Source: Bacteroidetes bacterium RIFCSPLOWO2_12_FULL_35_15 (lineage in GTDB: Bacteria > Bacteroidota > Bacteroidia > 2-12-FULL-35-15). From it: a stretch of DNA of 64,000 nucleotides. Shown here piece by piece: positions 1 through 64,000 of the stretch. The notes under the pieces are model-generated. The model made no database searches. It was not told the DNA's origin and saw only the letters and a list, made by a program, of their open reading frames with translations. The stretch lies in NCBI GenBank assembly GCA_001769385.1, contig MEPB01000045.1, positions 1 through 64,000 of the forward strand, read 5' to 3'. Within the stretch, counting starts at the first letter, position 1. Each line of letters begins with the position of its first letter. The position numbers were made by a program, and so were the translations under genes.

Positions 1-1
1 T

Positions 2-82
2 AAAGGAGAAGAAAAAATATTTGAACTCTTCCTCTATAATGCACTACTAACAAACAAAGTTAAACCAATTGCTACCTGTTAA
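2..82 (+). CDS. 3' end of an unidentified upstream gene (partial)
   Basis: An open frame enters from the left edge and stops with TAA at 80-82, giving 26 visible residues ending in KVKPIATC. It lies before the leader peptide and runs in the same direction. The fragment is too short to identify. It could also be a chance open frame. Confidence 0.25.
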   Translation, partial: KGEEKIFELFLYNALLTNKVKPIATC

Positions 83-131
83 TATGACATTGCCCTTTGG
101 AGGGGGCAGGGTGAGGTAAAAAAACAGAAAA

Positions 132-221
132 ATGAAATTAACTTTTAACTTAATAATGTGTATGTGTTTTATGTGTCTGCGAATGCGGAACGGTAGCACT
201 ATGCATTATTGTAAAAGATAA
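132..221 (+). CDS. Cysteine-rich leader peptide of the sulfite reductase operon
   Basis: This 29-codon frame starts with ATG after an A-rich stretch (aaaaaaacagaaaa), the usual Bacteroidota start context. Its centre reads MCMCFMCLRMR and its end MHYCKR, so it has Cys at residues 10, 12, 15 and 27 and Met at 1, 9, 11, 14, 18 and 24. All four Cys codons are TGT. The stop at 219-221 is followed 20 bases later by a perfect hairpin and U-run (242-276), and then by the sulfite reductase start at 306. Peptides like this act in cis: ribosome stalling at codons for the pathway's end product decides whether the downstream terminator forms. Function is inferred from composition, position and the alternative pairing of 185-193 with 247-255. 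A second Cys-rich leader with the same layout precedes cysC. Confidence 0.8.
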   Translation: MKLTFNLIMCMCFMCLRMRNGSTMHYCKR

Positions 222-241
222 ATCAATAAATAGCAAAATGT

Positions 242-276
242 AAAAGCCCTTCCGCAACTAGCGGAAGGGCTTTTTT
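242..276 (+). terminator. Intrinsic terminator acting as candidate attenuator
   Basis: A perfect 14-bp stem (242-255 with 261-274) closes a five-base loop AACTA and runs into six Ts. It lies between the Cys-rich leader frame and the sulfite reductase gene, so it would stop transcription before the first enzyme gene. Its 5' arm CCCTTCCGC (247-255) can instead pair with GCGGAACGG at 185-193 inside the leader frame, with one mismatch, giving a competing antiterminator. It could also be the plain terminator of an upstream gene, but the leader placed directly in front argues for attenuation. Confidence 0.82.
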
Positions 277-305
277 ATTAAACCAAAAAATATTAAACCA
301 AAATT

Positions 306-2417
306 ATGACAAATTTACTAGCAGGAATAAAAGATCCAAAAGAAGAAATAGATATTCTCGAACTGGATAAAAAAATAAAAGAATTCCGTAAAGGAACGTT
401 GAACGAAGACCGCTTTCGTTCATTTCGTTTGTCTCGAGGAGTTTATGGGCAGCGCCAACCTGGTGTTCAGATGATCCGATTCAAATTGCCATTTGGAAAA
501 ATTTCAAGCAAACAGTTGATCACCATTGCAGATGTTGCTGATGAATATTCGAATGGTAATTTACATTTAACCACTCGTCAGGATGTGCAAATTTATTTTG
601 TGAGTTTGGATAAAACCCCGGAATTATGGGCCAAATTAGAACAAGAGGATATTACCTTACGTGGTTCTTGCGGGAACACCGTTCGTAATATTACCGCTTC
701 CGCAATAGCCGGAATAGATCCAAAAGAATCTTTTGATGTTTCGCCTTATGCTCAGGAACTTTTCAAATATTTTTTACGAACACCATTTAGTCAGGAGCTT
801 GGGCGCAAATTTAAAATTGCATTTTCCTCTAATGATGATGATGATGCCTTCACATTTATGCACGATCTGGGCTTTATTCCCAAAGTAAAGATTGTGGAAG
901 GAAAAATTGTGAGAGGGTTTAAAGTTTTGATTGGTGGGGGTTTGGGCGCTCAGCCTTTTTTAGCAAAAACCGCTTCCGAATTTCTAGAGGAAGATCAGAT
1001 CATCCCATTTACAGAAGCCGTAATTCGTGTGTATGATCGTTATGGAGAGCGTTTCAACAGGCAGAGAGCACGTATCAAATATCTGGTAAATAAAATTGGA
1101 ATTGAGCAGTTATTAAAATATGTGGAAGAGGAACGTTTGGCAGTGACCATAAAAACAGTTGCTATTAACAGAGAATCGATTAGTATAAAACCAAATACTA
1201 AAAAAGTTTCCTACACTACATTTAAAATAAGTGATACCCAAAAATATAAAGATTGGTTAGCAACAAATGTTTTCGAGCAAAAGCAACAAGGTTTTTATGG
1301 AGTAAATATTAAACTGTTTTTAGGGAATTTGAATTCAGAAACAGCACGTTCCTTAGCTGATATAGTAAATAATTATGCTGCCGATGATATCCGTATTACC
1401 ATCAATCAGGGCTTTTTACTAAAGTTTGTTCCAAAGGCAGCGCTGCCTGCTTTATTTAGAACGTTAGATAAATTGGGTTTTGCAGAACCCGGTTTTAACA
1501 GTGTTGCCGATATAACATCTTGTCCGGGTACTGCCACCTGTGCACTAGGAATAACCAGCAGTACAGGAGTTGCTAAAGAGTTGGAGAAAGTTATCAAAGA
1601 AGAGTATCCCGAATTAATTTACAATTCAGATATCAAAATAAAAATTAGCGGATGCATGAACTCTTGTGGACAACATAGTTTGGCACAAATTGGTTTTCAC
1701 GGAAGTTCCATTAAAAACGGAACAGCAACAGTACCGGCTTTACAATTGGTTTTGGGAGGGGGAGTATTAGGAAATGGCGAAGGGAGAATTTCCGAAAAAA
1801 TAATTAAAGTGCCCAGCAAAAGAGCTCCAGCTGTTTTGCGAACATTGTTTGATGATTATGAAAAAAATTCAGAAAATGGAGAACTTTTTAATTCCTATTA
1901 TGATAAAAAAGGGAAGGATCATTTTTACCAGTTGCTAAAATCATTTGGAGAAACAAGTACACTTCAGGCTGATGAATACCTTGATTGGGGGCATACAGAA
2001 GAATTTAAAACCCAAATTGGTGTGGGCGAATGTGCAGGAGTATTGTTTGATCTGGTGGATACGTTGATTTTTGAAGCAGAAGAAAAGATCAATTGGGCGG
2101 AAAGTGCTTTCAGTGAAAACTTATTTGCAGATAGTATTTATCATAGTTATGCTGCCATCATTGGTATTGCAAAAGTGTTACTGATCGAGAAAAATATTTT
2201 TACAAATACACATATCGGCATCATCAATGATTTTGAAAAACACTTTGTGGTTACATCCGAAATATCGATTGAAGGAGCATTTAAAGATTTTGTTTTACAG
2301 ATAAATCAAAATGAACCAACTAGACAATTTGCCGACAAGTATTTAAAAGATTCAAAACAATTTTTAGAAAAAGCATTACAAATTCGTGAAATAAAATCAA
2401 AAATAATTAACAATTAA
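306..2417 (+). CDS. Siroheme-dependent sulfite (or nitrite) reductase with C-terminal HEPN-like domain
   Basis: This 703-residue protein has two ferredoxin-like half domains and siroheme/4Fe-4S repeats. The cluster ligands are visible as C406-x5-C412 (SCPGTATC) and C450-x3-C454 (GCMNSC). It would reduce sulfite to sulfide using low-potential electrons, in the cytoplasm. Sulfite is favoured over nitrite because cobA, the CysG-N fusion and cysH follow directly and cysCDN faces it. After the reductase fold (about residue 560) comes a mostly helical tail of about 130 residues, resembling the HEPN-like C-terminus often annotated on Bacteroidota homologues and absent from classical CysI. The start follows the attenuator by 30 bases. 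cobA begins 14 bases after the stop, so the two are cotranscribed. No flavoprotein partner (CysJ) lies nearby, which suggests ferredoxin as donor. Confidence 0.88.
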   Translation: MTNLLAGIKDPKEEIDILELDKKIKEFRKGTLNEDRFRSFRLSRGVYGQRQPGVQMIRFKLPFGKISSKQLITIADVADEYSNGNLHLTTRQDVQIYFVSLDKTPELWAKLEQEDITLRGSCGNTVRNITASAIAGIDPKESFDVSPYAQELFKYFLRTPFSQELGRKFKIAFSSNDDDDAFTFMHDLGFIPKVKIVEGKIVRGFKVLIGGGLGAQPFLAKTASEFLEEDQIIPFTEAVIRVYDRYGERFNRQRARIKYLVNKIGIEQLLKYVEEERLAVTIKTVAINRESISIKPNTKKVSYTTFKISDTQKYKDWLATNVFEQKQQGFYGVNIKLFLGNLNSETARSLADIVNNYAADDIRITINQGFLLKFVPKAALPALFRTLDKLGFAEPGFNSVADITSCPGTATCALGITSSTGVAKELEKVIKEEYPELIYNSDIKIKISGCMNSCGQHSLAQIGFHGSSIKNGTATVPALQLVLGGGVLGNGEGRISEKIIKVPSKRAPAVLRTLFDDYEKNSENGELFNSYYDKKGKDHFYQLLKSFGETSTLQADEYLDWGHTEEFKTQIGVGECAGVLFDLVDTLIFEAEEKINWAESAFSENLFADSIYHSYAAIIGIAKVLLIEKNIFTNTHIGIINDFEKHFVVTSEISIEGAFKDFVLQINQNEPTRQFADKYLKDSKQFLEKALQIREIKSKIINN

Positions 2418-2431
2418 AATTCAAATTAAAA

Positions 2432-3208
2432 ATGAAAACAGAAACAAGGAAAAAAACAAAACTAACATTGGTCGGGGCAGGCCCTGGCGATGTGGATCTG
2501 ATCACTGTAAAAGGAGTAGAAGCAATAGGCTCTGCAGATGTGATATTGTACGATGCATTGGTAAATAAGGAATTATTGAAATATGCTCCTTATGATGCAT
2601 TAAAAATTTATGTAGGAAAACGTAAGGACAAACATACTTTTACGCAAGATGAAATAAACTCATTAATTGTGGAGTCTGCTTTTTCGCACGGGCATGTTGT
2701 TCGTTTAAAAGGAGGCGATGCATTTGTGTTTGGTCGGGGCTATGAAGAATTGTCTTATGCTGAATCATTGGGTATCGAAACCGTCATTGTTCCCGGAATA
2801 TCAAGTTCCATTGCGGTTCCGGAACTTCAGGGAATCCCGGTAACAAATCGTGGAACAAGTGAAAGTTTTTGGGTAATTACCGGCACCACTAGTAATGGAA
2901 AATTGTCATCTGATATTGAACTTGCTGCAAAATCAACCGCAACTGTAGTTATATTAATGGGCTTGAATAAGTTGAATGAAATTGTCGGAATTTATAAAAA
3001 GCAAAATAAACAAAACAGTGCTGTTGCGGTTATTCAGAACGGATCGTTGCCAAGTGAGAATAGTGCAATCGGGACTATTGAAACAATAGGAGAAATAGTT
3101 CGTGAAGAAAAAATTGGCGCCCCTGCAATTATTGTTATTGGGGATGTGGTTAAATTGCATCCATATTTTTCAGAGAGTTTAATAAATTCGAGCTACGTAA
3201 CCAATTAA
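2432..3208 (+). CDS. cobA: Uroporphyrinogen-III C-methyltransferase
   Basis: SUMT methylates uroporphyrinogen III twice with SAM to give precorrin-2, the first committed step to siroheme. The 258 residues match a stand-alone SUMT. GAGPGD at residues 15-20 opens the first Rossmann-like domain, GGDAFVFGRG is at 94-103 and VPGISS at 120-125, all family signatures. It sits between the siroheme enzyme and the CysG-N fusion, so the operon makes the cofactor of its own reductase. No other cobalamin genes are nearby, which supports siroheme as the end product. The intergenic gap of 62 bases to the next gene shows no terminator. Confidence 0.93.
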   Translation: MKTETRKKTKLTLVGAGPGDVDLITVKGVEAIGSADVILYDALVNKELLKYAPYDALKIYVGKRKDKHTFTQDEINSLIVESAFSHGHVVRLKGGDAFVFGRGYEELSYAESLGIETVIVPGISSSIAVPELQGIPVTNRGTSESFWVITGTTSNGKLSSDIELAAKSTATVVILMGLNKLNEIVGIYKKQNKQNSAVAVIQNGSLPSENSAIGTIETIGEIVREEKIGAPAIIVIGDVVKLHPYFSESLINSSYVTN

Positions 3209-3270
3209 AATCATAATTTTGATACTTAAATCAAGGGTATATTTGAAAAATATAAGAAGCCCGGAAGCTT

Positions 3271-4797
3271 ATGCCACTATCAACTAATACAAATCAAACA
3301 ATTACAGCAGAAAACCAACTGTTCCCTGTCTTTTTAAAGATGGACCAGCTGCATGTATTAATTGTTGGAGGCGGAACAATTGGGTTGGAAAAAGTTTCTG
3401 CAATTCTGAATAACAGTCCGAAAACAAAAATTACGCTTGTTGCTTTAACCATTAAACCTGAAATTGTTGGCTTTCAAAAGCAGTTTAGCAACCTTACAAT
3501 TGAACGTAAAGCATTTGCGTTAAGCGATTTGGATGGAAAGGATTTGGTAATTGCTGCAACCGGAGACAGGTCAGTTAGTGAACAAATTCGAAAAGAAGCA
3601 ACAGCTAGAAAATTATTAATAAATGTTGCTGACACACCTGATCTATGTGATTTTTATTTGGGTTCTATTGTGAAAAAAGGAAACTTGAAAATTGCAATTT
3701 CTACGAATGGGAAATCACCCACATTAGCTAAACGAGTGAAGGAAGTTTTAAATGAAAGTATCCCTGAAGATATAAACCATGGTATAGAGAATTTGAACAA
3801 ACTTCGCACACATTTAAAAGGTGATTTTGCAACAAAAGTGAAGTTGTTAAATAAAGTAACAGATGTATTTCTTGACAAAAAGGAAAATGCGAAATCGGCT
3901 TTTTACAAGCGCATTTTTTGGATGACCATCTATTCATTATCTGTGATAGGAGTAATGTTGTTTGGTCATTTGCTGTTTACACTTATTCCGCTAACTACAA
4001 TTAGTGATTACTTTTCAGGCTTAGCAACAAGTTTAGATTCTTCCGTTTTATTGTATATGTTATGTGGTTTTGTTGCTCAAATGATTGATGGAGCATTAGG
4101 CATGGCTTATGGAGTGAGTGTAACAACTTTTTTAATGAGTTTGGGAATACCTGCAATTACACCGGCTGTGGCAAGTGCGAGTATGCATGCTTCTGAAATA
4201 TTTACAACCGGAACATCCTCACTTGTTTATATGCGATATAAAAATGTAAACAATAAATTATTCCGGACACTTTTAATTCCGGGTGCTTTGGGAGCAATAG
4301 CAGGTGCATTTACTATATCCTATGTGAGTAAAGATTATGTGAATATTATCAAACCATTTGTTTCGTTATATACATTTACTTTGGGAATTTTGATTGTAAG
4401 AAAAGCATTGAACCTTCATATAAAAACAAGAAGCAGGATCAAAAAAATTAAACCAGTCGCTTTATTAGGTGGTTTTCTGGATTCTGTGGGTGGAGGTGGA
4501 TGGGGGCCAATTGTTACTACTACATTAATTGCTGGAGGAAGAAACATGCGGTATGCGGTAGGTTCATCACATGTTGCTAAATTTTTTGTTGCACTTATTA
4601 GTACCATTACTTTTATTGCAGTGATTGGCTTACATCATTGGCAGGTAATTTTTGGTTTGGTGATCGGTAGCATGATCGCAGCGCCATTATCCATTTATTT
4701 ATCCTTTAAAATTTCAAATAAATGGGGTTTAATATTGGTAGGTTTTTTAGTAATTATTTTAAGTTTAAGAACAATAACTTTTACGTTTATCAAATAG
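3271..4797 (+). CDS. Precorrin-2 dehydrogenase (CysG-N type) fused to a TauE/SafE permease
   Basis: The first 200 or so residues are a siroheme synthase N-terminal domain: NAD-binding GGGTIG at 33-38 and the segment NVADTPDLCDFYLGSI with the conserved Asp. This part would oxidise precorrin-2 to sirohydrochlorin and perhaps insert iron. From about residue 214 to the end there are about eight membrane segments of the TauE/SafE (TSUP) family, a group linked to export or import of sulfite, sulfonates and other sulfur anions. The protein therefore joins a cytosolic cofactor enzyme to a membrane transporter in 508 residues. Transport direction cannot be read from sequence. No CysPUWA, CysZ or SulP gene is visible, so it may be the sulfate entry route or a sulfite safety valve. 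No frameshift or internal stop suggests a recent accidental fusion. Confidence 0.85.
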   Translation: MPLSTNTNQTITAENQLFPVFLKMDQLHVLIVGGGTIGLEKVSAILNNSPKTKITLVALTIKPEIVGFQKQFSNLTIERKAFALSDLDGKDLVIAATGDRSVSEQIRKEATARKLLINVADTPDLCDFYLGSIVKKGNLKIAISTNGKSPTLAKRVKEVLNESIPEDINHGIENLNKLRTHLKGDFATKVKLLNKVTDVFLDKKENAKSAFYKRIFWMTIYSLSVIGVMLFGHLLFTLIPLTTISDYFSGLATSLDSSVLLYMLCGFVAQMIDGALGMAYGVSVTTFLMSLGIPAITPAVASASMHASEIFTTGTSSLVYMRYKNVNNKLFRTLLIPGALGAIAGAFTISYVSKDYVNIIKPFVSLYTFTLGILIVRKALNLHIKTRSRIKKIKPVALLGGFLDSVGGGGWGPIVTTTLIAGGRNMRYAVGSSHVAKFFVALISTITFIAVIGLHHWQVIFGLVIGSMIAAPLSIYLSFKISNKWGLILVGFLVIILSLRTITFTFIK

Positions 4798-4810
4798 CTA
4801 ACAAGGCTTT

Positions 4811-4836
4811 TTAACCACATAGAAACATAGTTTTAA
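4811..4836 (+). repeat. Left inverted repeat of the GxxExxY cassette
   Basis: The sequence ttaaccacatagaaacatag and the following T/A run are repeated as reverse complement at 5261-5286, just after the GxxExxY gene. The pair brackets that gene exactly and its A-tail forms the start region of the gene. Confidence 0.8.
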
Positions 4837-4841
4837 AAAAA

Positions 4842-5261
4842 TTGAAATCCATAACACAGAAATATTTAGACGAGTTGACTTATGAAGTTGTTGGTTCAGC
4901 CATTGAGGTTCACAAAGTAATGGGAAGAGGATTGCTGGAAAGTGTTTATCATAAATGTTTAAAAGAGGAGTTATTACATAGAAAAATAAATTTTTTGACA
5001 GAGATGAAAATTCCGGTGCTTTATAAGAATAAAGAGTTGGAAATAGATTTTAGGTGCGATTTGTTTATCGAACAATGTTTGGTTGTCGAAATAAAATCAG
5101 TTCACGAAATGTCTACTGCGTTTGAAGCGCAGCTTCTAACCTATATGAAACTATTAAAATCTCCTAAAGGTATTTTGATAAACTTTAATTGTTCCAATAT
5201 TTTTAAGCAAGGACAAAAAACTTATATAAACCAGTATTTTAACCTATTACCAGAAGAATAA
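4842..5261 (+). CDS. GxxExxY family protein
   Basis: This 139-residue protein carries VVGSAIEVHKVMGRGLLESVYHKCL-type family features: GRGLLESVY near residue 29 is the GxxExxY motif, and the middle EIDFRCDLFIEQCLVVEIKS resembles the acidic/Lys core of PD-(D/E)XK nuclease-like folds. The family is widespread in Bacteroidota; its biochemical role is not established. The frame begins with TTG at 4842 directly after the left repeat; no better ATG lies upstream. It interrupts the run from the siroheme fusion to cysH, in the same direction, and the inverted repeats on both sides suggest that it arrived as a unit. It is not expected to take part in sulfur metabolism. Confidence 0.82.
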   Translation: MKSITQKYLDELTYEVVGSAIEVHKVMGRGLLESVYHKCLKEELLHRKINFLTEMKIPVLYKNKELEIDFRCDLFIEQCLVVEIKSVHEMSTAFEAQLLTYMKLLKSPKGILINFNCSNIFKQGQKTYINQYFNLLPEE

Positions 5262-5286
5262 AAAAACTATGTTTCTATGTGGTTTA
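5261..5286 (-). repeat. Right inverted repeat of the GxxExxY cassette
   Basis: This is the reverse complement of 4811-4836 with one extra A in the central AAACC stretch. It overlaps the last base of the GxxExxY stop codon and lies 27 bases before cysH. Confidence 0.8.
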
Positions 5287-5312
5287 ATAAAAAATATTTC
5301 AAAAACCAATAA

Positions 5313-5960
5313 ATGAATTTAGATAATTTAAATAAAAAATATTTGTTGTTAAATCCGGAACAACGTATTCAGGAGCTTTACAGCGACTTTAGTAAAGTGT
5401 TGTTTACTTCGTCATTTGGAACTACATCTGTTTTTTTATTGCATCTTTTTCATAAAATAAAACCGGACGAAACAATTTATTTTCTGGATACTACTTATCA
5501 TTTTAATGAAACAATTGTTTATAAAGAGCATTTGACAAAACTTCTGAATTTAAAAGTAATAGATATCAAACCGGAAGAATGGAAAAATAAATTTACACAA
5601 CAAGATAAAACCTGGAACACAGATCCTGACTTATGTTGTTCTATCAACAAAGTGGAGCCGATCGATAAATTAAAATCGAATTTTGAAGTTTGGGTTTCCG
5701 GATTAATGTCATCGCAAAACAAGCACCGTGGAAAATTAAAAGTGTTCGAGCAAAAAGATGATATTATAAAATTTTATCCTCTGATCGATCTTACTGAAAA
5801 AGAAGTACTCAACTATATCAAAGAGCATAAACTGCCGGAACATCCTTTGCTATCACAGGGATATAATTCGGTAGGTTGTTTTCATTGTACGGTAGCCGGT
5901 AAAGGCCGAAGCGGACGATGGGTCAATAAATCAAAAACAGAGTGCGGACTCCATTTGTAA
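5313..5960 (+). CDS. cysH: Phosphoadenylyl/adenylyl-sulfate reductase
   Basis: The enzyme reduces activated sulfate to sulfite with thioredoxin or a similar donor. A PP-loop-like N-terminus (FTSSFGTTSVFLLHL) binds the nucleotide. The Cys pair C108-C109 and C189-x2-C192 are the four ligands of a [4Fe-4S] cluster, which marks the APS-reductase type. The C-terminal ECGLHL contains the catalytic Cys (C211). At 215 residues it is a normal bacterial CysH. Cluster-containing enzymes often use APS, sometimes also PAPS; a CysC kinase and a CysQ phosphatase in this window would fit PAPS use. It is the last sulfate-reduction gene of the plus-strand cluster and is followed by a repeat-rich gap before homoserine dehydrogenase. 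Confidence 0.92.
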   Translation: MNLDNLNKKYLLLNPEQRIQELYSDFSKVLFTSSFGTTSVFLLHLFHKIKPDETIYFLDTTYHFNETIVYKEHLTKLLNLKVIDIKPEEWKNKFTQQDKTWNTDPDLCCSINKVEPIDKLKSNFEVWVSGLMSSQNKHRGKLKVFEQKDDIIKFYPLIDLTEKEVLNYIKEHKLPEHPLLSQGYNSVGCFHCTVAGKGRSGRWVNKSKTECGLHL

Positions 5961-6035
5961 TCTACGAATAAAAATCTACGAATTACTAATCTACGAATTA
6001 CTAATCTACGAACTACTAATCTACGAACTACGAAT
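5958..6035 (+). repeat. Imperfect 15-bp tandem repeat
   Basis: Five degenerate copies of a unit close to attactaatctacga run from the cysH stop codon onward. A single related unit (tctacgaat) is also found near 61130, after sufB. The array is noncoding and of unknown role; it is too degenerate and lacks spacers, so it is not a CRISPR. Confidence 0.7.
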
Positions 6036-6043
6036 ATATGCGA

Positions 6044-6120
6044 ACCTGCCTGCGGTAGGCAGGTGTACGAAACGAACTGTATTAAAAACTTTGCGTCTTT
6101 GCGCCTTGGCGGCAAAAATT
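6044..6120. repeat. Extragenic palindrome plus GxxExxY-type repeat remnant
   Basis: An 8-bp inverted repeat ACCTGCCT/AGGCAGGT (6044-6051, 6057-6064) is followed at about 6087-6112 by a segment containing tttgcgtctttgcgcc. Segments of this kind recur between genes in Bacteroidota and resemble repeats seen beside GxxExxY genes. Here no GxxExxY frame remains, so it may be a scar. Confidence 0.5.
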
Positions 6121-6183
6121 AAGTTGGCAAGAATCTCCTCATTTAAACGTAGCTAAAAATAATTTAATCGAAAAACAAAAAAA

Positions 6184-7392
6184 ATGAAAAATAAAAATAT
6201 AACAATAGGATTATTTGGCTTTGGCTGTGTTGGCCAGGGACTTTACGATGTGTTAAATCATTCGCAAGGATTGAAAGCAACCATCGAAAAAATATGTGTA
6301 AAAGACAGAAAGAAAAAAAGAAAAATTGATGCAACCTTTTTTACGTTCGATAAAGAAGAAATATTAAAGCGCGACAATTTAAATGTGATCGTGGAGCTCA
6401 TTGATGATGCAGACGAAGCTTTGAAAATAGTGCGACAAGCCATGAATAATGGCGTAAATGTGGTTACAGCGAACAAAAAAATGCTTGCAGAAAACTTCAA
6501 AGAGCTCTATGAATTGCAAATAAAAAATAATGTTGCTTTGATCTATGAAGGTTCTGCGGGAGGAAGTATTCCCATTATTCGTAATCTCGAAGAGTATTAT
6601 GATAATGAATTATTGAGCAGTGTAAAAGGTATTTTAAATGGAACCTGTAATTACATTTTAACTCGCATGGAGTTGGAAAATAAAGATTATTCAGAAGTGT
6701 TGAAAGATGCTCAGTCAAGTGGTTTTGCGGAAAGTGATCCTTGGTTGGATGTTGCGGGGTTTGATACAAAATTTAAAACATTGTTACTTACAATACATGC
6801 ATTTGGGGTGGTGTTATTGCCTGATGATATTTTTAATTCCGGAATTCAAAACGTTAGTTATGACGATATTTTGTATGCGAAACAAAGAGGATTAAGGATT
6901 AAAATGTTGGGTGTTTCGTTTAAATCGGGAGATAAATTTAGGGTATATTGTCTTCCACATTTTGTTGACAGAGACAGTGAATTGAATAATGTTTTTTATG
7001 AATATAATGCAGTGGAAGTAGAAGGTGCATATTCCTGTAAACAGACATTTGTTGGAAAAGGAGCGGGTAGTCATCCTACAGGAAGTGCTGTATTATCTGA
7101 TATTTCAGCCTTAACGTATGATTATAAATACGGATATAAGAAATTAAGAAAAGTATTGAATGGAAATCAAAACATTGAAGATGGAGTGAAGTTAATTGAG
7201 TATGACTTTTCAATTAAATTATATATTCGTTTTCAAGACAGAGATGAATTAAAAGATCTCGAAATTTTATCGATTGAAGAAGAGTATAAATCAGCAAACA
7301 CCAATTACATTATTGCGAATGTAAATTTCAAATCGCTTTTTAATATTTATAATAAACGGGAGAATAAACTATTTATCTGTGCAGTTAATTAA
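6184..7392 (+). CDS. hom: Homoserine dehydrogenase
   Basis: The enzyme reduces aspartate semialdehyde to homoserine, the branch point to threonine and methionine. NAD(P)-binding GFGCVGQGL is at residues 12-20, VTANKKML carries the conserved Lys, and the segment from GSAGGSIPIIRNL to ILNGTCNYILTRM is the catalytic domain signature. At 402 residues it is the monofunctional form without an aspartokinase domain; the last 60 residues are too short to call an ACT domain with confidence. Its place beside the sulfide-producing genes suggests supply of the carbon skeleton for O-acyl-homoserine sulfhydrylation. It may not share the cysH transcript because 223 bases of repeats intervene. Confidence 0.93.
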   Translation: MKNKNITIGLFGFGCVGQGLYDVLNHSQGLKATIEKICVKDRKKKRKIDATFFTFDKEEILKRDNLNVIVELIDDADEALKIVRQAMNNGVNVVTANKKMLAENFKELYELQIKNNVALIYEGSAGGSIPIIRNLEEYYDNELLSSVKGILNGTCNYILTRMELENKDYSEVLKDAQSSGFAESDPWLDVAGFDTKFKTLLLTIHAFGVVLLPDDIFNSGIQNVSYDDILYAKQRGLRIKMLGVSFKSGDKFRVYCLPHFVDRDSELNNVFYEYNAVEVEGAYSCKQTFVGKGAGSHPTGSAVLSDISALTYDYKYGYKKLRKVLNGNQNIEDGVKLIEYDFSIKLYIRFQDRDELKDLEILSIEEEYKSANTNYIIANVNFKSLFNIYNKRENKLFICAVN

Positions 7393-7443
7393 TGTTAAAT
7401 CATTTTAAAAATGATTTGTCGAAGCTCGCGATGAATCATTTTT

Positions 7444-10002
7444 ATGAAAAATATATTTGTACTTTTGAGGGTATTTAATAATAGTGTCATGTGGATTAGT
7501 AAATTTTTAATTCTTTATTTTTTTATAGTTTCTTTCTCGGTTTACGCTCAAAACAGACAATTCCCGGAAGGGGAAAATGCTCCTGCAATAGGTAAGATAA
7601 AGGGTGCTGTTGTAGATAATAAAACCAAACAGGCCGTTCAATTTGCAACCATATCGCTTTATAAATTAAAAGATTCTTCCTTGGTAACTGGAGTTGTGGC
7701 CAGTGATAAAGGTGATTTTGAACTATCAGCATTGGGTTTTGGCAGATACTTCATGAAAGTGAAATTTATCGGATACAAACAAATGGTGATCGATACTATT
7801 GCTATCAGGCCCAGAGCACCTGAAGTGAATATTGGTACAATTAAACTGCAAAATAATTCCGAGCAACTAGATGAAGTAGAAGTTTCTTCTGAAAAAAGCA
7901 CTATCCAATTAGGTATTGACCGCAAAATATTTAATGTTGAAAAAAGCATAGTGAGCGAAGGCGGTTCCGCAGCAGATGTATTACAAAGTATTCCCAGTGT
8001 TTCTGTTGATATTGATGGAAACATCAGTTTACGCGGAAGTGGAAATATAACCGTGCTGATTGACGGAAAACCATCTGGAATTACCGGTTCCAGTCGAGCT
8101 GCAATACTGGATCAAATTCCTGCAAGCAGTATCGAAAGTATTGAACTTATTACCAACCCTTCTGCAAAATACGATCCTGATGGGATGGGAGGAATTATAA
8201 ATGTCGTTTTAAAAAAGAACAAGTTAAGAGGGTTCAATGGTTCTGTGAGTTTCGGAGCAGGTACAAATGATAAATACAATTCAGGATTTGAAGTAAACAA
8301 ATACAATGGTTCCATAAACCTAAGTTATCGGAATTCAAAGTTTAACTCCTATATTAATTATGGATATAGAATGAATACAAGAACACATTTAGGAATGAGT
8401 GAGAGACAAAATATTTTTCCCGATACAACTTATTTTCTTAATGAAAATTCTTTTTCGAGCAATAAAAACTCTTCGAATAACATAAAAGGAGGAATCGATT
8501 TTTATTTGAATCCAAAAAACACACTTGGTTTTTCTGTGCTTTATAATGAAGGAAAAGAAAGCGGAACAGGATTTTCAAGGTATACTGAAGCTGACAAGTA
8601 TGAGAATCTTTCTGCTACGTATGTACGTGACGAAACATCTGGAGGAGATTCTAAAAGTACCGATTACAATTTTAATTATAGAAAAACATTTAATAAACCT
8701 AAACAAGAATTAATAGTTGATGGAACATATTCTATGTCTAACGGAAATGATTTTGAAAATTATTCCGATCGGGATTATGAATTAAAGTACGCATCAAAAA
8801 ATAGCACTCCGTTTAAACAAAACACTTCGACAAACGGAATTAACTCAATAACGAATATTCAACTGGATTATGTGCAACCTTTAAAAAATCAAATGAAATT
8901 GGAGCTTGGAGCCAAAACAACATTACGTGATATTAAAAATGATTTTGTTTCAACTACTTACGACTATTCAAATTCAGAATTTGTTGCAGACACAAATTTG
9001 AATAATAACTTCCAATACAATGAAAATATATATGCCGCATATGCAACATTTTCAGGAACGATTAAAAAGTTTGGTTATCAATTTGGATTAAGAGGAGAAT
9101 CCGCAAATACTATGTCGAAGTTGCTAACAACAAATGAAAATTTTTCATCTGACTATTTAAATTTATTTCCAACCGTTCATCTTTCTCAAAAATTTAATAA
9201 GGAACAGGAATTACAAATTAGCTATAGCAGAAGAGTGAACCGCCCGAATATGCGAACTTTAAATCCATTTAAAAATTATGCTGATCCCTATAACATTCGG
9301 TATGGGAATCCTTATTTAAAACCTGAATATATCAATTCTTATGAATTGAGTTATGTTAAGTATTGGAAAAAATCAGTCCTTACTTCATCCATTTATTACC
9401 GAAAGACAAACGGAATCATTCAACGTTATAAAACCGTGACAGACTCTTTGGTTTCTTTTACAACATTTGTAAATCTGAATTCATCGACTTCGTATGGTTT
9501 TGAATTAATTTCAAAAAACGATTTGACAAAATGGTGGAACATCACAACAAGTGTAAATGTTTTTGAAACAAAAATAGATGGAAACAATGTGCAGGCGGAT
9601 TTACAAAATAATAATTTTAGTTATATGCTGAAATTGCTCTCAAATATGCATGTTTGGAAAAATATGGATATTCAGTTTGTTGCTAATTATAGAGGTCCGA
9701 TGACAACAGCACAGGGGGAAGTGGAAGGGATCTTTACGATGGACATTGGCGCTAAAAAAGAAATTTTCAAAAATGCAACGTTGAGTTTAAATGTAAGCGA
9801 CATTACCAATTCCCGAAAAATGAAAATGAAGGCAAGCGATACTAATTTTATTCAAACAATGGAACATAGCCGGGAGTCAAGAATTGTGACACTTACGTTT
9901 ACTTACCGATTTGGAAAATTAAGTGATCCAAATAAAAAACCGCGTCAGAATAAGCAAAACAATGGTGGTGAATTTGAAGGTGGCGAAGATATGGGGATGT
10001 GA
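7444..10002 (+). CDS. TonB-dependent receptor-like outer membrane beta-barrel protein
   Basis: After a signal peptide ending in SVYAQ come a carboxypeptidase-regulatory-like beta domain (about residues 50-140), a plug domain (about 150-260, including ITVLIDGKPSG and NPSAKYDPDGMGGIINV), and a long beta-barrel with the C-terminal aromatic strand VTLTFTYRFG. The 852 residues fit the outer-membrane receptor family with OMP_b-brl_3 barrel. It is not a SusC: no SusD partner follows. Two starts are possible; ATG at 7489 (MWISKFLILYFF) gives a more compact signal peptide than 7444. Substrate is unknown; the sulfur-assimilation neighbours make a sulfur compound or metal conceivable but this is speculation. 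Its stop codon abuts the cysN stop on the other strand with no base between. Confidence 0.85.
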   Translation: MKNIFVLLRVFNNSVMWISKFLILYFFIVSFSVYAQNRQFPEGENAPAIGKIKGAVVDNKTKQAVQFATISLYKLKDSSLVTGVVASDKGDFELSALGFGRYFMKVKFIGYKQMVIDTIAIRPRAPEVNIGTIKLQNNSEQLDEVEVSSEKSTIQLGIDRKIFNVEKSIVSEGGSAADVLQSIPSVSVDIDGNISLRGSGNITVLIDGKPSGITGSSRAAILDQIPASSIESIELITNPSAKYDPDGMGGIINVVLKKNKLRGFNGSVSFGAGTNDKYNSGFEVNKYNGSINLSYRNSKFNSYINYGYRMNTRTHLGMSERQNIFPDTTYFLNENSFSSNKNSSNNIKGGIDFYLNPKNTLGFSVLYNEGKESGTGFSRYTEADKYENLSATYVRDETSGGDSKSTDYNFNYRKTFNKPKQELIVDGTYSMSNGNDFENYSDRDYELKYASKNSTPFKQNTSTNGINSITNIQLDYVQPLKNQMKLELGAKTTLRDIKNDFVSTTYDYSNSEFVADTNLNNNFQYNENIYAAYATFSGTIKKFGYQFGLRGESANTMSKLLTTNENFSSDYLNLFPTVHLSQKFNKEQELQISYSRRVNRPNMRTLNPFKNYADPYNIRYGNPYLKPEYINSYELSYVKYWKKSVLTSSIYYRKTNGIIQRYKTVTDSLVSFTTFVNLNSSTSYGFELISKNDLTKWWNITTSVNVFETKIDGNNVQADLQNNNFSYMLKLLSNMHVWKNMDIQFVANYRGPMTTAQGEVEGIFTMDIGAKKEIFKNATLSLNVSDITNSRKMKMKASDTNFIQTMEHSRESRIVTLTFTYRFGKLSDPNKKPRQNKQNNGGEFEGGEDMGM

Positions 10003-11277
10003 TTAGATTATCATTCCTGCACCAACAGTCACATTTGTCGACTCATCAATTAAAATTAAACTTCCGGTATTTCTGTTTTTTTTGTATTTGTCAACTATTA
10101 ACGGAGAGGTGGTTCGTAATGTTAAACACGCAATATCATTCAACCCGATTGTTTTATCGTCTTCTATTTTTTCTAAAGTATTGATGTTCACCTTATATTG
10201 AATTTCTTTTATGACACAACGTACTTCTTTTGAAGTGTGTTTCAATGCATATTTCCCGTTGGGTTGTAATTTCTTTTCCGCTAACCAGCAAACCATTACA
10301 TCAATGTCTTGCGTTGCTTCCGGCTGATTATCAGTTTTCACGATCATATCACCGCGGGAAATATCAATTTCATCTTCCAGTGTAAGTGTAACACTCATTG
10401 GTGCAAAAGCTTCTTCCAGTGAGTTATTAAGCGTATCGATGGATTTTATTTTCGAAGTTAATCCTCCGGGTAAAACAGTAATAGCGTCACCTTTTTTAAA
10501 AACTCCACCTGTAATACGACCTGCATATCCTCTATAATCATGGTATTCAGAATTCATTGGACGAATAACATATTGAACTGGGAAGCGGGCATCACTATGA
10601 TTCTGATCATTAGAAATTTTTATGTTTTCCAATAAATACATCAATGTTGGTCCTTTGTACCATTTCATGTTTTTTGAAGCATCAACTACATTGTCGCCCT
10701 TTAGCGCACTGATCGGCAGAAAATGAATATCTGTTGTATCCAGTTTTGCAGCGAAAGCTTCGTAATCTTTTTTTATTTGTTCAAATACTTCTTTTTTAAA
10801 ATCAACAAGATCCATTTTATTCACACAAACAATTACATGTGGAATCCGTAGTAATGAAGCAATATAGGTATGACGCATGGTTTGTTCAATTACACCTTTT
10901 CGGGCATCAATCAAAATGATTGCTGCATTTGCAGTAGATGCTCCTGTAACCATGTTGCGGGTATATTGAATGTGCCCTGGTGTATCGGCAATAATGAATT
11001 TACGTTTTGGTGTTGCAAAATAACGATATGCCACATCAATGGTAATCCCTTGTTCACGTTCTGCACGCAAGCCATCGGTAAGCAATGCGAGGTTTACATA
11101 TTCTTCACCGCGTTTTTCACTGCTGGCTCTTATCGCTTCATATTGATCTTCAAAAATTGATTTTGAATCGTATAATAATCTTCCAATAAGTGTGCTTTTC
11201 CCATCATCAACAGAACCGGCTGTTGTGAAACGTAAGAGGTCCATATCTAAATATCCTGCCGTAGAAAATTCTGTCAT
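10003..11277 (-). CDS. cysN: Sulfate adenylyltransferase subunit 1 (GTPase)
   Basis: CysN is the GTP-hydrolysing subunit that drives APS formation by CysD. It is a translation-factor GTPase: AGSVDDGKSTLIGRLL is the P-loop, ADTPGHIQYTRNM the G3 region and NKMDL the G4 motif, followed by EF-Tu-like beta-barrel domains. At 424 residues it is CysN alone, without a fused CysC kinase. It is the last gene of the minus-strand operon cysC-cysD-cysN, 175 bases after cysD, a gap filled with an extragenic palindrome. Its stop codon touches the receptor stop at 10002, so no separate terminator space exists. Confidence 0.95.
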   Translation of the reverse strand: MTEFSTAGYLDMDLLRFTTAGSVDDGKSTLIGRLLYDSKSIFEDQYEAIRASSEKRGEEYVNLALLTDGLRAEREQGITIDVAYRYFATPKRKFIIADTPGHIQYTRNMVTGASTANAAIILIDARKGVIEQTMRHTYIASLLRIPHVIVCVNKMDLVDFKKEVFEQIKKDYEAFAAKLDTTDIHFLPISALKGDNVVDASKNMKWYKGPTLMYLLENIKISNDQNHSDARFPVQYVIRPMNSEYHDYRGYAGRITGGVFKKGDAITVLPGGLTSKIKSIDTLNNSLEEAFAPMSVTLTLEDEIDISRGDMIVKTDNQPEATQDIDVMVCWLAEKKLQPNGKYALKHTSKEVRCVIKEIQYKVNINTLEKIEDDKTIGLNDIACLTLRTTSPLIVDKYKKNRNTGSLILIDESTNVTVGAGMII

Positions 11278-11328
11278 AATTATTTTTTTTAATCGGTAAT
11301 AATATAAGTTTTATTCGAAAATTTCATT

Positions 11329-11415
11329 TGTCATTTTTAGCTTGTCGAGAAATCTTTGTACTCATGTGCAATTATGATATTGAATTTAAAGACTCCTCCG
11401 CTGCGGTCGGAATGA
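11329..11415. repeat. Imperfect extragenic palindrome inside the cysD-cysN gap
   Basis: The ends GTCATTTTTAGCTTGTCGAG and, on the other strand, GTCATTCCGACCGCAGCGGA are diverged inverted copies. Related GTCATT-type arms occur near 40445. It belongs to the class of dispersed palindromes common between Bacteroidota genes and lies in transcribed DNA between two subunits of one enzyme. Confidence 0.6.
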
Positions 11416-11452
11416 CATTCGTGATAATGAATTTTAATTTTTTTAATATTCT

Positions 11453-12358
11453 TTAAAAATATCCCGCTTTTTTTCTGTCTTCCATTGCTGCTTCAGAACG
11501 TTTATCATCAATGCGGCTGCCACGCTCTGTAACACGTGTTGCTGCCACTTCTTCCACAATTTCTTCTAATGAATTTGCTTTTGATAAAACAGCTCCGGTA
11601 CAACTTATATCGCCAACAGTCCTGAAACGAACCTGCATTTTTTCAACTTTTTCAGTTGGTTTTAAAGGTATAACATGCGAGTGTGCATAAATTACTCCAT
11701 CCCGTACAAAGCATTCGCGTTCATGAGTAAAATAAATAGAAGGGATCTCGATTTTTTCCTGAAGAATGTATTGCCAAACATCCATTTCGGTCCAGTTACT
11801 GATTGGAAAAACTCTGAAATGTTCGCCAACTGCCTTTTTACCGTTGAAAATATTCCATAATTCCGGTCGTTGATTTTTTGGATCCCATTGTCCGAATTCA
11901 TCACGGTGAGAAAAGAAACGTTCTTTTGCTCTTGCTTTTTCTTCATCTCTACGTGCTCCGCCAATCAATGCATCAAATTTGTAATTTTCGATCGTATCAA
12001 GTAGGGTAACTGTTTGCAATACATTTCTGCTTGCATTAAATCCTTTTTCTTCATTGACTCTTCCGGTATCAATGCTGTCCTGAACAGAGCCAACAATAAG
12101 GTGTGCTCCATATTTTGCAGCAAGGTCATCACGGAAAGTAATTGCTTCTTCAAAATTATGTCCGGTATCAATATGTACTAATGGAAACGGCACTTTGGCC
12201 GGGGCAAAGGCTTTGCGAGCCAAATGAAAACAAATAATGCTGTCTTTCCCACCGGAGAAAAGGAGTGCCGGTCTTTCAAATTGTGCAGCCAGTTCACGAA
12301 TAACATAAATGCTTTCGCTTTCTAATTCTTTTAAATGTGTAAGGTTGTAATTTTTCAT
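11453..12358 (-). CDS. cysD: Sulfate adenylyltransferase subunit 2
   Basis: CysD forms APS from ATP and sulfate together with CysN. It is an N-type ATP pyrophosphatase: SGGKDSIICFHLA near residue 35 is the PP-loop. The 301 residues, the conserved GGARRDEEKARAKERFFS segment and the C-terminal RGSRIDDKRSEAAMEDRKK are all typical of CysD. It lies between cysC (73 bases upstream) and cysN, so one transcript should carry all three. Confidence 0.95.
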   Translation of the reverse strand: MKNYNLTHLKELESESIYVIRELAAQFERPALLFSGGKDSIICFHLARKAFAPAKVPFPLVHIDTGHNFEEAITFRDDLAAKYGAHLIVGSVQDSIDTGRVNEEKGFNASRNVLQTVTLLDTIENYKFDALIGGARRDEEKARAKERFFSHRDEFGQWDPKNQRPELWNIFNGKKAVGEHFRVFPISNWTEMDVWQYILQEKIEIPSIYFTHERECFVRDGVIYAHSHVIPLKPTEKVEKMQVRFRTVGDISCTGAVLSKANSLEEIVEEVAATRVTERGSRIDDKRSEAAMEDRKKAGYF

Positions 12359-12431
12359 GCTTTGTTTAATGGGAACGCAAATTTATTAAGATTTTTATGA
12401 TTAAAAATGATTTGTTTGTGCGTAGAAAGTA

Positions 12432-13010
12432 CTAAATATTTATTTTGTTCAAAATTCTTTTTACACTTTCTTCCACACTCATTTCATTTGTTTTTACTTC
12501 CACATTTGGATTTACCGATGCTTCGAAAGGAGCACTAATTCCTGTAAAATCTTTTACTTCTCCTTTTCTTGCTCTTGCATATAACCCTTTTACATCACGT
12601 TGCTCACAAATTTCTAGTGGTGTATTTACATATACTTCTATAAAATCAGTTGGGCCAATAATTGTTTTTGCAATGTTCCTGATTTCTTCGGTCGGGCTTA
12701 CAAAACAACAGATAGTAATGACGCCACAATTCACAAAAAGTTTAGTTACTTCAGCGATTCTTCGAATGTTTTCAGTTCTGTCAATATCACTAAATCCAAG
12801 ATTATTATTAATTCCTGTTCGGATATTATCCCCATCCAAAACCTGTGTCAGCAATCCTTTTTTATGCAACTCTTGTTCCAAGGCAATAGCAATGGTTGTT
12901 TTTCCGGAACCACTGAGTCCGGTCATCCAAATAGCAATGCCACGCTGTTTAAGCATTTTTTCTTTGTCAGCGCGAAGTAAAATTTTATCGGTTGGAAAAA
13001 TAGTATTCAT
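12432..13010 (-). CDS. cysC: Adenylylsulfate kinase
   Basis: CysC phosphorylates APS to PAPS. WMTGLSGSGKTTIA contains the Walker A loop, LDGDNIRTGINNNLGFS the substrate-binding loop, and FIEVYVNTPLEICEQRD the lid/core motifs of the family. At 192 residues it is the usual stand-alone kinase. It is the first enzyme gene of the minus-strand operon and lies 111 bases after the Cys-rich leader frame, with the candidate attenuator hairpin in between. Bacteroidota that have CysC together with an Fe-S CysH can route sulfate by APS or PAPS; cysQ at 17488 would then remove the by-product PAP. Confidence 0.95.
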   Translation of the reverse strand: MNTIFPTDKILLRADKEKMLKQRGIAIWMTGLSGSGKTTIAIALEQELHKKGLLTQVLDGDNIRTGINNNLGFSDIDRTENIRRIAEVTKLFVNCGVITICCFVSPTEEIRNIAKTIIGPTDFIEVYVNTPLEICEQRDVKGLYARARKGEVKDFTGISAPFEASVNPNVEVKTNEMSVEESVKRILNKINI

Positions 13011-13052
13011 TTAATTTTCTAAACTTTTAATTTAAGAACATCAAAGATAAAA

Positions 13053-13084
13053 CAAAAAGGGCCTTTCCTGTGTGGAAAGACCCT
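13053..13084 (-). terminator. Intrinsic terminator acting as candidate attenuator of cysCDN
   Basis: Read on the minus strand, GGGGTCTTTCC (83-73 of 13000) pairs with GGAAAGGCCC (67-58) around a five-base loop ACACA, with one T-G wobble, and runs directly into TTTTTG. The hairpin lies between the Cys-rich leader frame and cysC. Its 5' arm TCTTTCC can instead pair with GGAAGGA at 13115-13109, an alternative that would prevent the terminator. A ribosome at the leader stop codon (13124-13122) would cover that segment; a ribosome stalled at the Cys codons would leave it free. Confidence 0.82.
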
Positions 13085-13121
13085 AATATTAAAACTAAAA
13101 TATTTTTATCCTTCCTTAAAG

Positions 13122-13196
13122 TTAAATGCAACCCTGCATACAACAAATGAAAGTGTTGTGGTTGACCACTAATTTAAAGAAATTTCTTGTTTTCAT
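13122..13196 (-). CDS. Cysteine-rich leader peptide of cysCDN
   Basis: A 24-codon frame on the minus strand starts with ATG at 13196 and ends TAA at 13122. It begins MKTRNFFKLVVNHN and ends ICCMQGCI, so three of the last seven residues are Cys. About 37 bases after the stop, a stable hairpin and U-run begin, followed by cysC. The layout is the same as at 132-276, but the two peptides share no obvious residue-by-residue similarity beyond Cys/Met richness near the regulatory end. That is expected if the codons, not the peptide, are what matters. The role in attenuation is inferred. Confidence 0.8.
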   Translation of the reverse strand: MKTRNFFKLVVNHNTFICCMQGCI

Positions 13197-13288
13197 TTCA
13201 ATTGTAAATGTAACTTGTTTTTCTTTAATCGAGAAGAAAATTTTGAATACATTTGTTTCTTGATTTTGAATAATCTTATTTTCCAAAG

Positions 13289-14200
13289 ATGAGCATAAAG
13301 AACAATTTACCTGATTTTAGAAAAATAAATACTGTTGATCAGGTTGGTATAGAAGAACGTGTAGCGCGGTTTACAACACGAAGTATAAAAAAAGCTTCAA
13401 AAATGCAAGGCCTGAAAATGGCTTTGAGCATGATCGACCTCACAACGTTAGAAGGGAAAGATACCGAAGGGAAAGTGAAGCAAATGTGCTACAAAGCAGC
13501 TCACTTGCATGATTCAATTCCCGGTTTGCCAACTGTTGCAGCCGTTTGTGTTTACCCTTCTATGGTTAAGGTTGCTAAAGATTCGCTGAAAGGAACCAAT
13601 ATTAAAGTGGCTTCTGTTTCCACGGCTTTTCCAAGCGGGCAATCAACTCAGCAAATAAAACTATTGGATACAAAATTTGCTTTGGAAAATGGTGCCGATG
13701 AAATTGATATGGTAATTTCCAGAGGAGAATTTTTAAAAGGAAATTACAATTTTGTTTTTGATGAAATTGCGTCTATTAAAGAAGCATGTGGGAAAGCCCG
13801 TTTAAAAGTAATATTCGAAACAGGAGAGCTTTCTACCTTGGATAATGTGCGAAAAGTAAGTGAAATAGCCATGTATGCAGGGGCAGATTTTATTAAAACC
13901 TCCACAGGGAAAATTTCTCCTGCGGCAACTATGCCTGTTACTTTGGTAATGTTAGAAGCTATTCGGGATTATTATTATAGTACTGGAAGAATGGTAGGAA
14001 TGAAACCCGCAGGTGGAATTTCCACATCAAAATTAGCTTTGCATTATTTAATAATGGTAAATGAAACATTGGGTGCAGCATGGATGAGTAACGAATGGTT
14101 TCGGTTTGGTGCAAGCAGTTTAGCAAATGATATTTTATTGCAGATCGCAAAAGAAACATATGGCGTTTATCAAAGTCCGGATTATTTTTCAAAAGATTAA
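13289..14200 (+). CDS. deoC: Deoxyribose-phosphate aldolase
   Basis: DeoC splits 2-deoxyribose-5-phosphate into glyceraldehyde-3-phosphate and acetaldehyde. The Schiff-base lysine lies in DFIKTSTGK, and MKPAGGIS near residue 240 contains the second conserved lysine. ALSMIDLTTLEG and VAAVCVYPSMV are further family blocks. At 303 residues it is the longer type, with an N-terminal extension over the 220-residue form. Two aldehyde dehydrogenase-type genes follow, so the operon likely oxidises the acetaldehyde made here. A REP-associated transposase and two palindromes have been inserted between deoC and the dehydrogenase. A possible -7 box TACATTTG lies at 13248-13255. Confidence 0.94.
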   Translation: MSIKNNLPDFRKINTVDQVGIEERVARFTTRSIKKASKMQGLKMALSMIDLTTLEGKDTEGKVKQMCYKAAHLHDSIPGLPTVAAVCVYPSMVKVAKDSLKGTNIKVASVSTAFPSGQSTQQIKLLDTKFALENGADEIDMVISRGEFLKGNYNFVFDEIASIKEACGKARLKVIFETGELSTLDNVRKVSEIAMYAGADFIKTSTGKISPAATMPVTLVMLEAIRDYYYSTGRMVGMKPAGGISTSKLALHYLIMVNETLGAAWMSNEWFRFGASSLANDILLQIAKETYGVYQSPDYFSKD

Positions 14201-14203
14201 AAA

Positions 14204-14238
14204 CACCCCTGTCAGGGTTTCAAACCCTGACAGGGGTG
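14204..14238. repeat. REP-like perfect palindrome, copy 1
   Basis: A 35-base perfect palindrome with arm CACCCCTGTCAGGGTTT and a one-base centre. It begins four bases after the deoC stop and ends just before the transposase start. Near-identical copies are at 14939-14971 and 16471-16503. Confidence 0.92.
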
Positions 14239-14250
14239 GATATACAATTC

Positions 14251-14928
14251 ATGGCTGAAAACAGAACCTATTTAATACCCAATAAATTTTATCATATTTA
14301 TAATCATGATAATGGGAATGAAAATATATTTTTTAACGAAAACAATTATCTTTATTTTTTAAAAAAATACAAAGAGCACATTGATCCAATTGCTGATACT
14401 CATGCCTATTGTTTAATGCCGAATCATTTTCATTTTGTAATTCAAATTAAGTCGGAAGAACATATTTTTAAATTTTTAAAACAAAACAAAAAATTGCCGG
14501 AGCAAAATATGACATTGGAAGAGTTTGAATTGCTTTTTGAAAAGAATGCTGAAATTAATTTATTCAGTTTACATATCAGCAAACAGTTTTCTAATCTTTT
14601 CAATGGATATGCACAAGACATTAATAAACAAGAGTTGAGGACAGGAAGTTTGTTTATTCGTTCTTTCAGGAGAAAAGAAATAGAATCGTCCGAATATTTA
14701 AAATCATTGATTTTATATATACATTTAAATCCGGTTCGTCATCAGTTGGTTGAGAAGATATCGGGTTGGAAGTTTCTCTCCTATCATTCTATAATTTCCG
14801 AGAGGGAAACACTTCTCAAGAGGAAAAAAGTGTTAGAATTGTTTGATGGTTTGGATAATTTTAAGTTTTCTCACGAGCAAATAAATCAAAATTCGTTACT
14901 GGAAATTGAAGCACAATTAAAAAATTAA
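14251..14928 (+). CDS. REP-associated tyrosine transposase (RAYT, Y1_Tnp family)
   Basis: This 225-residue protein has the HUH pair in MPNHFHFVI (H59, H61), the N-terminal NKFYHIYNHDNGNENIF block and the downstream YIHLNPV motif, all hallmarks of RAYT single-strand transposases. Such enzymes are single-copy domesticated relatives of IS200/IS605 transposases and bind and cut REP palindromes. Here the gene is bracketed by a perfect palindrome on each side (14204-14238, 14939-14971), the classical REP-RAYT arrangement. A GTG at 14236 would also be in frame but lies inside the palindrome; ATG at 14251 is preferred. It is codirectional with deoC and the dehydrogenase, suggesting expression from the host operon. 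The frame is intact, so the enzyme may be active. Confidence 0.9.
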   Translation: MAENRTYLIPNKFYHIYNHDNGNENIFFNENNYLYFLKKYKEHIDPIADTHAYCLMPNHFHFVIQIKSEEHIFKFLKQNKKLPEQNMTLEEFELLFEKNAEINLFSLHISKQFSNLFNGYAQDINKQELRTGSLFIRSFRRKEIESSEYLKSLILYIHLNPVRHQLVEKISGWKFLSYHSIISERETLLKRKKVLELFDGLDNFKFSHEQINQNSLLEIEAQLKN

Positions 14929-14938
14929 CTTAATTAAT

Positions 14939-14971
14939 ACCCCTGTCAGGGTTTCAAACCCTGACAGGGGT
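14939..14971. repeat. REP-like perfect palindrome, copy 2
   Basis: A 33-base perfect palindrome with arm ACCCCTGTCAGGGTTT, identical in its core to copy 1, starting 11 bases after the transposase stop. A GTG at 14970 inside it could extend the next frame but is not a likely start. Confidence 0.92.
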
Positions 14972-14984
14972 GAAAATACAAAAC

Positions 14985-16454
14985 ATGAGCACAAAAAAAG
15001 AAATAAAACTGGATTTCAATTCCGCTTGGGAGCTGGACCCTGCACCGGAAGATACAAAGCATGTTTCCATAAAAAAGCAATATGATCTTTTTATTAATGG
15101 CGAATTTGTAAAACCCAACAGCAAAAAATATTTTGCAACTTACAATCCTGCAACAGAAGAAAAAATCTCGGAAATTGCAGAAGCAGATGAGAAGGATGTA
15201 GATAAGGCAGTAAAAGCAGCACGTGCAGCATTTGGGCCCTGGAGTAAATTGTCTGGAAAAGAACGAGGAAAATACATTTATCGGATCGCCCGATTGATGC
15301 AAGAACGCGCCCGCGAATTTGCAGTGATCGAAACAATGGAAGGTGGGAAACCTATTCGCGAAAGTAGAGATATAGATATCCCCTTAGCAGCAAATCATTT
15401 TTTCTATTATGCCGGCTGGGCTGATAAATTGGAGTATGCTTTTCCAAATAAAAATCCGAAACCATTAGGTGTTGCCGGACAAATTATTCCCTGGAATTTT
15501 CCTTTGTTAATGGCAGCATGGAAAATTGCACCCGCATTAGCATGTGGAAATACTGTTGTTTTAAAACCAGCAGAAACTACCTCCTTAACCGCATTAAAAT
15601 TAGCCGAACTGATTCGTGACAGCGGTTTACCAAAAGGTGTTGTAAATATTATCACAGGAGCAGGAAAAACTGGCGCAGCAATTGTAAATCATCCCGATAT
15701 AAATAAAATTGCATTTACCGGTTCAACAGATATTGGAAAATTAATTCAGAAATCAATTGCAGGTACCGATAAAAAATTAACATTGGAATTGGGTGGAAAA
15801 GCAGCCAATATTATTTTTGAAGATGCTCCAATTGATCAGGCTGTTGAAGGAATCATCAATGGGATATTTTTTAATCAGGGACATGTTTGTTGTGCAGGCT
15901 CACGTTTGTTTGTACAGGAAAGTATTGCTGACATTGTGATTCAGAAGTTGAAAGACAGAATGGAAACGTTGAAAGTAGGTGATCCGATGGATAAAAATAC
16001 GGATATTGGAGCTATCAATTCGAAAGAACAATTACTGAAAATTCAAGAATATTTCAAGATCGGAAAAAATGAAGGAGCCGATTTTTATCAGTCTTCATGT
16101 AGTATTCCGAAGAAAGGTTATTTCATTAAACCTACTTTGTTTTTAAACACATCACAATCACACCGTATTGTACAAGAAGAAATTTTCGGTCCTGTATTAG
16201 CAATCCAAACATTCAGAACCATTGAAGAGGTAATTGAAAAAGCGAATAATATTCCGTATGGATTATCGGCTGGTGTTTGGACTGATAAAGGTTCTAAAAT
16301 ATTTAATCTGACCACAAAATTACGTGCTGGAATTGTATGGGCAAACACTTTTAATAAGTTCGACCCTACCTCCCCTTTTGGTGGATATAAAGAAAGTGGT
16401 TTTGGCCGTGAAGGTGGATTACACGGATTATCAGCATATTTAGATTTAAAATAA
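14985..16454 (+). CDS. NAD(P)-dependent aldehyde dehydrogenase
   Basis: The protein (489 residues from ATG 14985) is a complete ALDH. IPWNFPLLMAAWKIAPAL holds the oxyanion Asn, FTGSTDIGK the nucleotide-binding turn, LTLELGGKAANIIF the general-base Glu, and GHVCCAGSRLFV the catalytic Cys. C-terminal PFGGYKESGFGREGG is the usual oligomer segment. With deoC it likely turns acetaldehyde from deoxyribose-phosphate cleavage into acetate. A 5'-extended start at GTG 14970 lies inside the palindrome and is rejected. The next gene is a shorter paralogue that lacks the catalytic part. Confidence 0.92.
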   Translation: MSTKKEIKLDFNSAWELDPAPEDTKHVSIKKQYDLFINGEFVKPNSKKYFATYNPATEEKISEIAEADEKDVDKAVKAARAAFGPWSKLSGKERGKYIYRIARLMQERAREFAVIETMEGGKPIRESRDIDIPLAANHFFYYAGWADKLEYAFPNKNPKPLGVAGQIIPWNFPLLMAAWKIAPALACGNTVVLKPAETTSLTALKLAELIRDSGLPKGVVNIITGAGKTGAAIVNHPDINKIAFTGSTDIGKLIQKSIAGTDKKLTLELGGKAANIIFEDAPIDQAVEGIINGIFFNQGHVCCAGSRLFVQESIADIVIQKLKDRMETLKVGDPMDKNTDIGAINSKEQLLKIQEYFKIGKNEGADFYQSSCSIPKKGYFIKPTLFLNTSQSHRIVQEEIFGPVLAIQTFRTIEEVIEKANNIPYGLSAGVWTDKGSKIFNLTTKLRAGIVWANTFNKFDPTSPFGGYKESGFGREGGLHGLSAYLDLK

Positions 16455-16456
16455 AA

Positions 16457-16503
16457 CTCCTGTCAGTGGAACCCCTGTCAGGGTTTCAAACCCTGGCAGG
16501 GGT
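16457..16503. repeat. REP-like palindrome, copy 3, with partial copy
   Basis: The palindrome at 16471-16503 matches copies 1 and 2 except for one G at 16496 that breaks one base pair. A partial arm (actcctgtcagtgga) precedes it. It separates the dehydrogenase from its shorter paralogue. Confidence 0.88.
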
Positions 16504-16527
16504 AAGTAATACTAAAAAAAATTAAAA

Positions 16528-17412
16528 ATGTCAAGAATAGAAATTTTGAAAACCTATAAGATTTATATCGGAGGACAGTTTCCCAGAACAGAATCCGGAA
16601 GATATTATCCTTTGAAAAATAAAAAAGGAGAGGTAACAGCAACTATATGTTTGTCATCCCGTAAAGATTTTAGAAACGCGGTAGTTGCTGCCCGTGGCGC
16701 TTTTGGAGGATGGAGTAGCAGATCTGCATTTAACCGCGGACAAATTTTATATCGGATTGCCGAAATGTTAGAAGGTAGAAAAGAACAATTTGTTTCAGAA
16801 CTTATTTTACAAGGCGCAACTGCAACAGCAGCAAAACAAGAAGTTGAATTATCAATTGACAGAATGGTTTATTATGCCGGATGGTGCGATAAGTTTCAAC
16901 AGGTATTCAGTTCTGTAAATCCTGTAGCTTCTTCTCATTTCAATTTTTCTGTTCCGGAACCAACAGGTGTCGTAGCAATAATTGCATCGGAAGAAAATTC
17001 ATTAATTGGTTTGGTAACTGCTATTGCTCCGGTAATTGCCGGTGGAAATACATGTGTGGTATTGGCATCCGAAAGTAAGCCATTATGTGCTGTTACATTT
17101 GCGGAAGTATTGAATACATCGGATCTGCCGGGAGGTATAGTAAATATTCTTACTGGAAATTCATCAGAATTACATTCGCATTTTTCAACACACATGGATG
17201 TGAATTCATTAATTTATTATAGAAATAACAAGCAAGAAATAAAGACAATGAAAGAAAACGCATCGCTCAATGTGAAACGGGTTTTTATTTATGATAAATT
17301 AAATGTGAATTCAGAAGGGTCTCAAAGTCCTTATTTTATAGCTGATACACAGGAAACAAAAACTACTTGGCATCCTATTGAAAACATTGGTTCATCAAAA
17401 GCCGGATATTAA
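16528..17412 (+). CDS. Short aldehyde dehydrogenase paralogue lacking the catalytic domain
   Basis: The first 220 or so of 294 residues align with the N-terminal (NAD-binding) part of the preceding ALDH: RDFRNAVVAARGAFGGWSSR corresponds to DVDKAVKAARAAFGPWSKL, and MVYYAGWCDKFQQVF to FFYYAGWADKLEYAF. The expected IPWNFP becomes IASEENS, and the chain then ends in a short unrelated-looking tail with ETKTTWHPIENIG. The catalytic Cys, the general-base Glu and the oligomer segment are absent. It is uninterrupted and codirectional, so it may be a maintained non-catalytic partner and not fresh decay. Paired ALDH genes behind deoC are known in other phyla. Confidence 0.75.
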   Translation: MSRIEILKTYKIYIGGQFPRTESGRYYPLKNKKGEVTATICLSSRKDFRNAVVAARGAFGGWSSRSAFNRGQILYRIAEMLEGRKEQFVSELILQGATATAAKQEVELSIDRMVYYAGWCDKFQQVFSSVNPVASSHFNFSVPEPTGVVAIIASEENSLIGLVTAIAPVIAGGNTCVVLASESKPLCAVTFAEVLNTSDLPGGIVNILTGNSSELHSHFSTHMDVNSLIYYRNNKQEIKTMKENASLNVKRVFIYDKLNVNSEGSQSPYFIADTQETKTTWHPIENIGSSKAGY

Positions 17413-17431
17413 ATAAATTAGGAATTGATCA

Positions 17432-17454
17432 TTAAGAATAAGAACGATTCTTAA
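17432..17454. promoter_or_regulatory. Inverted repeat upstream of cysQ
   Basis: TTAAGAAT and ATTCTTAA are separated by seven bases in the 75-base gap before cysQ. It could be an operator or a weak transcript hairpin. No -7 box was found next to it, so the assignment is tentative. Confidence 0.3.
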
Positions 17455-17487
17455 ATTTCCGAAACATTGTAAAGACAATTTCATTCA

Positions 17488-18282
17488 ATGGAAGCATTAT
17501 TATTTATTGCGATCGAAGCATCTTTAAAAGCCGGAGAAGAAATCTTAAAAGTGTACGAATCGAATTTTGCTGTTGAGCATAAAGATGATACATCACCACT
17601 TACGCTTGCTGATAAAAATGCGCACAACATAATTTGTGAGAATTTAAAAAAAACAGATTTTCCGGTACTAAGTGAAGAAGGAAAATTGATAGACTATGCT
17701 GAACGTAGCCGGTGGAAATATTTTTGGATGGTTGATCCCTTGGATGGCACAAAAGAATTTGTAAAACGGAATGGAGAATTTACGGTAAACATTGCTTTGA
17801 TTCATCAACAAAGATCCATACTGGGAGTGATCTATGTTCCGGTAACAAAAACACTTTATTTTGCCGCTGAAGGGATTGGAAGTTATAAAGTTCAAACTTC
17901 AAAGTTCAAAGGTCAAGCTTCTGAGTTGAACGATATTTTACAATATTCAGAGAAACTTCCCTTAAAAAGTACAAAGTCCAAATTCACTATTGTTGCCAGT
18001 CGTTCTCATCTGTCGGAAGAAACGGAAATGTTTATAGATGGAATAAAAACCACACATAAAGAAGTAGCGTTTATTTCCTCGGGAAGTTCTATAAAACTTT
18101 GTTTAGTTGCCGAAGGGAGCGCAGATATATATCCCCGTTTTGCTCCAACCATGGAGTGGGACACTGCTGCAGGGCAAGCAATTTGTGAGATTGCCGGGAA
18201 ACTCGTTATTGATTATTCCACAAATAAGCCATTGCTCTACAACAAACAAAGTCTGCTGAACAATTGGTTTATTGTACAGTAA
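17488..18282 (+). CDS. cysQ: 3'(2'),5'-bisphosphate nucleotidase
   Basis: CysQ hydrolyses PAP, the by-product of PAPS reduction, to AMP and phosphate. It belongs to the Mg-dependent, lithium-sensitive phosphatases: LSEEGK near residue 59, DPLDGTKEF near 87 and WDTAAGQAI near 220 supply the metal ligands. At 264 residues the length is normal. Between YFAAEGIGSYKV and TIVASRSHL there is a stretch coded by repeat-like DNA (17889-17960, with phrases like acttcaaagttcaaagg), giving the low-complexity segment TSKFKGQASEL; this resembles an intergenic repeat absorbed into the frame. Position 3 kb from cysC supports a role in the PAPS branch. Confidence 0.92.
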   Translation: MEALLFIAIEASLKAGEEILKVYESNFAVEHKDDTSPLTLADKNAHNIICENLKKTDFPVLSEEGKLIDYAERSRWKYFWMVDPLDGTKEFVKRNGEFTVNIALIHQQRSILGVIYVPVTKTLYFAAEGIGSYKVQTSKFKGQASELNDILQYSEKLPLKSTKSKFTIVASRSHLSEETEMFIDGIKTTHKEVAFISSGSSIKLCLVAEGSADIYPRFAPTMEWDTAAGQAICEIAGKLVIDYSTNKPLLYNKQSLLNNWFIVQ

Positions 18283-18323
18283 GCATAGGTGCCAAAATGC
18301 AGTTGTTTTATTTCAAATAAATA

Positions 18324-18352
18324 TTGTTTTGTCGAAATAAATATTATCTTTG
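18324..18352 (+). promoter_or_regulatory. Bacteroidota-type promoter of the T9SS protein gene
   Basis: A -7 box TATCTTTG (18345-18352) fits TAnnTTTG exactly, with TTG at 18324-18326 eighteen bases upstream. The gene begins 42 bases downstream. Confidence 0.6.
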
Positions 18353-18394
18353 AAATTCCAAAAAAAAATATTAACCCAAAAAAAACAATAATTC

Positions 18395-20200
18395 ATGAAA
18401 AAAATTTACACAATTAGTCTTGCTTTATTAATGGCAGGTACTGTCGTAGCTCAAAAAGCTATGGTAAAAAAAGGAAGAACACTGGAAGAAGCAACTTTTA
18501 GCATTTCAAAAGTGAATGAGAACAATGTAACTTCTACCGGTGGTCAAAAAGGCGTAATGGCAGCATTAAACGAAGCCTTTGAATTAGCTGTGCCTGCAAC
18601 TGGTTGGGCTGCTACAAACTGGGCTTCCAGCATAACTTCTACTGCAGACGAAACTGCAGCTACCGGACATGTTGGACATTTTGCTTTTTTTGACGCATAC
18701 AATCTTAATGCTGGAGATGAAGGTTCTTTGGTTACTCCGATGTTACAACCTGTAACCGGAAATAATACACTGACCTATAAAGTTAATTTATATAAAATGT
18801 CTACAAATCCTGGTTACCAAGGTGCTGGTGCTGAAATGTACATTGAGTTTTCTACAAATCAAGGCTCCACCTGGACTACCAGTACAACTAATGTTTTGAC
18901 AACTTTACCTAATTACAACACCCTTAACTCAGGTTGGGTTACACAAACTGCCAGCTTAGCTGCATACAATGGCCTAAATGTAATGGTAAGATTCAGAGCT
19001 GTTTCTGACTGGGGTTGGTGCGACCTTGGAATTGATAATGTTACCGGTCCAAACGTATTATTATTTACAAATGATATATCTGCAAATAAAGTTTTTGCAA
19101 GTATCAATGGATTTGATTATTTCATTGCAATTCCAAATTCTCAATTGGATGCGGTTTATTATGGTGCAGAAGTTAAAAACAACGGAACTGCAGCTCAAAC
19201 CAATGTTACTGTTACTGCTGATATTAATACAGGAGCTTTTACAAGTTCAACAGGTTTAAACAATCCTACAGCATCTTTTGCTGCTGGAGCAGTCGATACC
19301 TTATATGCTACAACAAATCCGATAGGTTCAGGCTTTACTCAATTTGATGCCCAGATTTTGGCAACTCAAACTGAAGTAGATGAATTCCCTGGTAATAACA
19401 TGGCTGATTCAGTTACCTTTTTCGGTACTGATGCCAGCTATTATAGAACCGTAACTATAAATGCTTTAATTAGTTCTTATTCGTTTGGCACACAAGCTCC
19501 TGCAGTTTCAGGATTTGAATACGGGGCTACTTATTATATGCAAAATGCAGGTAGAGTAGATTCTATAACTTCTATTATTTATAGAAAATCAGCAGGTAGT
19601 GCAAATGTTGTTGGTAAATTATACTCTATCGATGGAGCTACAGGAGCATATACATTAGTTGCTCAAACTGCTGCTTTCACTCCGGCTACAGGAACAAATT
19701 CGAGTTTTAATTTTACAACTTTAGCTTTAACAACTCCATATACTGCAGTAGCAGGTGAAATATTAGCTGCGACTCTTCAAATTAACGGAACTAATTTTAC
19801 TACAGCTCCTGCTGATACAATTAGTATTGGTATTGATAACGCCTATATGGGTAGCACAGCAGTTGCTTGTACAGCTTATCTTAATGTTGGAGGTACAATG
19901 GGTTGGTACACCTTTGCCGGAGTTCCTAACGTTGGAATTGAATTACAAAACTCAACAGTTTCTGTTAGTAGTGTTAATTTAAACAACACAGTTTCTGTTT
20001 TCCCTAACCCTGCAAAAGATGTAGTAAACATCAAAAATGCTGGCAAAGATGCAACAATTACAATTATGAATTCTTTAGGACAAGTTGTTTATACTACTGT
20101 TGCAACTGATAAAGCAACAATTGATACTAAAAACTTATCTGAAGGCATTTATTTTGTAAGAGTGAATAACCAGGTTTCTAAAGTTGTTATCACAAAATAA
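18395..20200 (+). CDS. T9SS-secreted protein with choice-of-anchor-like domain
   Basis: A signal peptide (MKKIYTISLALLMAGTVVAQ) starts this 601-residue protein. Residues 60-220 form a beta-rich jelly-roll-like region (PATGWAATNWASS, VMVRFRAVSDWGWCDLGIDNV) typical of choice-of-anchor J domains. The last 75 residues (VSVFPNPAKDVVNI ... SKVVITK) are a type A sorting domain for the type IX secretion system, so the protein should be exported across the outer membrane. No catalytic motif is seen. It stands alone between its own promoter and a strong terminator at 20249. Confidence 0.85.
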   Translation: MKKIYTISLALLMAGTVVAQKAMVKKGRTLEEATFSISKVNENNVTSTGGQKGVMAALNEAFELAVPATGWAATNWASSITSTADETAATGHVGHFAFFDAYNLNAGDEGSLVTPMLQPVTGNNTLTYKVNLYKMSTNPGYQGAGAEMYIEFSTNQGSTWTTSTTNVLTTLPNYNTLNSGWVTQTASLAAYNGLNVMVRFRAVSDWGWCDLGIDNVTGPNVLLFTNDISANKVFASINGFDYFIAIPNSQLDAVYYGAEVKNNGTAAQTNVTVTADINTGAFTSSTGLNNPTASFAAGAVDTLYATTNPIGSGFTQFDAQILATQTEVDEFPGNNMADSVTFFGTDASYYRTVTINALISSYSFGTQAPAVSGFEYGATYYMQNAGRVDSITSIIYRKSAGSANVVGKLYSIDGATGAYTLVAQTAAFTPATGTNSSFNFTTLALTTPYTAVAGEILAATLQINGTNFTTAPADTISIGIDNAYMGSTAVACTAYLNVGGTMGWYTFAGVPNVGIELQNSTVSVSSVNLNNTVSVFPNPAKDVVNIKNAGKDATITIMNSLGQVVYTTVATDKATIDTKNLSEGIYFVRVNNQVSKVVITK

Positions 20201-20248
20201 AATAATATACCGCTGTATTTAATTTAAATACAATAGAGGTTACATCTC

Positions 20249-20278
20249 AAAAAGCCCCGTATTTTACGGGGCTTTTTG
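20249..20278 (+). terminator. Intrinsic terminator
   Basis: A perfect 12-bp stem AAAAAGCCCCGT/ACGGGGCTTTTT (20249-20260, 20266-20277) closes a five-base loop 48 bases after the T9SS gene. Its symmetric A and T runs allow some function in both directions, but only plus-strand genes flank it. Confidence 0.92.
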
Positions 20279-20331
20279 TGTTTTACACCCAAAAAAATCG
20301 TATAATTGCATGAGATTTTAAAACCATAAAA

Positions 20332-21420
20332 ATGAGTAAAGTAGCATTAATCACTGGAGTTACAGGTCAGGATGGCGCATATTTGGCCGAATTATTATTA
20401 AGCAAAGGTTATATTGTTCATGGCATTAAGCGTAGAAGCTCCATGTTCAACACCGGTCGCATAGATCATTTGTACAAAGATCAACATGAAAAAAAGGTAA
20501 ATTTCTTTTTGCATTATGGTGATCTGACTGATTCTACTAACCTGATACGTATCATTCAGGAAACCCAGCCCGATGAAATTTATAACCTTGCAGCGCAATC
20601 ACATGTAAAGGTGTCTTTTGATTCTCCGGAATATACTGCTAATGCTGATGCCATTGGCACATTACGAATTTTGGAAGCAATACGCATTTTAAAACTGGAG
20701 CATAAAACCCGCTTTTATCAGGCTTCTACTTCTGAAATGTATGGTCATGTTCAGGAGATTCCTCAAAAAGAAACAACACCATTTTACCCCCGTTCACCAT
20801 ATGGTGTTGCGAAAGTATATGGCTTTTGGATAACAAAAAATTACCGGGAAGCATATAATATGTATGCTTGTAATGGCATTTTGTTTAATCATGAAAGTCC
20901 TTTACGGGGAGAAACATTTGTTACCCGTAAGATCACACGGGCGGTAGCAAAAATACATTTGAAAATGCAGGAAAAACTTTTTCTTGGAAACTTGGATGCT
21001 GAGCGTGATTGGGGACATGCAAAAGACTACGTAGAAGGAATGTGGTTGATGATGCAGCAAAAAGAAGCCGATGATTATGTGTTGGCAACAGGTAAAAAAA
21101 TCACTGTTCGCAAATTCGTTGAATTGGCATTTGCCGAAGTAGGTATTTCACTGAACTGGGAAGGAAAAGGAGTGGATGAAAAAGGATTTAATGCAACAAC
21201 AGGAAAAGTAGTTGTAGAAGTAGATCCTCGCTATTTCCGCCCTACAGAAGTTGAATTATTGATTGGCGATGCATCCAAAGCGAAAAAGAATTTAGGTTGG
21301 GTTCCAAAATATACATTGGAAGAACTTGTTAAAGAAATGGTAGTTAGTGATGTAAAATTATTTGAGAGAGATAAATATTTGTTGGATGGCGGCCATGATG
21401 TAATGAATTTTCATGAGTAA
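20332..21420 (+). CDS. gmd: GDP-mannose 4,6-dehydratase
   Basis: Gmd converts GDP-mannose to GDP-4-keto-6-deoxymannose. It is an extended short-chain dehydrogenase: [14 protein letters not shown] is the NADP-binding loop, STSEMYG the catalytic Ser/Thr segment and [10 protein letters not shown] the YxxxK motif. The 362-residue length and blocks such as [28 protein letters not shown] and [12 protein letters not shown] are diagnostic. fcl follows 45 bases later, so the pair makes GDP-L-fucose for surface polysaccharide or glycoprotein. Further envelope genes come after it in the same direction. Confidence 0.96.
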
Positions 21421-21465
21421 GCCACTCCCCTTAATCCACGAGGTGGCAATACCAAAAAAAAACAG

Positions 21466-22392
21466 ATGAATAAAACGGATAAAATTTATGTTGCAGGCCA
21501 TCGCGGAATGGTAGGGTCTGCCATTGTAAGGATACTTCAACAAAACGGATTTAACAACATCGTTTTTCGTACTTCGAAGGAATTAGATCTGAAAAATCAG
21601 CAAGCTGTTGCTGATTTTTTTGCAAATGAAAAACCCGACTATGTTTTTTTAGCTGCCGCTAAAGTGGGTGGTATTGTTGCAAATAACACCTATCGTGCCC
21701 AATTCATTTATGAAAATCTGATGATCCAGAATAATATCATTCATCATTCCTATTTGAATAATGTAAAAAAATTAATGTTCCTTGGTTCCTCTTGTATCTA
21801 CCCGAAATTGGCACCTCAGCCAATGAAAGAAGAGTATTTATTAACCGGACTTTTAGAACCAACCAATGAGCCTTATGCCATTGCAAAAATTGCCGGAATA
21901 AAAATGTGTGATGCCTATCGAGCGCAATATGGTTGTAATTTTATTTCAGTAATGCCAACAAATCTGTATGGCCCGAATGATAATTATGATCTGAACAATT
22001 CACATGTATTACCCGCATTGATCCGAAAATTCCATACAGCAAAAAAAGAAAATTTACAAAGTGTTGAAATATGGGGAACAGGTTCACCAATGCGTGAATT
22101 CTTACATGTGAATGATCTGGCAGATGCTTGTTTTTATTTGATGCAAAATTATAACGAGCCGGGATTAGTGAATATTGGAGTAGGGGAAGATATAACAATA
22201 AAAAATTTAGCTTTACTTGTAAAAAAAATTGTTGGTTTTGAAGGCGAATTAAAATTTGATGCTACTAAACCAGACGGAACGCCTCGAAAATTAATGGATG
22301 TAAGTAAACTACATTCGTTCGGTTGGAAACATAAAATTAATCTGGAAGAAGGTATTGCAAGTGTCTATGAAGAAGTAAAAGATAAACTTTAA
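21466..22392 (+). CDS. fcl: GDP-L-fucose synthase
   Basis: Fcl (WcaG) epimerises and reduces the Gmd product to GDP-L-fucose. [12 protein letters not shown] is the NADP-binding loop, [15 protein letters not shown] contains the catalytic Ser/Cys and [14 protein letters not shown] the YxxxK motif. [15 protein letters not shown] and [15 protein letters not shown] are conserved late blocks. 308 residues is standard. It forms an operon with gmd. Confidence 0.96.
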
Positions 22393-22401
22393 AAAAAACA
22401 A

Positions 22402-22472
22402 CCACAGAGAAACTGAGAACACTAAGAAAAACGGAGGCTCTGTGAAACACCATGAACTCCGTGTCTCCGTGG
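22402..22472. repeat. Diverged inverted repeat (CCACxGAGA type)
   Basis: CCACAGAGAAACTGAGAAC and, on the opposite strand, CCACGGAGACACGGAGTTC face each other across about 30 bases with no gene between. Repeats of this kind usually flank GxxExxY genes; here the pair is empty. It provides an in-frame upstream ATG (22452) for the next gene that should be ignored. Confidence 0.7.
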
Positions 22473-22478
22473 TATATA

Positions 22479-24152
22479 ATGAAAAAACTACTCTATATAT
22501 TGTTTTTATTACCCACAGTATTGTCTGCGCAAAGCAATTTGCCTTTGAATAGAGAGTGGGGATTAGGTTTTGAAAAAGCAGGGGGTACATTAATACAATT
22601 TAGCAGAATAGATACTTCAATAAAAGAACCTTCTGTTTTGGAACAATGGACAGAGTTTAAGCCTGTCTTGTCTGCCTTCAAACCCTATATCGTTCCAATA
22701 TCTTATCAAGAAAAAGATAAATCAAAATCGATATTTTATCGCAAACTAAAACGCGAAAGCCTATTCATCGTCAACGATACCGCTGATAAATTTTATTTAA
22801 CAATTGATCCTCTCTTCAATTTTGAATTCGGTAAAGATCTTGGAGATAGCACCGGAGAAAAGCTTTACAAGAACACAAGAGGTTTTTTGGTTCGTGGAAG
22901 CGTTGGAAAAAAGATCGCATTTGAAACTTCTTTTTATGAAAATCAAGCAACTTATGCTCAATATATTGATGATTATATCAAATCGACAAATAATCTGTTT
23001 CCGCAATCATCAAATTATTCGTACGATGTAATTCCCGGACAAGGTCGTGCAAAAAAGTTTAAACTTAATGGTTATGATTATGCCATGACATCCGGTTATG
23101 TTTCGTATTCACCGGTTAAAATGCTGAACATACAAGTCGGTAACGGAAAACATTTTGTTGGGGATGGTTATCGTTCCTTGCTTTTATCTGATAACGCATT
23201 TAATTACCCGTATGCAAGAATTACAACAACCTATAAAAATATCCAGTACACGAATTTATACACCTCCTTTATGAATCTAACTGATGGTGGGGTAAAAACT
23301 CCACCGTATGTTGAACGATTGTTTCAGAAAAAAGTAGCCAGTTTCCAACTGCTCAGCATGAATTTTTTCAAACGTTTGCACTTAGGTTTATTTCAGGGAA
23401 TGATATGGGAAGCAGCTGATTCTACTAATCGTCAGCATGTAAGTTTTAACACCTTCGATCCTGTGATTGGTGTGAATACAGCAGTATATGGTTTAAATAA
23501 TAAAAATAATGTTTTGCTTGGAGCTACAATAAAATTAAAACTTACAAATTCTATTTCATTATATGGGCAATACCTGCTGGATGATGTGTATTCAAAAAAT
23601 AAAGGTGGAGATGTGAAAAATAAATCCGGATATCAAATCGGCTTTAAGTATTTCGACCTGTTCACTATAAAAAACTTACACATTCAGGCCGAATATAATA
23701 CTGTTCGTCCATATGCATACGCAGCTGAAAATTCGCAACAAAGCTATTCTCACTATAACCAGCCTCTGGCGCATCCTTTAGGTGCAAATTTTTGGGAAGT
23801 TGTCGGGTTTATTGATTATCGACTGAAAGATTTTTTTATTGAAATAAAAACGAATTATGCTGTAAAAGGTATAGATAGTTTGAATACGAATTACGGTGGA
23901 ACAATTTTCAAATCAGATAATTCATTCCCTATTACCCAGCCTCTGGATAATATACATACCACTCAGGGTTTGAAAACTACCATTATGTATCAGGATATTC
24001 ACCTAGGTTATTTGGTAAATCCTTCAACAAACTTTAATATTGTAGTGGGTATTTCGAATCGTATTTCAAAAACAGAGAAGTCGACCAGCAATACCCAATT
24101 CGTATATTTCGGAATTCGCACTTCGTTAGCGAATTTTTATTATGATTTTTAG
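22479..24152 (+). CDS. Wzi-like capsule assembly outer-membrane protein, copy 1
   Basis: From ATG 22479 the protein has a signal peptide (MKKLLYILFLLPTVLSAQ) and 557 residues; the alternative ATG at 22452 lies within a repeat and would add nine hydrophilic residues before the signal. It is rich in alternating aromatic beta-strands and ends in ...TSLANFYYDF, a barrel-closing strand. The segment VGNGKHFVGDGYRSLLLSDN (about residue 230) and HYNQPLAHPLGANFWE are shared with the protein at 25321. Both resemble capsule assembly Wzi family barrels, which attach capsule at the cell surface. It follows gmd-fcl. Confidence 0.72.
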   Translation: MKKLLYILFLLPTVLSAQSNLPLNREWGLGFEKAGGTLIQFSRIDTSIKEPSVLEQWTEFKPVLSAFKPYIVPISYQEKDKSKSIFYRKLKRESLFIVNDTADKFYLTIDPLFNFEFGKDLGDSTGEKLYKNTRGFLVRGSVGKKIAFETSFYENQATYAQYIDDYIKSTNNLFPQSSNYSYDVIPGQGRAKKFKLNGYDYAMTSGYVSYSPVKMLNIQVGNGKHFVGDGYRSLLLSDNAFNYPYARITTTYKNIQYTNLYTSFMNLTDGGVKTPPYVERLFQKKVASFQLLSMNFFKRLHLGLFQGMIWEAADSTNRQHVSFNTFDPVIGVNTAVYGLNNKNNVLLGATIKLKLTNSISLYGQYLLDDVYSKNKGGDVKNKSGYQIGFKYFDLFTIKNLHIQAEYNTVRPYAYAAENSQQSYSHYNQPLAHPLGANFWEVVGFIDYRLKDFFIEIKTNYAVKGIDSLNTNYGGTIFKSDNSFPITQPLDNIHTTQGLKTTIMYQDIHLGYLVNPSTNFNIVVGISNRISKTEKSTSNTQFVYFGIRTSLANFYYDF

Positions 24153-24230
24153 ACACAGGTGTGTTTTTAAAATTTATTAAATTTACATCACCTCTCTTTC
24201 AAAAATGTGAATTGAGAATATAAAAGTTTT

Positions 24231-25328
24231 ATGGAATTTTTAATACTTGTTTTTGCTACATCTTTTTTGGTTGTGTTACTATCAACACCATCGCTCATAA
24301 AAGTTGCGATCCTCAAACGTTTGTTTGATGCACCTGGTGATACCCGCAAATTGCACACCCGAATGATCCCAACTATTGGGGGTATCATCATTTTTGCAGG
24401 CACCTTGTTTTCGTTTTCACTTTGGTTTCCGAGCAGAATGAGTCAGGATTTAATACAAGTGCAAAAAGCAATGGATGACTACAAGTTCATTACTTCAACA
24501 TTGTTGCTAATGTTTTTTGTAGGTGTTAAAGATGATATTATTGGCACTGCACCCGTAAAAAAATTAGTTGCACATGTATTGGTGGGAATGGTATTAGTAT
24601 TAATGGCAGATATTCGCATTTCCAGTTTGCATGGTATTTTTGGAATTGATGTTATTCCATATTGGGCAAGTGTTTTTTTATCGCTATTTACATACATAGT
24701 CGTAGTAAATGCTTTTAATTTAATAGATGGTCTTGATGGTTTGGCTGGAGGAATTGGGTTTATTGCATCCTCAGCATTTGGTGTTTGGTTTGCCTTGGCA
24801 GGCGATCCGGTGATGGCCGCTTTAGCAATTGCATTATCCGGTTCGTTATTAGCATTTCTGATTTTCAATTTTGCTCCTGCCAAAATATTTATGGGGGATT
24901 CAGGATCTTTAACAATTGGTTTGATTATTTCTATATTGGCCATTAAACTTGTCAGTTATGATGTTAGTGCTATTCAAAATACATTTATTTTAAATGTTTC
25001 AAAACCGATATTTGCAATGGCTGTTTTGGTTTATCCTTTAGTAGATACGTTACGAATTTTTATTTATCGTGCCGTGAGAGGTGTGTCGCCATTTTCAGCA
25101 GATAGAAATCATTTGCATCACCGTTTAATTGATATTGGATTAACTCAAAAGAAAACTGTAATTATTTTATACGTTGTAAATATTGTAATAATTGCTCTTT
25201 CATTATCCTTGTTATATATTAATGCTACTTTGGCTTTATTAATTATAGGTTCCACCGCTTTGTTATTTGCTCAGATTCCGTTTTTTATTAAGAAAATGAA
25301 AAATCGTACTCCGAAAGAAAATGAATAA
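24231..25328 (+). CDS. Undecaprenyl-phosphate sugar-1-phosphate transferase (WecA/MraY family)
   Basis: The enzyme would start lipid-linked glycan synthesis by moving a sugar phosphate (commonly GlcNAc-1-P) from UDP-sugar to undecaprenyl phosphate. About eleven membrane segments are visible in 365 residues. VVNAFNLIDGLDGLAGG and FNFAPAKIFMGDSGSLTIG hold the two Asp-rich catalytic motifs, and ADRNHLHHRLIDIGL is the His-rich loop typical of WecA-type, not MraY-type, enzymes. It lies between the two Wzi-like genes and overlaps the second by eight bases, so translation is coupled. Confidence 0.88.
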   Translation: MEFLILVFATSFLVVLLSTPSLIKVAILKRLFDAPGDTRKLHTRMIPTIGGIIIFAGTLFSFSLWFPSRMSQDLIQVQKAMDDYKFITSTLLLMFFVGVKDDIIGTAPVKKLVAHVLVGMVLVLMADIRISSLHGIFGIDVIPYWASVFLSLFTYIVVVNAFNLIDGLDGLAGGIGFIASSAFGVWFALAGDPVMAALAIALSGSLLAFLIFNFAPAKIFMGDSGSLTIGLIISILAIKLVSYDVSAIQNTFILNVSKPIFAMAVLVYPLVDTLRIFIYRAVRGVSPFSADRNHLHHRLIDIGLTQKKTVIILYVVNIVIIALSLSLLYINATLALLIIGSTALLFAQIPFFIKKMKNRTPKENE

Positions 25329-26907
25329 AAGGCAAGGTTTTAAATTTTTATTGATTTGCATTTTATCATCGATAATAGGTAACAATGTGTTTTCTCAGGC
25401 ATTAAATTACACACTTAACCGTGATTATTTATGGGGCTTCGATAATTATTACAACAGTAAAGAACAAAATCTGCAAACCTTTGTAAAACCTTATCGATAC
25501 ACTGATATTAAACTAATAAGTGATACAACTGCCGAATGTCCGAGATTACTTGACAAAAAGAATAAATCACCGGACCCAGCGAAAAAATCAGCATTAGAAA
25601 TTTCTCCCATTATTTCTGCGGTTGCAGGTTATCAAGCTACCTCACCATCGCGTTTTGTAAATGATCTGGCAATTGGAGGAAACTTATCAATGAATCTTGG
25701 TGAACAATTTGCACTTAATTTGAAAGCATTTACAGGCAGAGCGGCCTTTACAACCTATACCGATTCGGTAATCAAAGAAACACATGTAATTCCAGGAATC
25801 GGTTATGCCTATAAATCAAATAATGATTCCATAAATACCCAATATGCATACGAATATTATTCGGGGTACTTATCTTATTCTCCTAATAAAATATTTAATG
25901 TTCAGGTTGGTCAGGATAAACATTTTTGGGGAGATGGTTATCGCTCTTTATTTTTATCAGATGTCGCAGCTCCTTATCCTTTTCTGAAGATCACCACCAA
26001 TGTTTGGCATTTAACGTATGTGAATTTATATACCATCATGAAAGATGTTACAAATCCTTCGGGTCTGAAAAAAGATTGGCTGAATAAATATGCAACCTTT
26101 CATTACCTGGGATGGAACGCTACAAAACGAATTAATATCGGACTGTTTGAGTCCATTGTTTGGCAGGGATCCGACAGCAGTCGTTACAGGGGCTATGATG
26201 TAAATTATTTGAATCCAATTATGTTTTTCCGACCAACAGAATATTCCTTAGGCTCCAGTGATAATGCTTTTTTAGGTTTTAGTTTTAAAATAAAAATGTT
26301 CAGGAAACAACAACTTTACGGGCAGTTATTATTAGATGAATTTTTATTAAAAGAACTGAAGGCACAAAAAGGGTGGTGGGGAAATAAACAGGCTTTTCAG
26401 GCTGGATTCAAAAGTTTTGATCTTTTTAAGATCAGGAAACTTAATTTTCAAACCGAATTTAATTATGTTCGTCCATACACCTATGCACACGGAAGTGTTC
26501 AGCAAAATTATGGTCATTATAATCAACCTTTAGCTCATCCATTAGGCGCAAATTTCGTAGAGTCCGCTACATTCTTAAATTACAGATACAAAAGAGTATT
26601 TTTGGAAGCAAAGTGTATTTATGCTGTTTATGGTGCAGATAGCGCCACAACCGATTATGGTAAAAATATTTTTATTTCGTATTCAAATCGTCCTCATGAA
26701 TATGGGAATTATCTGACACAAGGTTTTCAAAAACATTTGATTACAACATCACTTCGTGTAGCATATATTGTGGATGCCAGAGCCAACTTAAAAATTGAAC
26801 TGGGAGCTGCTTATCGGATCGAACAAAATAACTATGAAACAAAAAATACACCTTTTGTATTTATTGGAATTCGTACTGATCTGTACAATTTGTATGATGA
26901 TTATTGA
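25321..26907 (+). CDS. Wzi-like capsule assembly outer-membrane protein, copy 2
   Basis: This 528-residue protein overlaps the transferase end by eight bases. It has a signal peptide ending near NNVFSQA, then a beta-rich chain. VGQDKHFWGDGYRSLFLSDV, HYNQPLAHPLGANFVES and the end GIRTDLYNLYDDY correspond block by block to the gene at 22479, so the two are ancient paralogues. The family binds or exports surface polysaccharide. Having two divergent copies around one initiating transferase suggests partner specialisation or assembly of a hetero-oligomer; this is inference. Confidence 0.72.
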   Translation: MNKRQGFKFLLICILSSIIGNNVFSQALNYTLNRDYLWGFDNYYNSKEQNLQTFVKPYRYTDIKLISDTTAECPRLLDKKNKSPDPAKKSALEISPIISAVAGYQATSPSRFVNDLAIGGNLSMNLGEQFALNLKAFTGRAAFTTYTDSVIKETHVIPGIGYAYKSNNDSINTQYAYEYYSGYLSYSPNKIFNVQVGQDKHFWGDGYRSLFLSDVAAPYPFLKITTNVWHLTYVNLYTIMKDVTNPSGLKKDWLNKYATFHYLGWNATKRINIGLFESIVWQGSDSSRYRGYDVNYLNPIMFFRPTEYSLGSSDNAFLGFSFKIKMFRKQQLYGQLLLDEFLLKELKAQKGWWGNKQAFQAGFKSFDLFKIRKLNFQTEFNYVRPYTYAHGSVQQNYGHYNQPLAHPLGANFVESATFLNYRYKRVFLEAKCIYAVYGADSATTDYGKNIFISYSNRPHEYGNYLTQGFQKHLITTSLRVAYIVDARANLKIELGAAYRIEQNNYETKNTPFVFIGIRTDLYNLYDDY

Positions 26908-27090
26908 TTTTTATATTCAAAGTCTTTATACTATCTAAAAACCTTTCGCTGCTTTAAAAGCTAAGAGGATACAACTCTTGTTCTTTTTCCAAAATCTATT
27001 TTGTTTCGGTATAAAACGGAAGTGATAATCCAGATTATTTATTATATATTTGACAATAATTTAAAACAAAATCTCAAAATCTATTTCAAT

Positions 27091-28002
27091 ATGATTTTCA
27101 ATCCAATAAAAAAACTAATTGGTAAAGCTGCATTTGTTTCTGCAATTGTATTCGCTTTTTACAGTTGTGGTTCAGGGACAAATGATACTGTTAAAGAAAC
27201 AACAGATAGTCTTGCCTCAATACCGGTACCAGACACAGCAAAAAAACAAAATGTTTTTTATTCCATTCCTTCTCCTATTCAGCTTGGCCAATTTTTAAAA
27301 CGTTCGGGAGCAAGTTACGATGTCAAAGTTTTAAATCCTTTGGATAATGCTTCTAAGTATTCTTCAACAACAAAAAAAGCTTTAAATCTGGGCGTTTACG
27401 GTGCCGATTTGAGTTATTCAGCTGTTTTTAATCAAACACAAGAGATACAATCGTATTTAAATGGTTCAAAAAAATTAGCCGAAGATCTGGGCATCTCCAA
27501 TAGTTTCTCAAAAGAAACCATAAAACGTATGGAAACAAATATTGCAAACAAAGATTCTGTATTACAAATCATTTCCGAAATATTTCTTAATTCAAATGAA
27601 TCCCTTAAAGATAATGACCAATCAGGCATTTCCGGTTTGGTTATTACTGGAGGATTTATCGAAGGTTTATATGTTGGAACGCGTGTTGCAAAAACAGTAA
27701 AAAAGAATGAAGGAATCATTACCCGTATCGCTGAATTAAAAGGATCTCTTAATAACCTGATCACTATACTTAGTTTGGAAAAGCAAGATGCTGATATTGC
27801 AGATTTAATTAATGACCTGAAAAGCATAAAAGAGATTTATGATGAAATGGTTGTAACAGAATCAAAAGCAGTTGCAAAAGCTGATACCACTAAAAAAACG
27901 ATGACTATTGGAGGTAGCGCACACTATAGCTTATCAAAAGAGCAATTGGAAAGGATCACAGCAAAAGCAGAATCCATCAGAACCAAGATTATTAAACCTT
28001 AA
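27091..28002 (+). CDS. Putative lipoprotein of unknown function
   Basis: From ATG 27091 the 303-residue protein opens with a lipoprotein signal whose box is FAFYSC, placing Cys at about residue 22. The mature part is mostly helical, has a Ser/Thr-Asp rich linker (GTNDTVKETTDSLASI), and contains SGLVITGGFIEGLYVGTRVA and repeated Lys/Glu helices. I do not recognise the family. A TTG at 27001 gives a longer frame, but a -7 box TATATTTG at 27045-27052 lies inside that extension, so transcription should start after it. It is alone, with 183 bases before and 101 after. Confidence 0.68.
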   Translation: MIFNPIKKLIGKAAFVSAIVFAFYSCGSGTNDTVKETTDSLASIPVPDTAKKQNVFYSIPSPIQLGQFLKRSGASYDVKVLNPLDNASKYSSTTKKALNLGVYGADLSYSAVFNQTQEIQSYLNGSKKLAEDLGISNSFSKETIKRMETNIANKDSVLQIISEIFLNSNESLKDNDQSGISGLVITGGFIEGLYVGTRVAKTVKKNEGIITRIAELKGSLNNLITILSLEKQDADIADLINDLKSIKEIYDEMVVTESKAVAKADTTKKTMTIGGSAHYSLSKEQLERITAKAESIRTKIIKP

Positions 28003-28103
28003 GAAAAATTGCAGGAAATAGCCAGGATAAAGATTGAACAAGCTTAGATAAAAATAATCAGGCGTATTCCATTTGACAACCCAAAAAAATAAATTATCCA
28101 CCT

Positions 28104-28535
28104 ATGAAAAGTAGAAATATCTGTAAAATAATAATACTTCTTGTATTAGCTTTTAATGTAACAGGCTTTGCACAATGCAACAGTTTTGCGAAAGGTAAGT
28201 GTATGCCTAAATTAAAACCATATTTGAATACACAACAATTGTGTAATACTGTTTTATTAAGTGGGGATAAAACACAACTTTCATCCACTTTTTATTACGG
28301 GGATGAGTATAGGTTATTAATTTGTGCAGAAGATGCACTTGGTAAAATTCAGCTTAACATCAGAGATGCACAAAATAATATTATTTTTACTACCAAAGGT
28401 TATGGCGTAATCATGTGGGATTTTTCTGTTGAGGCAACACAGGACCTAACGCTGGAAGTGGTTACACCTCCTATTTCAGATACTGAAACAATAGAAAAAA
28501 GTGGTTGCGTTTCCATTCTTTTAGGATTTAAATAA
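28104..28535 (+). CDS. Small secreted protein of unknown function
   Basis: The 143-residue frame has a clear signal peptide (MKSRNICKIIILLVLAFNVTGFAQ). The mature protein has four or five cysteines (CNSF, GKCMP, QLCNTV, LLICAED, SGCVS) that could form disulfides, and a beta-rich pattern. It resembles small uncharacterised periplasmic or secreted Bacteroidota proteins. No T9SS tail is present. Function cannot be assigned. Confidence 0.6.
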   Translation: MKSRNICKIIILLVLAFNVTGFAQCNSFAKGKCMPKLKPYLNTQQLCNTVLLSGDKTQLSSTFYYGDEYRLLICAEDALGKIQLNIRDAQNNIIFTTKGYGVIMWDFSVEATQDLTLEVVTPPISDTETIEKSGCVSILLGFK

Positions 28536-28679
28536 GATCCTTTTTTTTAATTAATTTGAGTTCACAAAATTTTCTGAGTGAAAGTTTACTTTCATAATGT
28601 ACCCGAAAACACCTTTCTTGCAAATCATTAATAAAAACCATTAATTAATTGTGTTTATAAAAAATATTGATTTTTTTCG

Positions 28680-29477
28680 ATGATCTATTTAGGGTATATA
28701 GCAGCAATATTTATTGGAATTTCATTAGGACTCATTGGTGCGGGTGGTTCCATTTTAACTATTCCTGTGTTGGTCTATTTGATTGGTATTTCTCCGGTTA
28801 ATGCTACGTCTTATTCGTTATTTATTGTCGGAATTTCTTCGGCTATAGGAGGGTTACGCTATTTGAAGAGTAATTTAATTTCTTTACGGACTTTAATTGT
28901 ATTTGGTGTTCCTTCTGTTATAAGTGTTTTTTTTACACGCAAATATTTATTACATGAAATTCCGGATCATCTTTTTTTTATCGGAACAATTGAAGTAACA
29001 AAAAATGCAGCCCTAATGCTTTTGTTGGCGGCATTGATGCTCGTAGCCTCTTTTTCCATGTTAAAAAAATCAATACCGCTGAAGAGTGATGTTCAAAAAA
29101 ATCTGGAGCAGTATCAGTATTTTTTAATTTTTCAACAAGGGATTATTGTAGGTGCATTGGTTGGATTGGTTGGGGCAGGTGGTGGTTTTCTGATTATTCC
29201 GGCATTAGTATTGCTTGCAAAACTATCAATGAAAAGAGCCATTGGTACATCATTGGCCATCATTTCGTTAAATTCAACGATAGGTTTTTTAAGTGACTTT
29301 GGAATGCATCAATTCGATTGGAATTTTTTAGTTGTTTTTTCAGGATTAGCAATTGTAGGAATAATTATTGGCAGTTATTTGTCTAAATACGTGAGCGGAG
29401 TAAAATTAAAACCTGCATTCGGATGGTTTATTCTGGTAATGGGAATATATATTATTACTAAAGAATTATTTTTTTAG
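28680..29477 (+). CDS. TauE/SafE (TSUP) family permease
   Basis: A 265-residue membrane protein with two related halves of about four helices: GLIGAGGSILTIPVLVYL near the start and GLVGAGGGFLIIPALVLL in the middle are the TSUP repeat signatures. Family members move sulfite, thiosulfate, sulfonates and organic acids. It is first in a run with two YeeE/YedE proteins and a persulfide dioxygenase-rhodanese, so export of sulfite (product of persulfide oxidation) is a sensible guess. It is different from the TSUP domain fused to CysG-N at 3271. The gene ends 18 bases before the next start. Confidence 0.88.
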   Translation: MIYLGYIAAIFIGISLGLIGAGGSILTIPVLVYLIGISPVNATSYSLFIVGISSAIGGLRYLKSNLISLRTLIVFGVPSVISVFFTRKYLLHEIPDHLFFIGTIEVTKNAALMLLLAALMLVASFSMLKKSIPLKSDVQKNLEQYQYFLIFQQGIIVGALVGLVGAGGGFLIIPALVLLAKLSMKRAIGTSLAIISLNSTIGFLSDFGMHQFDWNFLVVFSGLAIVGIIIGSYLSKYVSGVKLKPAFGWFILVMGIYIITKELFF

Positions 29478-29495
29478 AATTAAGAAAAAAGAAGC

Positions 29496-30059
29496 ATGCT
29501 TGAATATTTAAAACAACCCTGGCCTTGGTATGTATCCGGTCCTTTGATAGGATTGACCATTCCATTATTACTTATACTTGGTAACAAATCGCTGGGGATT
29601 TCATCCTCCTTAAAACATATATGTGCCGCTTGCTTTTCCGGAAAAATTCCATTTTTAAATTATGACTGGAAACATGAAAGTTGGAATTTGATTTTTGCAT
29701 TCGGAATAATAATGGGAGGATACATTGGCGCAAACTTGCTTACCAATCCTTCCAATATTGATCTGTCAGATGCCACGGTTGCTGTATTAAAACAAAATAA
29801 TATTTCTGATTTTAGCGGATATATGCCAAAGGAAATTTTTAACTGGGAAAGCTTATTAACTCTAAAAGGTTTTATTATCATAGTTGTTGGAGGATTTATG
29901 GTGGGTTTTGGAACTCGTTATGCAAACGGTTGTACTTCCGGACATTCAATTATGGGCATTGCAAATCTGCAATGGCCATCATTAGTTGCAACCATTTGTT
30001 TTTTTATCGGAGGATTATTTATTACACATTTTGTTTTACCAATCATTCTAAAATTATAA
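29496..30059 (+). CDS. YeeE/YedE family membrane protein, first half
   Basis: This 187-residue protein has about five membrane helices. RYANGCTSGHSIMGIA contains the conserved Cys-Gly-His block of YeeE/YedE (TsuA-type) thiosulfate transporters. An additional Cys pair (HICAACFSG) lies near residue 40. In Bacteroidota the transporter is often split in two adjacent genes; the partner starts one base after this stop. The two together would make a full-length transporter that brings thiosulfate, or a related sulfur species, into the cell. Confidence 0.85.
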   Translation: MLEYLKQPWPWYVSGPLIGLTIPLLLILGNKSLGISSSLKHICAACFSGKIPFLNYDWKHESWNLIFAFGIIMGGYIGANLLTNPSNIDLSDATVAVLKQNNISDFSGYMPKEIFNWESLLTLKGFIIIVVGGFMVGFGTRYANGCTSGHSIMGIANLQWPSLVATICFFIGGLFITHFVLPIILKL

Positions 30060-30060
30060 T

Positions 30061-30474
30061 ATGCTGAATACAATAAAATATATTATTCTTGGAACCATGT
30101 TTGGTTTGGTATTAACTAAGACAGAAGCCATATCCTGGTTTCGGATGCAGGAAATGTTCCGGTTCCAATCCTTTCATATGTATGGTATTATTGGAAGCGC
30201 TATTTTAACGGGGATGATTTCCCTGCAACTTATTAAAAGATTGCATATTAAAACCATTACAGGAAAATCTATTACGATGGAAGCAAAACAATTTAACAAG
30301 GGAACAATCATAGGTGGTTTAATTTTCGGAATGGGTTGGGCATTAACAGGAGCTTGTCCCGGTCCTATATTTGCGCAGATCGGGGCAGGAGCAAGTGTAG
30401 CAATTGTTTTACTATTAAGTGCAATTGCCGGTACATGGGTATATAGTTTTTTAAAACCGAAATTACCTCATTAG
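30061..30474 (+). CDS. YeeE/YedE family membrane protein, second half
   Basis: The 137-residue partner of the preceding gene has four helices and the second conserved block GWALTGACPGPIFAQIG with its Cys. The start ATG is two bases after the previous stop, implying translational coupling. The next gene, the persulfide dioxygenase fusion, begins 65 bases on. Confidence 0.85.
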   Translation: MLNTIKYIILGTMFGLVLTKTEAISWFRMQEMFRFQSFHMYGIIGSAILTGMISLQLIKRLHIKTITGKSITMEAKQFNKGTIIGGLIFGMGWALTGACPGPIFAQIGAGASVAIVLLLSAIAGTWVYSFLKPKLPH

Positions 30475-30539
30475 GAATAGTGTGTAACAAAAATCACAGA
30501 TAAATAAAATACATTATTTTAATTTTACTTAAATAACAG

Positions 30540-31931
30540 ATGTATATCGAACAGCTTTATACCAATTGTCTTGCCGAAGCAGCTTATTATATAGAATCTG
30601 ATGGTGAAGCAGCTATCGTTGATCCATTGCGGGAAACAAGTCCATATATTGAACTTGCAAAAAAACGGAATGCAAAAATTAAATATGTATTTGAAACGCA
30701 TTTTCATGCTGATTTTGTTTCCGGGCATGTTGACCTTGCTCGTGAAACAGGAGCCGTAATTGTATATGGTCCAACTGCTGAAGCAGGGTATGATATATTA
30801 GTTGCAAAAGATCATGAAGAATTTCGTTTAGGACGTATTAAGTTGAAAGTACTGCATACTCCCGGGCATACTACAGAATCATCATGCTTTTTGTTGAAAG
30901 ATGAAAATGGCAATGATTATGCTGTGTTTACAGGAGATACATTATTCGTTGGAGATGTGGGCCGTCCTGATCTGGCCGTAAAAAGTGATTTAACACGTGA
31001 AGATTTAGCAGGATTATTATACACCTCATTAAATACAAAATTGAAAATCTTGGCCGATGATGTGATTGTATATCCGGCTCATGGTGCCGGTTCCGCTTGT
31101 GGAAAAAATATCGGGAAAGAAACTTTTTCAACTATCGGACAACAAAAAAAATATAATTATGCATTACAGGCAATGAGCAAAGAGGAGTTTGTGAAAGCTG
31201 TTACTGATGGATTAACCGAGCCACCTAAGTATTTTTTTATGGATGCCATGCTGAATAAAAATGGTTATTCGCGCATTGATGAACTCCTGAAAAAAAACAG
31301 TATTGCACTTTCAAATGAAGATTTTTCAATCGAAACGGAAAAAGGAGCATTGGTTTTGGATACACGTGATGCGGATGTTTTTGAAAAGGGATTTATTCCC
31401 GGTTCTGTAAATATTGGTCTGAACGGACAATATGCCCCTTGGGTTGGAGCAATATTGGATGCACACCAACCACTGGTTTTGATCACAGATGAAGGGAAAG
31501 AAGCAGAAGCTGTTTTACGTTTAGCACGTGTTGGTTACGAAAATGTTCGTGGTTATTTAAAAGGGGGGATTTCAGCATGGAAAAATGTCGGAAAATCACT
31601 GGAAACTGTTTCAGGAATAGATCCGGAGGAATTTGTAAAAGAGATAAAATGGAATGATAACGTTATTGATGTTCGAAACCCTGGTGAATGGGAAACAGGA
31701 ATAATTGAAGGAGCCACATTAATTTCTTTGAATAATCTTGAAAAAGAACTTTCTTTGCTTGATAGATCACAACCTTATTACATTCACTGTGCAGGCGGTT
31801 ATCGTTCCATGATGGCATCATCATTGATGAAGAAACATGGCTTTACAAAAATAACAAACGTGCGCGGTGGAATAAATAAAATAAAAGAAGCAGGCTTAAA
31901 ACTAGTTTTGCCAACACGAAATTTAATATAA
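30540..31931 (+). CDS. Persulfide dioxygenase fused to two rhodanese domains (CstB-like)
   Basis: Residues 1-250 are a metallo-beta-lactamase fold of the ETHE1 type: ETHFHADFVSGH (H54, H56, D58), HTPGHTTESS, FTGDTLFVGDVGRPDL and YPAHGAGSACG supply iron and structural sites. Residues about 262-355 form a first rhodanese domain whose active-site loop reads LITDEGKE without Cys, so it is inactive. Residues about 365-460 form a second with the catalytic loop HCAGGYRS. This MBL/pseudo-rhodanese/rhodanese order is that of CstB, which oxidises low-molecular-weight persulfides and makes thiosulfate. With TauE, the YeeE pair and a secreted rhodanese, the run looks like a sulfide/persulfide handling operon. 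Confidence 0.88.
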   Translation: MYIEQLYTNCLAEAAYYIESDGEAAIVDPLRETSPYIELAKKRNAKIKYVFETHFHADFVSGHVDLARETGAVIVYGPTAEAGYDILVAKDHEEFRLGRIKLKVLHTPGHTTESSCFLLKDENGNDYAVFTGDTLFVGDVGRPDLAVKSDLTREDLAGLLYTSLNTKLKILADDVIVYPAHGAGSACGKNIGKETFSTIGQQKKYNYALQAMSKEEFVKAVTDGLTEPPKYFFMDAMLNKNGYSRIDELLKKNSIALSNEDFSIETEKGALVLDTRDADVFEKGFIPGSVNIGLNGQYAPWVGAILDAHQPLVLITDEGKEAEAVLRLARVGYENVRGYLKGGISAWKNVGKSLETVSGIDPEEFVKEIKWNDNVIDVRNPGEWETGIIEGATLISLNNLEKELSLLDRSQPYYIHCAGGYRSMMASSLMKKHGFTKITNVRGGINKIKEAGLKLVLPTRNLI

Positions 31932-31956
31932 AATAACAACTTAATAAATTCGAAAA

Positions 31957-32358
31957 ATGAAAAAAAATTTCTTGATTATTATTACCATTTTTTCTTTTGG
32001 CAGTAGCACATTTGCTCAAACAGCAAACACTACTATAGTTACAAATCTTTCGGCAGAGCGTTTTAAAGCGATCATTGAAAACGATAAAGAGGGACTTATT
32101 ATTGATCTCCGTACCACTGATGAAATAAATAAAGGGTTTATCAAGGGGGCTGTTCAACTCGATTTTTTAGCGAAAGACTCTGAAAAACAAATTGACAAAT
32201 TAGATAAAAATAAAACCTATTATATTTATTGTGCTTCCGGCGGAAGAAGTGGTGATGCTGCGGAGTATATGGAAAAACATGGCTTTAAGCGTGTTTACAA
32301 TCTGGAAAAAGGGTTTTCTGATTGGGCAAAAAAAGGATTTCCTGTGGAGAAAAAATAA
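31957..32358 (+). CDS. Exported single-domain rhodanese
   Basis: A signal peptide (MKKNFLIIITIFSFGSSTFAQ) precedes one rhodanese domain with the active-site loop IYCASGGRSGDAA. At 133 residues it is a minimal periplasmic sulfurtransferase that can pass sulfane sulfur from thiosulfate or persulfide to acceptors. It starts 25 bases after the persulfide dioxygenase and overlaps the next gene at TAATG. Confidence 0.88.
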   Translation: MKKNFLIIITIFSFGSSTFAQTANTTIVTNLSAERFKAIIENDKEGLIIDLRTTDEINKGFIKGAVQLDFLAKDSEKQIDKLDKNKTYYIYCASGGRSGDAAEYMEKHGFKRVYNLEKGFSDWAKKGFPVEKK

Positions 32359-32570
32359 TGGTTAAAAGAAATAAATATTTACTGATCGCATCAGGTGTTG
32401 TGCTTGGTGCAATAAGCGGTTTTTTGTATTGGAACTATTACGGTTGTACCAATGGCTGTCCGATAAAATCGATCTGGTGGCGAATGACATTGTGGGGAGC
32501 TGTAATGGGAGGATTGATCATGAGTATGGTGTCGGATTATTTATTTAAGAAAGCGAAAGAAAAAAGCTAA
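32358..32570 (+). CDS. DUF6132 family small membrane protein
   Basis: The ATG overlaps the TAA of the rhodanese gene. The 70-residue product has two membrane helices and the motif GFLYWNYYGCTNGCPI with two cysteines near the membrane face, as in small DUF6132 proteins often found with rhodanese or YeeE genes. The Cys pair and the neighbours hint at a role in handling sulfur; nothing more can be said. A frame open from 32322 is rejected because it would overlap the rhodanese without reason. Confidence 0.75.
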   Translation: MVKRNKYLLIASGVVLGAISGFLYWNYYGCTNGCPIKSIWWRMTLWGAVMGGLIMSMVSDYLFKKAKEKS

Positions 32571-32651
32571 AAGTGATTTACCTGTATAAAAAATCCAAAC
32601 GATTATTTCGGTTGGATTTTTTATTTGTACCCAAACCAAGAAGAGAGTTAT

Positions 32652-32764
32652 ACCAATTCTCAATGCCAATTGAAATAGAAAATAGAATTCCATTTTTAAA
32701 ATCTCACACAAACCCTCTCCTTGAAAAAGGAGAGGAGGATTGGATATTTTATATTTCAATTGGT
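32652..32764. mobile_element. MITE-like palindromic element, copy 1
   Basis: A 113-bp imperfect palindrome with ends close to ACCAATT...AATTGGT. Its inner arms match the AT-rich segments and the CCTCTCCTT/AAGGAGAGG core of the copy at 40529-40626. Immediate flanks (gttat, ataat) are not an obvious duplication. It has no coding capacity; the short frames crossing it are spurious. Confidence 0.72.
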
Positions 32765-32993
32765 ATAATATGAATTTATCCAACACTCCCATTTCCTCGG
32801 GAGAGACGGCTGGGGGGAGGTCAAAAAAATGGACTAATTCATATACAGTTTTGGTATTAATACTCCATGCATTTATCGAGGCACTGATTTTTTTCAGGCC
32901 ATATAGTGATTTTCATCACTATATAGGAAATTCGAATAACAGAACTTTGACTTGAATAGAAAATATTTTATGTTTCTAATAAATTATAATACG

Positions 32994-33449
32994 ATGTTCA
33001 AAGAAAAGTTAGCAGAGGAAAAAAACTCGTTGGAGAAGAAGAGTAACCAAAATGTTTTACCGGCACCACCGAAAAGTACTGCAGAAAATAAAATTCTGGG
33101 TGCCGAAAAAAGAAGCCCCAAAAGCGAACCTGACTATCATTATGCAACTGTATCAGAAGCTACAAATGAATTAAATAAAAAGGGGTTTACGGTTGACTTT
33201 AATTTAGAAGAAAATTGTATTACCTGCGGCTTTGAAAAATTTAAAAATGATGAGTTTGAAATAAAGGAGGTCTATCGATATGAGGGTAATTCAGACCCTG
33301 GCGATGAAGCCGTTGTTTATGGCATTCAATCAAAAAATGGGATAAAAGGTATTCTGGTGGCGGGATATGGAAATTCATCTGACAATATTTCCCCGGCCCT
33401 GCTTGAAAAGTTAGCTTTAAAAAAAGCAGGACCGGTAACAAAAAAATAA
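32994..33449 (+). CDS. Small conserved protein of the family mis-named phosphoribosylpyrophosphate synthetase
   Basis: From ATG 32994 the product has 151 residues. The last 100 (YATVSEATNELNKKGFTVDF, EENCITCG, FEIKEVYRYEGNSDPGDEAV, GIKGILVAGYG) match a small Bacteroidota family often labelled phosphoribosylpyrophosphate synthetase in databases, although it lacks the PRPP-synthetase fold and size. The first 50 residues are a Lys/Glu/Pro-rich extension. Function is unknown. In-frame TTG 32952 and ATG 32970 would add a hydrophobic stretch but lie closer to the repeat. Confidence 0.65.
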   Translation: MFKEKLAEEKNSLEKKSNQNVLPAPPKSTAENKILGAEKRSPKSEPDYHYATVSEATNELNKKGFTVDFNLEENCITCGFEKFKNDEFEIKEVYRYEGNSDPGDEAVVYGIQSKNGIKGILVAGYGNSSDNISPALLEKLALKKAGPVTKK

Positions 33450-33551
33450 AAATATTTTTTATTGGGTATGAGTTTTAGCGAAGACCTCTCTTGAAAAGGA
33501 ATTCTGTATGTTAGTATTAAAACAGTTATACCAAATAGGAAATGATATACA

Positions 33552-34808
33552 ATGGGGACTAAAAAAAAAATAATTATTGTTGGCGGAGGATTTGCAGGCA
33601 TCCAGTTTATAAAAAAATTAGATGAAAAATTGTTTGAGGTTTTATTAATTGATAAGCTCAATCATTACCAGTTTCAACCATTATTTTATCAGGTTGCAGC
33701 TTCTCAAATAGAGCCATCCAATATCTCATTCCCATTACGACATATTTTTAATAATAAAAAAAATGTTCAAATAAGGCTTGCAGAAGTTTTAAGTGTTGAT
33801 GCAACGAACAAAAAAATTAATACAAGCATAGGCGATTTTGTGTATGATTATCTGGTAATTGCAATAGGTTGCACCACAAATTTCTTTGGTAATAATGAAA
33901 TCAGCAAGTATGCTTTTACTTTAAAAACAACTTATGATGCCATTGAAATCAGAAACCATATTTTGCAAACTTTTGAAAAAATAATTTCTGCAAAAGAAAC
34001 TGAAAAAGAGAGTTTGTTAAATCTTGTCATAGTTGGTGCCGGACCCACCGGTGTGGAATTATCAGGTGCTTTTGCTGAAATGAAAAAGGATGTGTTACCA
34101 AAGGATTATCCAGATATTGATTTTTCGAAATTTAAAATTATCTTAATTGAAGGGAGCAAGAACACTTTAAATAATATGAGTGACAAGGCAAAAGTTGCTT
34201 CCGGAAAATATTTGCTGGAAATGAATGTAACTATTCTTACCGAAACTTTTGTAAAAAATTATGATGGCGAAATTTTAACGTTTAAAGATGGAAATAGTAT
34301 TAAAACAAAAACGGTTATCTGGGCAGCCGGGGTTATAGGTAATACGATTCAAGGATTGTCGGATAATTATTTAACCACGACAAATCGAATTAAAGTAAAT
34401 AGAATAAATCAGGTTATTGGTACTGAAAATGTTTTTGCATTAGGTGATATCGCTTATATGGAAACACCAAAATATCCGAAAGGTCATCCGCAGGTAGCTA
34501 ATGTGGCAATTAATCAGGCAAAAAATTTAGCTAAAAATTTCAAAAAAAAATTTCAAGGAAAGCAAACGCAAGAGTTTGAATATAAAGATTTGGGTTCTAT
34601 GGCCACTATTGGAAGAAATAAAGCGGTGGCTGATTTTTCATTTATAAAGTTTAAAGGATATTTTGCCTGGGTAGCCTGGATGTTTCTCCACCTGATGCTT
34701 ATTCTGAGTGTCAAAAATAAATTAATGATATTTATTAATTGGGCTTGGACGTATATCACAAAAGATACTGGGCTTCGTTTAATTTTTACTTCAAACAAAA
34801 AGAAATAA
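33552..34808 (+). CDS. ndh: Type II NADH:quinone oxidoreductase
   Basis: NDH-2 passes electrons from NADH to the quinone pool without pumping protons. The 418-residue chain has FAD-binding IIVGGGFAGIQFIKKL at the start, NADH-binding VIVGAGPTGVELSGAFAEM near residue 160 and FALGDIAYME near 295. The FQPLFYQVAASQIEPSNIS segment is conserved. C-terminal hydrophobic residues (FAWVAWMFLHLMLILSV) would anchor it to the membrane. It feeds the same quinone pool as the sdh operon downstream, though on its own transcript. Confidence 0.92.
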   Translation: MGTKKKIIIVGGGFAGIQFIKKLDEKLFEVLLIDKLNHYQFQPLFYQVAASQIEPSNISFPLRHIFNNKKNVQIRLAEVLSVDATNKKINTSIGDFVYDYLVIAIGCTTNFFGNNEISKYAFTLKTTYDAIEIRNHILQTFEKIISAKETEKESLLNLVIVGAGPTGVELSGAFAEMKKDVLPKDYPDIDFSKFKIILIEGSKNTLNNMSDKAKVASGKYLLEMNVTILTETFVKNYDGEILTFKDGNSIKTKTVIWAAGVIGNTIQGLSDNYLTTTNRIKVNRINQVIGTENVFALGDIAYMETPKYPKGHPQVANVAINQAKNLAKNFKKKFQGKQTQEFEYKDLGSMATIGRNKAVADFSFIKFKGYFAWVAWMFLHLMLILSVKNKLMIFINWAWTYITKDTGLRLIFTSNKKK

Positions 34809-34967
34809 CTACTGACAATCAATGTGTAAATCACTTGAACCGATACTTGTAGAAGAAAACTGAAAAAACATTTACACTTTAAAAATAAGCAGGAAGAGTA
34901 ATGTTCTGTATTAACCTGAGCTCGATTAATAATTGTTTTTAAAAATGGGAGCTGCACTATATTTCCA

Positions 34968-35113
34968 AGCACCTTTCATCCTATGAGCGGATCGAAAAAT
35001 ATTTTTTTATTAGCATGATGCTTCATTCCATTCAGCATGACAAAACAACAAACATAATTTCATAAATAGCTCTGTTTGTTTATATTTTCGAGGCATTATT
35101 AACCGAACTCATG
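34968..35113. repeat. Long intergenic repeat, uninterrupted copy
   Basis: About 145 bp are similar to 40433-40685 apart from the inserted element there. Matching landmarks include attccattcagcatgacaaa, caacaaacataatttcata and attttcgaggcattatta. The insertion target ATAAT occurs once, at 35054-35058. It occupies most of the 317-base gap between ndh and the convergent lipoprotein gene; the rest of the gap (34809-34967) shows nothing else. Confidence 0.78.
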
Positions 35114-35125
35114 TTATTAGAAAAA

Positions 35126-36133
35126 TTATTTATTTATTACACCAATTGCTTTAACACTAAGATCAAAAATTTTAACATTATCAAAATTTAAACGCTTGTA
35201 TTCTTTTTTTTCTAAGTCATATAGGGAACCCCACCAGGATCCTAAAAAATCATCTCTGGAAAGATCATCATGATCAAATACACCAAAGCCAATACTGTCG
35301 TTTGCAGAATAATGATATAAATTAAATGTGTCGTGTGCAGTATATCTGTCGGTGCAAGGTTCGTAAGTTGTTTGAGCATAATATTCGTTCTTGGGATAAT
35401 TAATGGTCCAATAAATATCCGGATAACTACTTTTCCAGAGCGTATTATCCATACCTGCAGGAGAAAAAGTGGAGTCGTTCCGTAGCACTAATCCTCTACC
35501 GTAAATAATGCTTTTATAAATTTCAGGAACATTCATTTCAAACTTAACACGCGCATTCATCAATGGTTTTACGGCAAGTATATGTTTGTAGGAATAGCTG
35601 CTGTCTGGATTCATTACGCGTATTTCATCTGTAAATGTGGTTTGCGACATTTCTATTTCAATGATCTGTTTTCCTTTTTTCAAATTGTGAAATGCGTAAA
35701 AAGGGATTTGTATTTGTAGTTCATTTGCTTTTCTCAGATCGACAGTGTCGGTTGAAAGACTCAGGTTTTTTGCGGTAGGTAAAGTGTCGGTATAATAACG
35801 AAAGGTGTTTTTCAAAATACGATAATCTGAGGTTATGATTTTATTGTTACAATAAAAATCAAATGTAAATGCAGTTTTAAAAAGTGTATCATGGTAGTGG
35901 GAATTAATTGGAAATGGAAAATTTTTTAACTCCCTGATGTTAAGTTTTACAAAAAGAATAGTGTTTAATGAATCAATGGAAAAGGAGATGTTGTTTTTAT
36001 TAAAATAATTGGATCTGTTTAATACAGAATAGGAGACTGGTTTTGGTTCTGTTTTTTTATCGTAATGCGAATTTACGCAACTGAAAAAGTTGAAAGTAAA
36101 TAGTACTAAAAACAAAAGCGATCCGGAGTTCAT
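35126..36133 (-). CDS. Putative lipoprotein with C2-like C-terminal segment
   Basis: A 335-residue protein with lipoprotein box FNFFSC near residue 18. The middle is beta-rich and not recognised. The C-terminal part reads SIGFGVFDHDDLSRDDFLGS, the Asp-rich calcium-loop pattern of C2 domains, and ends with more beta-strand sequence. Attachment to a periplasmic or outer-membrane leaflet is likely. Only ATG 36133 fits the signal peptide; a promoter box (36138-36145) lies five bases before it, implying a very short or absent 5' leader. Confidence 0.65.
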   Translation of the reverse strand: MNSGSLLFLVLFTFNFFSCVNSHYDKKTEPKPVSYSVLNRSNYFNKNNISFSIDSLNTILFVKLNIRELKNFPFPINSHYHDTLFKTAFTFDFYCNNKIITSDYRILKNTFRYYTDTLPTAKNLSLSTDTVDLRKANELQIQIPFYAFHNLKKGKQIIEIEMSQTTFTDEIRVMNPDSSYSYKHILAVKPLMNARVKFEMNVPEIYKSIIYGRGLVLRNDSTFSPAGMDNTLWKSSYPDIYWTINYPKNEYYAQTTYEPCTDRYTAHDTFNLYHYSANDSIGFGVFDHDDLSRDDFLGSWWGSLYDLEKKEYKRLNFDNVKIFDLSVKAIGVINK

Positions 36134-36137
36134 CTAT

Positions 36138-36167
36138 CAAAGATAATTCTTTCAAAGAAAAAACCAA
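36138..36167 (-). promoter_or_regulatory. Bacteroidota-type promoter of the C2-like lipoprotein
   Basis: On the minus strand TTG (36167-36165) is followed after 19 bases by TATCTTTG (36145-36138), both consensus. Its upstream part overlaps the sdh terminator. Confidence 0.55.
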
Positions 36168-36192
36168 CCTCTGCTGAGATTGGTTTTTTTAT
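36157..36192 (-). terminator. Terminator of the sdh operon
   Basis: AAAAAACCAA (36158-36167) pairs with TTGGTTTTTT (36180-36189) around a short inner stem. On the minus strand it begins about 33 bases after the sdhB stop and ends in a T-run. Confidence 0.82.
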
Positions 36193-36224
36193 ATCTTCCC
36201 TTTTTGAGAAGGCAAATAGAATTT

Positions 36225-36983
36225 TTAATCTTTACAATTTGCAACTAAATATTCACGATTCATACGTGCAATATTTTCTAATGTAATCCCTTGCGGGCAC
36301 TCCACTTCACATGCACCGGTGTTGGTGCAGCTTCCAAATCCTTCCAGATCCATCTGAGCAACCATGTTTTTTACACGTGCTGTTGCTTCAATTTTTCCTT
36401 GAGGTAATAATGCAAATTGTGAAACTTTTGCAGCAACAAATAGCATTGCAGAAGCATTTTTACATGTTGCAACACAAGCACCACATCCGATACAAGCCGC
36501 AGCATTGAAAGATGCATCTGCATCATTTTTTGGAATAGGTAAACAGTTTGCATCTTGTGCTGTCCCCGTGTTTACAGAAATAAATCCTCCTTTTGCCTGA
36601 ATCCTTTCAAAAGATGAACGATCAACTGCCAGATCTTTTATCACCGGAAATGCTTGTGCTCTCCAAGGTTCAACAACAATGGTGTCACCATCTTTAAAAG
36701 AACGCATGTGTAACTGGCAAGTAGTGATTCCTGTTTTCGGACCATGAGCACGGCCATTAATCACCATACTGCACATTCCGCATATTCCTTCACGACAATC
36801 GTGATCGAATACGATCGGACTTTCATTTTTGCTTACCAGTTGTTCGTTCAAGATATCAAACATTTCAAGAAATGACATATCCGGTGAAATCCCGGTTACA
36901 GGATATGTTACCAATTGACCTTGTTCTTTTGCGCTGTTCTGACGCCAGATCTTTAGCGTTAAATTCATATTTCCGTGACTCAT
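36225..36983 (-). CDS. sdhB: Succinate dehydrogenase/fumarate reductase iron-sulfur subunit
   Basis: SdhB carries electrons from SdhA to the membrane subunit. CREGICGMC holds the plant-type [2Fe-2S] ligands, [11 protein letters not shown] and [12 protein letters not shown] the C-terminal cluster ligands. The 252 residues match the Bacteroidota/Epsilonproteobacteria type. It is last in sdhC-sdhA-sdhB; a perfect palindrome fills the 65-base gap after sdhA. Confidence 0.96.
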
Positions 36984-37007
36984 ATTTTTTTAATTTAATA
37001 ATTTTCT

Positions 37008-37040
37008 ATACCCTAAGGGTTTTTAAAACCCTTAGGGTAT
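37008..37040. repeat. Perfect 33-base palindrome between sdhA and sdhB
   Basis: Arms ATACCCTAAGGGTTTT and its complement enclose one base. Length and layout equal those of the REP-like copies near 14204, but the sequence differs. As RNA it is a 16-bp hairpin just before sdhB. Confidence 0.92.
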
Positions 37041-37048
37041 TTAATTAA

Positions 37049-39028
37049 TTATTTATAACTGCGTTGTGCAATTTTAATTGTTTCGAATTTCAAGTCTTCT
37101 TTGTGCATTTCATAGGAGTAATTTCCTTTGTATTCCCATGCAGCAACATAAGCAAATTCATCGTCTTTACGTAATGCTTCACCCTCATCTGTTTGTGATT
37201 CAACCCTAAAATGACCACCACAGGATTCAGAACGATTTAATGCATCCATACACATTAACTCACCTAATTCAAGGAAGTCGGAAACACGACTTGCTTTTTC
37301 TAACTCAGGATTCATTTCATTTGGTTTTCCGGTAACACGTACATCTTTCCAGAATTCATCACGTAATTCGCGGATCTCAACAATTGCTTCTTTTAATCCT
37401 TTTTCGTTACGAGCCATTCCGCATTTCTCCCACATGATCTTTCCTAATCGTTTGTGGAAATGATCAACCGATTTATTACCTTTTATGGCAAAGAATTTAT
37501 CTATTTGTGATTGTGCATCATTCTCTGCAGCAACAAATGCTTCGTGTGTAGTCGGTATAGGTTTTACTGCAATTTCTTTTGCTAAATAAGCACCGATTGT
37601 GTAAGGTATAACAAAATAACCATCGGCTAAACCTTGCATTAATGCAGATGCTCCAAGGCGATTAGCGCCATGGTCCGAGAAATTTGCTTCACCTAAACAA
37701 TACAATCCCGGAACAGTTGTCATTAAATTATAATCCACCCATAATCCACCCATTGTATAATGTACAGCAGGGTAAATACGCATCGGCACTTCGAATGGGT
37801 TTTCACCGGTAATTTGTTCGTACATAGTAAATAAATTACCATATTTTTCTACTACTACTTGTTTACCAAATTCCTTTATTTGTTCGTCTGTAGGATTTGA
37901 GATACTTAACTTTTTAGCTTGTGTTTTTCCGAAACGTTCAATAGCTGCCTTGAAATCAAGGAATACCGCCATTTTTGAAGCCCCTACACCAAAACCTTCA
38001 TCACAACGTTCTTTTGCAGCACGTGATGCAACATCTCGTGGAACAAGGTTCCCGAATGCAGGATACCTGCGTTCTAAATAATAATCTCTTTCCTCTTCAG
38101 GTATTTCATTTCCTTTGCGTGTATCGTCTTTTTTCTTTGGGACCCAAATGCGTCCGTCATTACGTAATGATTCACTCATCAATGTTAATTTCGATTGATG
38201 ATCACCTGAAACGGGAATACAGGTTGGATGAATTTGTGTAAAACAAGGATTACCAAAAAACGCTCCTTTTTTATGTGCTTTCCAAACTGAAGTAGCATTG
38301 CAACCCATTGCATTGGTTGAAAGATAAAATACGTTTCCATAACCACCGGTACACAATAATACAGCATGTCCGAAGTGACGTTCTAGTTTACCTGTTACCA
38401 GATCACGTGCGATGATACCACGTGCTTTATCATCAATTTTTACTACTTCCAACATTTCGTGGCGAGGGAACATATCAACAGTTCCTAAACCAATCTGTCT
38501 TTGTAACGCACTATATGCTCCTAATAATAATTGTTGTCCGGTTTGACCTGCCGCATAGAATGTACGTTGAACCTGTGTTCCACCGAATGAACGGTTGCTT
38601 AACATTCCACCATATTCACGCGCTAAAGGAACACCCTGAGCAACACATTGGTCAATGATACTGTTACTTACTTCGGCTAAACGATATACATTTCCTTCAC
38701 GGGCACGGTAGTCGCCACCTTTAATAGTATCATAAAATAAACGGTAAACACTATCACCATCATTTTGATAGTTTTTTGCGGCATTAATACCACCTTGCGC
38801 AGCGATAGAGTGAGCTCTGCGTGCAGAATCCTGGTAACAGAATACTTTTACCTTGTAGCCTAACTCAGCAAGTGAGGCCGCAGCAGAAGCCCCTGCAAGA
38901 CCCGAACCAACTACAATAATTTCTAAATTTCTTTTGTTTGAAGGATTAACAAGTGCAACAGAGGCTTTGTATTTTGTCCACTTTTGCTCTACATTTCCTT
39001 CCGGAATTTTACTATCTAATTTTGACAT
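37049..39028 (-). CDS. sdhA: Succinate dehydrogenase/fumarate reductase flavoprotein subunit
   Basis: SdhA oxidises succinate at a covalently bound [22 protein letters not shown] is the FAD-binding loop, [15 protein letters not shown] includes the His that carries the flavin, and [20 protein letters not shown]-type sequence (AN RLGASAL) closes the site. The 659-residue length and [21 protein letters not shown] are features of the type found with a single five-helix cytochrome b subunit. Between it and sdhC a four-helix-bundle gene with flanking repeats has been inserted. Confidence 0.96.
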
Positions 39029-39131
39029 ATTAAATTGTTTAATTGTTTAACTGTTCAATGGCTAAATTGTTAAATTGTTAAATTGTTTGGTTTCGTTTTT
39101 TAGCAATTTAACAGCAGAGCCATTCAGCAAT
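39029..39131. repeat. Repeat block on the sdhA side of the four-helix-bundle gene
   Basis: Several copies of a unit near aaattgtttaa/aaattgttaaattg run between the sdhA start and the small gene, ending with caatttaacagcagagcc, a motif seen again at 39522-39540. Confidence 0.72.
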
Positions 39132-39512
39132 TTATAGTGTTAATTTTTCATTTGTGTATTTTATTAACGAGTTAATTGATTTTGGTAATTTTTGAAGCTC
39201 GTTAAAAATAAAATTATATTGTTCTTCATTTAATAGTTTTCTAACCCTTGACTTTTCATTCCAATCCAAACATTCCATTGCAGAAGCATAACTTATTCGG
39301 TAAAATTTTATTTTATCCTTCTTCCCATATCTTCCAAAGCCCTCTGCAATATTTGCTGAAACTGAATCAGCTGCTGTAATAAATTGTTCTCCAACTGTAT
39401 TTTGTGCTATATGACTCCAGTTTAATACTACATCCCAAATATGATTACTTAAGCGAAAAGAAATTTTGTACGATTCAATATCATTCAATTTCAAAAATTT
39501 CTTTTCCTCCAT
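39132..39512 (-). CDS. Four-helix-bundle protein (S23/IVP family)
   Basis: A 126-residue all-helical protein with the family signature ADSVSANIAEGFGRYGKKD. Relatives are encoded in 23S rRNA intervening sequences and as free genes scattered in Bacteroidota genomes; one relative (Avd) helps diversity-generating retroelements. No reverse transcriptase is nearby, so this is the orphan type. It interrupts sdhC-sdhA in the operon direction and has repeat blocks at both ends. A role in succinate dehydrogenase is unlikely. Confidence 0.88.
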   Translation of the reverse strand: MEEKKFLKLNDIESYKISFRLSNHIWDVVLNWSHIAQNTVGEQFITAADSVSANIAEGFGRYGKKDKIKFYRISYASAMECLDWNEKSRVRKLLNEEQYNFIFNELQKLPKSINSLIKYTNEKLTL

Positions 39513-39553
39513 TCTTCAACAATTTAACAGTAAAACCATTTAACCATTTATAT
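39513..39553. repeat. Repeat block on the sdhC side of the four-helix-bundle gene
   Basis: Contains caacaatttaacagtaaaacc, matching the motif near 39105 on the other side of the gene. The two blocks delimit the inserted unit. Confidence 0.65.
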
Positions 39554-39556
39554 TAT

Positions 39557-40228
39557 TTACTTAATTAAGCCTAAAAACATAGTAACAGGCATAGAAGCAA
39601 AAAGTAAAACGATAATTACAGAATACCAAAAACCAAATGCCTTAATAAAAGGAGTGTATTTTTTGTGATTTAATCCGAATGTTTGAAAGGCTGACTGAAA
39701 ACCGTGTAACAGATGGTACAATAAAGAAACCAATCCTAATAAATAAACTGTTAATATAAGTGGATTGGAAAAAACCGGTTTTAAACTTTCAAAGGTATTA
39801 TGCTCTTCTCCATTAAACACTGCTACTTTTGTGGGTACCCAGAAATTTGCGAGATGTACCACCAGAAACATCAATAATAACGTTCCTAAAAGTCCCATGG
39901 ATCGGGAATACCATGTGCTGCTGGCAGCCGAATTTTGAACAGCATATTTTTGCGGACGAGCCTTATTGTTTTGCAATGTTAAAATTAATGCCTGAACAAC
40001 ATGCAAAACAATGCCTAAAAACAGACCAACTTCAAGAATGCGCATGATAATATTATTTGCCATAAAACCGGCTACCATATTATAGGTGACTCCGCTGTCG
40101 TTAAAATATATGCAGGCATTAATACAAACGTGTACCACTAGAAATACAATAAGAAATAAGCCGGTAAAGCCCATTAAGTATTTTTTCCCAAGGGAAGATG
40201 TTATAAAATTTGGTGATGTATTACTCAT
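39557..40228 (-). CDS. sdhC: Succinate dehydrogenase cytochrome b subunit
   Basis: This 223-residue protein has five membrane helices, as in single-subunit, di-heme cytochrome b558 anchors, so no sdhD is expected. Helix-borne histidines in FLVVHVCIN, GIVLHVVQAL, LVVHLANFW and LYHLLHGFQ are the candidate heme ligands. It is the first gene of the operon; a consensus promoter lies at 40266-40296. Confidence 0.93.
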   Translation of the reverse strand: MSNTSPNFITSSLGKKYLMGFTGLFLIVFLVVHVCINACIYFNDSGVTYNMVAGFMANNIIMRILEVGLFLGIVLHVVQALILTLQNNKARPQKYAVQNSAASSTWYSRSMGLLGTLLLMFLVVHLANFWVPTKVAVFNGEEHNTFESLKPVFSNPLILTVYLLGLVSLLYHLLHGFQSAFQTFGLNHKKYTPFIKAFGFWYSVIIVLLFASMPVTMFLGLIK

Positions 40229-40265
40229 AATTGTAGGATTATAGGATTCATTTTTTTTAGCGGAA

Positions 40266-40296
40266 CAAATGTATAATTCAAAATCATTTCTATCAA
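40266..40296 (-). promoter_or_regulatory. Bacteroidota-type promoter of the sdh operon
   Basis: On the minus strand TTG (40296-40294), a 20-base spacer and TACATTTG (40273-40266) match consensus. The sdhC start is 38 bases downstream. Confidence 0.68.
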
Positions 40297-40432
40297 GTAA
40301 AACAAAATGATTTATGGCATAAAAATAATTTATTCCCTGAGTTACCTGTTTTGACTGTGTTTAAGAGCTAATTTATAATGATTTTAAATAAGGGGCTGGC
40401 GTGATGAAATACGACTAGTAAAACTACTTTAT

Positions 40433-40685
40433 TTACAAGCTCCTGTCATTTTGAGAGGAGCGAAAAATCTTGTTTTTATTAGCAGATGCGTCATTCCATT
40501 CGGCATAACAAAACAACAAGAATATAATACCAATTGAAATATAAAAATAATATCCATTTTTAAAACCTCACCCAAAACCCTCTCCTTTTTTCAAGGAGAG
40601 GGGTGAGGTTTTATATTTCAATAGGTATAATTTCATAAATTGATCTGTTTGTTGATGTTTTCGAGGCATTATTAATCGACTCAGT
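40433..40685. repeat. Long intergenic repeat, copy interrupted by a MITE-like element
   Basis: Outside the inserted element this matches 34968-35113, from attccattcggcataacaaa through attttcgaggcattatta. With the element it takes up much of the 585-base gap between sdhC and aminopeptidase P. The remaining parts (40297-40432, 40686-40761) show only AT-rich DNA. Confidence 0.78.
40529..40626. mobile_element. MITE-like palindromic element, copy 2, with target duplication
   Basis: A 98-bp element with near-perfect terminal inverted repeats (ACCAATTGAAATATAAAA against its complement, one mismatch) and a CCTCTCCTT/AAGGAGAGG core. ATAAT is found on both sides (40524-40528, 40627-40631), while the related locus at 35054-35058 has ATAAT once and no insert. 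The flanking palindromic character leaves one or two bases of uncertainty in the ends. It codes for no protein and would depend on a transposase elsewhere. Confidence 0.78.
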
Positions 40686-40761
40686 TTTTTATAATTTTTA
40701 ACTTACCCTAATTATCTTAACTGTATCATCTTATAGTTTTCATTTTTATTTCAATTTTGTT

Positions 40762-40793
40762 TTTGAACAAACATTAATAAAATTCTATCTTTG
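40762..40793 (+). promoter_or_regulatory. Bacteroidota-type promoter of aminopeptidase P
   Basis: TTTG (40762-40765), a 20-base spacer and TATCTTTG (40786-40793) match the -33/-7 consensus. The start codon follows 20 bases after the box. Confidence 0.72.
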
Positions 40794-40813
40794 AATTTCT
40801 AAAAACACAAGCT

Positions 40814-42103
40814 ATGAAATACCTACCTATTAATTCGCAACTATATATTGAAAATCGCAAACGTTACGCGAAAAAATTAAAACCAAAATCAATTGCAGTT
40901 TTTAACTCGAATGATTTTATGCCAACCAGTGCAGATGGTACCATGATGTTCATTCAAAACTCAGATATATTTTATCTTTCAGGTATCGATCAGGAAGAAA
41001 GTATTTTAGTAATCTTCCCGGATGCAAACGAAGAAGCGCATCGCGAAATATTATTTCTGAAAGAAACCAATGAACATATTGCTATTTGGGAAGGTCACAA
41101 ATATACCAAAGAAGAAGCGATTGCGGCATCAGGAGTTCGCAAGATCTATTGGATGAAAGATTTTGTTACTGTTTTTAATACATTGATGTGTGAAGCAGAA
41201 AATGTGTATCTGAATTCCAACGAACATCTTCGTGCAGTGGTGGAAGTGCAAACACGTGATGCACGTTTTATCAAATTTTGTCAGGAAAAATATCCTTTGC
41301 ATTCGTATCATCGTTCAGCACCAATCATGCATGAACTAAGAGCTATCAAATCGAAACTCGAAATAGAAGCCATGCAACAGGCTTGTAACATTACCGAAAA
41401 AGGGTTCAGAAGATTATTAGGTTTTATAAAACCCGGTGTAATGGAATATGAAATTGAAGCAGAATTGATCCACGAATTTGTTCGCAACCGTTCACGCGGA
41501 TTTGCATACGGACCGATCGTGGCATCCGGATTAAATGCTTGTGTGTTGCATTATGTAGAGAATAATAAAGAATGTAAAGCGGGAGAAGTCATATTGATGG
41601 ATGTTGCAGCGGAGTATGCAAACTATGCGAGTGATCTTACACGTTGTGTTCCCGTGAGCGGAAAGTTTACTCAACGCCAGAAAGATGTTTACAATGCCGT
41701 ATTGCGTGTGATGCGCGGTGCAATAAAAATGTTGGTGGTAGGAAATAATATTACCGATTATCATCGTGCTGTGGGTAAACTTACAGAAACAGAATTAATT
41801 GGCTTGGGTTTATTGAAAGCAGAAGATGTTGCAAAACAAAACCCTGATGCTCCTTTATATAAAAAATATTTCATGCATGGCACTTCCCACTTTTTAGGAT
41901 TGGATGTACATGATGTAGGAAGCCGCTACCGCCCTTTTGAAGCAGGAATGGTTTATACCTGTGAACCCGGTATTTATATTCCGGAAGAAAATTTAGGCAT
42001 CCGTTTAGAAGATGATATTTTACTTACCGAAAACGGTCCAATTGATCTGATGGCAAATATTCCTATTGAAGCCGATGATATAGAAGCATTGATGGCGAAG
42101 TAA
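40814..42103 (+). CDS. pepP: Aminopeptidase P family metallopeptidase
   Basis: The enzyme removes N-terminal residues that precede proline. A creatinase-like N-domain (residues 1-170, with TSADGTMMFIQNSDIFYLSG) is followed by a pita-bread catalytic domain. Its metal ligands appear in LMDVAAEYANYASDLTR, HGTSHFLGLDVHDVG, CEPGIYI and GIRLEDDILLTE. The 429 residues are standard. It has its own promoter and no cotranscribed neighbours. Confidence 0.93.
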   Translation: MKYLPINSQLYIENRKRYAKKLKPKSIAVFNSNDFMPTSADGTMMFIQNSDIFYLSGIDQEESILVIFPDANEEAHREILFLKETNEHIAIWEGHKYTKEEAIAASGVRKIYWMKDFVTVFNTLMCEAENVYLNSNEHLRAVVEVQTRDARFIKFCQEKYPLHSYHRSAPIMHELRAIKSKLEIEAMQQACNITEKGFRRLLGFIKPGVMEYEIEAELIHEFVRNRSRGFAYGPIVASGLNACVLHYVENNKECKAGEVILMDVAAEYANYASDLTRCVPVSGKFTQRQKDVYNAVLRVMRGAIKMLVVGNNITDYHRAVGKLTETELIGLGLLKAEDVAKQNPDAPLYKKYFMHGTSHFLGLDVHDVGSRYRPFEAGMVYTCEPGIYIPEENLGIRLEDDILLTENGPIDLMANIPIEADDIEALMAK

Positions 42104-42358
42104 TTTGCCAATGTGTTAATTTGGAAGTTTGAAAATGTGTCCCCCTTGTGAATGGTTTGTGTGCAAAGAGAAGGGGGAGTGTGTAAGCTTTGTGTGATGC
42201 AGGGGGATGAATTGCTGAATTTCAATGATGTGAATATTCCGTTGCAACCCCAAATCAACAAATATCCACCACTCACACAAAATTAGTTGCCGTTTAGTAA
42301 TTGAGATAAAATCCTAGTTTTTCTTGGTTTATATTTGATTAACGAAAAACTTCCCACC

Positions 42359-44995
42359 ATGAAAAAAAAACTACTTCTACTAAACGTTTTAATACTAATA
42401 GCATTAACAACGTTTGCACAAAATGGATTTACTTCTTATCCATTACCTTCAACGTTATATAGTGGAAAAAACTGCTTAAAAGTAGATGCTTCCGGAAATA
42501 AATGGATTGGTTTTTTTACAAAGGGCGCAACAAAATTTGATGGCATCAACTTCACAACTTATGACACTTTGAATTCAAGTATTGCCGCCAATCGAGTATA
42601 TGATATTGCTTTTGGAGCTGGCAACACCGTTTGGTTTGCAACATTAAAAGGCTTAAGCAAATTTGATGGTACTAACTGGACAACCTATAAAAAAATAAAT
42701 TCGGGATTGCCAAGTGATACGGTTTTAACTTTATTTGTTGATAATACAGATATTTGGATTGGGACACAAAGCGGACTTGCAAAATTAACCGGAAGCACCT
42801 GGACAGTTTACAATACTTCTAATTCAGGACTTGTAAATAATAAAGTTCTTTGTATCAATAAAGATGCATCAAATAAAATATGGGTTGGAACTCAAACGGG
42901 TTTGTCTGTAAAATCTTCTTCAAGTTGGATAACCTACAATGAAAACAATTCTTATTTTGTAAGAGACCAAGTGAATGCAATTTATACAGATAACAACATA
43001 GTATGGCTTGGTACAGAAAGTTCAGGTCTTTTTAAATTTGAGAATACTATATTTTATCCGCTACGTTCACTTTTTTCGACTCTTCAAATGAATAATCTAA
43101 TTAATCAGATAAATACAATATCAAAGGGGCCACAAAGCGGAGTTTTAGTAAATTCATTTTATGAATTTCTACCAAATCAAGTTTATCAATATATATTACC
43201 AAGTGGTTTTTCTTCTTATTTCCATACATACGATTCTTCAACTGGTCAGGTTTGGTTTATAGCGCATATCGGAGGTGGAACAAGTAATATAATTTATTCT
43301 TTTAATTATCAAAATTATACAGGAATCACCCAAGTCCCCCGATTACCAAGTGGATATAATACACTTGATATAAATGAAGTGCGTGCGGGTTTGATGAATC
43401 GCGGTGATATGTTTTGGGATATATTTGGCACCAATTATGGCCGATATGAAGTCCCAAAGAATTCCGGGAGACAGGCTGCGTTTGCATCTTGTTTATGGAT
43501 TGGAGGTATTGACAACGGTGGAACATTACATCAGGCAGCAATGACCTATCGACAAAATGCTGGCATTGATTATACTACCGGTCCATTGGATACATTATCA
43601 GGTTCAATGGATTCTGTTATATCATCAGCGTATGATAAAATATGGAAAATCGACCGACTGAATATTGAGGAGTTTAAGACCAATTTTGCCAATGGTTCTG
43701 TGCAAAATGGAACGTATGCAGTGAGTAATGATATACTCACTTGGCCTGCAATTGGCTTTGGGAATTTTACACGTAACATGGCTCCTTTTATGGATGTAAA
43801 TGGTGATGGGCTTTACAATCCATTAGCTGATGGGGATTATCCAAAAATTACCGGCGACCAAATGTGCTATTGGATTTTTAATGATAACATGATTCACGGG
43901 GAAACTGGTGCTGCGCCATTAAAAGTTGAAATACACGCTTCGGCTTATGCTTTTACCTGTCCTCAAATTACTGATAGTTTAAAAGCAATGAACTATACCA
44001 CTTTTTACAATTTTGAAATTTATAACAGAAGTTCAATTAATTATACCAATACTTATATAGGCAATTGGAATGCAGCAGATTTGGGAGACTACAAAGACGA
44101 TTATGTAGGTTCCAATCCGAATAATAATTATGGTTATGAATATAATGGGCCAGCTATTGATGGAGATGGTTCGTTGGGCAGTTATGGAGAAAAACCGCCA
44201 ATGATAAGTACAGTAATATTAAATGGCCCATTGGCTGAACAGAATGACAGTATTGATAATAACAATAATGGTGTGATTGACGAGGTAGGAGAAAAAAATT
44301 TAATGACTAGTTTTCTATATTTTAATAACACTTGGGATCCCTTGAATGGCAATCCTGCCCAAAACAGTTCCTACGATTATTATAATTATTCACATGGTAA
44401 ATGGAAAAATGGTTCTTCAATTACTTATGGAGGGAATGGTACAATAGGAACAATTCCAACGAATTTTATTTATGATGATGCTCCTGCAGGCAGTGGCTGG
44501 AATGAAACGACTGGGGGTAACGCTCCTAATGATAGAAGTTTTGTAATGGGTTGTGGCCCTTTTAATTTAAATGCAGGACAACATGTTAATTATAGTTATG
44601 CATTAGTCTGGACAAGAGATTTGGTTTCGACCTACACTATCGGAAATTTATACAACAAAAATTTAGCCGATGTAAAAAAAGTGCAGCAATGGTATGCAAC
44701 GGACAATTATCCTTCCTGTTATGATTTGCAAGCAGGAGTAAATTCAATTCCAAAAATTAATAATTCCTTTGCACTTTATCCAAACCCTGCAAACACCCAA
44801 ATAACAATAGCTTATAAAGCAGAAACAAAAAATGCACGCATAGAACTATTTAATGCTACCGGTCAAAAAATAAATTCTTTCTTTTATTTCAATCAATTGC
44901 AAACCATTGATGTCAGCGATTTTTCAAATGGATTATATTTAATAAAAATTACTGATGGAAAAAATAGTTCTGTTCAGCGTTTTGTGAAAAATTAA
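42359..44995 (+). CDS. T9SS-secreted protein with two-component-type propeller repeats
   Basis: From ATG 42359 the protein has 878 residues with signal peptide MKKKLLLLNVLILIALTTFAQ. Residues about 30-260 hold repeated WIGTQSGLAKL/WFATLKGLSKF strands of a Reg_prop-like beta-propeller. The remainder to 790 is beta-rich with a DVNGDGLYNPLADGDYP calcium-binding-like loop, and DSIDNNNNGVIDEVGE another. The last 75 residues, from LYPNPANTQIT, are a T9SS type A sorting domain. A TATATTTG box at 42330-42337 shows that the TTG at 42335 is not the start. It is a surface or released protein of unknown ligand. Confidence 0.82.
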   Translation: MKKKLLLLNVLILIALTTFAQNGFTSYPLPSTLYSGKNCLKVDASGNKWIGFFTKGATKFDGINFTTYDTLNSSIAANRVYDIAFGAGNTVWFATLKGLSKFDGTNWTTYKKINSGLPSDTVLTLFVDNTDIWIGTQSGLAKLTGSTWTVYNTSNSGLVNNKVLCINKDASNKIWVGTQTGLSVKSSSSWITYNENNSYFVRDQVNAIYTDNNIVWLGTESSGLFKFENTIFYPLRSLFSTLQMNNLINQINTISKGPQSGVLVNSFYEFLPNQVYQYILPSGFSSYFHTYDSSTGQVWFIAHIGGGTSNIIYSFNYQNYTGITQVPRLPSGYNTLDINEVRAGLMNRGDMFWDIFGTNYGRYEVPKNSGRQAAFASCLWIGGIDNGGTLHQAAMTYRQNAGIDYTTGPLDTLSGSMDSVISSAYDKIWKIDRLNIEEFKTNFANGSVQNGTYAVSNDILTWPAIGFGNFTRNMAPFMDVNGDGLYNPLADGDYPKITGDQMCYWIFNDNMIHGETGAAPLKVEIHASAYAFTCPQITDSLKAMNYTTFYNFEIYNRSSINYTNTYIGNWNAADLGDYKDDYVGSNPNNNYGYEYNGPAIDGDGSLGSYGEKPPMISTVILNGPLAEQNDSIDNNNNGVIDEVGEKNLMTSFLYFNNTWDPLNGNPAQNSSYDYYNYSHGKWKNGSSITYGGNGTIGTIPTNFIYDDAPAGSGWNETTGGNAPNDRSFVMGCGPFNLNAGQHVNYSYALVWTRDLVSTYTIGNLYNKNLADVKKVQQWYATDNYPSCYDLQAGVNSIPKINNSFALYPNPANTQITIAYKAETKNARIELFNATGQKINSFFYFNQLQTIDVSDFSNGLYLIKITDGKNSSVQRFVKN

Positions 44996-45023
44996 GGTTT
45001 AAAATTTCTAATAATCAGCTATT

Positions 45024-46643
45024 ATGAAAAAAAATTTACTCCTGTTAATCATTTTATTAATGCAATCAGCAAATTTAATTTTTGCTCAGAATCTTGATAA
45101 TACTTTTTATAAAACGTATGGTACCGGTGAAAGAGGCATATTAAATTGTACACAAGAAACATCGGATCTTGGTTTTATCTCAACAGGTAAAACAGGAAAA
45201 AGCTATCTTATCGCTGGAACATGGGAAACGTTAGATTCTTTTTTAATTACCAAAACGGATATTCACGGAAATCTTCAATGGTCGAAAAGTCTCTCGGGTT
45301 TTTATTATTCCGAAGGAATCAAGGTGCTAAAAGTAAACGAGGGTAATTATGTTGTTTTGGGATTAGGGAAATATACTAAAAATGATGTCATGCACACATT
45401 CCTTATAAAATGTGATATTTTTGGAAACATTTTATGGAAAAAAAATTATGAAAAATCTGAGAATTGTTATCCCTCGGATATTTGTAATTCTATCGATGGT
45501 GGTTTTGCAATAACTTCAACAACCTCAGATTTTACTAATAATTTTAATTTATTAAAAGTTGATTCGCTTGGAGCAGTTCAATATTCAAAAAAAGTAGTTT
45601 CTCCATTTCGAAGTTATTCTAATAACATCATTTCTACTTCTGATAATGGTTATTTATTTAATGTTGATACAGGGTTTTATTATTCACAAAGTGGTGGAAG
45701 AAGCTGGGTTAACAAAATGGATAATTCAGGTAATTTAATTTGGTCAAAAGTGTTTTTTAGCACAGGAAATACTTGCACACAATGTATTTATGAAACTTCA
45801 GACGGAAATATTTTAGTTAGAATGTCTTCATCTATTCAATATGATTCTATAAGTTATTCAAGTCGCTATCTAATTCTATTGAAATTAACTTCCGCTGGTG
45901 ATACATTGTGGACAAAAAAATATAGCTTGGGAGCTGAATACAATTTTCACATTACAGAATCGGGTGATGGAAATTATATTATTGCTTCGCCAAGTATTCA
46001 CGGAACTTATCCAAGCAAAATTTTTAAAACTGATACGTTAGGAAATATTATTTGGAATAGATTTTATAATCATACGAACAACGGATACCCTTCGGATTTA
46101 TTTCTGACTTCAATTAGTACAACTTCAGACGATGGTTATGTTTTTAGTGGCGAATCAAATCGAGTGACAATGCAAAATTCAGGTAACGGTTTTTTGATCA
46201 AAACAGATTCTTTAGGACTACTAAATTGTAATAATTACTCTTATACTATTACAATATTTGATTCGTCAGATGTTAAATATTCGAATTCTACACTGACATT
46301 TGATACCACATATTATGCAACCAATAGTTTGTTAAATGTGATAAATAAACCTATTATGTCATATACCTATTGTGAAACCATTGGTATTGAAGAAACTGTT
46401 TTTTCAGTGAATGGATTTTCACTTTATCCAAACCCTGCTAACACCCAAATAACAATAGCTTATAAAGCAGAAGCAAAAAATGCACGAATAGAACTATTTA
46501 ATGCTACCGGTCAAAAAATAAATTCATTTATTTATTTCAATCAAAACCCAACTATTGATATCAGTGATTTTGCAAATGGATTGTATTTGGTAAAAATTAC
46601 TGATGGAAAAAATAGTTGGGTACAGCGGTTTGTGAAAAATTAG
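45024..46643 (+). CDS. T9SS-secreted repeat protein
   Basis: A signal peptide (MKKNLLLLIILLMQSANLIFAQ) precedes about 430 residues of recurring blocks such as ETSDLGFISTG, SIDGGFAITST, TTSDDGYVFSG and KTDSLGLL. These are typical of propeller-like T9SS cargo proteins in Bacteroidota. The final 75 residues are a type A sorting domain almost the same, also in DNA, as that of the preceding gene, though the bodies are unrelated. The gene starts 28 bases after its neighbour, so the two are probably cotranscribed. Confidence 0.82.
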   Translation: MKKNLLLLIILLMQSANLIFAQNLDNTFYKTYGTGERGILNCTQETSDLGFISTGKTGKSYLIAGTWETLDSFLITKTDIHGNLQWSKSLSGFYYSEGIKVLKVNEGNYVVLGLGKYTKNDVMHTFLIKCDIFGNILWKKNYEKSENCYPSDICNSIDGGFAITSTTSDFTNNFNLLKVDSLGAVQYSKKVVSPFRSYSNNIISTSDNGYLFNVDTGFYYSQSGGRSWVNKMDNSGNLIWSKVFFSTGNTCTQCIYETSDGNILVRMSSSIQYDSISYSSRYLILLKLTSAGDTLWTKKYSLGAEYNFHITESGDGNYIIASPSIHGTYPSKIFKTDTLGNIIWNRFYNHTNNGYPSDLFLTSISTTSDDGYVFSGESNRVTMQNSGNGFLIKTDSLGLLNCNNYSYTITIFDSSDVKYSNSTLTFDTTYYATNSLLNVINKPIMSYTYCETIGIEETVFSVNGFSLYPNPANTQITIAYKAEAKNARIELFNATGQKINSFIYFNQNPTIDISDFANGLYLVKITDGKNSWVQRFVKN

Positions 46644-46718
46644 AATTAAATTTGCAGCAAAGAAGGAATATGTGTAAATGAATTTTTTACACCAATAAAC
46701 AAGTGAACTAATTAACCA

Positions 46719-47525
46719 ATGCTTCACTACGCTGAATTCAAAAAAATAAAAGTGCGCTACAGCGATGTAGGAAAAGGCCGTGTAATCGTACTATTGCATG
46801 GCTTTTTATGTTCTCATGAAATTTGGGAGGATACCATTAAAAAACTTTCAAGAAAATTTCGTGTAATCGCAATTGATCTTCCCGGACATGGTGAAACACC
46901 TTGTATTGGTTATTATCACCCCATGGAATTGTTGGCGCAAAGTGTAAAAGCAGTAGTAGATAAAATTGGAGTAAGACGTTATCTCGTTGTTGGTCATTCC
47001 ATGGGAGGATATGCTGCATTGGCTTTTGCTGAATTGTATCCCGAAAATGTAAGTGGATTATGTTTATTTCATTCTACTGCTTATGCGGATGCAGAAGACA
47101 AGAAAAAAGATCGGGAACGTGTAATTCGTTTGGTAAAAAAAGAGCACAGACATTATGTTGCCGAAGTGGTGACTTCTTTATTTGCTCCTGAAAACTTAGA
47201 AAGGTTAAAACCACAAGTTGAAAAAGTAAAACGCATTGCAGCCAATGTTTCCAAGCAAGCCATTATAAATAGTTTAGAAGGAATGAAGGAACGAAAAAGC
47301 CGTGATCTGATTTTGAAATTTGCAGAATATCCTGTTCTGTTTATTGTCGGGAAAAAGGATGCTGTAATAAATTTTGAAACCATGTATCCTCAAATGGGAT
47401 TGTGTAAATATCCATCCGTATTAATGCTCGAAGAATCCGGTCACATGGGTTTTTATGAAGCACCTAAAGAAACCGCTAAAGAGTTAAAAGAATTTGCAAT
47501 ACGATGTTTTAGGAATAAGTTTTAA
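46719..47525 (+). CDS. Alpha/beta hydrolase
   Basis: This 268-residue cytosolic protein has the oxyanion segment LLHGFLCSHEIW, DLPGHGET, the nucleophile elbow GHSMGGYAA and a late His in ESGHMGFYE. The Asp is likely in VGKKDAVINF. It looks like an esterase or related hydrolase; MenH- and BioH-like enzymes have the same layout, but no pathway gene is adjacent to decide. It lacks a signal peptide. Confidence 0.85.
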   Translation: MLHYAEFKKIKVRYSDVGKGRVIVLLHGFLCSHEIWEDTIKKLSRKFRVIAIDLPGHGETPCIGYYHPMELLAQSVKAVVDKIGVRRYLVVGHSMGGYAALAFAELYPENVSGLCLFHSTAYADAEDKKKDRERVIRLVKKEHRHYVAEVVTSLFAPENLERLKPQVEKVKRIAANVSKQAIINSLEGMKERKSRDLILKFAEYPVLFIVGKKDAVINFETMYPQMGLCKYPSVLMLEESGHMGFYEAPKETAKELKEFAIRCFRNKF

Positions 47526-47551
47526 AATTTTGCACTTGCCATATTTGACAA

Positions 47552-47637
47552 CATTGCCAGGAACAATCTGCGTTGAAGCAGACACTCAATCTCCACGTAA
47601 AGCATTGTTTGTAGATTGCTTCTTTCCTAGCAATGAC
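47552..47637. repeat. Diverged CATTGC-type extragenic palindrome
   Basis: The outer arms CATTGCCAGGAACAATCT and, on the other strand, CATTGCTAGGAAAGAAGCAA form an imperfect palindrome related to the copy at 63227-63313. It lies between the hydrolase stop and the terminator of the small convergent gene. Confidence 0.6.
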
Positions 47638-47660
47638 TAAAAAGTTGTAATTTTCTTTTA

Positions 47661-47699
47661 AAAATAAAAAGCTGCAACCTTTTTCAAGATCACAGCTTT
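47661..47699 (-). terminator. Terminator of the 56-residue membrane protein gene
   Basis: On the minus strand AAAGCTGTGATCTT pairs with AAGGTTGCAGCTTT (including G-T pairs) and is followed by a T-rich run. It starts about 39 bases after the small gene's stop. Confidence 0.68.
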
Positions 47700-47737
47700 C
47701 TCTCTAAACAAAACAAACAAACAAAAACTATTTATTA

Positions 47738-47908
47738 TTAAAATGCACTGTAAATGCTGTAAAAAATAATTGCTATTGTTGCTATTGCTAGCAGAATGGT
47801 TACGGTTTCGATACCTTCTTCGTGGTAATGATGACGGTGGCGGATTGCTGATTTTTTATTCATGGCTTTTAAGATTAAATTGTTAGACTTGAGTAGTAAT
47901 GTTGCCAT
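47738..47908 (-). CDS. 56-residue His-rich single-pass membrane protein
   Basis: A short frame on the minus strand runs from ATG 47908 to TAA 47738. The first 15 residues (MATLLLKSNNLILKA) lead to KKSAIRHRHHYHEEGIE, a basic and His-rich segment, and then one membrane helix, TVTILLAIATIAIIFYSIY. The start is preceded by A-rich DNA; an internal ATG at 47863 would give a 41-residue form. A terminator follows. I do not recognise a family. The layout (His cluster next to a helix) could mean metal binding or a small regulatory membrane protein; both are guesses. Confidence 0.62.
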   Translation of the reverse strand: MATLLLKSNNLILKAMNKKSAIRHRHHYHEEGIETVTILLAIATIAIIFYSIYSAF

Positions 47909-48216
47909 TTTTTTATTTTTTTATGTTATTTTTTTAATCTGGTTTTTTGATTTTAATTTTTCAAGAAAAATTAAGGTGCGGGTGTTTGCTAATTAAATAA
48001 ACAACATCCCCATGTGCCAATTAATTTTTTGCAAAACCCGACACCTGCTCTTGTTTTTAATTCAAAGGTTTTTATTTTTCCTTTTGAATTGTGTAAATCA
48101 GTTTTTTGAATGAACTTCTACACAATATTACGTTAGAATGCAAAGCAAGTAAACCCACAATGAGTGGGTGACGGTTTTATTTATTTAACGGTGGTATTTT
48201 TGAGGTGAGTGGTAAA
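47909..48216. other. Intergenic region with possible structured segment
   Basis: No gene is seen here. CGGGTGTTTGC (47979-47989) and GCAAAACCCG (48031-48040) can form a 10-bp stem with one bulge around AT-rich DNA, and TTAATTTTT/AAAAATTAA forms an inverted repeat at 47953-47974. They could belong to the 5' region of the small minus-strand gene or end the LytTR gene transcript. Confidence 0.35.
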
Positions 48217-48966
48217 CTAGATCTGAGCTAATTTTTGCAAAAAGTCGTTTTTATTTCTTCTGGAGACCTCTACCTGTGAATTATCAGACATAATAACGTA
48301 TCCTCCTTCGCCTTTCAGATATTTTTTTACATGTTGCAGGTTGATGAGGTGGGAGCGATGGATACGAAAAAAATTATCATCGGCAAATAGCTGTTCGTAT
48401 TCGCCAAGTGTGCGTGATGCTACTATTTTTTTGCCGGAAGTAAGAATAAAAAAAGTATAATTTCCATCAGAATCACAGCGGATAATATCAGCAAGATTTA
48501 TGAATATTAATCCATCGCCATCAGGGATACCCACTTTTTTTAGTTTGTTTTCGGGCTTTAAATTGTTGAGCAAGGTTTTAAATTTTTTGTCCAACATGTT
48601 TTTTTGTCCCGATTTTTCTTCATATCGTTTTACGGCAAGTACTAATTCTTCCGGATCGATAGGTTTTAATATATAATCAATGGCGCTGAATTTAATGGCC
48701 TTAATGGCATAATGGTCGTAAGCAGTGGTAAAAATAATATCGAAATCAATTTCTTTAATTTTTTCCAATAAGTCGAAAGCATTGCCGTTGGGCATTTCAA
48801 TATCTAAAAATACGAGATCGGGATGTAAATTAATGATTGCTTCATAAGCGCTTAGCATGGAGTCTGCTTTCGCAACTATTTGAACAGCGCTGCAATTTTT
48901 TTCCAACATTTTCGATAATGATTCGCGTGCACCTAATTCATCATCAACTATTATAGCTTTTATCAT
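48217..48966 (-). CDS. LytTR-family response regulator
   Basis: The 249-residue protein has a receiver domain with D8-D9 and the phosphorylation site D55 in LVFLDIEMPNG, KPID near residue 102, then a LytTR DNA-binding domain (about 145-245, FRIHRSHLINLQHVKKY). It lies 97 bases after a propeller-type histidine kinase on the same strand; the kinase (PF06580-type) and LytTR regulators normally work as pairs. Targets are unknown. Confidence 0.92.
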   Translation of the reverse strand: MIKAIIVDDELGARESLSKMLEKNCSAVQIVAKADSMLSAYEAIINLHPDLVFLDIEMPNGNAFDLLEKIKEIDFDIIFTTAYDHYAIKAIKFSAIDYILKPIDPEELVLAVKRYEEKSGQKNMLDKKFKTLLNNLKPENKLKKVGIPDGDGLIFINLADIIRCDSDGNYTFFILTSGKKIVASRTLGEYEQLFADDNFFRIHRSHLINLQHVKKYLKGEGGYVIMSDNSQVEVSRRNKNDFLQKLAQI

Positions 48967-49063
48967 ATACTTTGGAGTTTATGTTTTCGTATAAACGAAG
49001 AAGAACGAATTTACGAAATAATTAGTATTGCTGCTTCTTTACGTATTTGAAAATGATAAGTAA

Positions 49064-52030
49064 TTATTGTTCTGTTGTTTCGAGCGGAATAACCAACCGT
49101 ACCTTTGTCCCTGCCGGCTCACCGTTAGCAAACAGGTCAATTATCTCCGCATAGATGGTACTGTTTAAACTTTCATTTAAAATATCTAATCGTTCTTTTG
49201 TAATGCTCATTCCCATTGATTTATGCTGCGTTACACGATTCCTTTTAAACTCTTTTGCTTTTTCGCGCCCAATGCCATTGTCTTCAACGGTACATAAAAT
49301 GGTATCCGCTTGTTTTTCTAAAGTGATTGCAATTTTTCCGCAACCCTGTTTTGGTAATAAGCCATGAACAATAGCATTTTCAACGTATGGTTGAATCAGC
49401 ATAGATGGAATACGGTCATAATATTGATCAATAGCAGGGTCAACAGTAATTGTATATTCGAATTTTTTATCGAAACGCATTATTTCCAATTCCAGATATA
49501 GATTTAGCGCATTTAATTCTTCGGAAACTGCAATTACCTGTTGTTTGGAGTTATCCATTATTTTGCGCATGAGTTTAGCAAACTTTGATAAATATTTTAT
49601 GGCAGCATCGGTATCATTATTTGAAATGTAATGTTGAATAGAGCTGAGGGTATTAAAAATAAAATGCGGATTCATTTGTGCACGTAAGGCTTGCGACTCT
49701 ATGTATGCTATTTTTTTATTGATCTCTGTTTTCGCTTTTTCTGCATTTTTTATTTTCCGGATACGCATACGGATCACTAAAAGTAATGCAAACGAAAACA
49801 GAAGGATGGTTGAAACAATGAATCCCCATGTTTTCCAGAAAGGTATGTTAATTGTAAACGAAAAGTTTACAGGCGTTTCATTCCATATTCCTTCGTTGTT
49901 ACAACTTTTTACTTTAAAAGTGTAGGTTCCGGGAGGAAGGTTTGAATAGGTTGTTAATCGTTCTTTTGATGGAGGGGACCATTTTTTTTCAAAGCCTTTC
50001 AGTATATGTGAATATTTAACTTTTGCCGGATTTGTCAGACAAATACCGGAAAATTCAAATGTGATATTATTATCGTTATAATTTAAATGAATATTATTTG
50101 TTAAAAGGGTATCTTCATAAAACAGATGAAATCCGGTAATGCTGGTTTTTGATTCTTCTTTATTTTCGATGTATTCCTTCGGATCATATTTGATCAGGCC
50201 ATAAACAGTACCAAACCATATTGAACCATCTTTGTCAACATATCCTCCGGAGTTACACTCAACCCCTGTAAATCCTTCTTCTTTACCAAAAGGGATAATG
50301 TTTTTTTCTCCCGTTTTTTTAAATTGTTGAATGTTTATTTTGTTTAATCCTTGATTGGTACCTGCCCAAATTTCATTTTCTGTTTTACCAAAAAGGAGAG
50401 AATATACTAAGTCGGAACTCATTCCATCCGATTGATTAAAATTAGCGAGTTTTTTTTCTGGCGATGAAGGATTGAACATCCAAACGCCATCCAGTGTTCC
50501 AAAATAGAGATTGCCATCCCTGTCAATGAGCGATGCCAGATACGAATCATTTTTTAATCCTAATTGCTCCGAACATTCGGTAAATGTTTTTCCATCGTAT
50601 TTAATTAAACCGCCCAAATAGGTTCCGATCCAAAGAGTTCCTTGTTTGTCTTCTACAAATGACCAGACACTATACGTGTTATTGCGACATTTTGGTTTGT
50701 AATGTGTAAATATCTTTCCATCATATTTAAACAACTCATTATTCCCACCGAGCCATAAATTATTTTTTGAGTCCTTATACAAACAATTGATATCGTTCGT
50801 GAAAACTCCTGTCGAATCAGATTTTTTTGAAAATGTTTTACCGTCATAAAGATACAATCCTGCATCAGTTCCAATCCATAGATTGCCAGGTGAGTATTCA
50901 AAAATGGCATTTACGGTACTGGCTTTTAATCCACTATTTTCGTTTAGTTGACTAAAATGATTATCGATGTATTTATATAAACCACCACCTTTTGAACCTA
51001 CCCAAAGTGAATTTTTTGAATCACGGGTAATACCAAAAATAAAGTTACTGGTCAAGCCGTCATGTATTCCGTAGCTGACAAAAGGATTACCTCGGTATTT
51101 GAACAGTCCGGCATAGGTGCCAATCCATAAATTACGCTCAAAATCCTGATAAAGACAACCTATCAAATTGCTATTTTGATCTCTGCGAAGAGAATAGCTT
51201 GAAAATATTTCGTTCTCAAATTTTACTAATCCTTTGCTTGTTCCAAGCCAGATGGTGTTTTTATAATCAATCAGAATGGAGGTGAGCGAGTTATCTATTA
51301 AGCCTTGTTCTTGAGTATAGGTAGTAAATTTGTTGTTGTTGAATTTGCACAAGCCATTTGTGGTGGCGATCCAAATAGCATTTTGCTTGTCTTCTGAAAT
51401 TCCGGTTATGTTATTGGTAGATAACCCATTTTTTGTGGTGTAATTTAAAAAATGTTTGCCATCAAAAACACTTATGCCCTCCGTTGTTCCAATCCAAATA
51501 GTACCTGATTTGTCTTGAAAAAAACATTGAATGGAATTTCCAACGAGTCCATCTTTTTTTGTAAAATTTATAAATGTCCCATCCGTTAATTTACTCAAAC
51601 CATTGTCGGTTCCAAACCATAAATTACCTTTTGAATCTTTAAAGGAAGTGGTGATGTTATTACTAATTAACCCGTATTTAGTGGTAAATCCGGTAAATGT
51701 TTTGCCGTCAAATTTATTAATTCCTGCAATAGTACCTATCCATAAATTTCCTTGATTGTCTTCTGTGATACAGGTTACCGAGTGATTGAGTAAGCCGTTT
51801 TTCGGAGTGTAATTCGTAAAAGAATTTCCATCAAACTTACTTAATCCACCATAGCCGCCAGACCATAAATTACCATTTCTATCCTGGAAAATTGTTGAAA
51901 CATCAACAAAAGGCAAGCCATCTTCAACGGAGTAATTTAGAAAATGATAGGATTGCGCAACACTGTAATTAGTGAGCAACGTAAGTGTGAATACACAAAA
52001 AAATAAAAAAATGTTCCTTGCTTTTTGCAT
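49064..52030 (-). CDS. Two-component-propeller sensor histidine kinase
   Basis: From ATG 52030 the 988-residue protein has a signal peptide (MQKARNIFLFFCVFTLTLLT) and about 600 residues of Reg_prop repeats (WIGTxxGLxKFxG units), making two seven-bladed propellers in the periplasm. A Y_Y_Y domain follows (about 650-725), then one membrane helix near 733-755, and a LytS-type histidine kinase with H789 in QMNPHFIFNTLSSIQHY and a GHKL ATPase (VENAIVHGLLPK, VEDNGIGR). The layout is that of hybrid two-component sensors but without a receiver; the regulator is the next gene. A start at 52057 is less likely because a -7 box overlaps it. Confidence 0.9.
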   Translation of the reverse strand: MQKARNIFLFFCVFTLTLLTNYSVAQSYHFLNYSVEDGLPFVDVSTIFQDRNGNLWSGGYGGLSKFDGNSFTNYTPKNGLLNHSVTCITEDNQGNLWIGTIAGINKFDGKTFTGFTTKYGLISNNITTSFKDSKGNLWFGTDNGLSKLTDGTFINFTKKDGLVGNSIQCFFQDKSGTIWIGTTEGISVFDGKHFLNYTTKNGLSTNNITGISEDKQNAIWIATTNGLCKFNNNKFTTYTQEQGLIDNSLTSILIDYKNTIWLGTSKGLVKFENEIFSSYSLRRDQNSNLIGCLYQDFERNLWIGTYAGLFKYRGNPFVSYGIHDGLTSNFIFGITRDSKNSLWVGSKGGGLYKYIDNHFSQLNENSGLKASTVNAIFEYSPGNLWIGTDAGLYLYDGKTFSKKSDSTGVFTNDINCLYKDSKNNLWLGGNNELFKYDGKIFTHYKPKCRNNTYSVWSFVEDKQGTLWIGTYLGGLIKYDGKTFTECSEQLGLKNDSYLASLIDRDGNLYFGTLDGVWMFNPSSPEKKLANFNQSDGMSSDLVYSLLFGKTENEIWAGTNQGLNKINIQQFKKTGEKNIIPFGKEEGFTGVECNSGGYVDKDGSIWFGTVYGLIKYDPKEYIENKEESKTSITGFHLFYEDTLLTNNIHLNYNDNNITFEFSGICLTNPAKVKYSHILKGFEKKWSPPSKERLTTYSNLPPGTYTFKVKSCNNEGIWNETPVNFSFTINIPFWKTWGFIVSTILLFSFALLLVIRMRIRKIKNAEKAKTEINKKIAYIESQALRAQMNPHFIFNTLSSIQHYISNNDTDAAIKYLSKFAKLMRKIMDNSKQQVIAVSEELNALNLYLELEIMRFDKKFEYTITVDPAIDQYYDRIPSMLIQPYVENAIVHGLLPKQGCGKIAITLEKQADTILCTVEDNGIGREKAKEFKRNRVTQHKSMGMSITKERLDILNESLNSTIYAEIIDLFANGEPAGTKVRLVIPLETTEQ

Positions 52031-52054
52031 AAAGCAAATTAAAAATGATTCATT

Positions 52055-52062
52055 CAAAGATA
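52055..52062 (-). promoter_or_regulatory. -7 element upstream of the propeller kinase
   Basis: TATCTTTG on the minus strand fits TAnnTTTG. No -33 TTG is found at the usual spacing. Its place at 52055-52062 makes ATG 52030, not 52057, the likely start. Confidence 0.45.
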
Positions 52063-52192
52063 GAAAGGTTCTGGAATATTTGTTCCTGGGTTTCTTTTTT
52101 TTATTGAATCCGTAGGATTCATAGATATAACAGCATTATGCATTATATAATCTAATCAGGGCGAATGTTTTTTATTCCTATTACTATTTTGT

Positions 52193-52308
52193 CAATTTCG
52201 ACCCCTTCGACTTTGCTCAGGATAACTCCGGGGAAATCTCTTTTTTTATAATTTCATTAAGATTTCTTCTGCAGTCGAAATGAAATATAAAGCATTTTGA
52301 ATGAAATT
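52193..52308. repeat. Extragenic palindrome-type repeat (CTTCGACTTTGCTCAGG)
   Basis: Contains ccccttcgactttgctcagg and ends with cagtcgaaatgaaat, a loose inverted arrangement. The same repeat type, diverged, occupies 55905-55993. It fills the space between the kinase start region and the thiL stop. Confidence 0.6.
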
Positions 52309-52323
52309 TAAACAGGCTCATAA

Positions 52324-53370
52324 CTAGTCTTTTTTCAAAAGAGCATCCCAACCCTGAGCAATGAGCGGATGAACTGTTCCTCCTTTAGTGATCAGATTTT
52401 TTCCGTCTTTTTCATTCGTCATGTGGCCAATAATTGTTATGTCGGGATTTGCTTTGATCTTCGGGAAATCGGATTGGTCAATTGTAAATAATAATTCATA
52501 ATCTTCGCCACCACTTAATGCACAAACTGTTGGATCCAGATTAAATTCACGTGCCATGTTATAAGTAGAAGGGTCGATAGGGATTTTTTCTTCATATAAG
52601 CTGCAACCTACTTTGGAGTTGGAACACAGATGTAAAACTTCAGAAGCAAGACCATCTGAAATATCGATCATCGAGGTTGGTTTTACTTCTAACTTTTGTA
52701 ATAATACCGGAATATCTTTTCGTGCTTCGGGTTTTAGCTGGCGTTCAATAATATAATCGTTGCCTTCCAGATCAGGCTGTACGCCCGGACTTTCCATGAA
52801 TATTTGTTTTTCACGTTCTAATAATTGCAGCCCAACATAAGCCCCACCTAAATCACCCGTTACACAAAGCAAATCCCCTTCTTTGGCTCCATCACGATAA
52901 ACCAGATCTTCCGGATTTGCTTCTCCGAGAACTGTAATGCTGATCACTAATCCCGATTTTGAAGTGGTTGTATCACCACCAACAATATCAATTTTGTGCC
53001 GGTGACAAGCCAGATGGATACCAGAATAAAGCTCTTCCATCGCTTCAACAGAAAAACGATTTGAAATTGCCAATGAAACAAGAATTTGTTTTGGCATTGC
53101 ATTCATCGCGTAAATGTCTGATGCATTTACTGAAACGGCTTTATATCCTAAATGTTTAAGTGGCACGTAGGCAAGATCAAAATGCACACCTTCTACCAAC
53201 ATATCCGTTGATACAACAGTTTGTTTTCCTTTGTAATCGATTACTGCGGCATCATCTCCAACTCCTTTGATGCTGCTTTCGTTCATGATCTCGATAAATT
53301 GAGTGAGTTGTTTTATTAAACCAAACTCTCCTAGACTGCTCAATTCAGTCCGTCCTGTGTTTTCTAACAT
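52324..53370 (-). CDS. thiL: Thiamine-monophosphate kinase
   Basis: ThiL phosphorylates thiamine monophosphate to the active diphosphate. VGDDAAVID near residue 40 and ALSGGEDYELLFT near 275 are metal/ATP and substrate sites; VTGDLGGAYVGLQLL and MIDISDGLASEVLHL are further family blocks. The 348-residue length is slightly longer than many. No thi biosynthesis genes are nearby; isolated thiL is common in Bacteroidota. Confidence 0.94.
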   Translation of the reverse strand: MLENTGRTELSSLGEFGLIKQLTQFIEIMNESSIKGVGDDAAVIDYKGKQTVVSTDMLVEGVHFDLAYVPLKHLGYKAVSVNASDIYAMNAMPKQILVSLAISNRFSVEAMEELYSGIHLACHRHKIDIVGGDTTTSKSGLVISITVLGEANPEDLVYRDGAKEGDLLCVTGDLGGAYVGLQLLEREKQIFMESPGVQPDLEGNDYIIERQLKPEARKDIPVLLQKLEVKPTSMIDISDGLASEVLHLCSNSKVGCSLYEEKIPIDPSTYNMAREFNLDPTVCALSGGEDYELLFTIDQSDFPKIKANPDITIIGHMTNEKDGKNLITKGGTVHPLIAQGWDALLKKD

Positions 53371-53492
53371 GATAAAAAATATTTTTACAAAAATACGTCT
53401 TATAATTAAGCAATTTTCATAGTGAACGGGATTAAAATTTAAAAAAAGATTTGATTTTCAGCAAATTAAATCCTTTTAGGGTTTAGAACTAT

Positions 53493-54079
53493 AACTGTTC
53501 GAAATCTTTTTTTTCTTCTTTTCTCTTAAAAGAAAAGAAGCAAAAGTTCAAGAACAAACGATTGCTCCCCTCCTCTCTCCATTTTTATGAATGTCTAAGC
53601 ACTCGGCTAAAGCTCGTGCCAATACCTTCAATAAAAATAGAGTTCACTGCAAGAGGACATCGCGTTTGTTCAATCCTTGCGCGCGAACTTTGTTTATGCT
53701 TTGCAGAAGGCTTTATTGATTGCATAAATTGAATTAAAGCAATGCAATGAATTAGCATAGGTGCGGCTAGCATCCACAAAAAGTGCGGGGCTGAACGTTA
53801 AGAAAAAGTTCAGCGAACTTTTTTAGTGAAAGAGCCGGCATGAAGGGTAAGTCGAGTTTCGTAGAGATATGGCGCAAGGCTTTTGTGGAGGGCAGAGTAA
53901 AATAATGTCCTGTGGACATTATTTAGGATGAGCCAGGGTGTGCGCAGACGAAGACTTGGGGTTGGTTTTTGTGGTGGCTTTTCTTCCTCACACATACTCG
54001 CTCAAATACCTAGCAGGTATTTGCCGCTTTCTTTTTACGGCAGAAAAAGAAAGTAAAAGAATAAAATGTTTCGAACAGT
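53493..54079. other. 587-bp noncoding element with terminal inverted repeats
   Basis: The 807-base gap between thiL and the next gene contains a segment bounded by ACTGTTCGAAA (53493-53503) and TTTCGAACAGT (54069-54079). Inside, near the ends, are pyrimidine/purine tracts (tttctctt, aaagaaaagaag; agaaaaagaaag). The interior is richer in G and C than the surroundings, has a palindrome around gtcctgtggac (53907-53925) and the inverted pair aataccTAGCAGGTATT at 54015-54032, and has no long open frame in any phase. It could be a large nonautonomous repeat, a decayed gene or a structured RNA. Confidence 0.55.
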
Positions 54080-54177
54080 AAGGTTTAGAACCCTGACAGG
54101 ATTGAGCAATGGATTATTTTTTATTGCGCATTTGTTTTTTTATCTAATTTTAGCTTGCAAATATCAGAAACCCCATC

Positions 54178-55866
54178 ATGGCAAAAAAAGAAAAACATCA
54201 ACAAAGAAATGATGTTGGAGTAAAAAAGGAAACGACTAAAAAGTCCGTGGAATTAAATGTTTTTGATCAAATGGAATTATGGTTTGAAAAACATCATCGG
54301 GAACTGTTTTTTATTTTATTGTTTTTTTCAACCTTATTTTCGCTTTTGTTATTTGATTCTAAAGTTTCGCCTGGTGGTGACGATTCCAGTTACATAGAAC
54401 GGGCCTGGTTGTTTTTGCACGAAGGCAGATTCCCATACTTTCAAGGACCGGCTTATCCTGTTTTTTTATCGCTTTTTGTGAAGATGTTCGGATTGAACGT
54501 TATTGGCCTGAAATTCTTTTCGGTGCTCTGCCAGTTCGGTTTTGTCTGGGTTACTTTTTTAACTTTCCGAAAGCGGATCCCTTATACCGTATTGTTTGCT
54601 TTGATTGCTTTTATTTCATTTAATAATTTTATCCAATATTATGCAAGTCAAACATTTACTGAAACATTTTTCTTATTTGTTCAATCTATCTGTTTGTATA
54701 TCGTTTTTAAAATCATTGATTCGATTGATAAGGAAGCAAGCTGGATGGAAAGCTTCAAACAAAACTATTTGAAATGGATATTTTTTGGTTTGTTATTTAC
54801 ATTATTAAGTATTTCAAAAAGTATTGCAATTGTTACGATTGTGGGAGTAATAATCTATTTTGTTTTGAATAAAAATTTTAAACAAGCGGTGTATGCTTTA
54901 GTTGCCTTCGCAGTTATTCGTTTTGTTTACACCTTGATCGCAAGTGCATTGTTTGGGCCTAATGATACTGATCAGTTGGAAATGATGTTGCGAATTGATC
55001 TGTATAAACCGGCTATGGGGCACGAAAATTTTGGAGGAATGATCACACGTTTCTTTAATAATTTTAATACCTACATTTCATTGCATATGTATCGAATATT
55101 AAATCTCCGAAGTTTTAAATATGATGCATCAAAAATTATTCCTGCCTTATCTTATATTACGACCGTTATTTTAGTGATAATTTCAATTTTGAGTTACAAA
55201 CGAAATAAATTTATTTTCTTTTCAAGTATTTATTTGGTTGTGCTTTGTGGTGGAATATTTTTTGGGGTGCAGGCAAACAATATGCAGGATCGTCTATTGA
55301 TCATTGCTATGCCATTGATATTTTTAGTGTTATTTTTTGGTGCATACGACCTCGTTAAACGTGTTCCATCGCTTCAGTATGTTTTTATACTTTTTGCCGG
55401 CATAATGCTTTTAGTGACGATTGGGAATTCAACTGTTCAGGCAAAAAAAAATACAGTAGCATTAAAGAAAAATTTGAGCGGTGATATCTATTATGGTTAT
55501 ACACCTGATTGGGAAAATTTTTTAAAGATGAGTAAATATTGTGCGGATAGTTTACCGGCAGATGCACAAGTATTGTCACGTAAACCAAACATGTCTTTTA
55601 TCTATGGTAATGGAAAAAAATTCCCCGGACAATATTGGGTAACAACCACCAATGCCGACAGTGTATTAATGGAATGGAAAAAACAAAATATTACCTATGT
55701 GCTTCTTCCGACTTTGCGTATGAATCCCGAAAAGAATAATGGCAGATTCATCAACACACTTCATCGCATGTTACAACCCGTTGCTGAAAAATATCCTGAA
55801 AAATTAAAATTAGTAAAAACCATCGGAACCGATGAACCTACTTATTTATACCAAATAAATTATTAG
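54178..55866 (+). CDS. Polytopic glycosyltransferase-like membrane protein (GT-C/ArnT type)
   Basis: A 562-residue protein with a charged N-terminus and about eleven membrane helices. VSPGGDDSSYIERAWLFL soon after the first helix corresponds to the acidic loop of GT39/ArnT-type enzymes, which use polyprenyl-phosphate sugars outside the inner membrane. The C-terminal 130 residues are soluble and extracytoplasmic (YGYTPDWENFLKMSKYC, VLSRKPNMSFIYG). The sugar and acceptor are unknown. It faces the fused acyltransferase gene across a small repeat. Confidence 0.78.
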   Translation: MAKKEKHQQRNDVGVKKETTKKSVELNVFDQMELWFEKHHRELFFILLFFSTLFSLLLFDSKVSPGGDDSSYIERAWLFLHEGRFPYFQGPAYPVFLSLFVKMFGLNVIGLKFFSVLCQFGFVWVTFLTFRKRIPYTVLFALIAFISFNNFIQYYASQTFTETFFLFVQSICLYIVFKIIDSIDKEASWMESFKQNYLKWIFFGLLFTLLSISKSIAIVTIVGVIIYFVLNKNFKQAVYALVAFAVIRFVYTLIASALFGPNDTDQLEMMLRIDLYKPAMGHENFGGMITRFFNNFNTYISLHMYRILNLRSFKYDASKIIPALSYITTVILVIISILSYKRNKFIFFSSIYLVVLCGGIFFGVQANNMQDRLLIIAMPLIFLVLFFGAYDLVKRVPSLQYVFILFAGIMLLVTIGNSTVQAKKNTVALKKNLSGDIYYGYTPDWENFLKMSKYCADSLPADAQVLSRKPNMSFIYGNGKKFPGQYWVTTTNADSVLMEWKKQNITYVLLPTLRMNPEKNNGRFINTLHRMLQPVAEKYPEKLKLVKTIGTDEPTYLYQINY

Positions 55867-55904
55867 GATTTTTTTATTCCGGAGATCAATTTTTTCAATT
55901 GTAT

Positions 55905-55993
55905 GTCATTGCGGCTCCTTCGACTTTTTTCAGGATAAACTCCAAGAGAAATTTTTTTAATTCTATTGAGATTCAGAATGTCGAAGTGATTTG
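55905..55993. repeat. Extragenic palindrome-type repeat
   Basis: Contains gtcattgcggctccttcgac and, near the end, attcagaatgtcgaagtgat, in inverted arrangement; it is a diverged relative of 52193-52308. It lies between two convergent genes and may help stop both transcripts. Confidence 0.6.
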
Positions 55994-56010
55994 AAAAATG
56001 TAGATAGACT

Positions 56011-58989
56011 TTAAGCCTTTTTTTTATTAAGCGCAGCAATAAACTGATCTTCTCTTATTTTATCAGTAGTATGTTTAAAATAATAAAGGTAAAAATTATC
56101 GTAATCAGATTTTAGTTTAGTAGTAGAAACAGCCGGAAGAATATTCTTGATATAATCATCTAAATATTTCTGAAAATCAGTGAATATAAAATTTGCTCCG
56201 AGCTTTTCTTTTAGCTGTTTTATTATGTAGGTGTTGTAAGTAATAATTTCTGTTCCAATGATGTAAGGAGGAATATTCACAGTTGCGAGCCTAAAGCTAT
56301 CTTTTGTTAATTGACTTCTGGCAAACATAAAATCAATTCCTTTGTTTTCAAAATATTCAATTGTACCATGTTTTTCGTGTCCTATCCTTCCTCTTGTTTT
56401 AATTACAGCGTGTGCGATCAAGGTATCTGTTAATCCATGAAATTCCTGCGTGTAGTTGAAATTCGCATAATATCCCATACATGCCTGACCTCCCCTGATA
56501 AGAATTTTTGCATCAATTCCTTTGAAACAATCATTGATCGCTTGTCCAAGTTTTATTTCATCTTCTATCTTATAATAACTTGTATAAACATATCGTTCAT
56601 CAACAACGTCTTTTTTATAAACACCTTTTTCTTGCCCATACTCATCCGTTTCCAGAAAAAGGTTTGTCCTGACTCTTGTTTCAAAAAAACAAGCGACCAA
56701 CAAAACAATAAGCAGAGGGTTAAGATAGTTGACTTTTACGAGCTTTTGAATCGAATAAAAGATCACAAAATAAATAAAGGGAACGATTGGAATTATAAAA
56801 CGGGCAAACATAAAATCGCCACCAACTTTTGCAACAAAACCAATTAAATAAACATAAACAATAATCGTACTTGCAATAAATGCAGAATTAAATTTATCAG
56901 AAGTGAATTCTTTAAAAGCTGGAATGAATTTCTTTTTTAATAAAGGGAATAAGACCAGGAACGGCAATATCAAAAATAAGAAAGAAGTAAAATAGGTTTC
57001 GAAATAAAGTCCTATATAATAAAATCCTTTGCTGAACATGGATTCATTTCCCAATTTGACATAATAGGTATTCGGAAAAATAAATCCATAATAATTAAAT
57101 CTCCACAAAAAATAAGGTATATAAATACAAATTATTGCCAGATTAAAAAAGAATAAGGAGGAGAAGATCTTTGAAAATTTAATGCGATTAATAAGCTGGT
57201 CAAAAAATAATAAGCCATTAGCAGTAACCAGGATAATAAGAGTGTCGGGACGTGTAAGAAATGCTAAGCAAAGGAAAAATCCTGAAAAAATAAGTTTTTT
57301 TATTCCTTCAAAAGAGGAGAAAAAATAAATATAAAAAGTAGTACTAAGTAAAAAGCAAAAAAATGCAGTTTCGAGTCCGCTCGTTGCCCAGACATTGTAA
57401 TCATAATGAAGAGCTAATGCAATGGTGATAAAGGGTAAAATAAAAACATCTTTTTTTGCAGAGATCTTATAAACGATAATTGAAAAGAGGATTAATGTGC
57501 CAAGAGATGAAAGAATTCCCAATACTTGGACAGTTATAAGCGGATTGAATCTGAACCAGGAGAAAAAACTTATCAGCATGATCCATAAAAAATCAGTACA
57601 TCCTTCAACACGTTCTCCTATGTTGTAAACCAAACCGTTTCCTGCTAATAAATTCTGAACATATCTAAAGCCAATAAAAATATCATCACCAAGCCATTTT
57701 AGATCATAGGAATAAATAAAGCTAATAAGAATTGCTATTGTTGATATCCCTAAGAACAGGCTTTTTTTTTTGATCGGACTTTCCGCTTGTTGAATATTAT
57801 TTCTGATAGAAAACTTTTCTTTTAATAATAAGAATCGCTTTTCAAAATACGTATAGCTAATTGAGGCAATAATTATTGTTAAGATAAATGCGATTATTGC
57901 TTCAATAAATAATAATGTTGCGGAGGGATGTATTGCATCATAACCCAGTTTAAAGAAAACATAAACAACACTAAACATGGCTATCATGTGATAGCAATAT
58001 AATCCATAACTGATCTTTCCTAACTTGCTTATGAATGGTATTTTTCCAATTTTAAATATGGAGTTCTTTGCAAAAACCTGTTCAATGAGAATAAAAGCAA
58101 AGAAGAATGAATAAACAACCGGCATAATTGATTTTAAAATATGGGAACTTTGTCGAGGATCCAAAGCATTTACAGGTTCTAAACTGTAGATATCAAAACG
58201 AAAAACGATTAATAATAAGCCGGCAACGTAAAATAGATCGATCCAGTATTTTTTAATATTTACAAAGGATTTCAGTGTTTTCTCATTGGTGCATAATTGT
58301 GCAAACAGGGCTCCCACAGATAGATCGGATATGCAAGAAAAAGTGTGGTACTTCAACATTAAATTTAAAGTCAGGCCACTTGTTCCAAACAACCTATATA
58401 AAGTAGAAAACAGGATCAAGGCAATAAAAACTTTTACCAGATGTTTTTTCGGAAATACAATTAATAATAATGGCCAGAATAAATAAAACTGCTCTTCAAT
58501 TGATACTGACCATAAGACGCCAACAACGTAATTGCTGATCCCATGGATGAGGTAATCAAAATTGCCAAGAAAAAACAAGTACAAACCCTTGTCGAGAATA
58601 ACATTTGATGCAGAAACAGGAAAATTTACAGGTAAGGAAGATGTAAAAAGTGGGATAATCACAAAACAAATGAACAGAACCAAAAAGTATAATGGCCATA
58701 TTCTGAGTACCCGTCTTAAATAAAAAAACCGAATATTTATTTTTGAGTTTTGTTCTTTTTCTTTTAATAATAAATAGGTGATCAAAAATCCACTTAATAC
58801 AAAAAAGAAATTTACTCCCAGATCACCAACTAATAAAAATTTTGTCCGGATATCATTCACTAATGTATTACTGGTTTGGAAACCTAAGGTGGAAGCAGCA
58901 TGATTCACAAACACTAATAGAAAAGCAACAAATCGTAAGCCATCTAGATTTGGAAAATAAACGGTGCTTTGTTTATGAGGGTCTGTCAT
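56011..58989 (-). CDS. Acyltransferase-3 fused to an AftB-like GT-C glycosyltransferase
   Basis: The first 395 residues are a membrane O-acyltransferase (OafA/YrhL type): YFPNLDGLRFVAFLLVFVNHA with the early His, NFFFVLSGFLITYLLLKE and RRVLRIWPLYFL with the conserved Arg. From about residue 405 a second polytopic domain begins, with LLAGNGLVYNIGERVEGCTD, WATSGLETAFFCFLL and LTRPDTLI, motifs of GT-C enzymes related to mycobacterial AftB-like arabinosyltransferases. A soluble tail of about 170 residues follows. The 992-residue chain thus couples acyl transfer and sugar transfer to envelope glycans. No frame break is seen at the joint. Confidence 0.82.
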   Translation of the reverse strand: MTDPHKQSTVYFPNLDGLRFVAFLLVFVNHAASTLGFQTSNTLVNDIRTKFLLVGDLGVNFFFVLSGFLITYLLLKEKEQNSKINIRFFYLRRVLRIWPLYFLVLFICFVIIPLFTSSLPVNFPVSASNVILDKGLYLFFLGNFDYLIHGISNYVVGVLWSVSIEEQFYLFWPLLLIVFPKKHLVKVFIALILFSTLYRLFGTSGLTLNLMLKYHTFSCISDLSVGALFAQLCTNEKTLKSFVNIKKYWIDLFYVAGLLLIVFRFDIYSLEPVNALDPRQSSHILKSIMPVVYSFFFAFILIEQVFAKNSIFKIGKIPFISKLGKISYGLYCYHMIAMFSVVYVFFKLGYDAIHPSATLLFIEAIIAFILTIIIASISYTYFEKRFLLLKEKFSIRNNIQQAESPIKKKSLFLGISTIAILISFIYSYDLKWLGDDIFIGFRYVQNLLAGNGLVYNIGERVEGCTDFLWIMLISFFSWFRFNPLITVQVLGILSSLGTLILFSIIVYKISAKKDVFILPFITIALALHYDYNVWATSGLETAFFCFLLSTTFYIYFFSSFEGIKKLIFSGFFLCLAFLTRPDTLIILVTANGLLFFDQLINRIKFSKIFSSLFFFNLAIICIYIPYFLWRFNYYGFIFPNTYYVKLGNESMFSKGFYYIGLYFETYFTSFLFLILPFLVLFPLLKKKFIPAFKEFTSDKFNSAFIASTIIVYVYLIGFVAKVGGDFMFARFIIPIVPFIYFVIFYSIQKLVKVNYLNPLLIVLLVACFFETRVRTNLFLETDEYGQEKGVYKKDVVDERYVYTSYYKIEDEIKLGQAINDCFKGIDAKILIRGGQACMGYYANFNYTQEFHGLTDTLIAHAVIKTRGRIGHEKHGTIEYFENKGIDFMFARSQLTKDSFRLATVNIPPYIIGTEIITYNTYIIKQLKEKLGANFIFTDFQKYLDDYIKNILPAVSTTKLKSDYDNFYLYYFKHTTDKIREDQFIAALNKKKA

Positions 58990-59111
58990 AAAATCCTAAA
59001 ATAAGATGTTGCTCACAAAAGTAAAAGATTTATCGAAGTATTTGCATCTTCCGATTCTTGTTAAGTTGACTAATCCTAGCAAATCATTCTGGTATAAATA
59101 TGTTTTTTTTA

Positions 59112-59143
59112 TTTGCTAAACTCCCGATTTAAAAGTATTTTTG
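59112..59143 (+). promoter_or_regulatory. Bacteroidota-type promoter of the suf operon
   Basis: TTTG (59112-59115), a 20-base spacer and TATTTTTG (59136-59143) fit the -33/-7 consensus. The transcription start would fall near 59149, upstream of the SufA-like gene. Confidence 0.7.
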
Positions 59144-59149
59144 TATTCG

Positions 59150-59168
59150 ATTTAGATTGATTCTAAAT
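59150..59168. promoter_or_regulatory. Candidate operator at the suf transcription start
   Basis: ATTTAGA TTGAT TCTAAAT is a perfect 7-bp inverted repeat with a five-base centre, placed directly after the -7 box where a repressor would block initiation. A site for an iron- or Fe-S-responsive regulator (Fur, DtxR or Rrf2 family) is plausible for this operon. The regulator is not identified. Confidence 0.6.
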
Positions 59169-59208
59169 AAGAAATCGTTGTAATTAGTTGACATTCAATA
59201 ATATAAAA

Positions 59209-59535
59209 ATGATAACAGTATCAGAAAATGCAAAGCAGCATGCTTTAGCATTAATAAAACAAGAAAATCGGCCGGAAGGAACATTTATTCGTGTAGGTGT
59301 TGATGGTGGCGGTTGTTCAGGACTTTCGTACAAATTAACGTTTGATGATAAAATACAAGAAGGCGACCAATTTTTTGAAGATAAAGGGATCAAAATTGCG
59401 GTAGATAAAAAATCATTTTTGTATTTAGTAGGTACCGAATTAGATTTTATTGGTGGCTTGAATGGAAAGGGTTTTGTATTTAATAATCCGAATGCAAGCA
59501 GAACGTGTGGTTGTGGAGAATCATTCGGAGTATAA
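59209..59535 (+). CDS. A-type iron-sulfur carrier (IscA/SufA/ErpA family)
   Basis: From ATG 59209 the 108-residue protein has the three conserved cysteines of A-type carriers: C36 in GGGCSGLSY and C100/C102 in TCGCGES. It accepts clusters from SufBCD and delivers them to target enzymes. A TTG at 59188 in the same frame is not needed. It is first in the suf operon, 106 bases before sufB. The sulfite reductase, CysH and SdhB in this window are all potential clients. Confidence 0.92.
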   Translation: MITVSENAKQHALALIKQENRPEGTFIRVGVDGGGCSGLSYKLTFDDKIQEGDQFFEDKGIKIAVDKKSFLYLVGTELDFIGGLNGKGFVFNNPNASRTCGCGESFGV

Positions 59536-59641
59536 TTCTGAGTTCATAACTATAGGAAGGAATCAGATTAAAGGCTCAAAGTTTATTAGTAGCAAATGGC
59601 TTATTAACTTGTAAACTTAGAACTTATAAACTTAAATTATA

Positions 59642-61093
59642 ATGGCAAACGAAATTTTAGAAGAACAGATTGGTGGAGAATATAAGTACGGATTTGTTAC
59701 TGATATTGAAGCAGACAATGCTCCAAAAGGCTTAAATGAAGATATCATTCGTTTTATTTCCAAAAAGAAGAATGAACCGGAATGGATGCTGGAATATCGA
59801 TTGAAAGCATTTCGTTATTGGTTAACTTTGGAAGAACCTCATTGGGCACATGTAATATACCCGAAACCAAATTTTCAGGAGATCATTTATTATTCTGCTC
59901 CCAAGCAACAAAAAAAATTAGGTAGTCTGGATGAAGTAGATCCTGAATTATTAAAAACCTTCGAAAAGCTTGGGATCTCTATTGAAGAACAAAAGAGATT
60001 AAGTGGTGTTGAAAGTAGAATAGCGGTTGACATTGTAATGGATAGCGTTTCGGTAAAAACAACTTTCAAAGAAACATTATCGGAAGCAGGAATTATTTTT
60101 TGTTCTTTCGGTGAAGCAGTTCAGGAGCATCCTGAGTTAATAAAAAAATACATGGGTTCGGTTGTTCCTTATACCGATAATTTTTATGCCGCTTTAAACT
60201 CTGCTGTTTTTACAGATGGTTCATTCTGTTACATACCAAAAGGCGTTCGTTGTCCGATGGAACTTTCAACTTATTTCAGGATCAATTCAGCAGGAACGGG
60301 TCAGTTCGAACGCACCTTAATTATTGCTGATGAAGATGCTTATGTGAGTTACCTCGAAGGGTGTACTGCTCCGCAACGTGACGAAAATCAATTGCATGCT
60401 GCCGTTGTAGAAATTATCACACATAAAAATGCAGAAGTAAAATACAGTACCGTTCAGAATTGGTATCCCGGTGATAAAAATGGCAAAGGAGGGATTTTCA
60501 ATTTTGTTACCAAACGAGGAATTTGTTTAGAAGACAATGGAAAAATTTCCTGGACACAAGTAGAAACAGGCTCTGCAGTTACCTGGAAATATCCATCCGT
60601 AATTTTAAAAGGAAATAATTCAGTTGGCGAATTTTATTCGGTGGCTGTTACCAATAATTACCAGCAAGCGGATACAGGAACAAAAATGATTCACCTCGGA
60701 AAAAATACACGCTCCACAATTATTTCAAAAGGAATTTCGGCAGGCTTTAGTAACAATAGTTACAGAGGTTTGGTGCGCGTATCAAAAGGTGCAACAAATG
60801 CACGAAATTTTTCTCAATGTGATAGTTTATTAATGGGTGATAAATGCGGGGCACATACTTTTCCATACATTGAAATAAAAGATAAAACTGCTGTTGTGGA
60901 GCATGAAGCAACTACTTCAAAAATTGGAGAAGATCAATTATTTTATTGCAAGCAACGTGGTATCGATACCGAAAAAGCGATCGGATTAATTGTAAATGGA
61001 TATTGTAAAGAAGTGTTAAATAAATTACCGATGGAATTTGCTGTGGAAGCACAAAAGCTGTTGGCAGTGAGTTTGGAAGGTAGTGTTGGATAA
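59642..61093 (+). CDS. sufB: Fe-S cluster assembly scaffold SufB
   Basis: SufB is the core scaffold of SufBCD. The 483 residues match the family, with [30 protein letters not shown] in the middle as the beta-helix core signature, [25 protein letters not shown] containing the conserved Cys, and [21 protein letters not shown] near the end. sufC follows, but a secreted hydrolase gene lies between them. Confidence 0.96.
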
Positions 61094-61106
61094 TTTATGA
61101 AATACG

Positions 61107-61135
61107 AATCCCAATAGCTATCGTGGGAATCTACG
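61107..61135. repeat. Short palindromic repeat after sufB
   Basis: TCCCAATAGCTATCGTGGGA is an imperfect palindrome followed by atctacgaat, which resembles the tandem unit at 5958-6035. It lies in the 99-base gap before the hydrolase. Confidence 0.5.
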
Positions 61136-61192
61136 AATGAAGAAAAAAAGAAATTAAATTAAAGCACAAAATCATATTATATTGTCATTACA

Positions 61193-62431
61193 ATGTTCAA
61201 GCGGTTGTTATCTCTTTTGTTTTTATTTCTCTTACACACTACTACCCAAGCAACTCCTGGTAAATTAATTAGTTATACGCTTCATCATTCTTATTCGGTA
61301 AATGAATTAGATTCTCTCTGGAAAAGTTCAAAAATTAACAAATTCATGGCAAAAATAAATAATCCACTTGATGTGTTTGAGGTTATTTATGAAACAGTGT
61401 GGCATGATGGAACCTCCATAAAAGCTTCCGGTATTTTTTTTCTGCCAAGGGAAAAAGGGAAAGAATTTCCAATGATCTGTTATGATCATGGAACCCAGTT
61501 GGTCAAAGAAAGAAAAATTGGTTTCTTTGGTGAACAAGCCATTTGCACTGCCTTTTGTGCAAGTGGATATATGGTTGCTTTTCCTGATTATGTTGGAATG
61601 GGAAACGGAGAAAAAACGGCTCTTTATCTTCATGTAGAAACAGAAGCTGCGGCATCCATAGATTTATTGCGTGCGGTAAAGGAGTTGATTGTAATGGAAG
61701 ATGCCAAACAAAGTAAACAGCTGTTTTTGACAGGTTACTCTCAGGGTGGTCATGCTACCATGGCAACACTTAAAGTGATGCAGGAAAAATATCCTACTGA
61801 ATTCAAAGTAACTGCATCTGCACCAATGAGTGGTCCTTATGATTTGGCCGGAGGTCAACAGGAAGTGATCTTTAAACCCTATTCATACATTGCTTACTTG
61901 CCTTTCCTGATGTATTCTTACCAGGAAATATATAAATGTTTCAAGGATTCATCCTGTTCTTTCAAGGCGCCTTATGCAGAAATGCTTCCACCTCTTTATG
62001 ATGGTACACATTCTATGAGTGAGGTCAACAAATTGATGCCGGAAATGCCTAAAGATATTTTGACCGATAATTTTTTAAAAGAATATGCGACCAATGACAA
62101 GTTTCCATTCAAGCTGGAATTGCTTGAAAATAGCCTATGCGATTGGAAACCCGAAACCCCGGTACTCTTTTGTTATTGTAAAGCCGATGAACAAGTGAGT
62201 TACAAAAATGCGATTGTTGCATCTGAAACGATGAAATCGAAAGGTGCTAAAAATATAAAACTTCGCCATACCAGTAAAAAAATGGGACATAAACCCTGCG
62301 CAATATTTTCCTCTGTTTATACAAAAATGTATTTTGATAGTTTTGTAAAAGGAAGTAAAAAAGGACGGAAAGGGCCTTTAATAAATAGAATGGCTTTGTC
62401 GTTGGCTAAAATGAAAGTTAAGAAATATTGA
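61193..62431 (+). CDS. Exported alpha/beta hydrolase (lipase/esterase-like) within the suf operon
   Basis: A signal peptide (MFKRLLSLLFLFLLHTTTQA) opens this 412-residue protein. ICYDHGTQLVKER forms the oxyanion region and LTGYSQGGHATMATL the nucleophile elbow; VLFCYCKADEQV and MGHKPCA near the end supply the likely Asp and His. It resembles secreted lipases/esterases and prolyl-oligopeptidase-like hydrolases. It sits between sufB and sufC in the same direction (99 and 29 bases away), which splits genes that are normally adjacent. A role in Fe-S assembly is unlikely because the product leaves the cytoplasm. Confidence 0.82.
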   Translation: MFKRLLSLLFLFLLHTTTQATPGKLISYTLHHSYSVNELDSLWKSSKINKFMAKINNPLDVFEVIYETVWHDGTSIKASGIFFLPREKGKEFPMICYDHGTQLVKERKIGFFGEQAICTAFCASGYMVAFPDYVGMGNGEKTALYLHVETEAAASIDLLRAVKELIVMEDAKQSKQLFLTGYSQGGHATMATLKVMQEKYPTEFKVTASAPMSGPYDLAGGQQEVIFKPYSYIAYLPFLMYSYQEIYKCFKDSSCSFKAPYAEMLPPLYDGTHSMSEVNKLMPEMPKDILTDNFLKEYATNDKFPFKLELLENSLCDWKPETPVLFCYCKADEQVSYKNAIVASETMKSKGAKNIKLRHTSKKMGHKPCAIFSSVYTKMYFDSFVKGSKKGRKGPLINRMALSLAKMKVKKY

Positions 62432-62460
62432 AAAATAAAGTGATGATTAAAAATTAAACT

Positions 62461-63213
62461 ATGCTATCAATAAAAAACCTACACGCCTCAATAGGCGGAA
62501 AAGAAATTCTGAAAGGAATTAATTTAGAAGTAAAAGCAGGAGAAGTTCACGCTATCATGGGACCAAATGGTTCCGGTAAAAGCACTTTAGCAAACGTACT
62601 TGCCGGACGACAAGATTATGATGTTACAGAAGGAGAAGTAATCTTCAACGGAAAAAATCTGTTAGAACTTTCTCCGGAGGATAGAGCCAGGGAAGGCGTA
62701 TTTCTTGCGTTCCAGTATCCGATTGAAATCCCCGGAGTAAGCAATGTCAATTTTTTGAAAACTGCGATAAATGAAATTCGTGCCTACAAAGGATTGGAAG
62801 CAATGGATGCAAAAGATTTTTTAGCGCGTATGAAAGAAAAACAAAAGTTAGTAGAGTTGGATATGAAGCTTGCTAATCGTTCTGTTAATGAAGGTTTTAG
62901 CGGAGGAGAAAAAAAACGTAATGAGATTTTTCAGATGGCAATGCTGGAGCCCAAGTTAGCAATACTGGATGAAACCGATAGCGGATTGGATATTGATGCG
63001 TTGCGAATTGTTTCAAACGGTGTCAATAAATTAAAAAACAAAGACAATGCAACTATTGTAGTTACGCATTATCAGCGACTTTTAGATTATATTGTTCCTG
63101 ATTTTGTGCATGTATTGTATAATGGAAAAATTGTAAAAACAGGTCCAAAAGAATTGGCTTTAGAGCTGGAAGAAAAAGGATATGATTTTATAAAAGAGGA
63201 AGCAGGAGCATAA
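62461..63213 (+). CDS. sufC: Fe-S cluster assembly ATPase SufC
   Basis: SufC is the ABC-type ATPase of SufBCD. IMGPNGSGKSTLANVL is Walker A, FSGGEKKRNEIFQMAML the ABC signature, and LAILDETDSGLDIDALRIV the Walker B with the Suf-typical SGLDIDAL stretch. It has 250 residues and no membrane part. sufD follows after a palindromic repeat. Confidence 0.97.
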   Translation: MLSIKNLHASIGGKEILKGINLEVKAGEVHAIMGPNGSGKSTLANVLAGRQDYDVTEGEVIFNGKNLLELSPEDRAREGVFLAFQYPIEIPGVSNVNFLKTAINEIRAYKGLEAMDAKDFLARMKEKQKLVELDMKLANRSVNEGFSGGEKKRNEIFQMAMLEPKLAILDETDSGLDIDALRIVSNGVNKLKNKDNATIVVTHYQRLLDYIVPDFVHVLYNGKIVKTGPKELALELEEKGYDFIKEEAGA

Positions 63214-63221
63214 TTCAAGAG

Positions 63222-63316
63222 ACGTCATTGCGAATGTAACGCAGTGGAATGACGCAATCTCTTTATAGCGAGAAAGAGATTGCTTCGGTCGTGAAAAACT
63301 CCCTCGCAATGACGAA
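63222..63316. repeat. Extragenic palindrome between sufC and sufD
   Basis: CGTCATTGCGAATGTAACGC and, on the other strand, CGTCATTGCGAGGGAGTTTT end a long imperfect palindrome whose centre AATCTCTTTATAGCGAGAAA runs on as AGATTG, an inner inverted repeat. The type is common between Bacteroidota genes; the region at 47552-47637 is a diverged relative. Confidence 0.75.
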
Positions 63317-63324
63317 AATAAAAA

Positions 63325-64000
63325 ATGGAAACTAGTACAAAACAAAATACCGTAACCGAAAAATTTCTGAAATTGATCGAATCATCTTTTCCTACAATTG
63401 TGGATGGGAAAGAAAAAGATTTAGCTATCAAAGCATTCGTTAATCAAGGTGTTCCAACTCGCAAACACGAAGAATACAAATATGTGAATGTAGAATTGAT
63501 ACTGAAAGACGATCTTTCTGTAGCTACAAATAATATAATTTCTCAGGAACAAGTTGAACAGTTCAACTTTTTAGTAGATGCTTATTTAGTTGTAATTGTA
63601 AATGGAATTTTTAGTGAAGAATTGTCCAGGTTAAAAGATCTTCCAAAAGGAATGATCGTTTGTAGTTTGGATGTTGCGAAAGAAAACCACAAAGTTATTT
63701 TTGAAAAGCATTATTCAAAATTTGCCGATATAAATGCAGATGCATTCATTGCATTAAATTCGGCAATGGCTAAGACCGGAGTTTTTGTTCATGTATCTAA
63801 AAGCATAATCATTGAAAAGCCACTTCATATCATTCACATTTCTTCAGCAAAGAAAGCGGAAATAATAAATCCACGAAATCTGATCGTGATCGAAGAAAAT
63901 GCTCAGGCGAAAATCATTGAGTCATACGAAACGAGTGATACTTCAGCTAAAATATTCAACAATGCAGTAACTGAAATAGTTGTTGGTGCAAACTCGATCG
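63325..64000 (+). CDS. sufD: Fe-S cluster assembly protein SufD (3' end outside window)
   Basis: An open frame starts at ATG 63325 and is still open at the window end after 225 codons. VPTRKHEEYKYVNVELILKD near residue 50 is the SufD-typical N-terminal block (PTRKxExWKYT in others), and later PLHIIHISS and NLIVIEENAQAKIIE match the beginning of the beta-helix. SufD completes the SufBCD complex with the preceding genes. A SufS desulfurase gene may follow outside the window. Confidence 0.9.
   Translation, partial: METSTKQNTVTEKFLKLIESSFPTIVDGKEKDLAIKAFVNQGVPTRKHEEYKYVNVELILKDDLSVATNNIISQEQVEQFNFLVDAYLVVIVNGIFSEELSRLKDLPKGMIVCSLDVAKENHKVIFEKHYSKFADINADAFIALNSAMAKTGVFVHVSKSIIIEKPLHIIHISSAKKAEIINPRNLIVIEENAQAKIIESYETSDTSAKIFNNAVTEIVVGANSI

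Follow-up and report, generated by a model that had tools for sequence, protein, structure and literature searches.

The 64,000-nucleotide stretch of DNA analysed here (the window) carries a cysCDN operon on its minus strand, between 13212 and 10003, that is preceded by a short Cys-containing leader ORF and a terminator. In transcription order the region consists of a −7 promoter box, 8 nt, the leader ORF, 37 nt, the terminator, 43 nt, and then cysC, cysD and cysN (Table 1); the names CysD and CysN were assigned from operon context. The promoter box follows TAnnTTTG, given as the Bacteroidota −7 consensus in PMC9723704, and a box of this form (TACATTTG, once TACCTTTG) was present 8–11 nt 5′ of the ATG in all 11 homologous leaders compared. 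Judged by this position, the leader transcript would start only a few nucleotides 5′ of the leader ATG. A DeoC-like aldolase gene (13289–14200) is the divergent neighbour of the leader, and because the terminator sits between divergently transcribed genes it cannot serve any other gene.

Table 1. Features of the cysCDN leader region and of the related element at the start of the window.
Feature	Position	Strand	Basis
−7 promoter box, Bacteroidota type, TACATTTA (consensus TAnnTTTG)	13205–13212	−	sequence and homologue comparison
Leader ORF MKTRNFFKLVVNHNTFICCMQGCI, 24 aa; ATG at 13196, stop TAA at 13124–13122	13122–13196	−	homologues; TGT/TGC variation
Segment 1, TTTCTTTAAA, leader codons 5–8; 10 pairs possible with segment 2	13173–13182	−	RNAalifold and double changes
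Tandem, putatively regulatory Cys codons 18–19 (TGT TGT)	13140–13145	−	aligned copies
Third Cys codon, codon 23 (TGC)	13128–13130	−	aligned copies
Segment 2, TTTAAGGAAGGAT; partners segment 1 (via 13120–13111) or segment 3 (via 13115–13108)	13108–13120	−	
Segment 3, terminator 5′ arm AGGGTCTTTCC; 13081–13074 pairs with segment 2 (antiterminator)	13074–13084	−	
Terminator loop, ACACA	13073–13069	−	
Segment 4, terminator 3′ arm GGAAAGGCCCT	13058–13068	−	
U-tract of intrinsic terminator	13054–13058	−	
Possible secondary −7 box TATCTTTG, 3′ of terminator; no clear −33 element	13042–13049	−	sequence only
cysC, APS kinase	12432–13010	−	Pfam PF01583 (APS_kinase), E 1.7e-62
cysD, sulfate adenylyltransferase small subunit	11453–12358	−	Pfam PF01507 (PAPS_reduct), E 2.2e-45
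cysN, sulfate adenylyltransferase GTPase subunit	10003–11277	−	Pfam PF00009 (GTP_EFTU), E 1.1e-44
Related Cys leader MKLTFNLIMCMCFMCLRMRNGSTMHYCKR before sulfite reductase (306–2417)	132–221	+	compared with serial pairs in relatives
Terminator of the 132–221 leader: AAAAGCCCTTCCGC AACTA GCGGAAGGGCTTTT and U-tract	242–276	+	

The cysC terminator has an 11-bp stem and, together with its U-tract, spans 13084–13054. Folded alone, the hairpin had a ΔG of −17.7 (z = −5.2 against dinucleotide shuffles), and the antiterminator fragment a ΔG of −12.7 (z = −4.3). The antiterminator arises from the core of segment 2, GGAAGGAT, which complements GTCTTTCC within segment 3: GGAAGGA and T13108 form eight consecutive pairs with GTCTTTCC at 13081–13074, a complementarity that exceeded that of shuffled sequences in the window copy (p = 0.016). 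An earlier, sequence-only reading had described a 24-codon frame ending ICCMQGCI before cysC, which we find exactly at 13196–13122. It had also reported the hairpin and U-tract, whose existence we confirm with the arms at 13084–13074 and 13068–13058, 1–2 nt away from the 13084–13073 and 13067–13056 originally given; GGAAGGA had been placed correctly at 13115–13109, its partner TCTTTCC lies at 13080–13074 rather than 13079–13073, and the proposed pairing between GGAAGGA and the 5′ arm of the hairpin was upheld. Terminator-like sites are only weakly unexpected by themselves in such an AT-rich stretch (one found, 0.4 expected), and the window contains many short frames with at least three Cys codons, as would suit a short Cys-containing frame lying by chance beside an unrelated hairpin. 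That explanation is contradicted by orthologous conservation, covariation and association with sulfur genes, and can hardly be credited; the single-sequence tests are moderate to good, and conservation in orthologous positions decides the matter against chance.

Of the 30 best CysC loci, 19 come from the same genus, and 13 of these 19 carry a leader and terminator directly 5′ of cysC; in other families, leaders ending like CCMMCC and followed by a terminator also precede cysC in eight genomes or more (counts by inspection; loci from L020 onwards, except L021, belong to other families). Two further loci (L010 and L011) contain apparently decayed copies, and among the CysC loci inspected the leader was absent from same-genus L015, L016, L018, L019 and L021. 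Homologous peptides end, for example, in MMCCMMCCI, MCCMMCCN, MMCCMICCI or MMCCMMCCD. Codon 19 encodes Cys in all ten aligned copies, codons 18 and 23 do so in nine and encode Phe once each, and the Cys codons swap between TGT and TGC while the amino acid stays the same. The window copy has Gly at codon 22, where the other aligned copies have Cys, so that it lacks one of the four Cys codons that relatives usually have. A covariance model built from nine genus copies, with the window copy left out, matched the window copy at 125 bits (E 1.5e-16, in a search of its own genome).

RNAalifold analysis of 12 copies revealed that leader codons 5–8 (CTTCYATAAA) also pair with segment 2; in this 1:2 helix, seven of nine modelled pairs have changes on both sides. 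Across 21 cysC attenuators from several families, the 1:2 and 3:4 helices together contained 10 double-change pairs in an alignment that had been fitted to that same structure, compared with a shuffled mean of 5.4 and with none of 500 shuffles reaching 10. Distant members keep the 1:2 complementarity in other letters, namely L059 (CTCTTCGC/GCGGAGAG), L063 (CTTTCAAC/GTTGAAAG), L012 (GCTTTCC/GGAAAGC) and L095 (GTTCTTCC/GGAAGAGC), and likewise in L070 despite its differing sequence. By shuffling, it reached p ≤ 0.05 in 16 of 33 loci, related loci among these not being independent, and the 1:2 pairing of the window copy taken alone did not exceed that of shuffled sequences (p 0.31). In the cysC set, 91.7% pairing was obtained for the 2:3 helix, whose nearly invariant sequence there leaves no covariation to be seen. 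Between genes the sequences differ, and for 26 of 31 attenuators 2:3 complementarity surpassed that of dinucleotide shuffles at p < 0.05; segment 2 also fitted its own terminator arm better than the arms of other genes in 29 of 41 cases, a comparison that discriminates weakly since the arms share a CTTTCC core. The sequence-only scheme of leader, terminator and antiterminator is supported as far as it went and was incomplete in lacking the 1:2 pairing, with which the element becomes a four-segment attenuator. The same data bear on whether the leader is instead a functional small peptide, binding metal or acting in redox chemistry via CCMQGC, with the hairpin as its ordinary terminator. A conserved CCxxCC-like tail fits such a role, but the N-terminal half varies as protein and tends to keep RNA complementarity, other sulfur genes are preceded by leaders of unrelated N-terminal sequence and length, pairing between the leader region and the terminator arm would be pointless, and neither Pfam nor NCBIfam holds an entry matching the leader peptides, all of which make this role very unlikely.

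The locus combines a leader ORF containing codons for the pathway end product (Cys at 18, 19 and 23, with cysCDN downstream), a conserved intrinsic terminator between the leader and the first gene, and an antiterminator, the eight-pair 2:3 helix, that excludes the terminator. On this evidence we consider it very probable that the element is a ribosome-mediated transcription attenuator that senses Cys-tRNA(Cys) and controls cysCDN. From these elements we infer that transcription would begin just 5′ of the leader ATG and that a ribosome would start on the leader at once. When cysteine is scarce, the ribosome would stall at codons 18–19 or 23 and leave GGAAGGA uncovered, segment 2 would pair with the terminator 5′ arm, and RNA polymerase would read into cysCDN. 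When cysteine is sufficient, a ribosome at the stop codon would cover the start of segment 2 and the terminator would form; once that ribosome is released, segment 1 could take segment 2 and so preserve the terminator. In the absence of translation, 1:2 pairing would also favour termination, and the default would be to terminate.

The spacing of the segments is consistent with this course. In most loci segment 2 begins 8–11 nt 3′ of the last Cys codon, the position that the leading edge would reach if a ribosome held this codon in its A site. Partition-function calculations were made for the state in which segment 3 has been synthesised and segment 4 has not; nucleotides under the ribosome footprint were excluded from pairing, and the results are equilibrium estimates that depend on the footprint assumed. 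Mean antiterminator occupancy across 14 homologues was 0.55 without a ribosome, 0.74 and 0.79 with a ribosome at the tandem Cys codons and 0.93 at the last Cys codon, as against 0.15 at the stop codon. For the window copy the corresponding values were 1.00 without a ribosome, 0.99 and 1.00 at the tandem codons, 1.00 at the last Cys codon and 0.50 at the stop codon, the last of these becoming 0.87 or 0.08 with a footprint 3 nt shorter or longer. The calculations agree with the earlier proposal that a ribosome stalled at the Cys codons would leave GGAAGGA free, and its counterpart, that a terminating ribosome would mask GGAAGGA, is predicted for the relatives; in the window copy masking is predicted to be only partial, the relatives being sharper. 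The predicted sign of regulation, off when cysteine is sufficient, draws support from conservation, from complementarity that persists although the sequences differ, and from the masking calculation. Segment 1 lies approximately 25 nt upstream of the P site of the stalled ribosome, and how stalling would block 1:2 pairing is explained less simply than in trp; one possibility is that a trailing ribosome over segment 1 could prevent it.

Polycysteine leaders have been proposed for actinobacterial and mycobacterial cys operons, with no conserved terminator (PMC1262725), and leader control of the mycobacterial genes has been described by Canestrari 2020, as related in papers that cite it. The likeness to the cysC element, as far as those accounts describe it, comprises a succession of Cys codons 5′ of cys genes and, judged here by a −7 box that ends 8 nt from the ATG, a putatively leaderless or nearly leaderless start. 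A small, Cys-rich and apparently nearly leaderless ORF of this kind might, as reported for the mycobacterial leaders, control access to cysC translation rather than termination. This is very unlikely here: a strong conserved terminator with a U-tract precedes cysC by 43 nt, no conserved pairing was observed that involved the cysC start, and the cysC element differs from the mycobacterial cys leaders, which are without conserved terminators (PMC1262725), in having both this intrinsic terminator and an antiterminator.

A doubtful but more serious reservation is that the attenuator works and is largely bypassed, with a promoter at the secondary box TATCTTTG supplying much of the cysCDN mRNA, so that control by cysteine is partial; this would qualify the attenuator explanation and is not an exclusive alternative to it. 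Each of the 12 loci examined has TAnnTTTR-like boxes within 110 nt 5′ of cysC, for the most part 3′ of the terminator, and a TATATTTG box stands directly 5′ of cysC in the genomes of L015, L018, L019 and L021, where the leader is absent. Such boxes are, however, frequent by chance in AT-rich sequence, their position is not constant, there is no clear −33 element, and the leader is conserved, which argues for the importance of the attenuated transcript.

Transcription attenuation by leader peptides of the trp and his type is classical. The cysC attenuator resembles these systems in its short leader ORF with cognate codons and pathway genes downstream, and in its mutually exclusive 1:2, 2:3 and 3:4 pairings with an intrinsic terminator. 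It differs in reading cysteine, in that its segment 1 precedes the regulatory codons and does not span them, and in its occurrence in Bacteroidota with an apparently nearly leaderless start and no Shine-Dalgarno sequence. The Bacteroidota are a phylum without Shine-Dalgarno signals, in which attenuation would here operate with a nearly leaderless small ORF; the nearest named relatives are Bacteroidetes MAGs. The uORFC-8-2 motif before cysS in Rhodobacterales, for which attenuation by Cys-tRNA supply has been proposed (PMC8632094), likewise combines an upstream ORF containing tandem Cys codons with a terminator and U-tract. That motif controls cysteinyl-tRNA synthetase, has its Cys codons inside the first stem and belongs to another phylum; the distinction from the cysC element, by position before cysC and by phylum, is drawn from descriptions. 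Within the same phylum as the cysC element, 5′ RNAs with signs of leader peptides occur before amino-acid biosynthesis operons of the fish pathogen Flavobacterium psychrophilum, for which the main text names no amino acids or sequences (PMC9723704). No Rfam family, T-box and riboswitches included, matched the window at gathering score, and a relaxed threshold gave only chance-level matches (the best, PyrR, scored 24 bits where the cut-off is 54). A literature search whose scope took in few subscription journals returned no report of Cys attenuators in sulfate assimilation of Bacteroidota. Little was found on cysteine sensing in this phylum, and the present data point to Cys-tRNA-dependent attenuation as a common route.

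Covariance-model matches were obtained in 37 of 345 genomes of the class and cluster before sulfur genes. The Cys codons and the −7 box are built into the model, which leaves the downstream genes as the independent test; their names outside the window come from reading translations, not from library searches. Among the matches examined these genes were cysC, sulfite reductase, a TauE-like permease, serine acetyltransferase (cysE), homoserine dehydrogenase and a Cys/Met-metabolism PLP enzyme, and some weaker matches had no recognisable leader. An exact 18-nt MCCMMC pattern matched in 3 of 395 genomes and is too strict for a census. Cys-rich leaders with terminators also precede korA (2-oxoacid:ferredoxin oxidoreductase) in four same-genus genomes (L089, L090, L092 and L093), in three of which the antiterminator segment apparently lies inside the leader ORF, and a peroxiredoxin gene is preceded by Cys leaders in two genomes that belong to a single genus (L070 and L095). 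These last two associations suggest an additional control of Fe-S and redox enzymes by the cysteine supply. The exact-pattern search also brought up two leaders from another class of the phylum, where MCCMMCC and a terminator stand before a rhodanese-like sulfurtransferase (L104 and L105), with a promoter of another, TTGACA-like appearance.

Serial arrangements were also found, in which a second Cys leader follows the first. They precede sulfite reductase in same-genus L083, L084, L085 and L088, with an aldo/keto reductase-like gene standing first, ahead of sulfite reductase, in L083 and L088, and they recur in other families before sulfite reductase (L068, L086, L097 and L099); they also stand before peroxiredoxin (L070 and L095) and the PLP enzyme (L098). 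A second terminator was detected in most pairs. The TAnnTTTG box was present at 12 of 12 first leaders, which had been found with the model that includes the box, and at 0 of 12 second leaders, which were selected neither way; without a promoter box of its own, the second leader is probably transcribed only when the first is read through. By comparison with these pairs, the element at 132–276 in the window is probably the downstream half of a serial pair. A second model match in the genome of the window, with a leader ending MMCCMMCI, lies near a contig end (G000:C85:74-213, minus strand), and the first half of the pair is probably on this contig C85, the end of which is not joinable to that of the window with certainty. 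A precedent for such pairs exists in mgtCBR of Salmonella, where tandem attenuators use two leader ORFs in one leader region (PMC3641672). The products of mgtCBR are MgtC, a Mg2+ transporter and a regulatory peptide, whereas in the Bacteroidota pairs both leaders are Cys-coded, have their own terminators and precede sulfur genes; these pairs may be a variant not previously known. If real, serial pairs would multiply the on/off ratio for one amino acid, and with those before sulfite reductase one could naturally test what stacking of attenuators does to a response. On balance we lean towards the view that the class runs sulfur assimilation largely through a Cys-attenuator regulon, with two attenuators in series behind one promoter in several families; such a regulon would take in cysCDN, sulfite reductase, tauE and cysE and, unexpectedly, korA and peroxiredoxin.

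Several further observations concern neighbouring or comparable elements. The window also encodes, at 3271–4797 on the plus strand, a single ORF that fuses siroheme-synthase-like domains to a TauE-type permease. The same kind of terminator occurs without Cys-rich leaders before hisG in six genomes (L062, L073, L076, L082, L094 and L096), and the leader of L094 carries HHHH, which suggests His attenuators of the same design. Elsewhere in the genome of the window (L050, G000:C48:17112-17252), a short Lys-containing leader and a terminator, AAAAACCTTCCCA..TGGGAAGGTTTTT, precede aspartate-semialdehyde dehydrogenase, and GGAAGGGTTT at the end of that leader can pair with the terminator arm.
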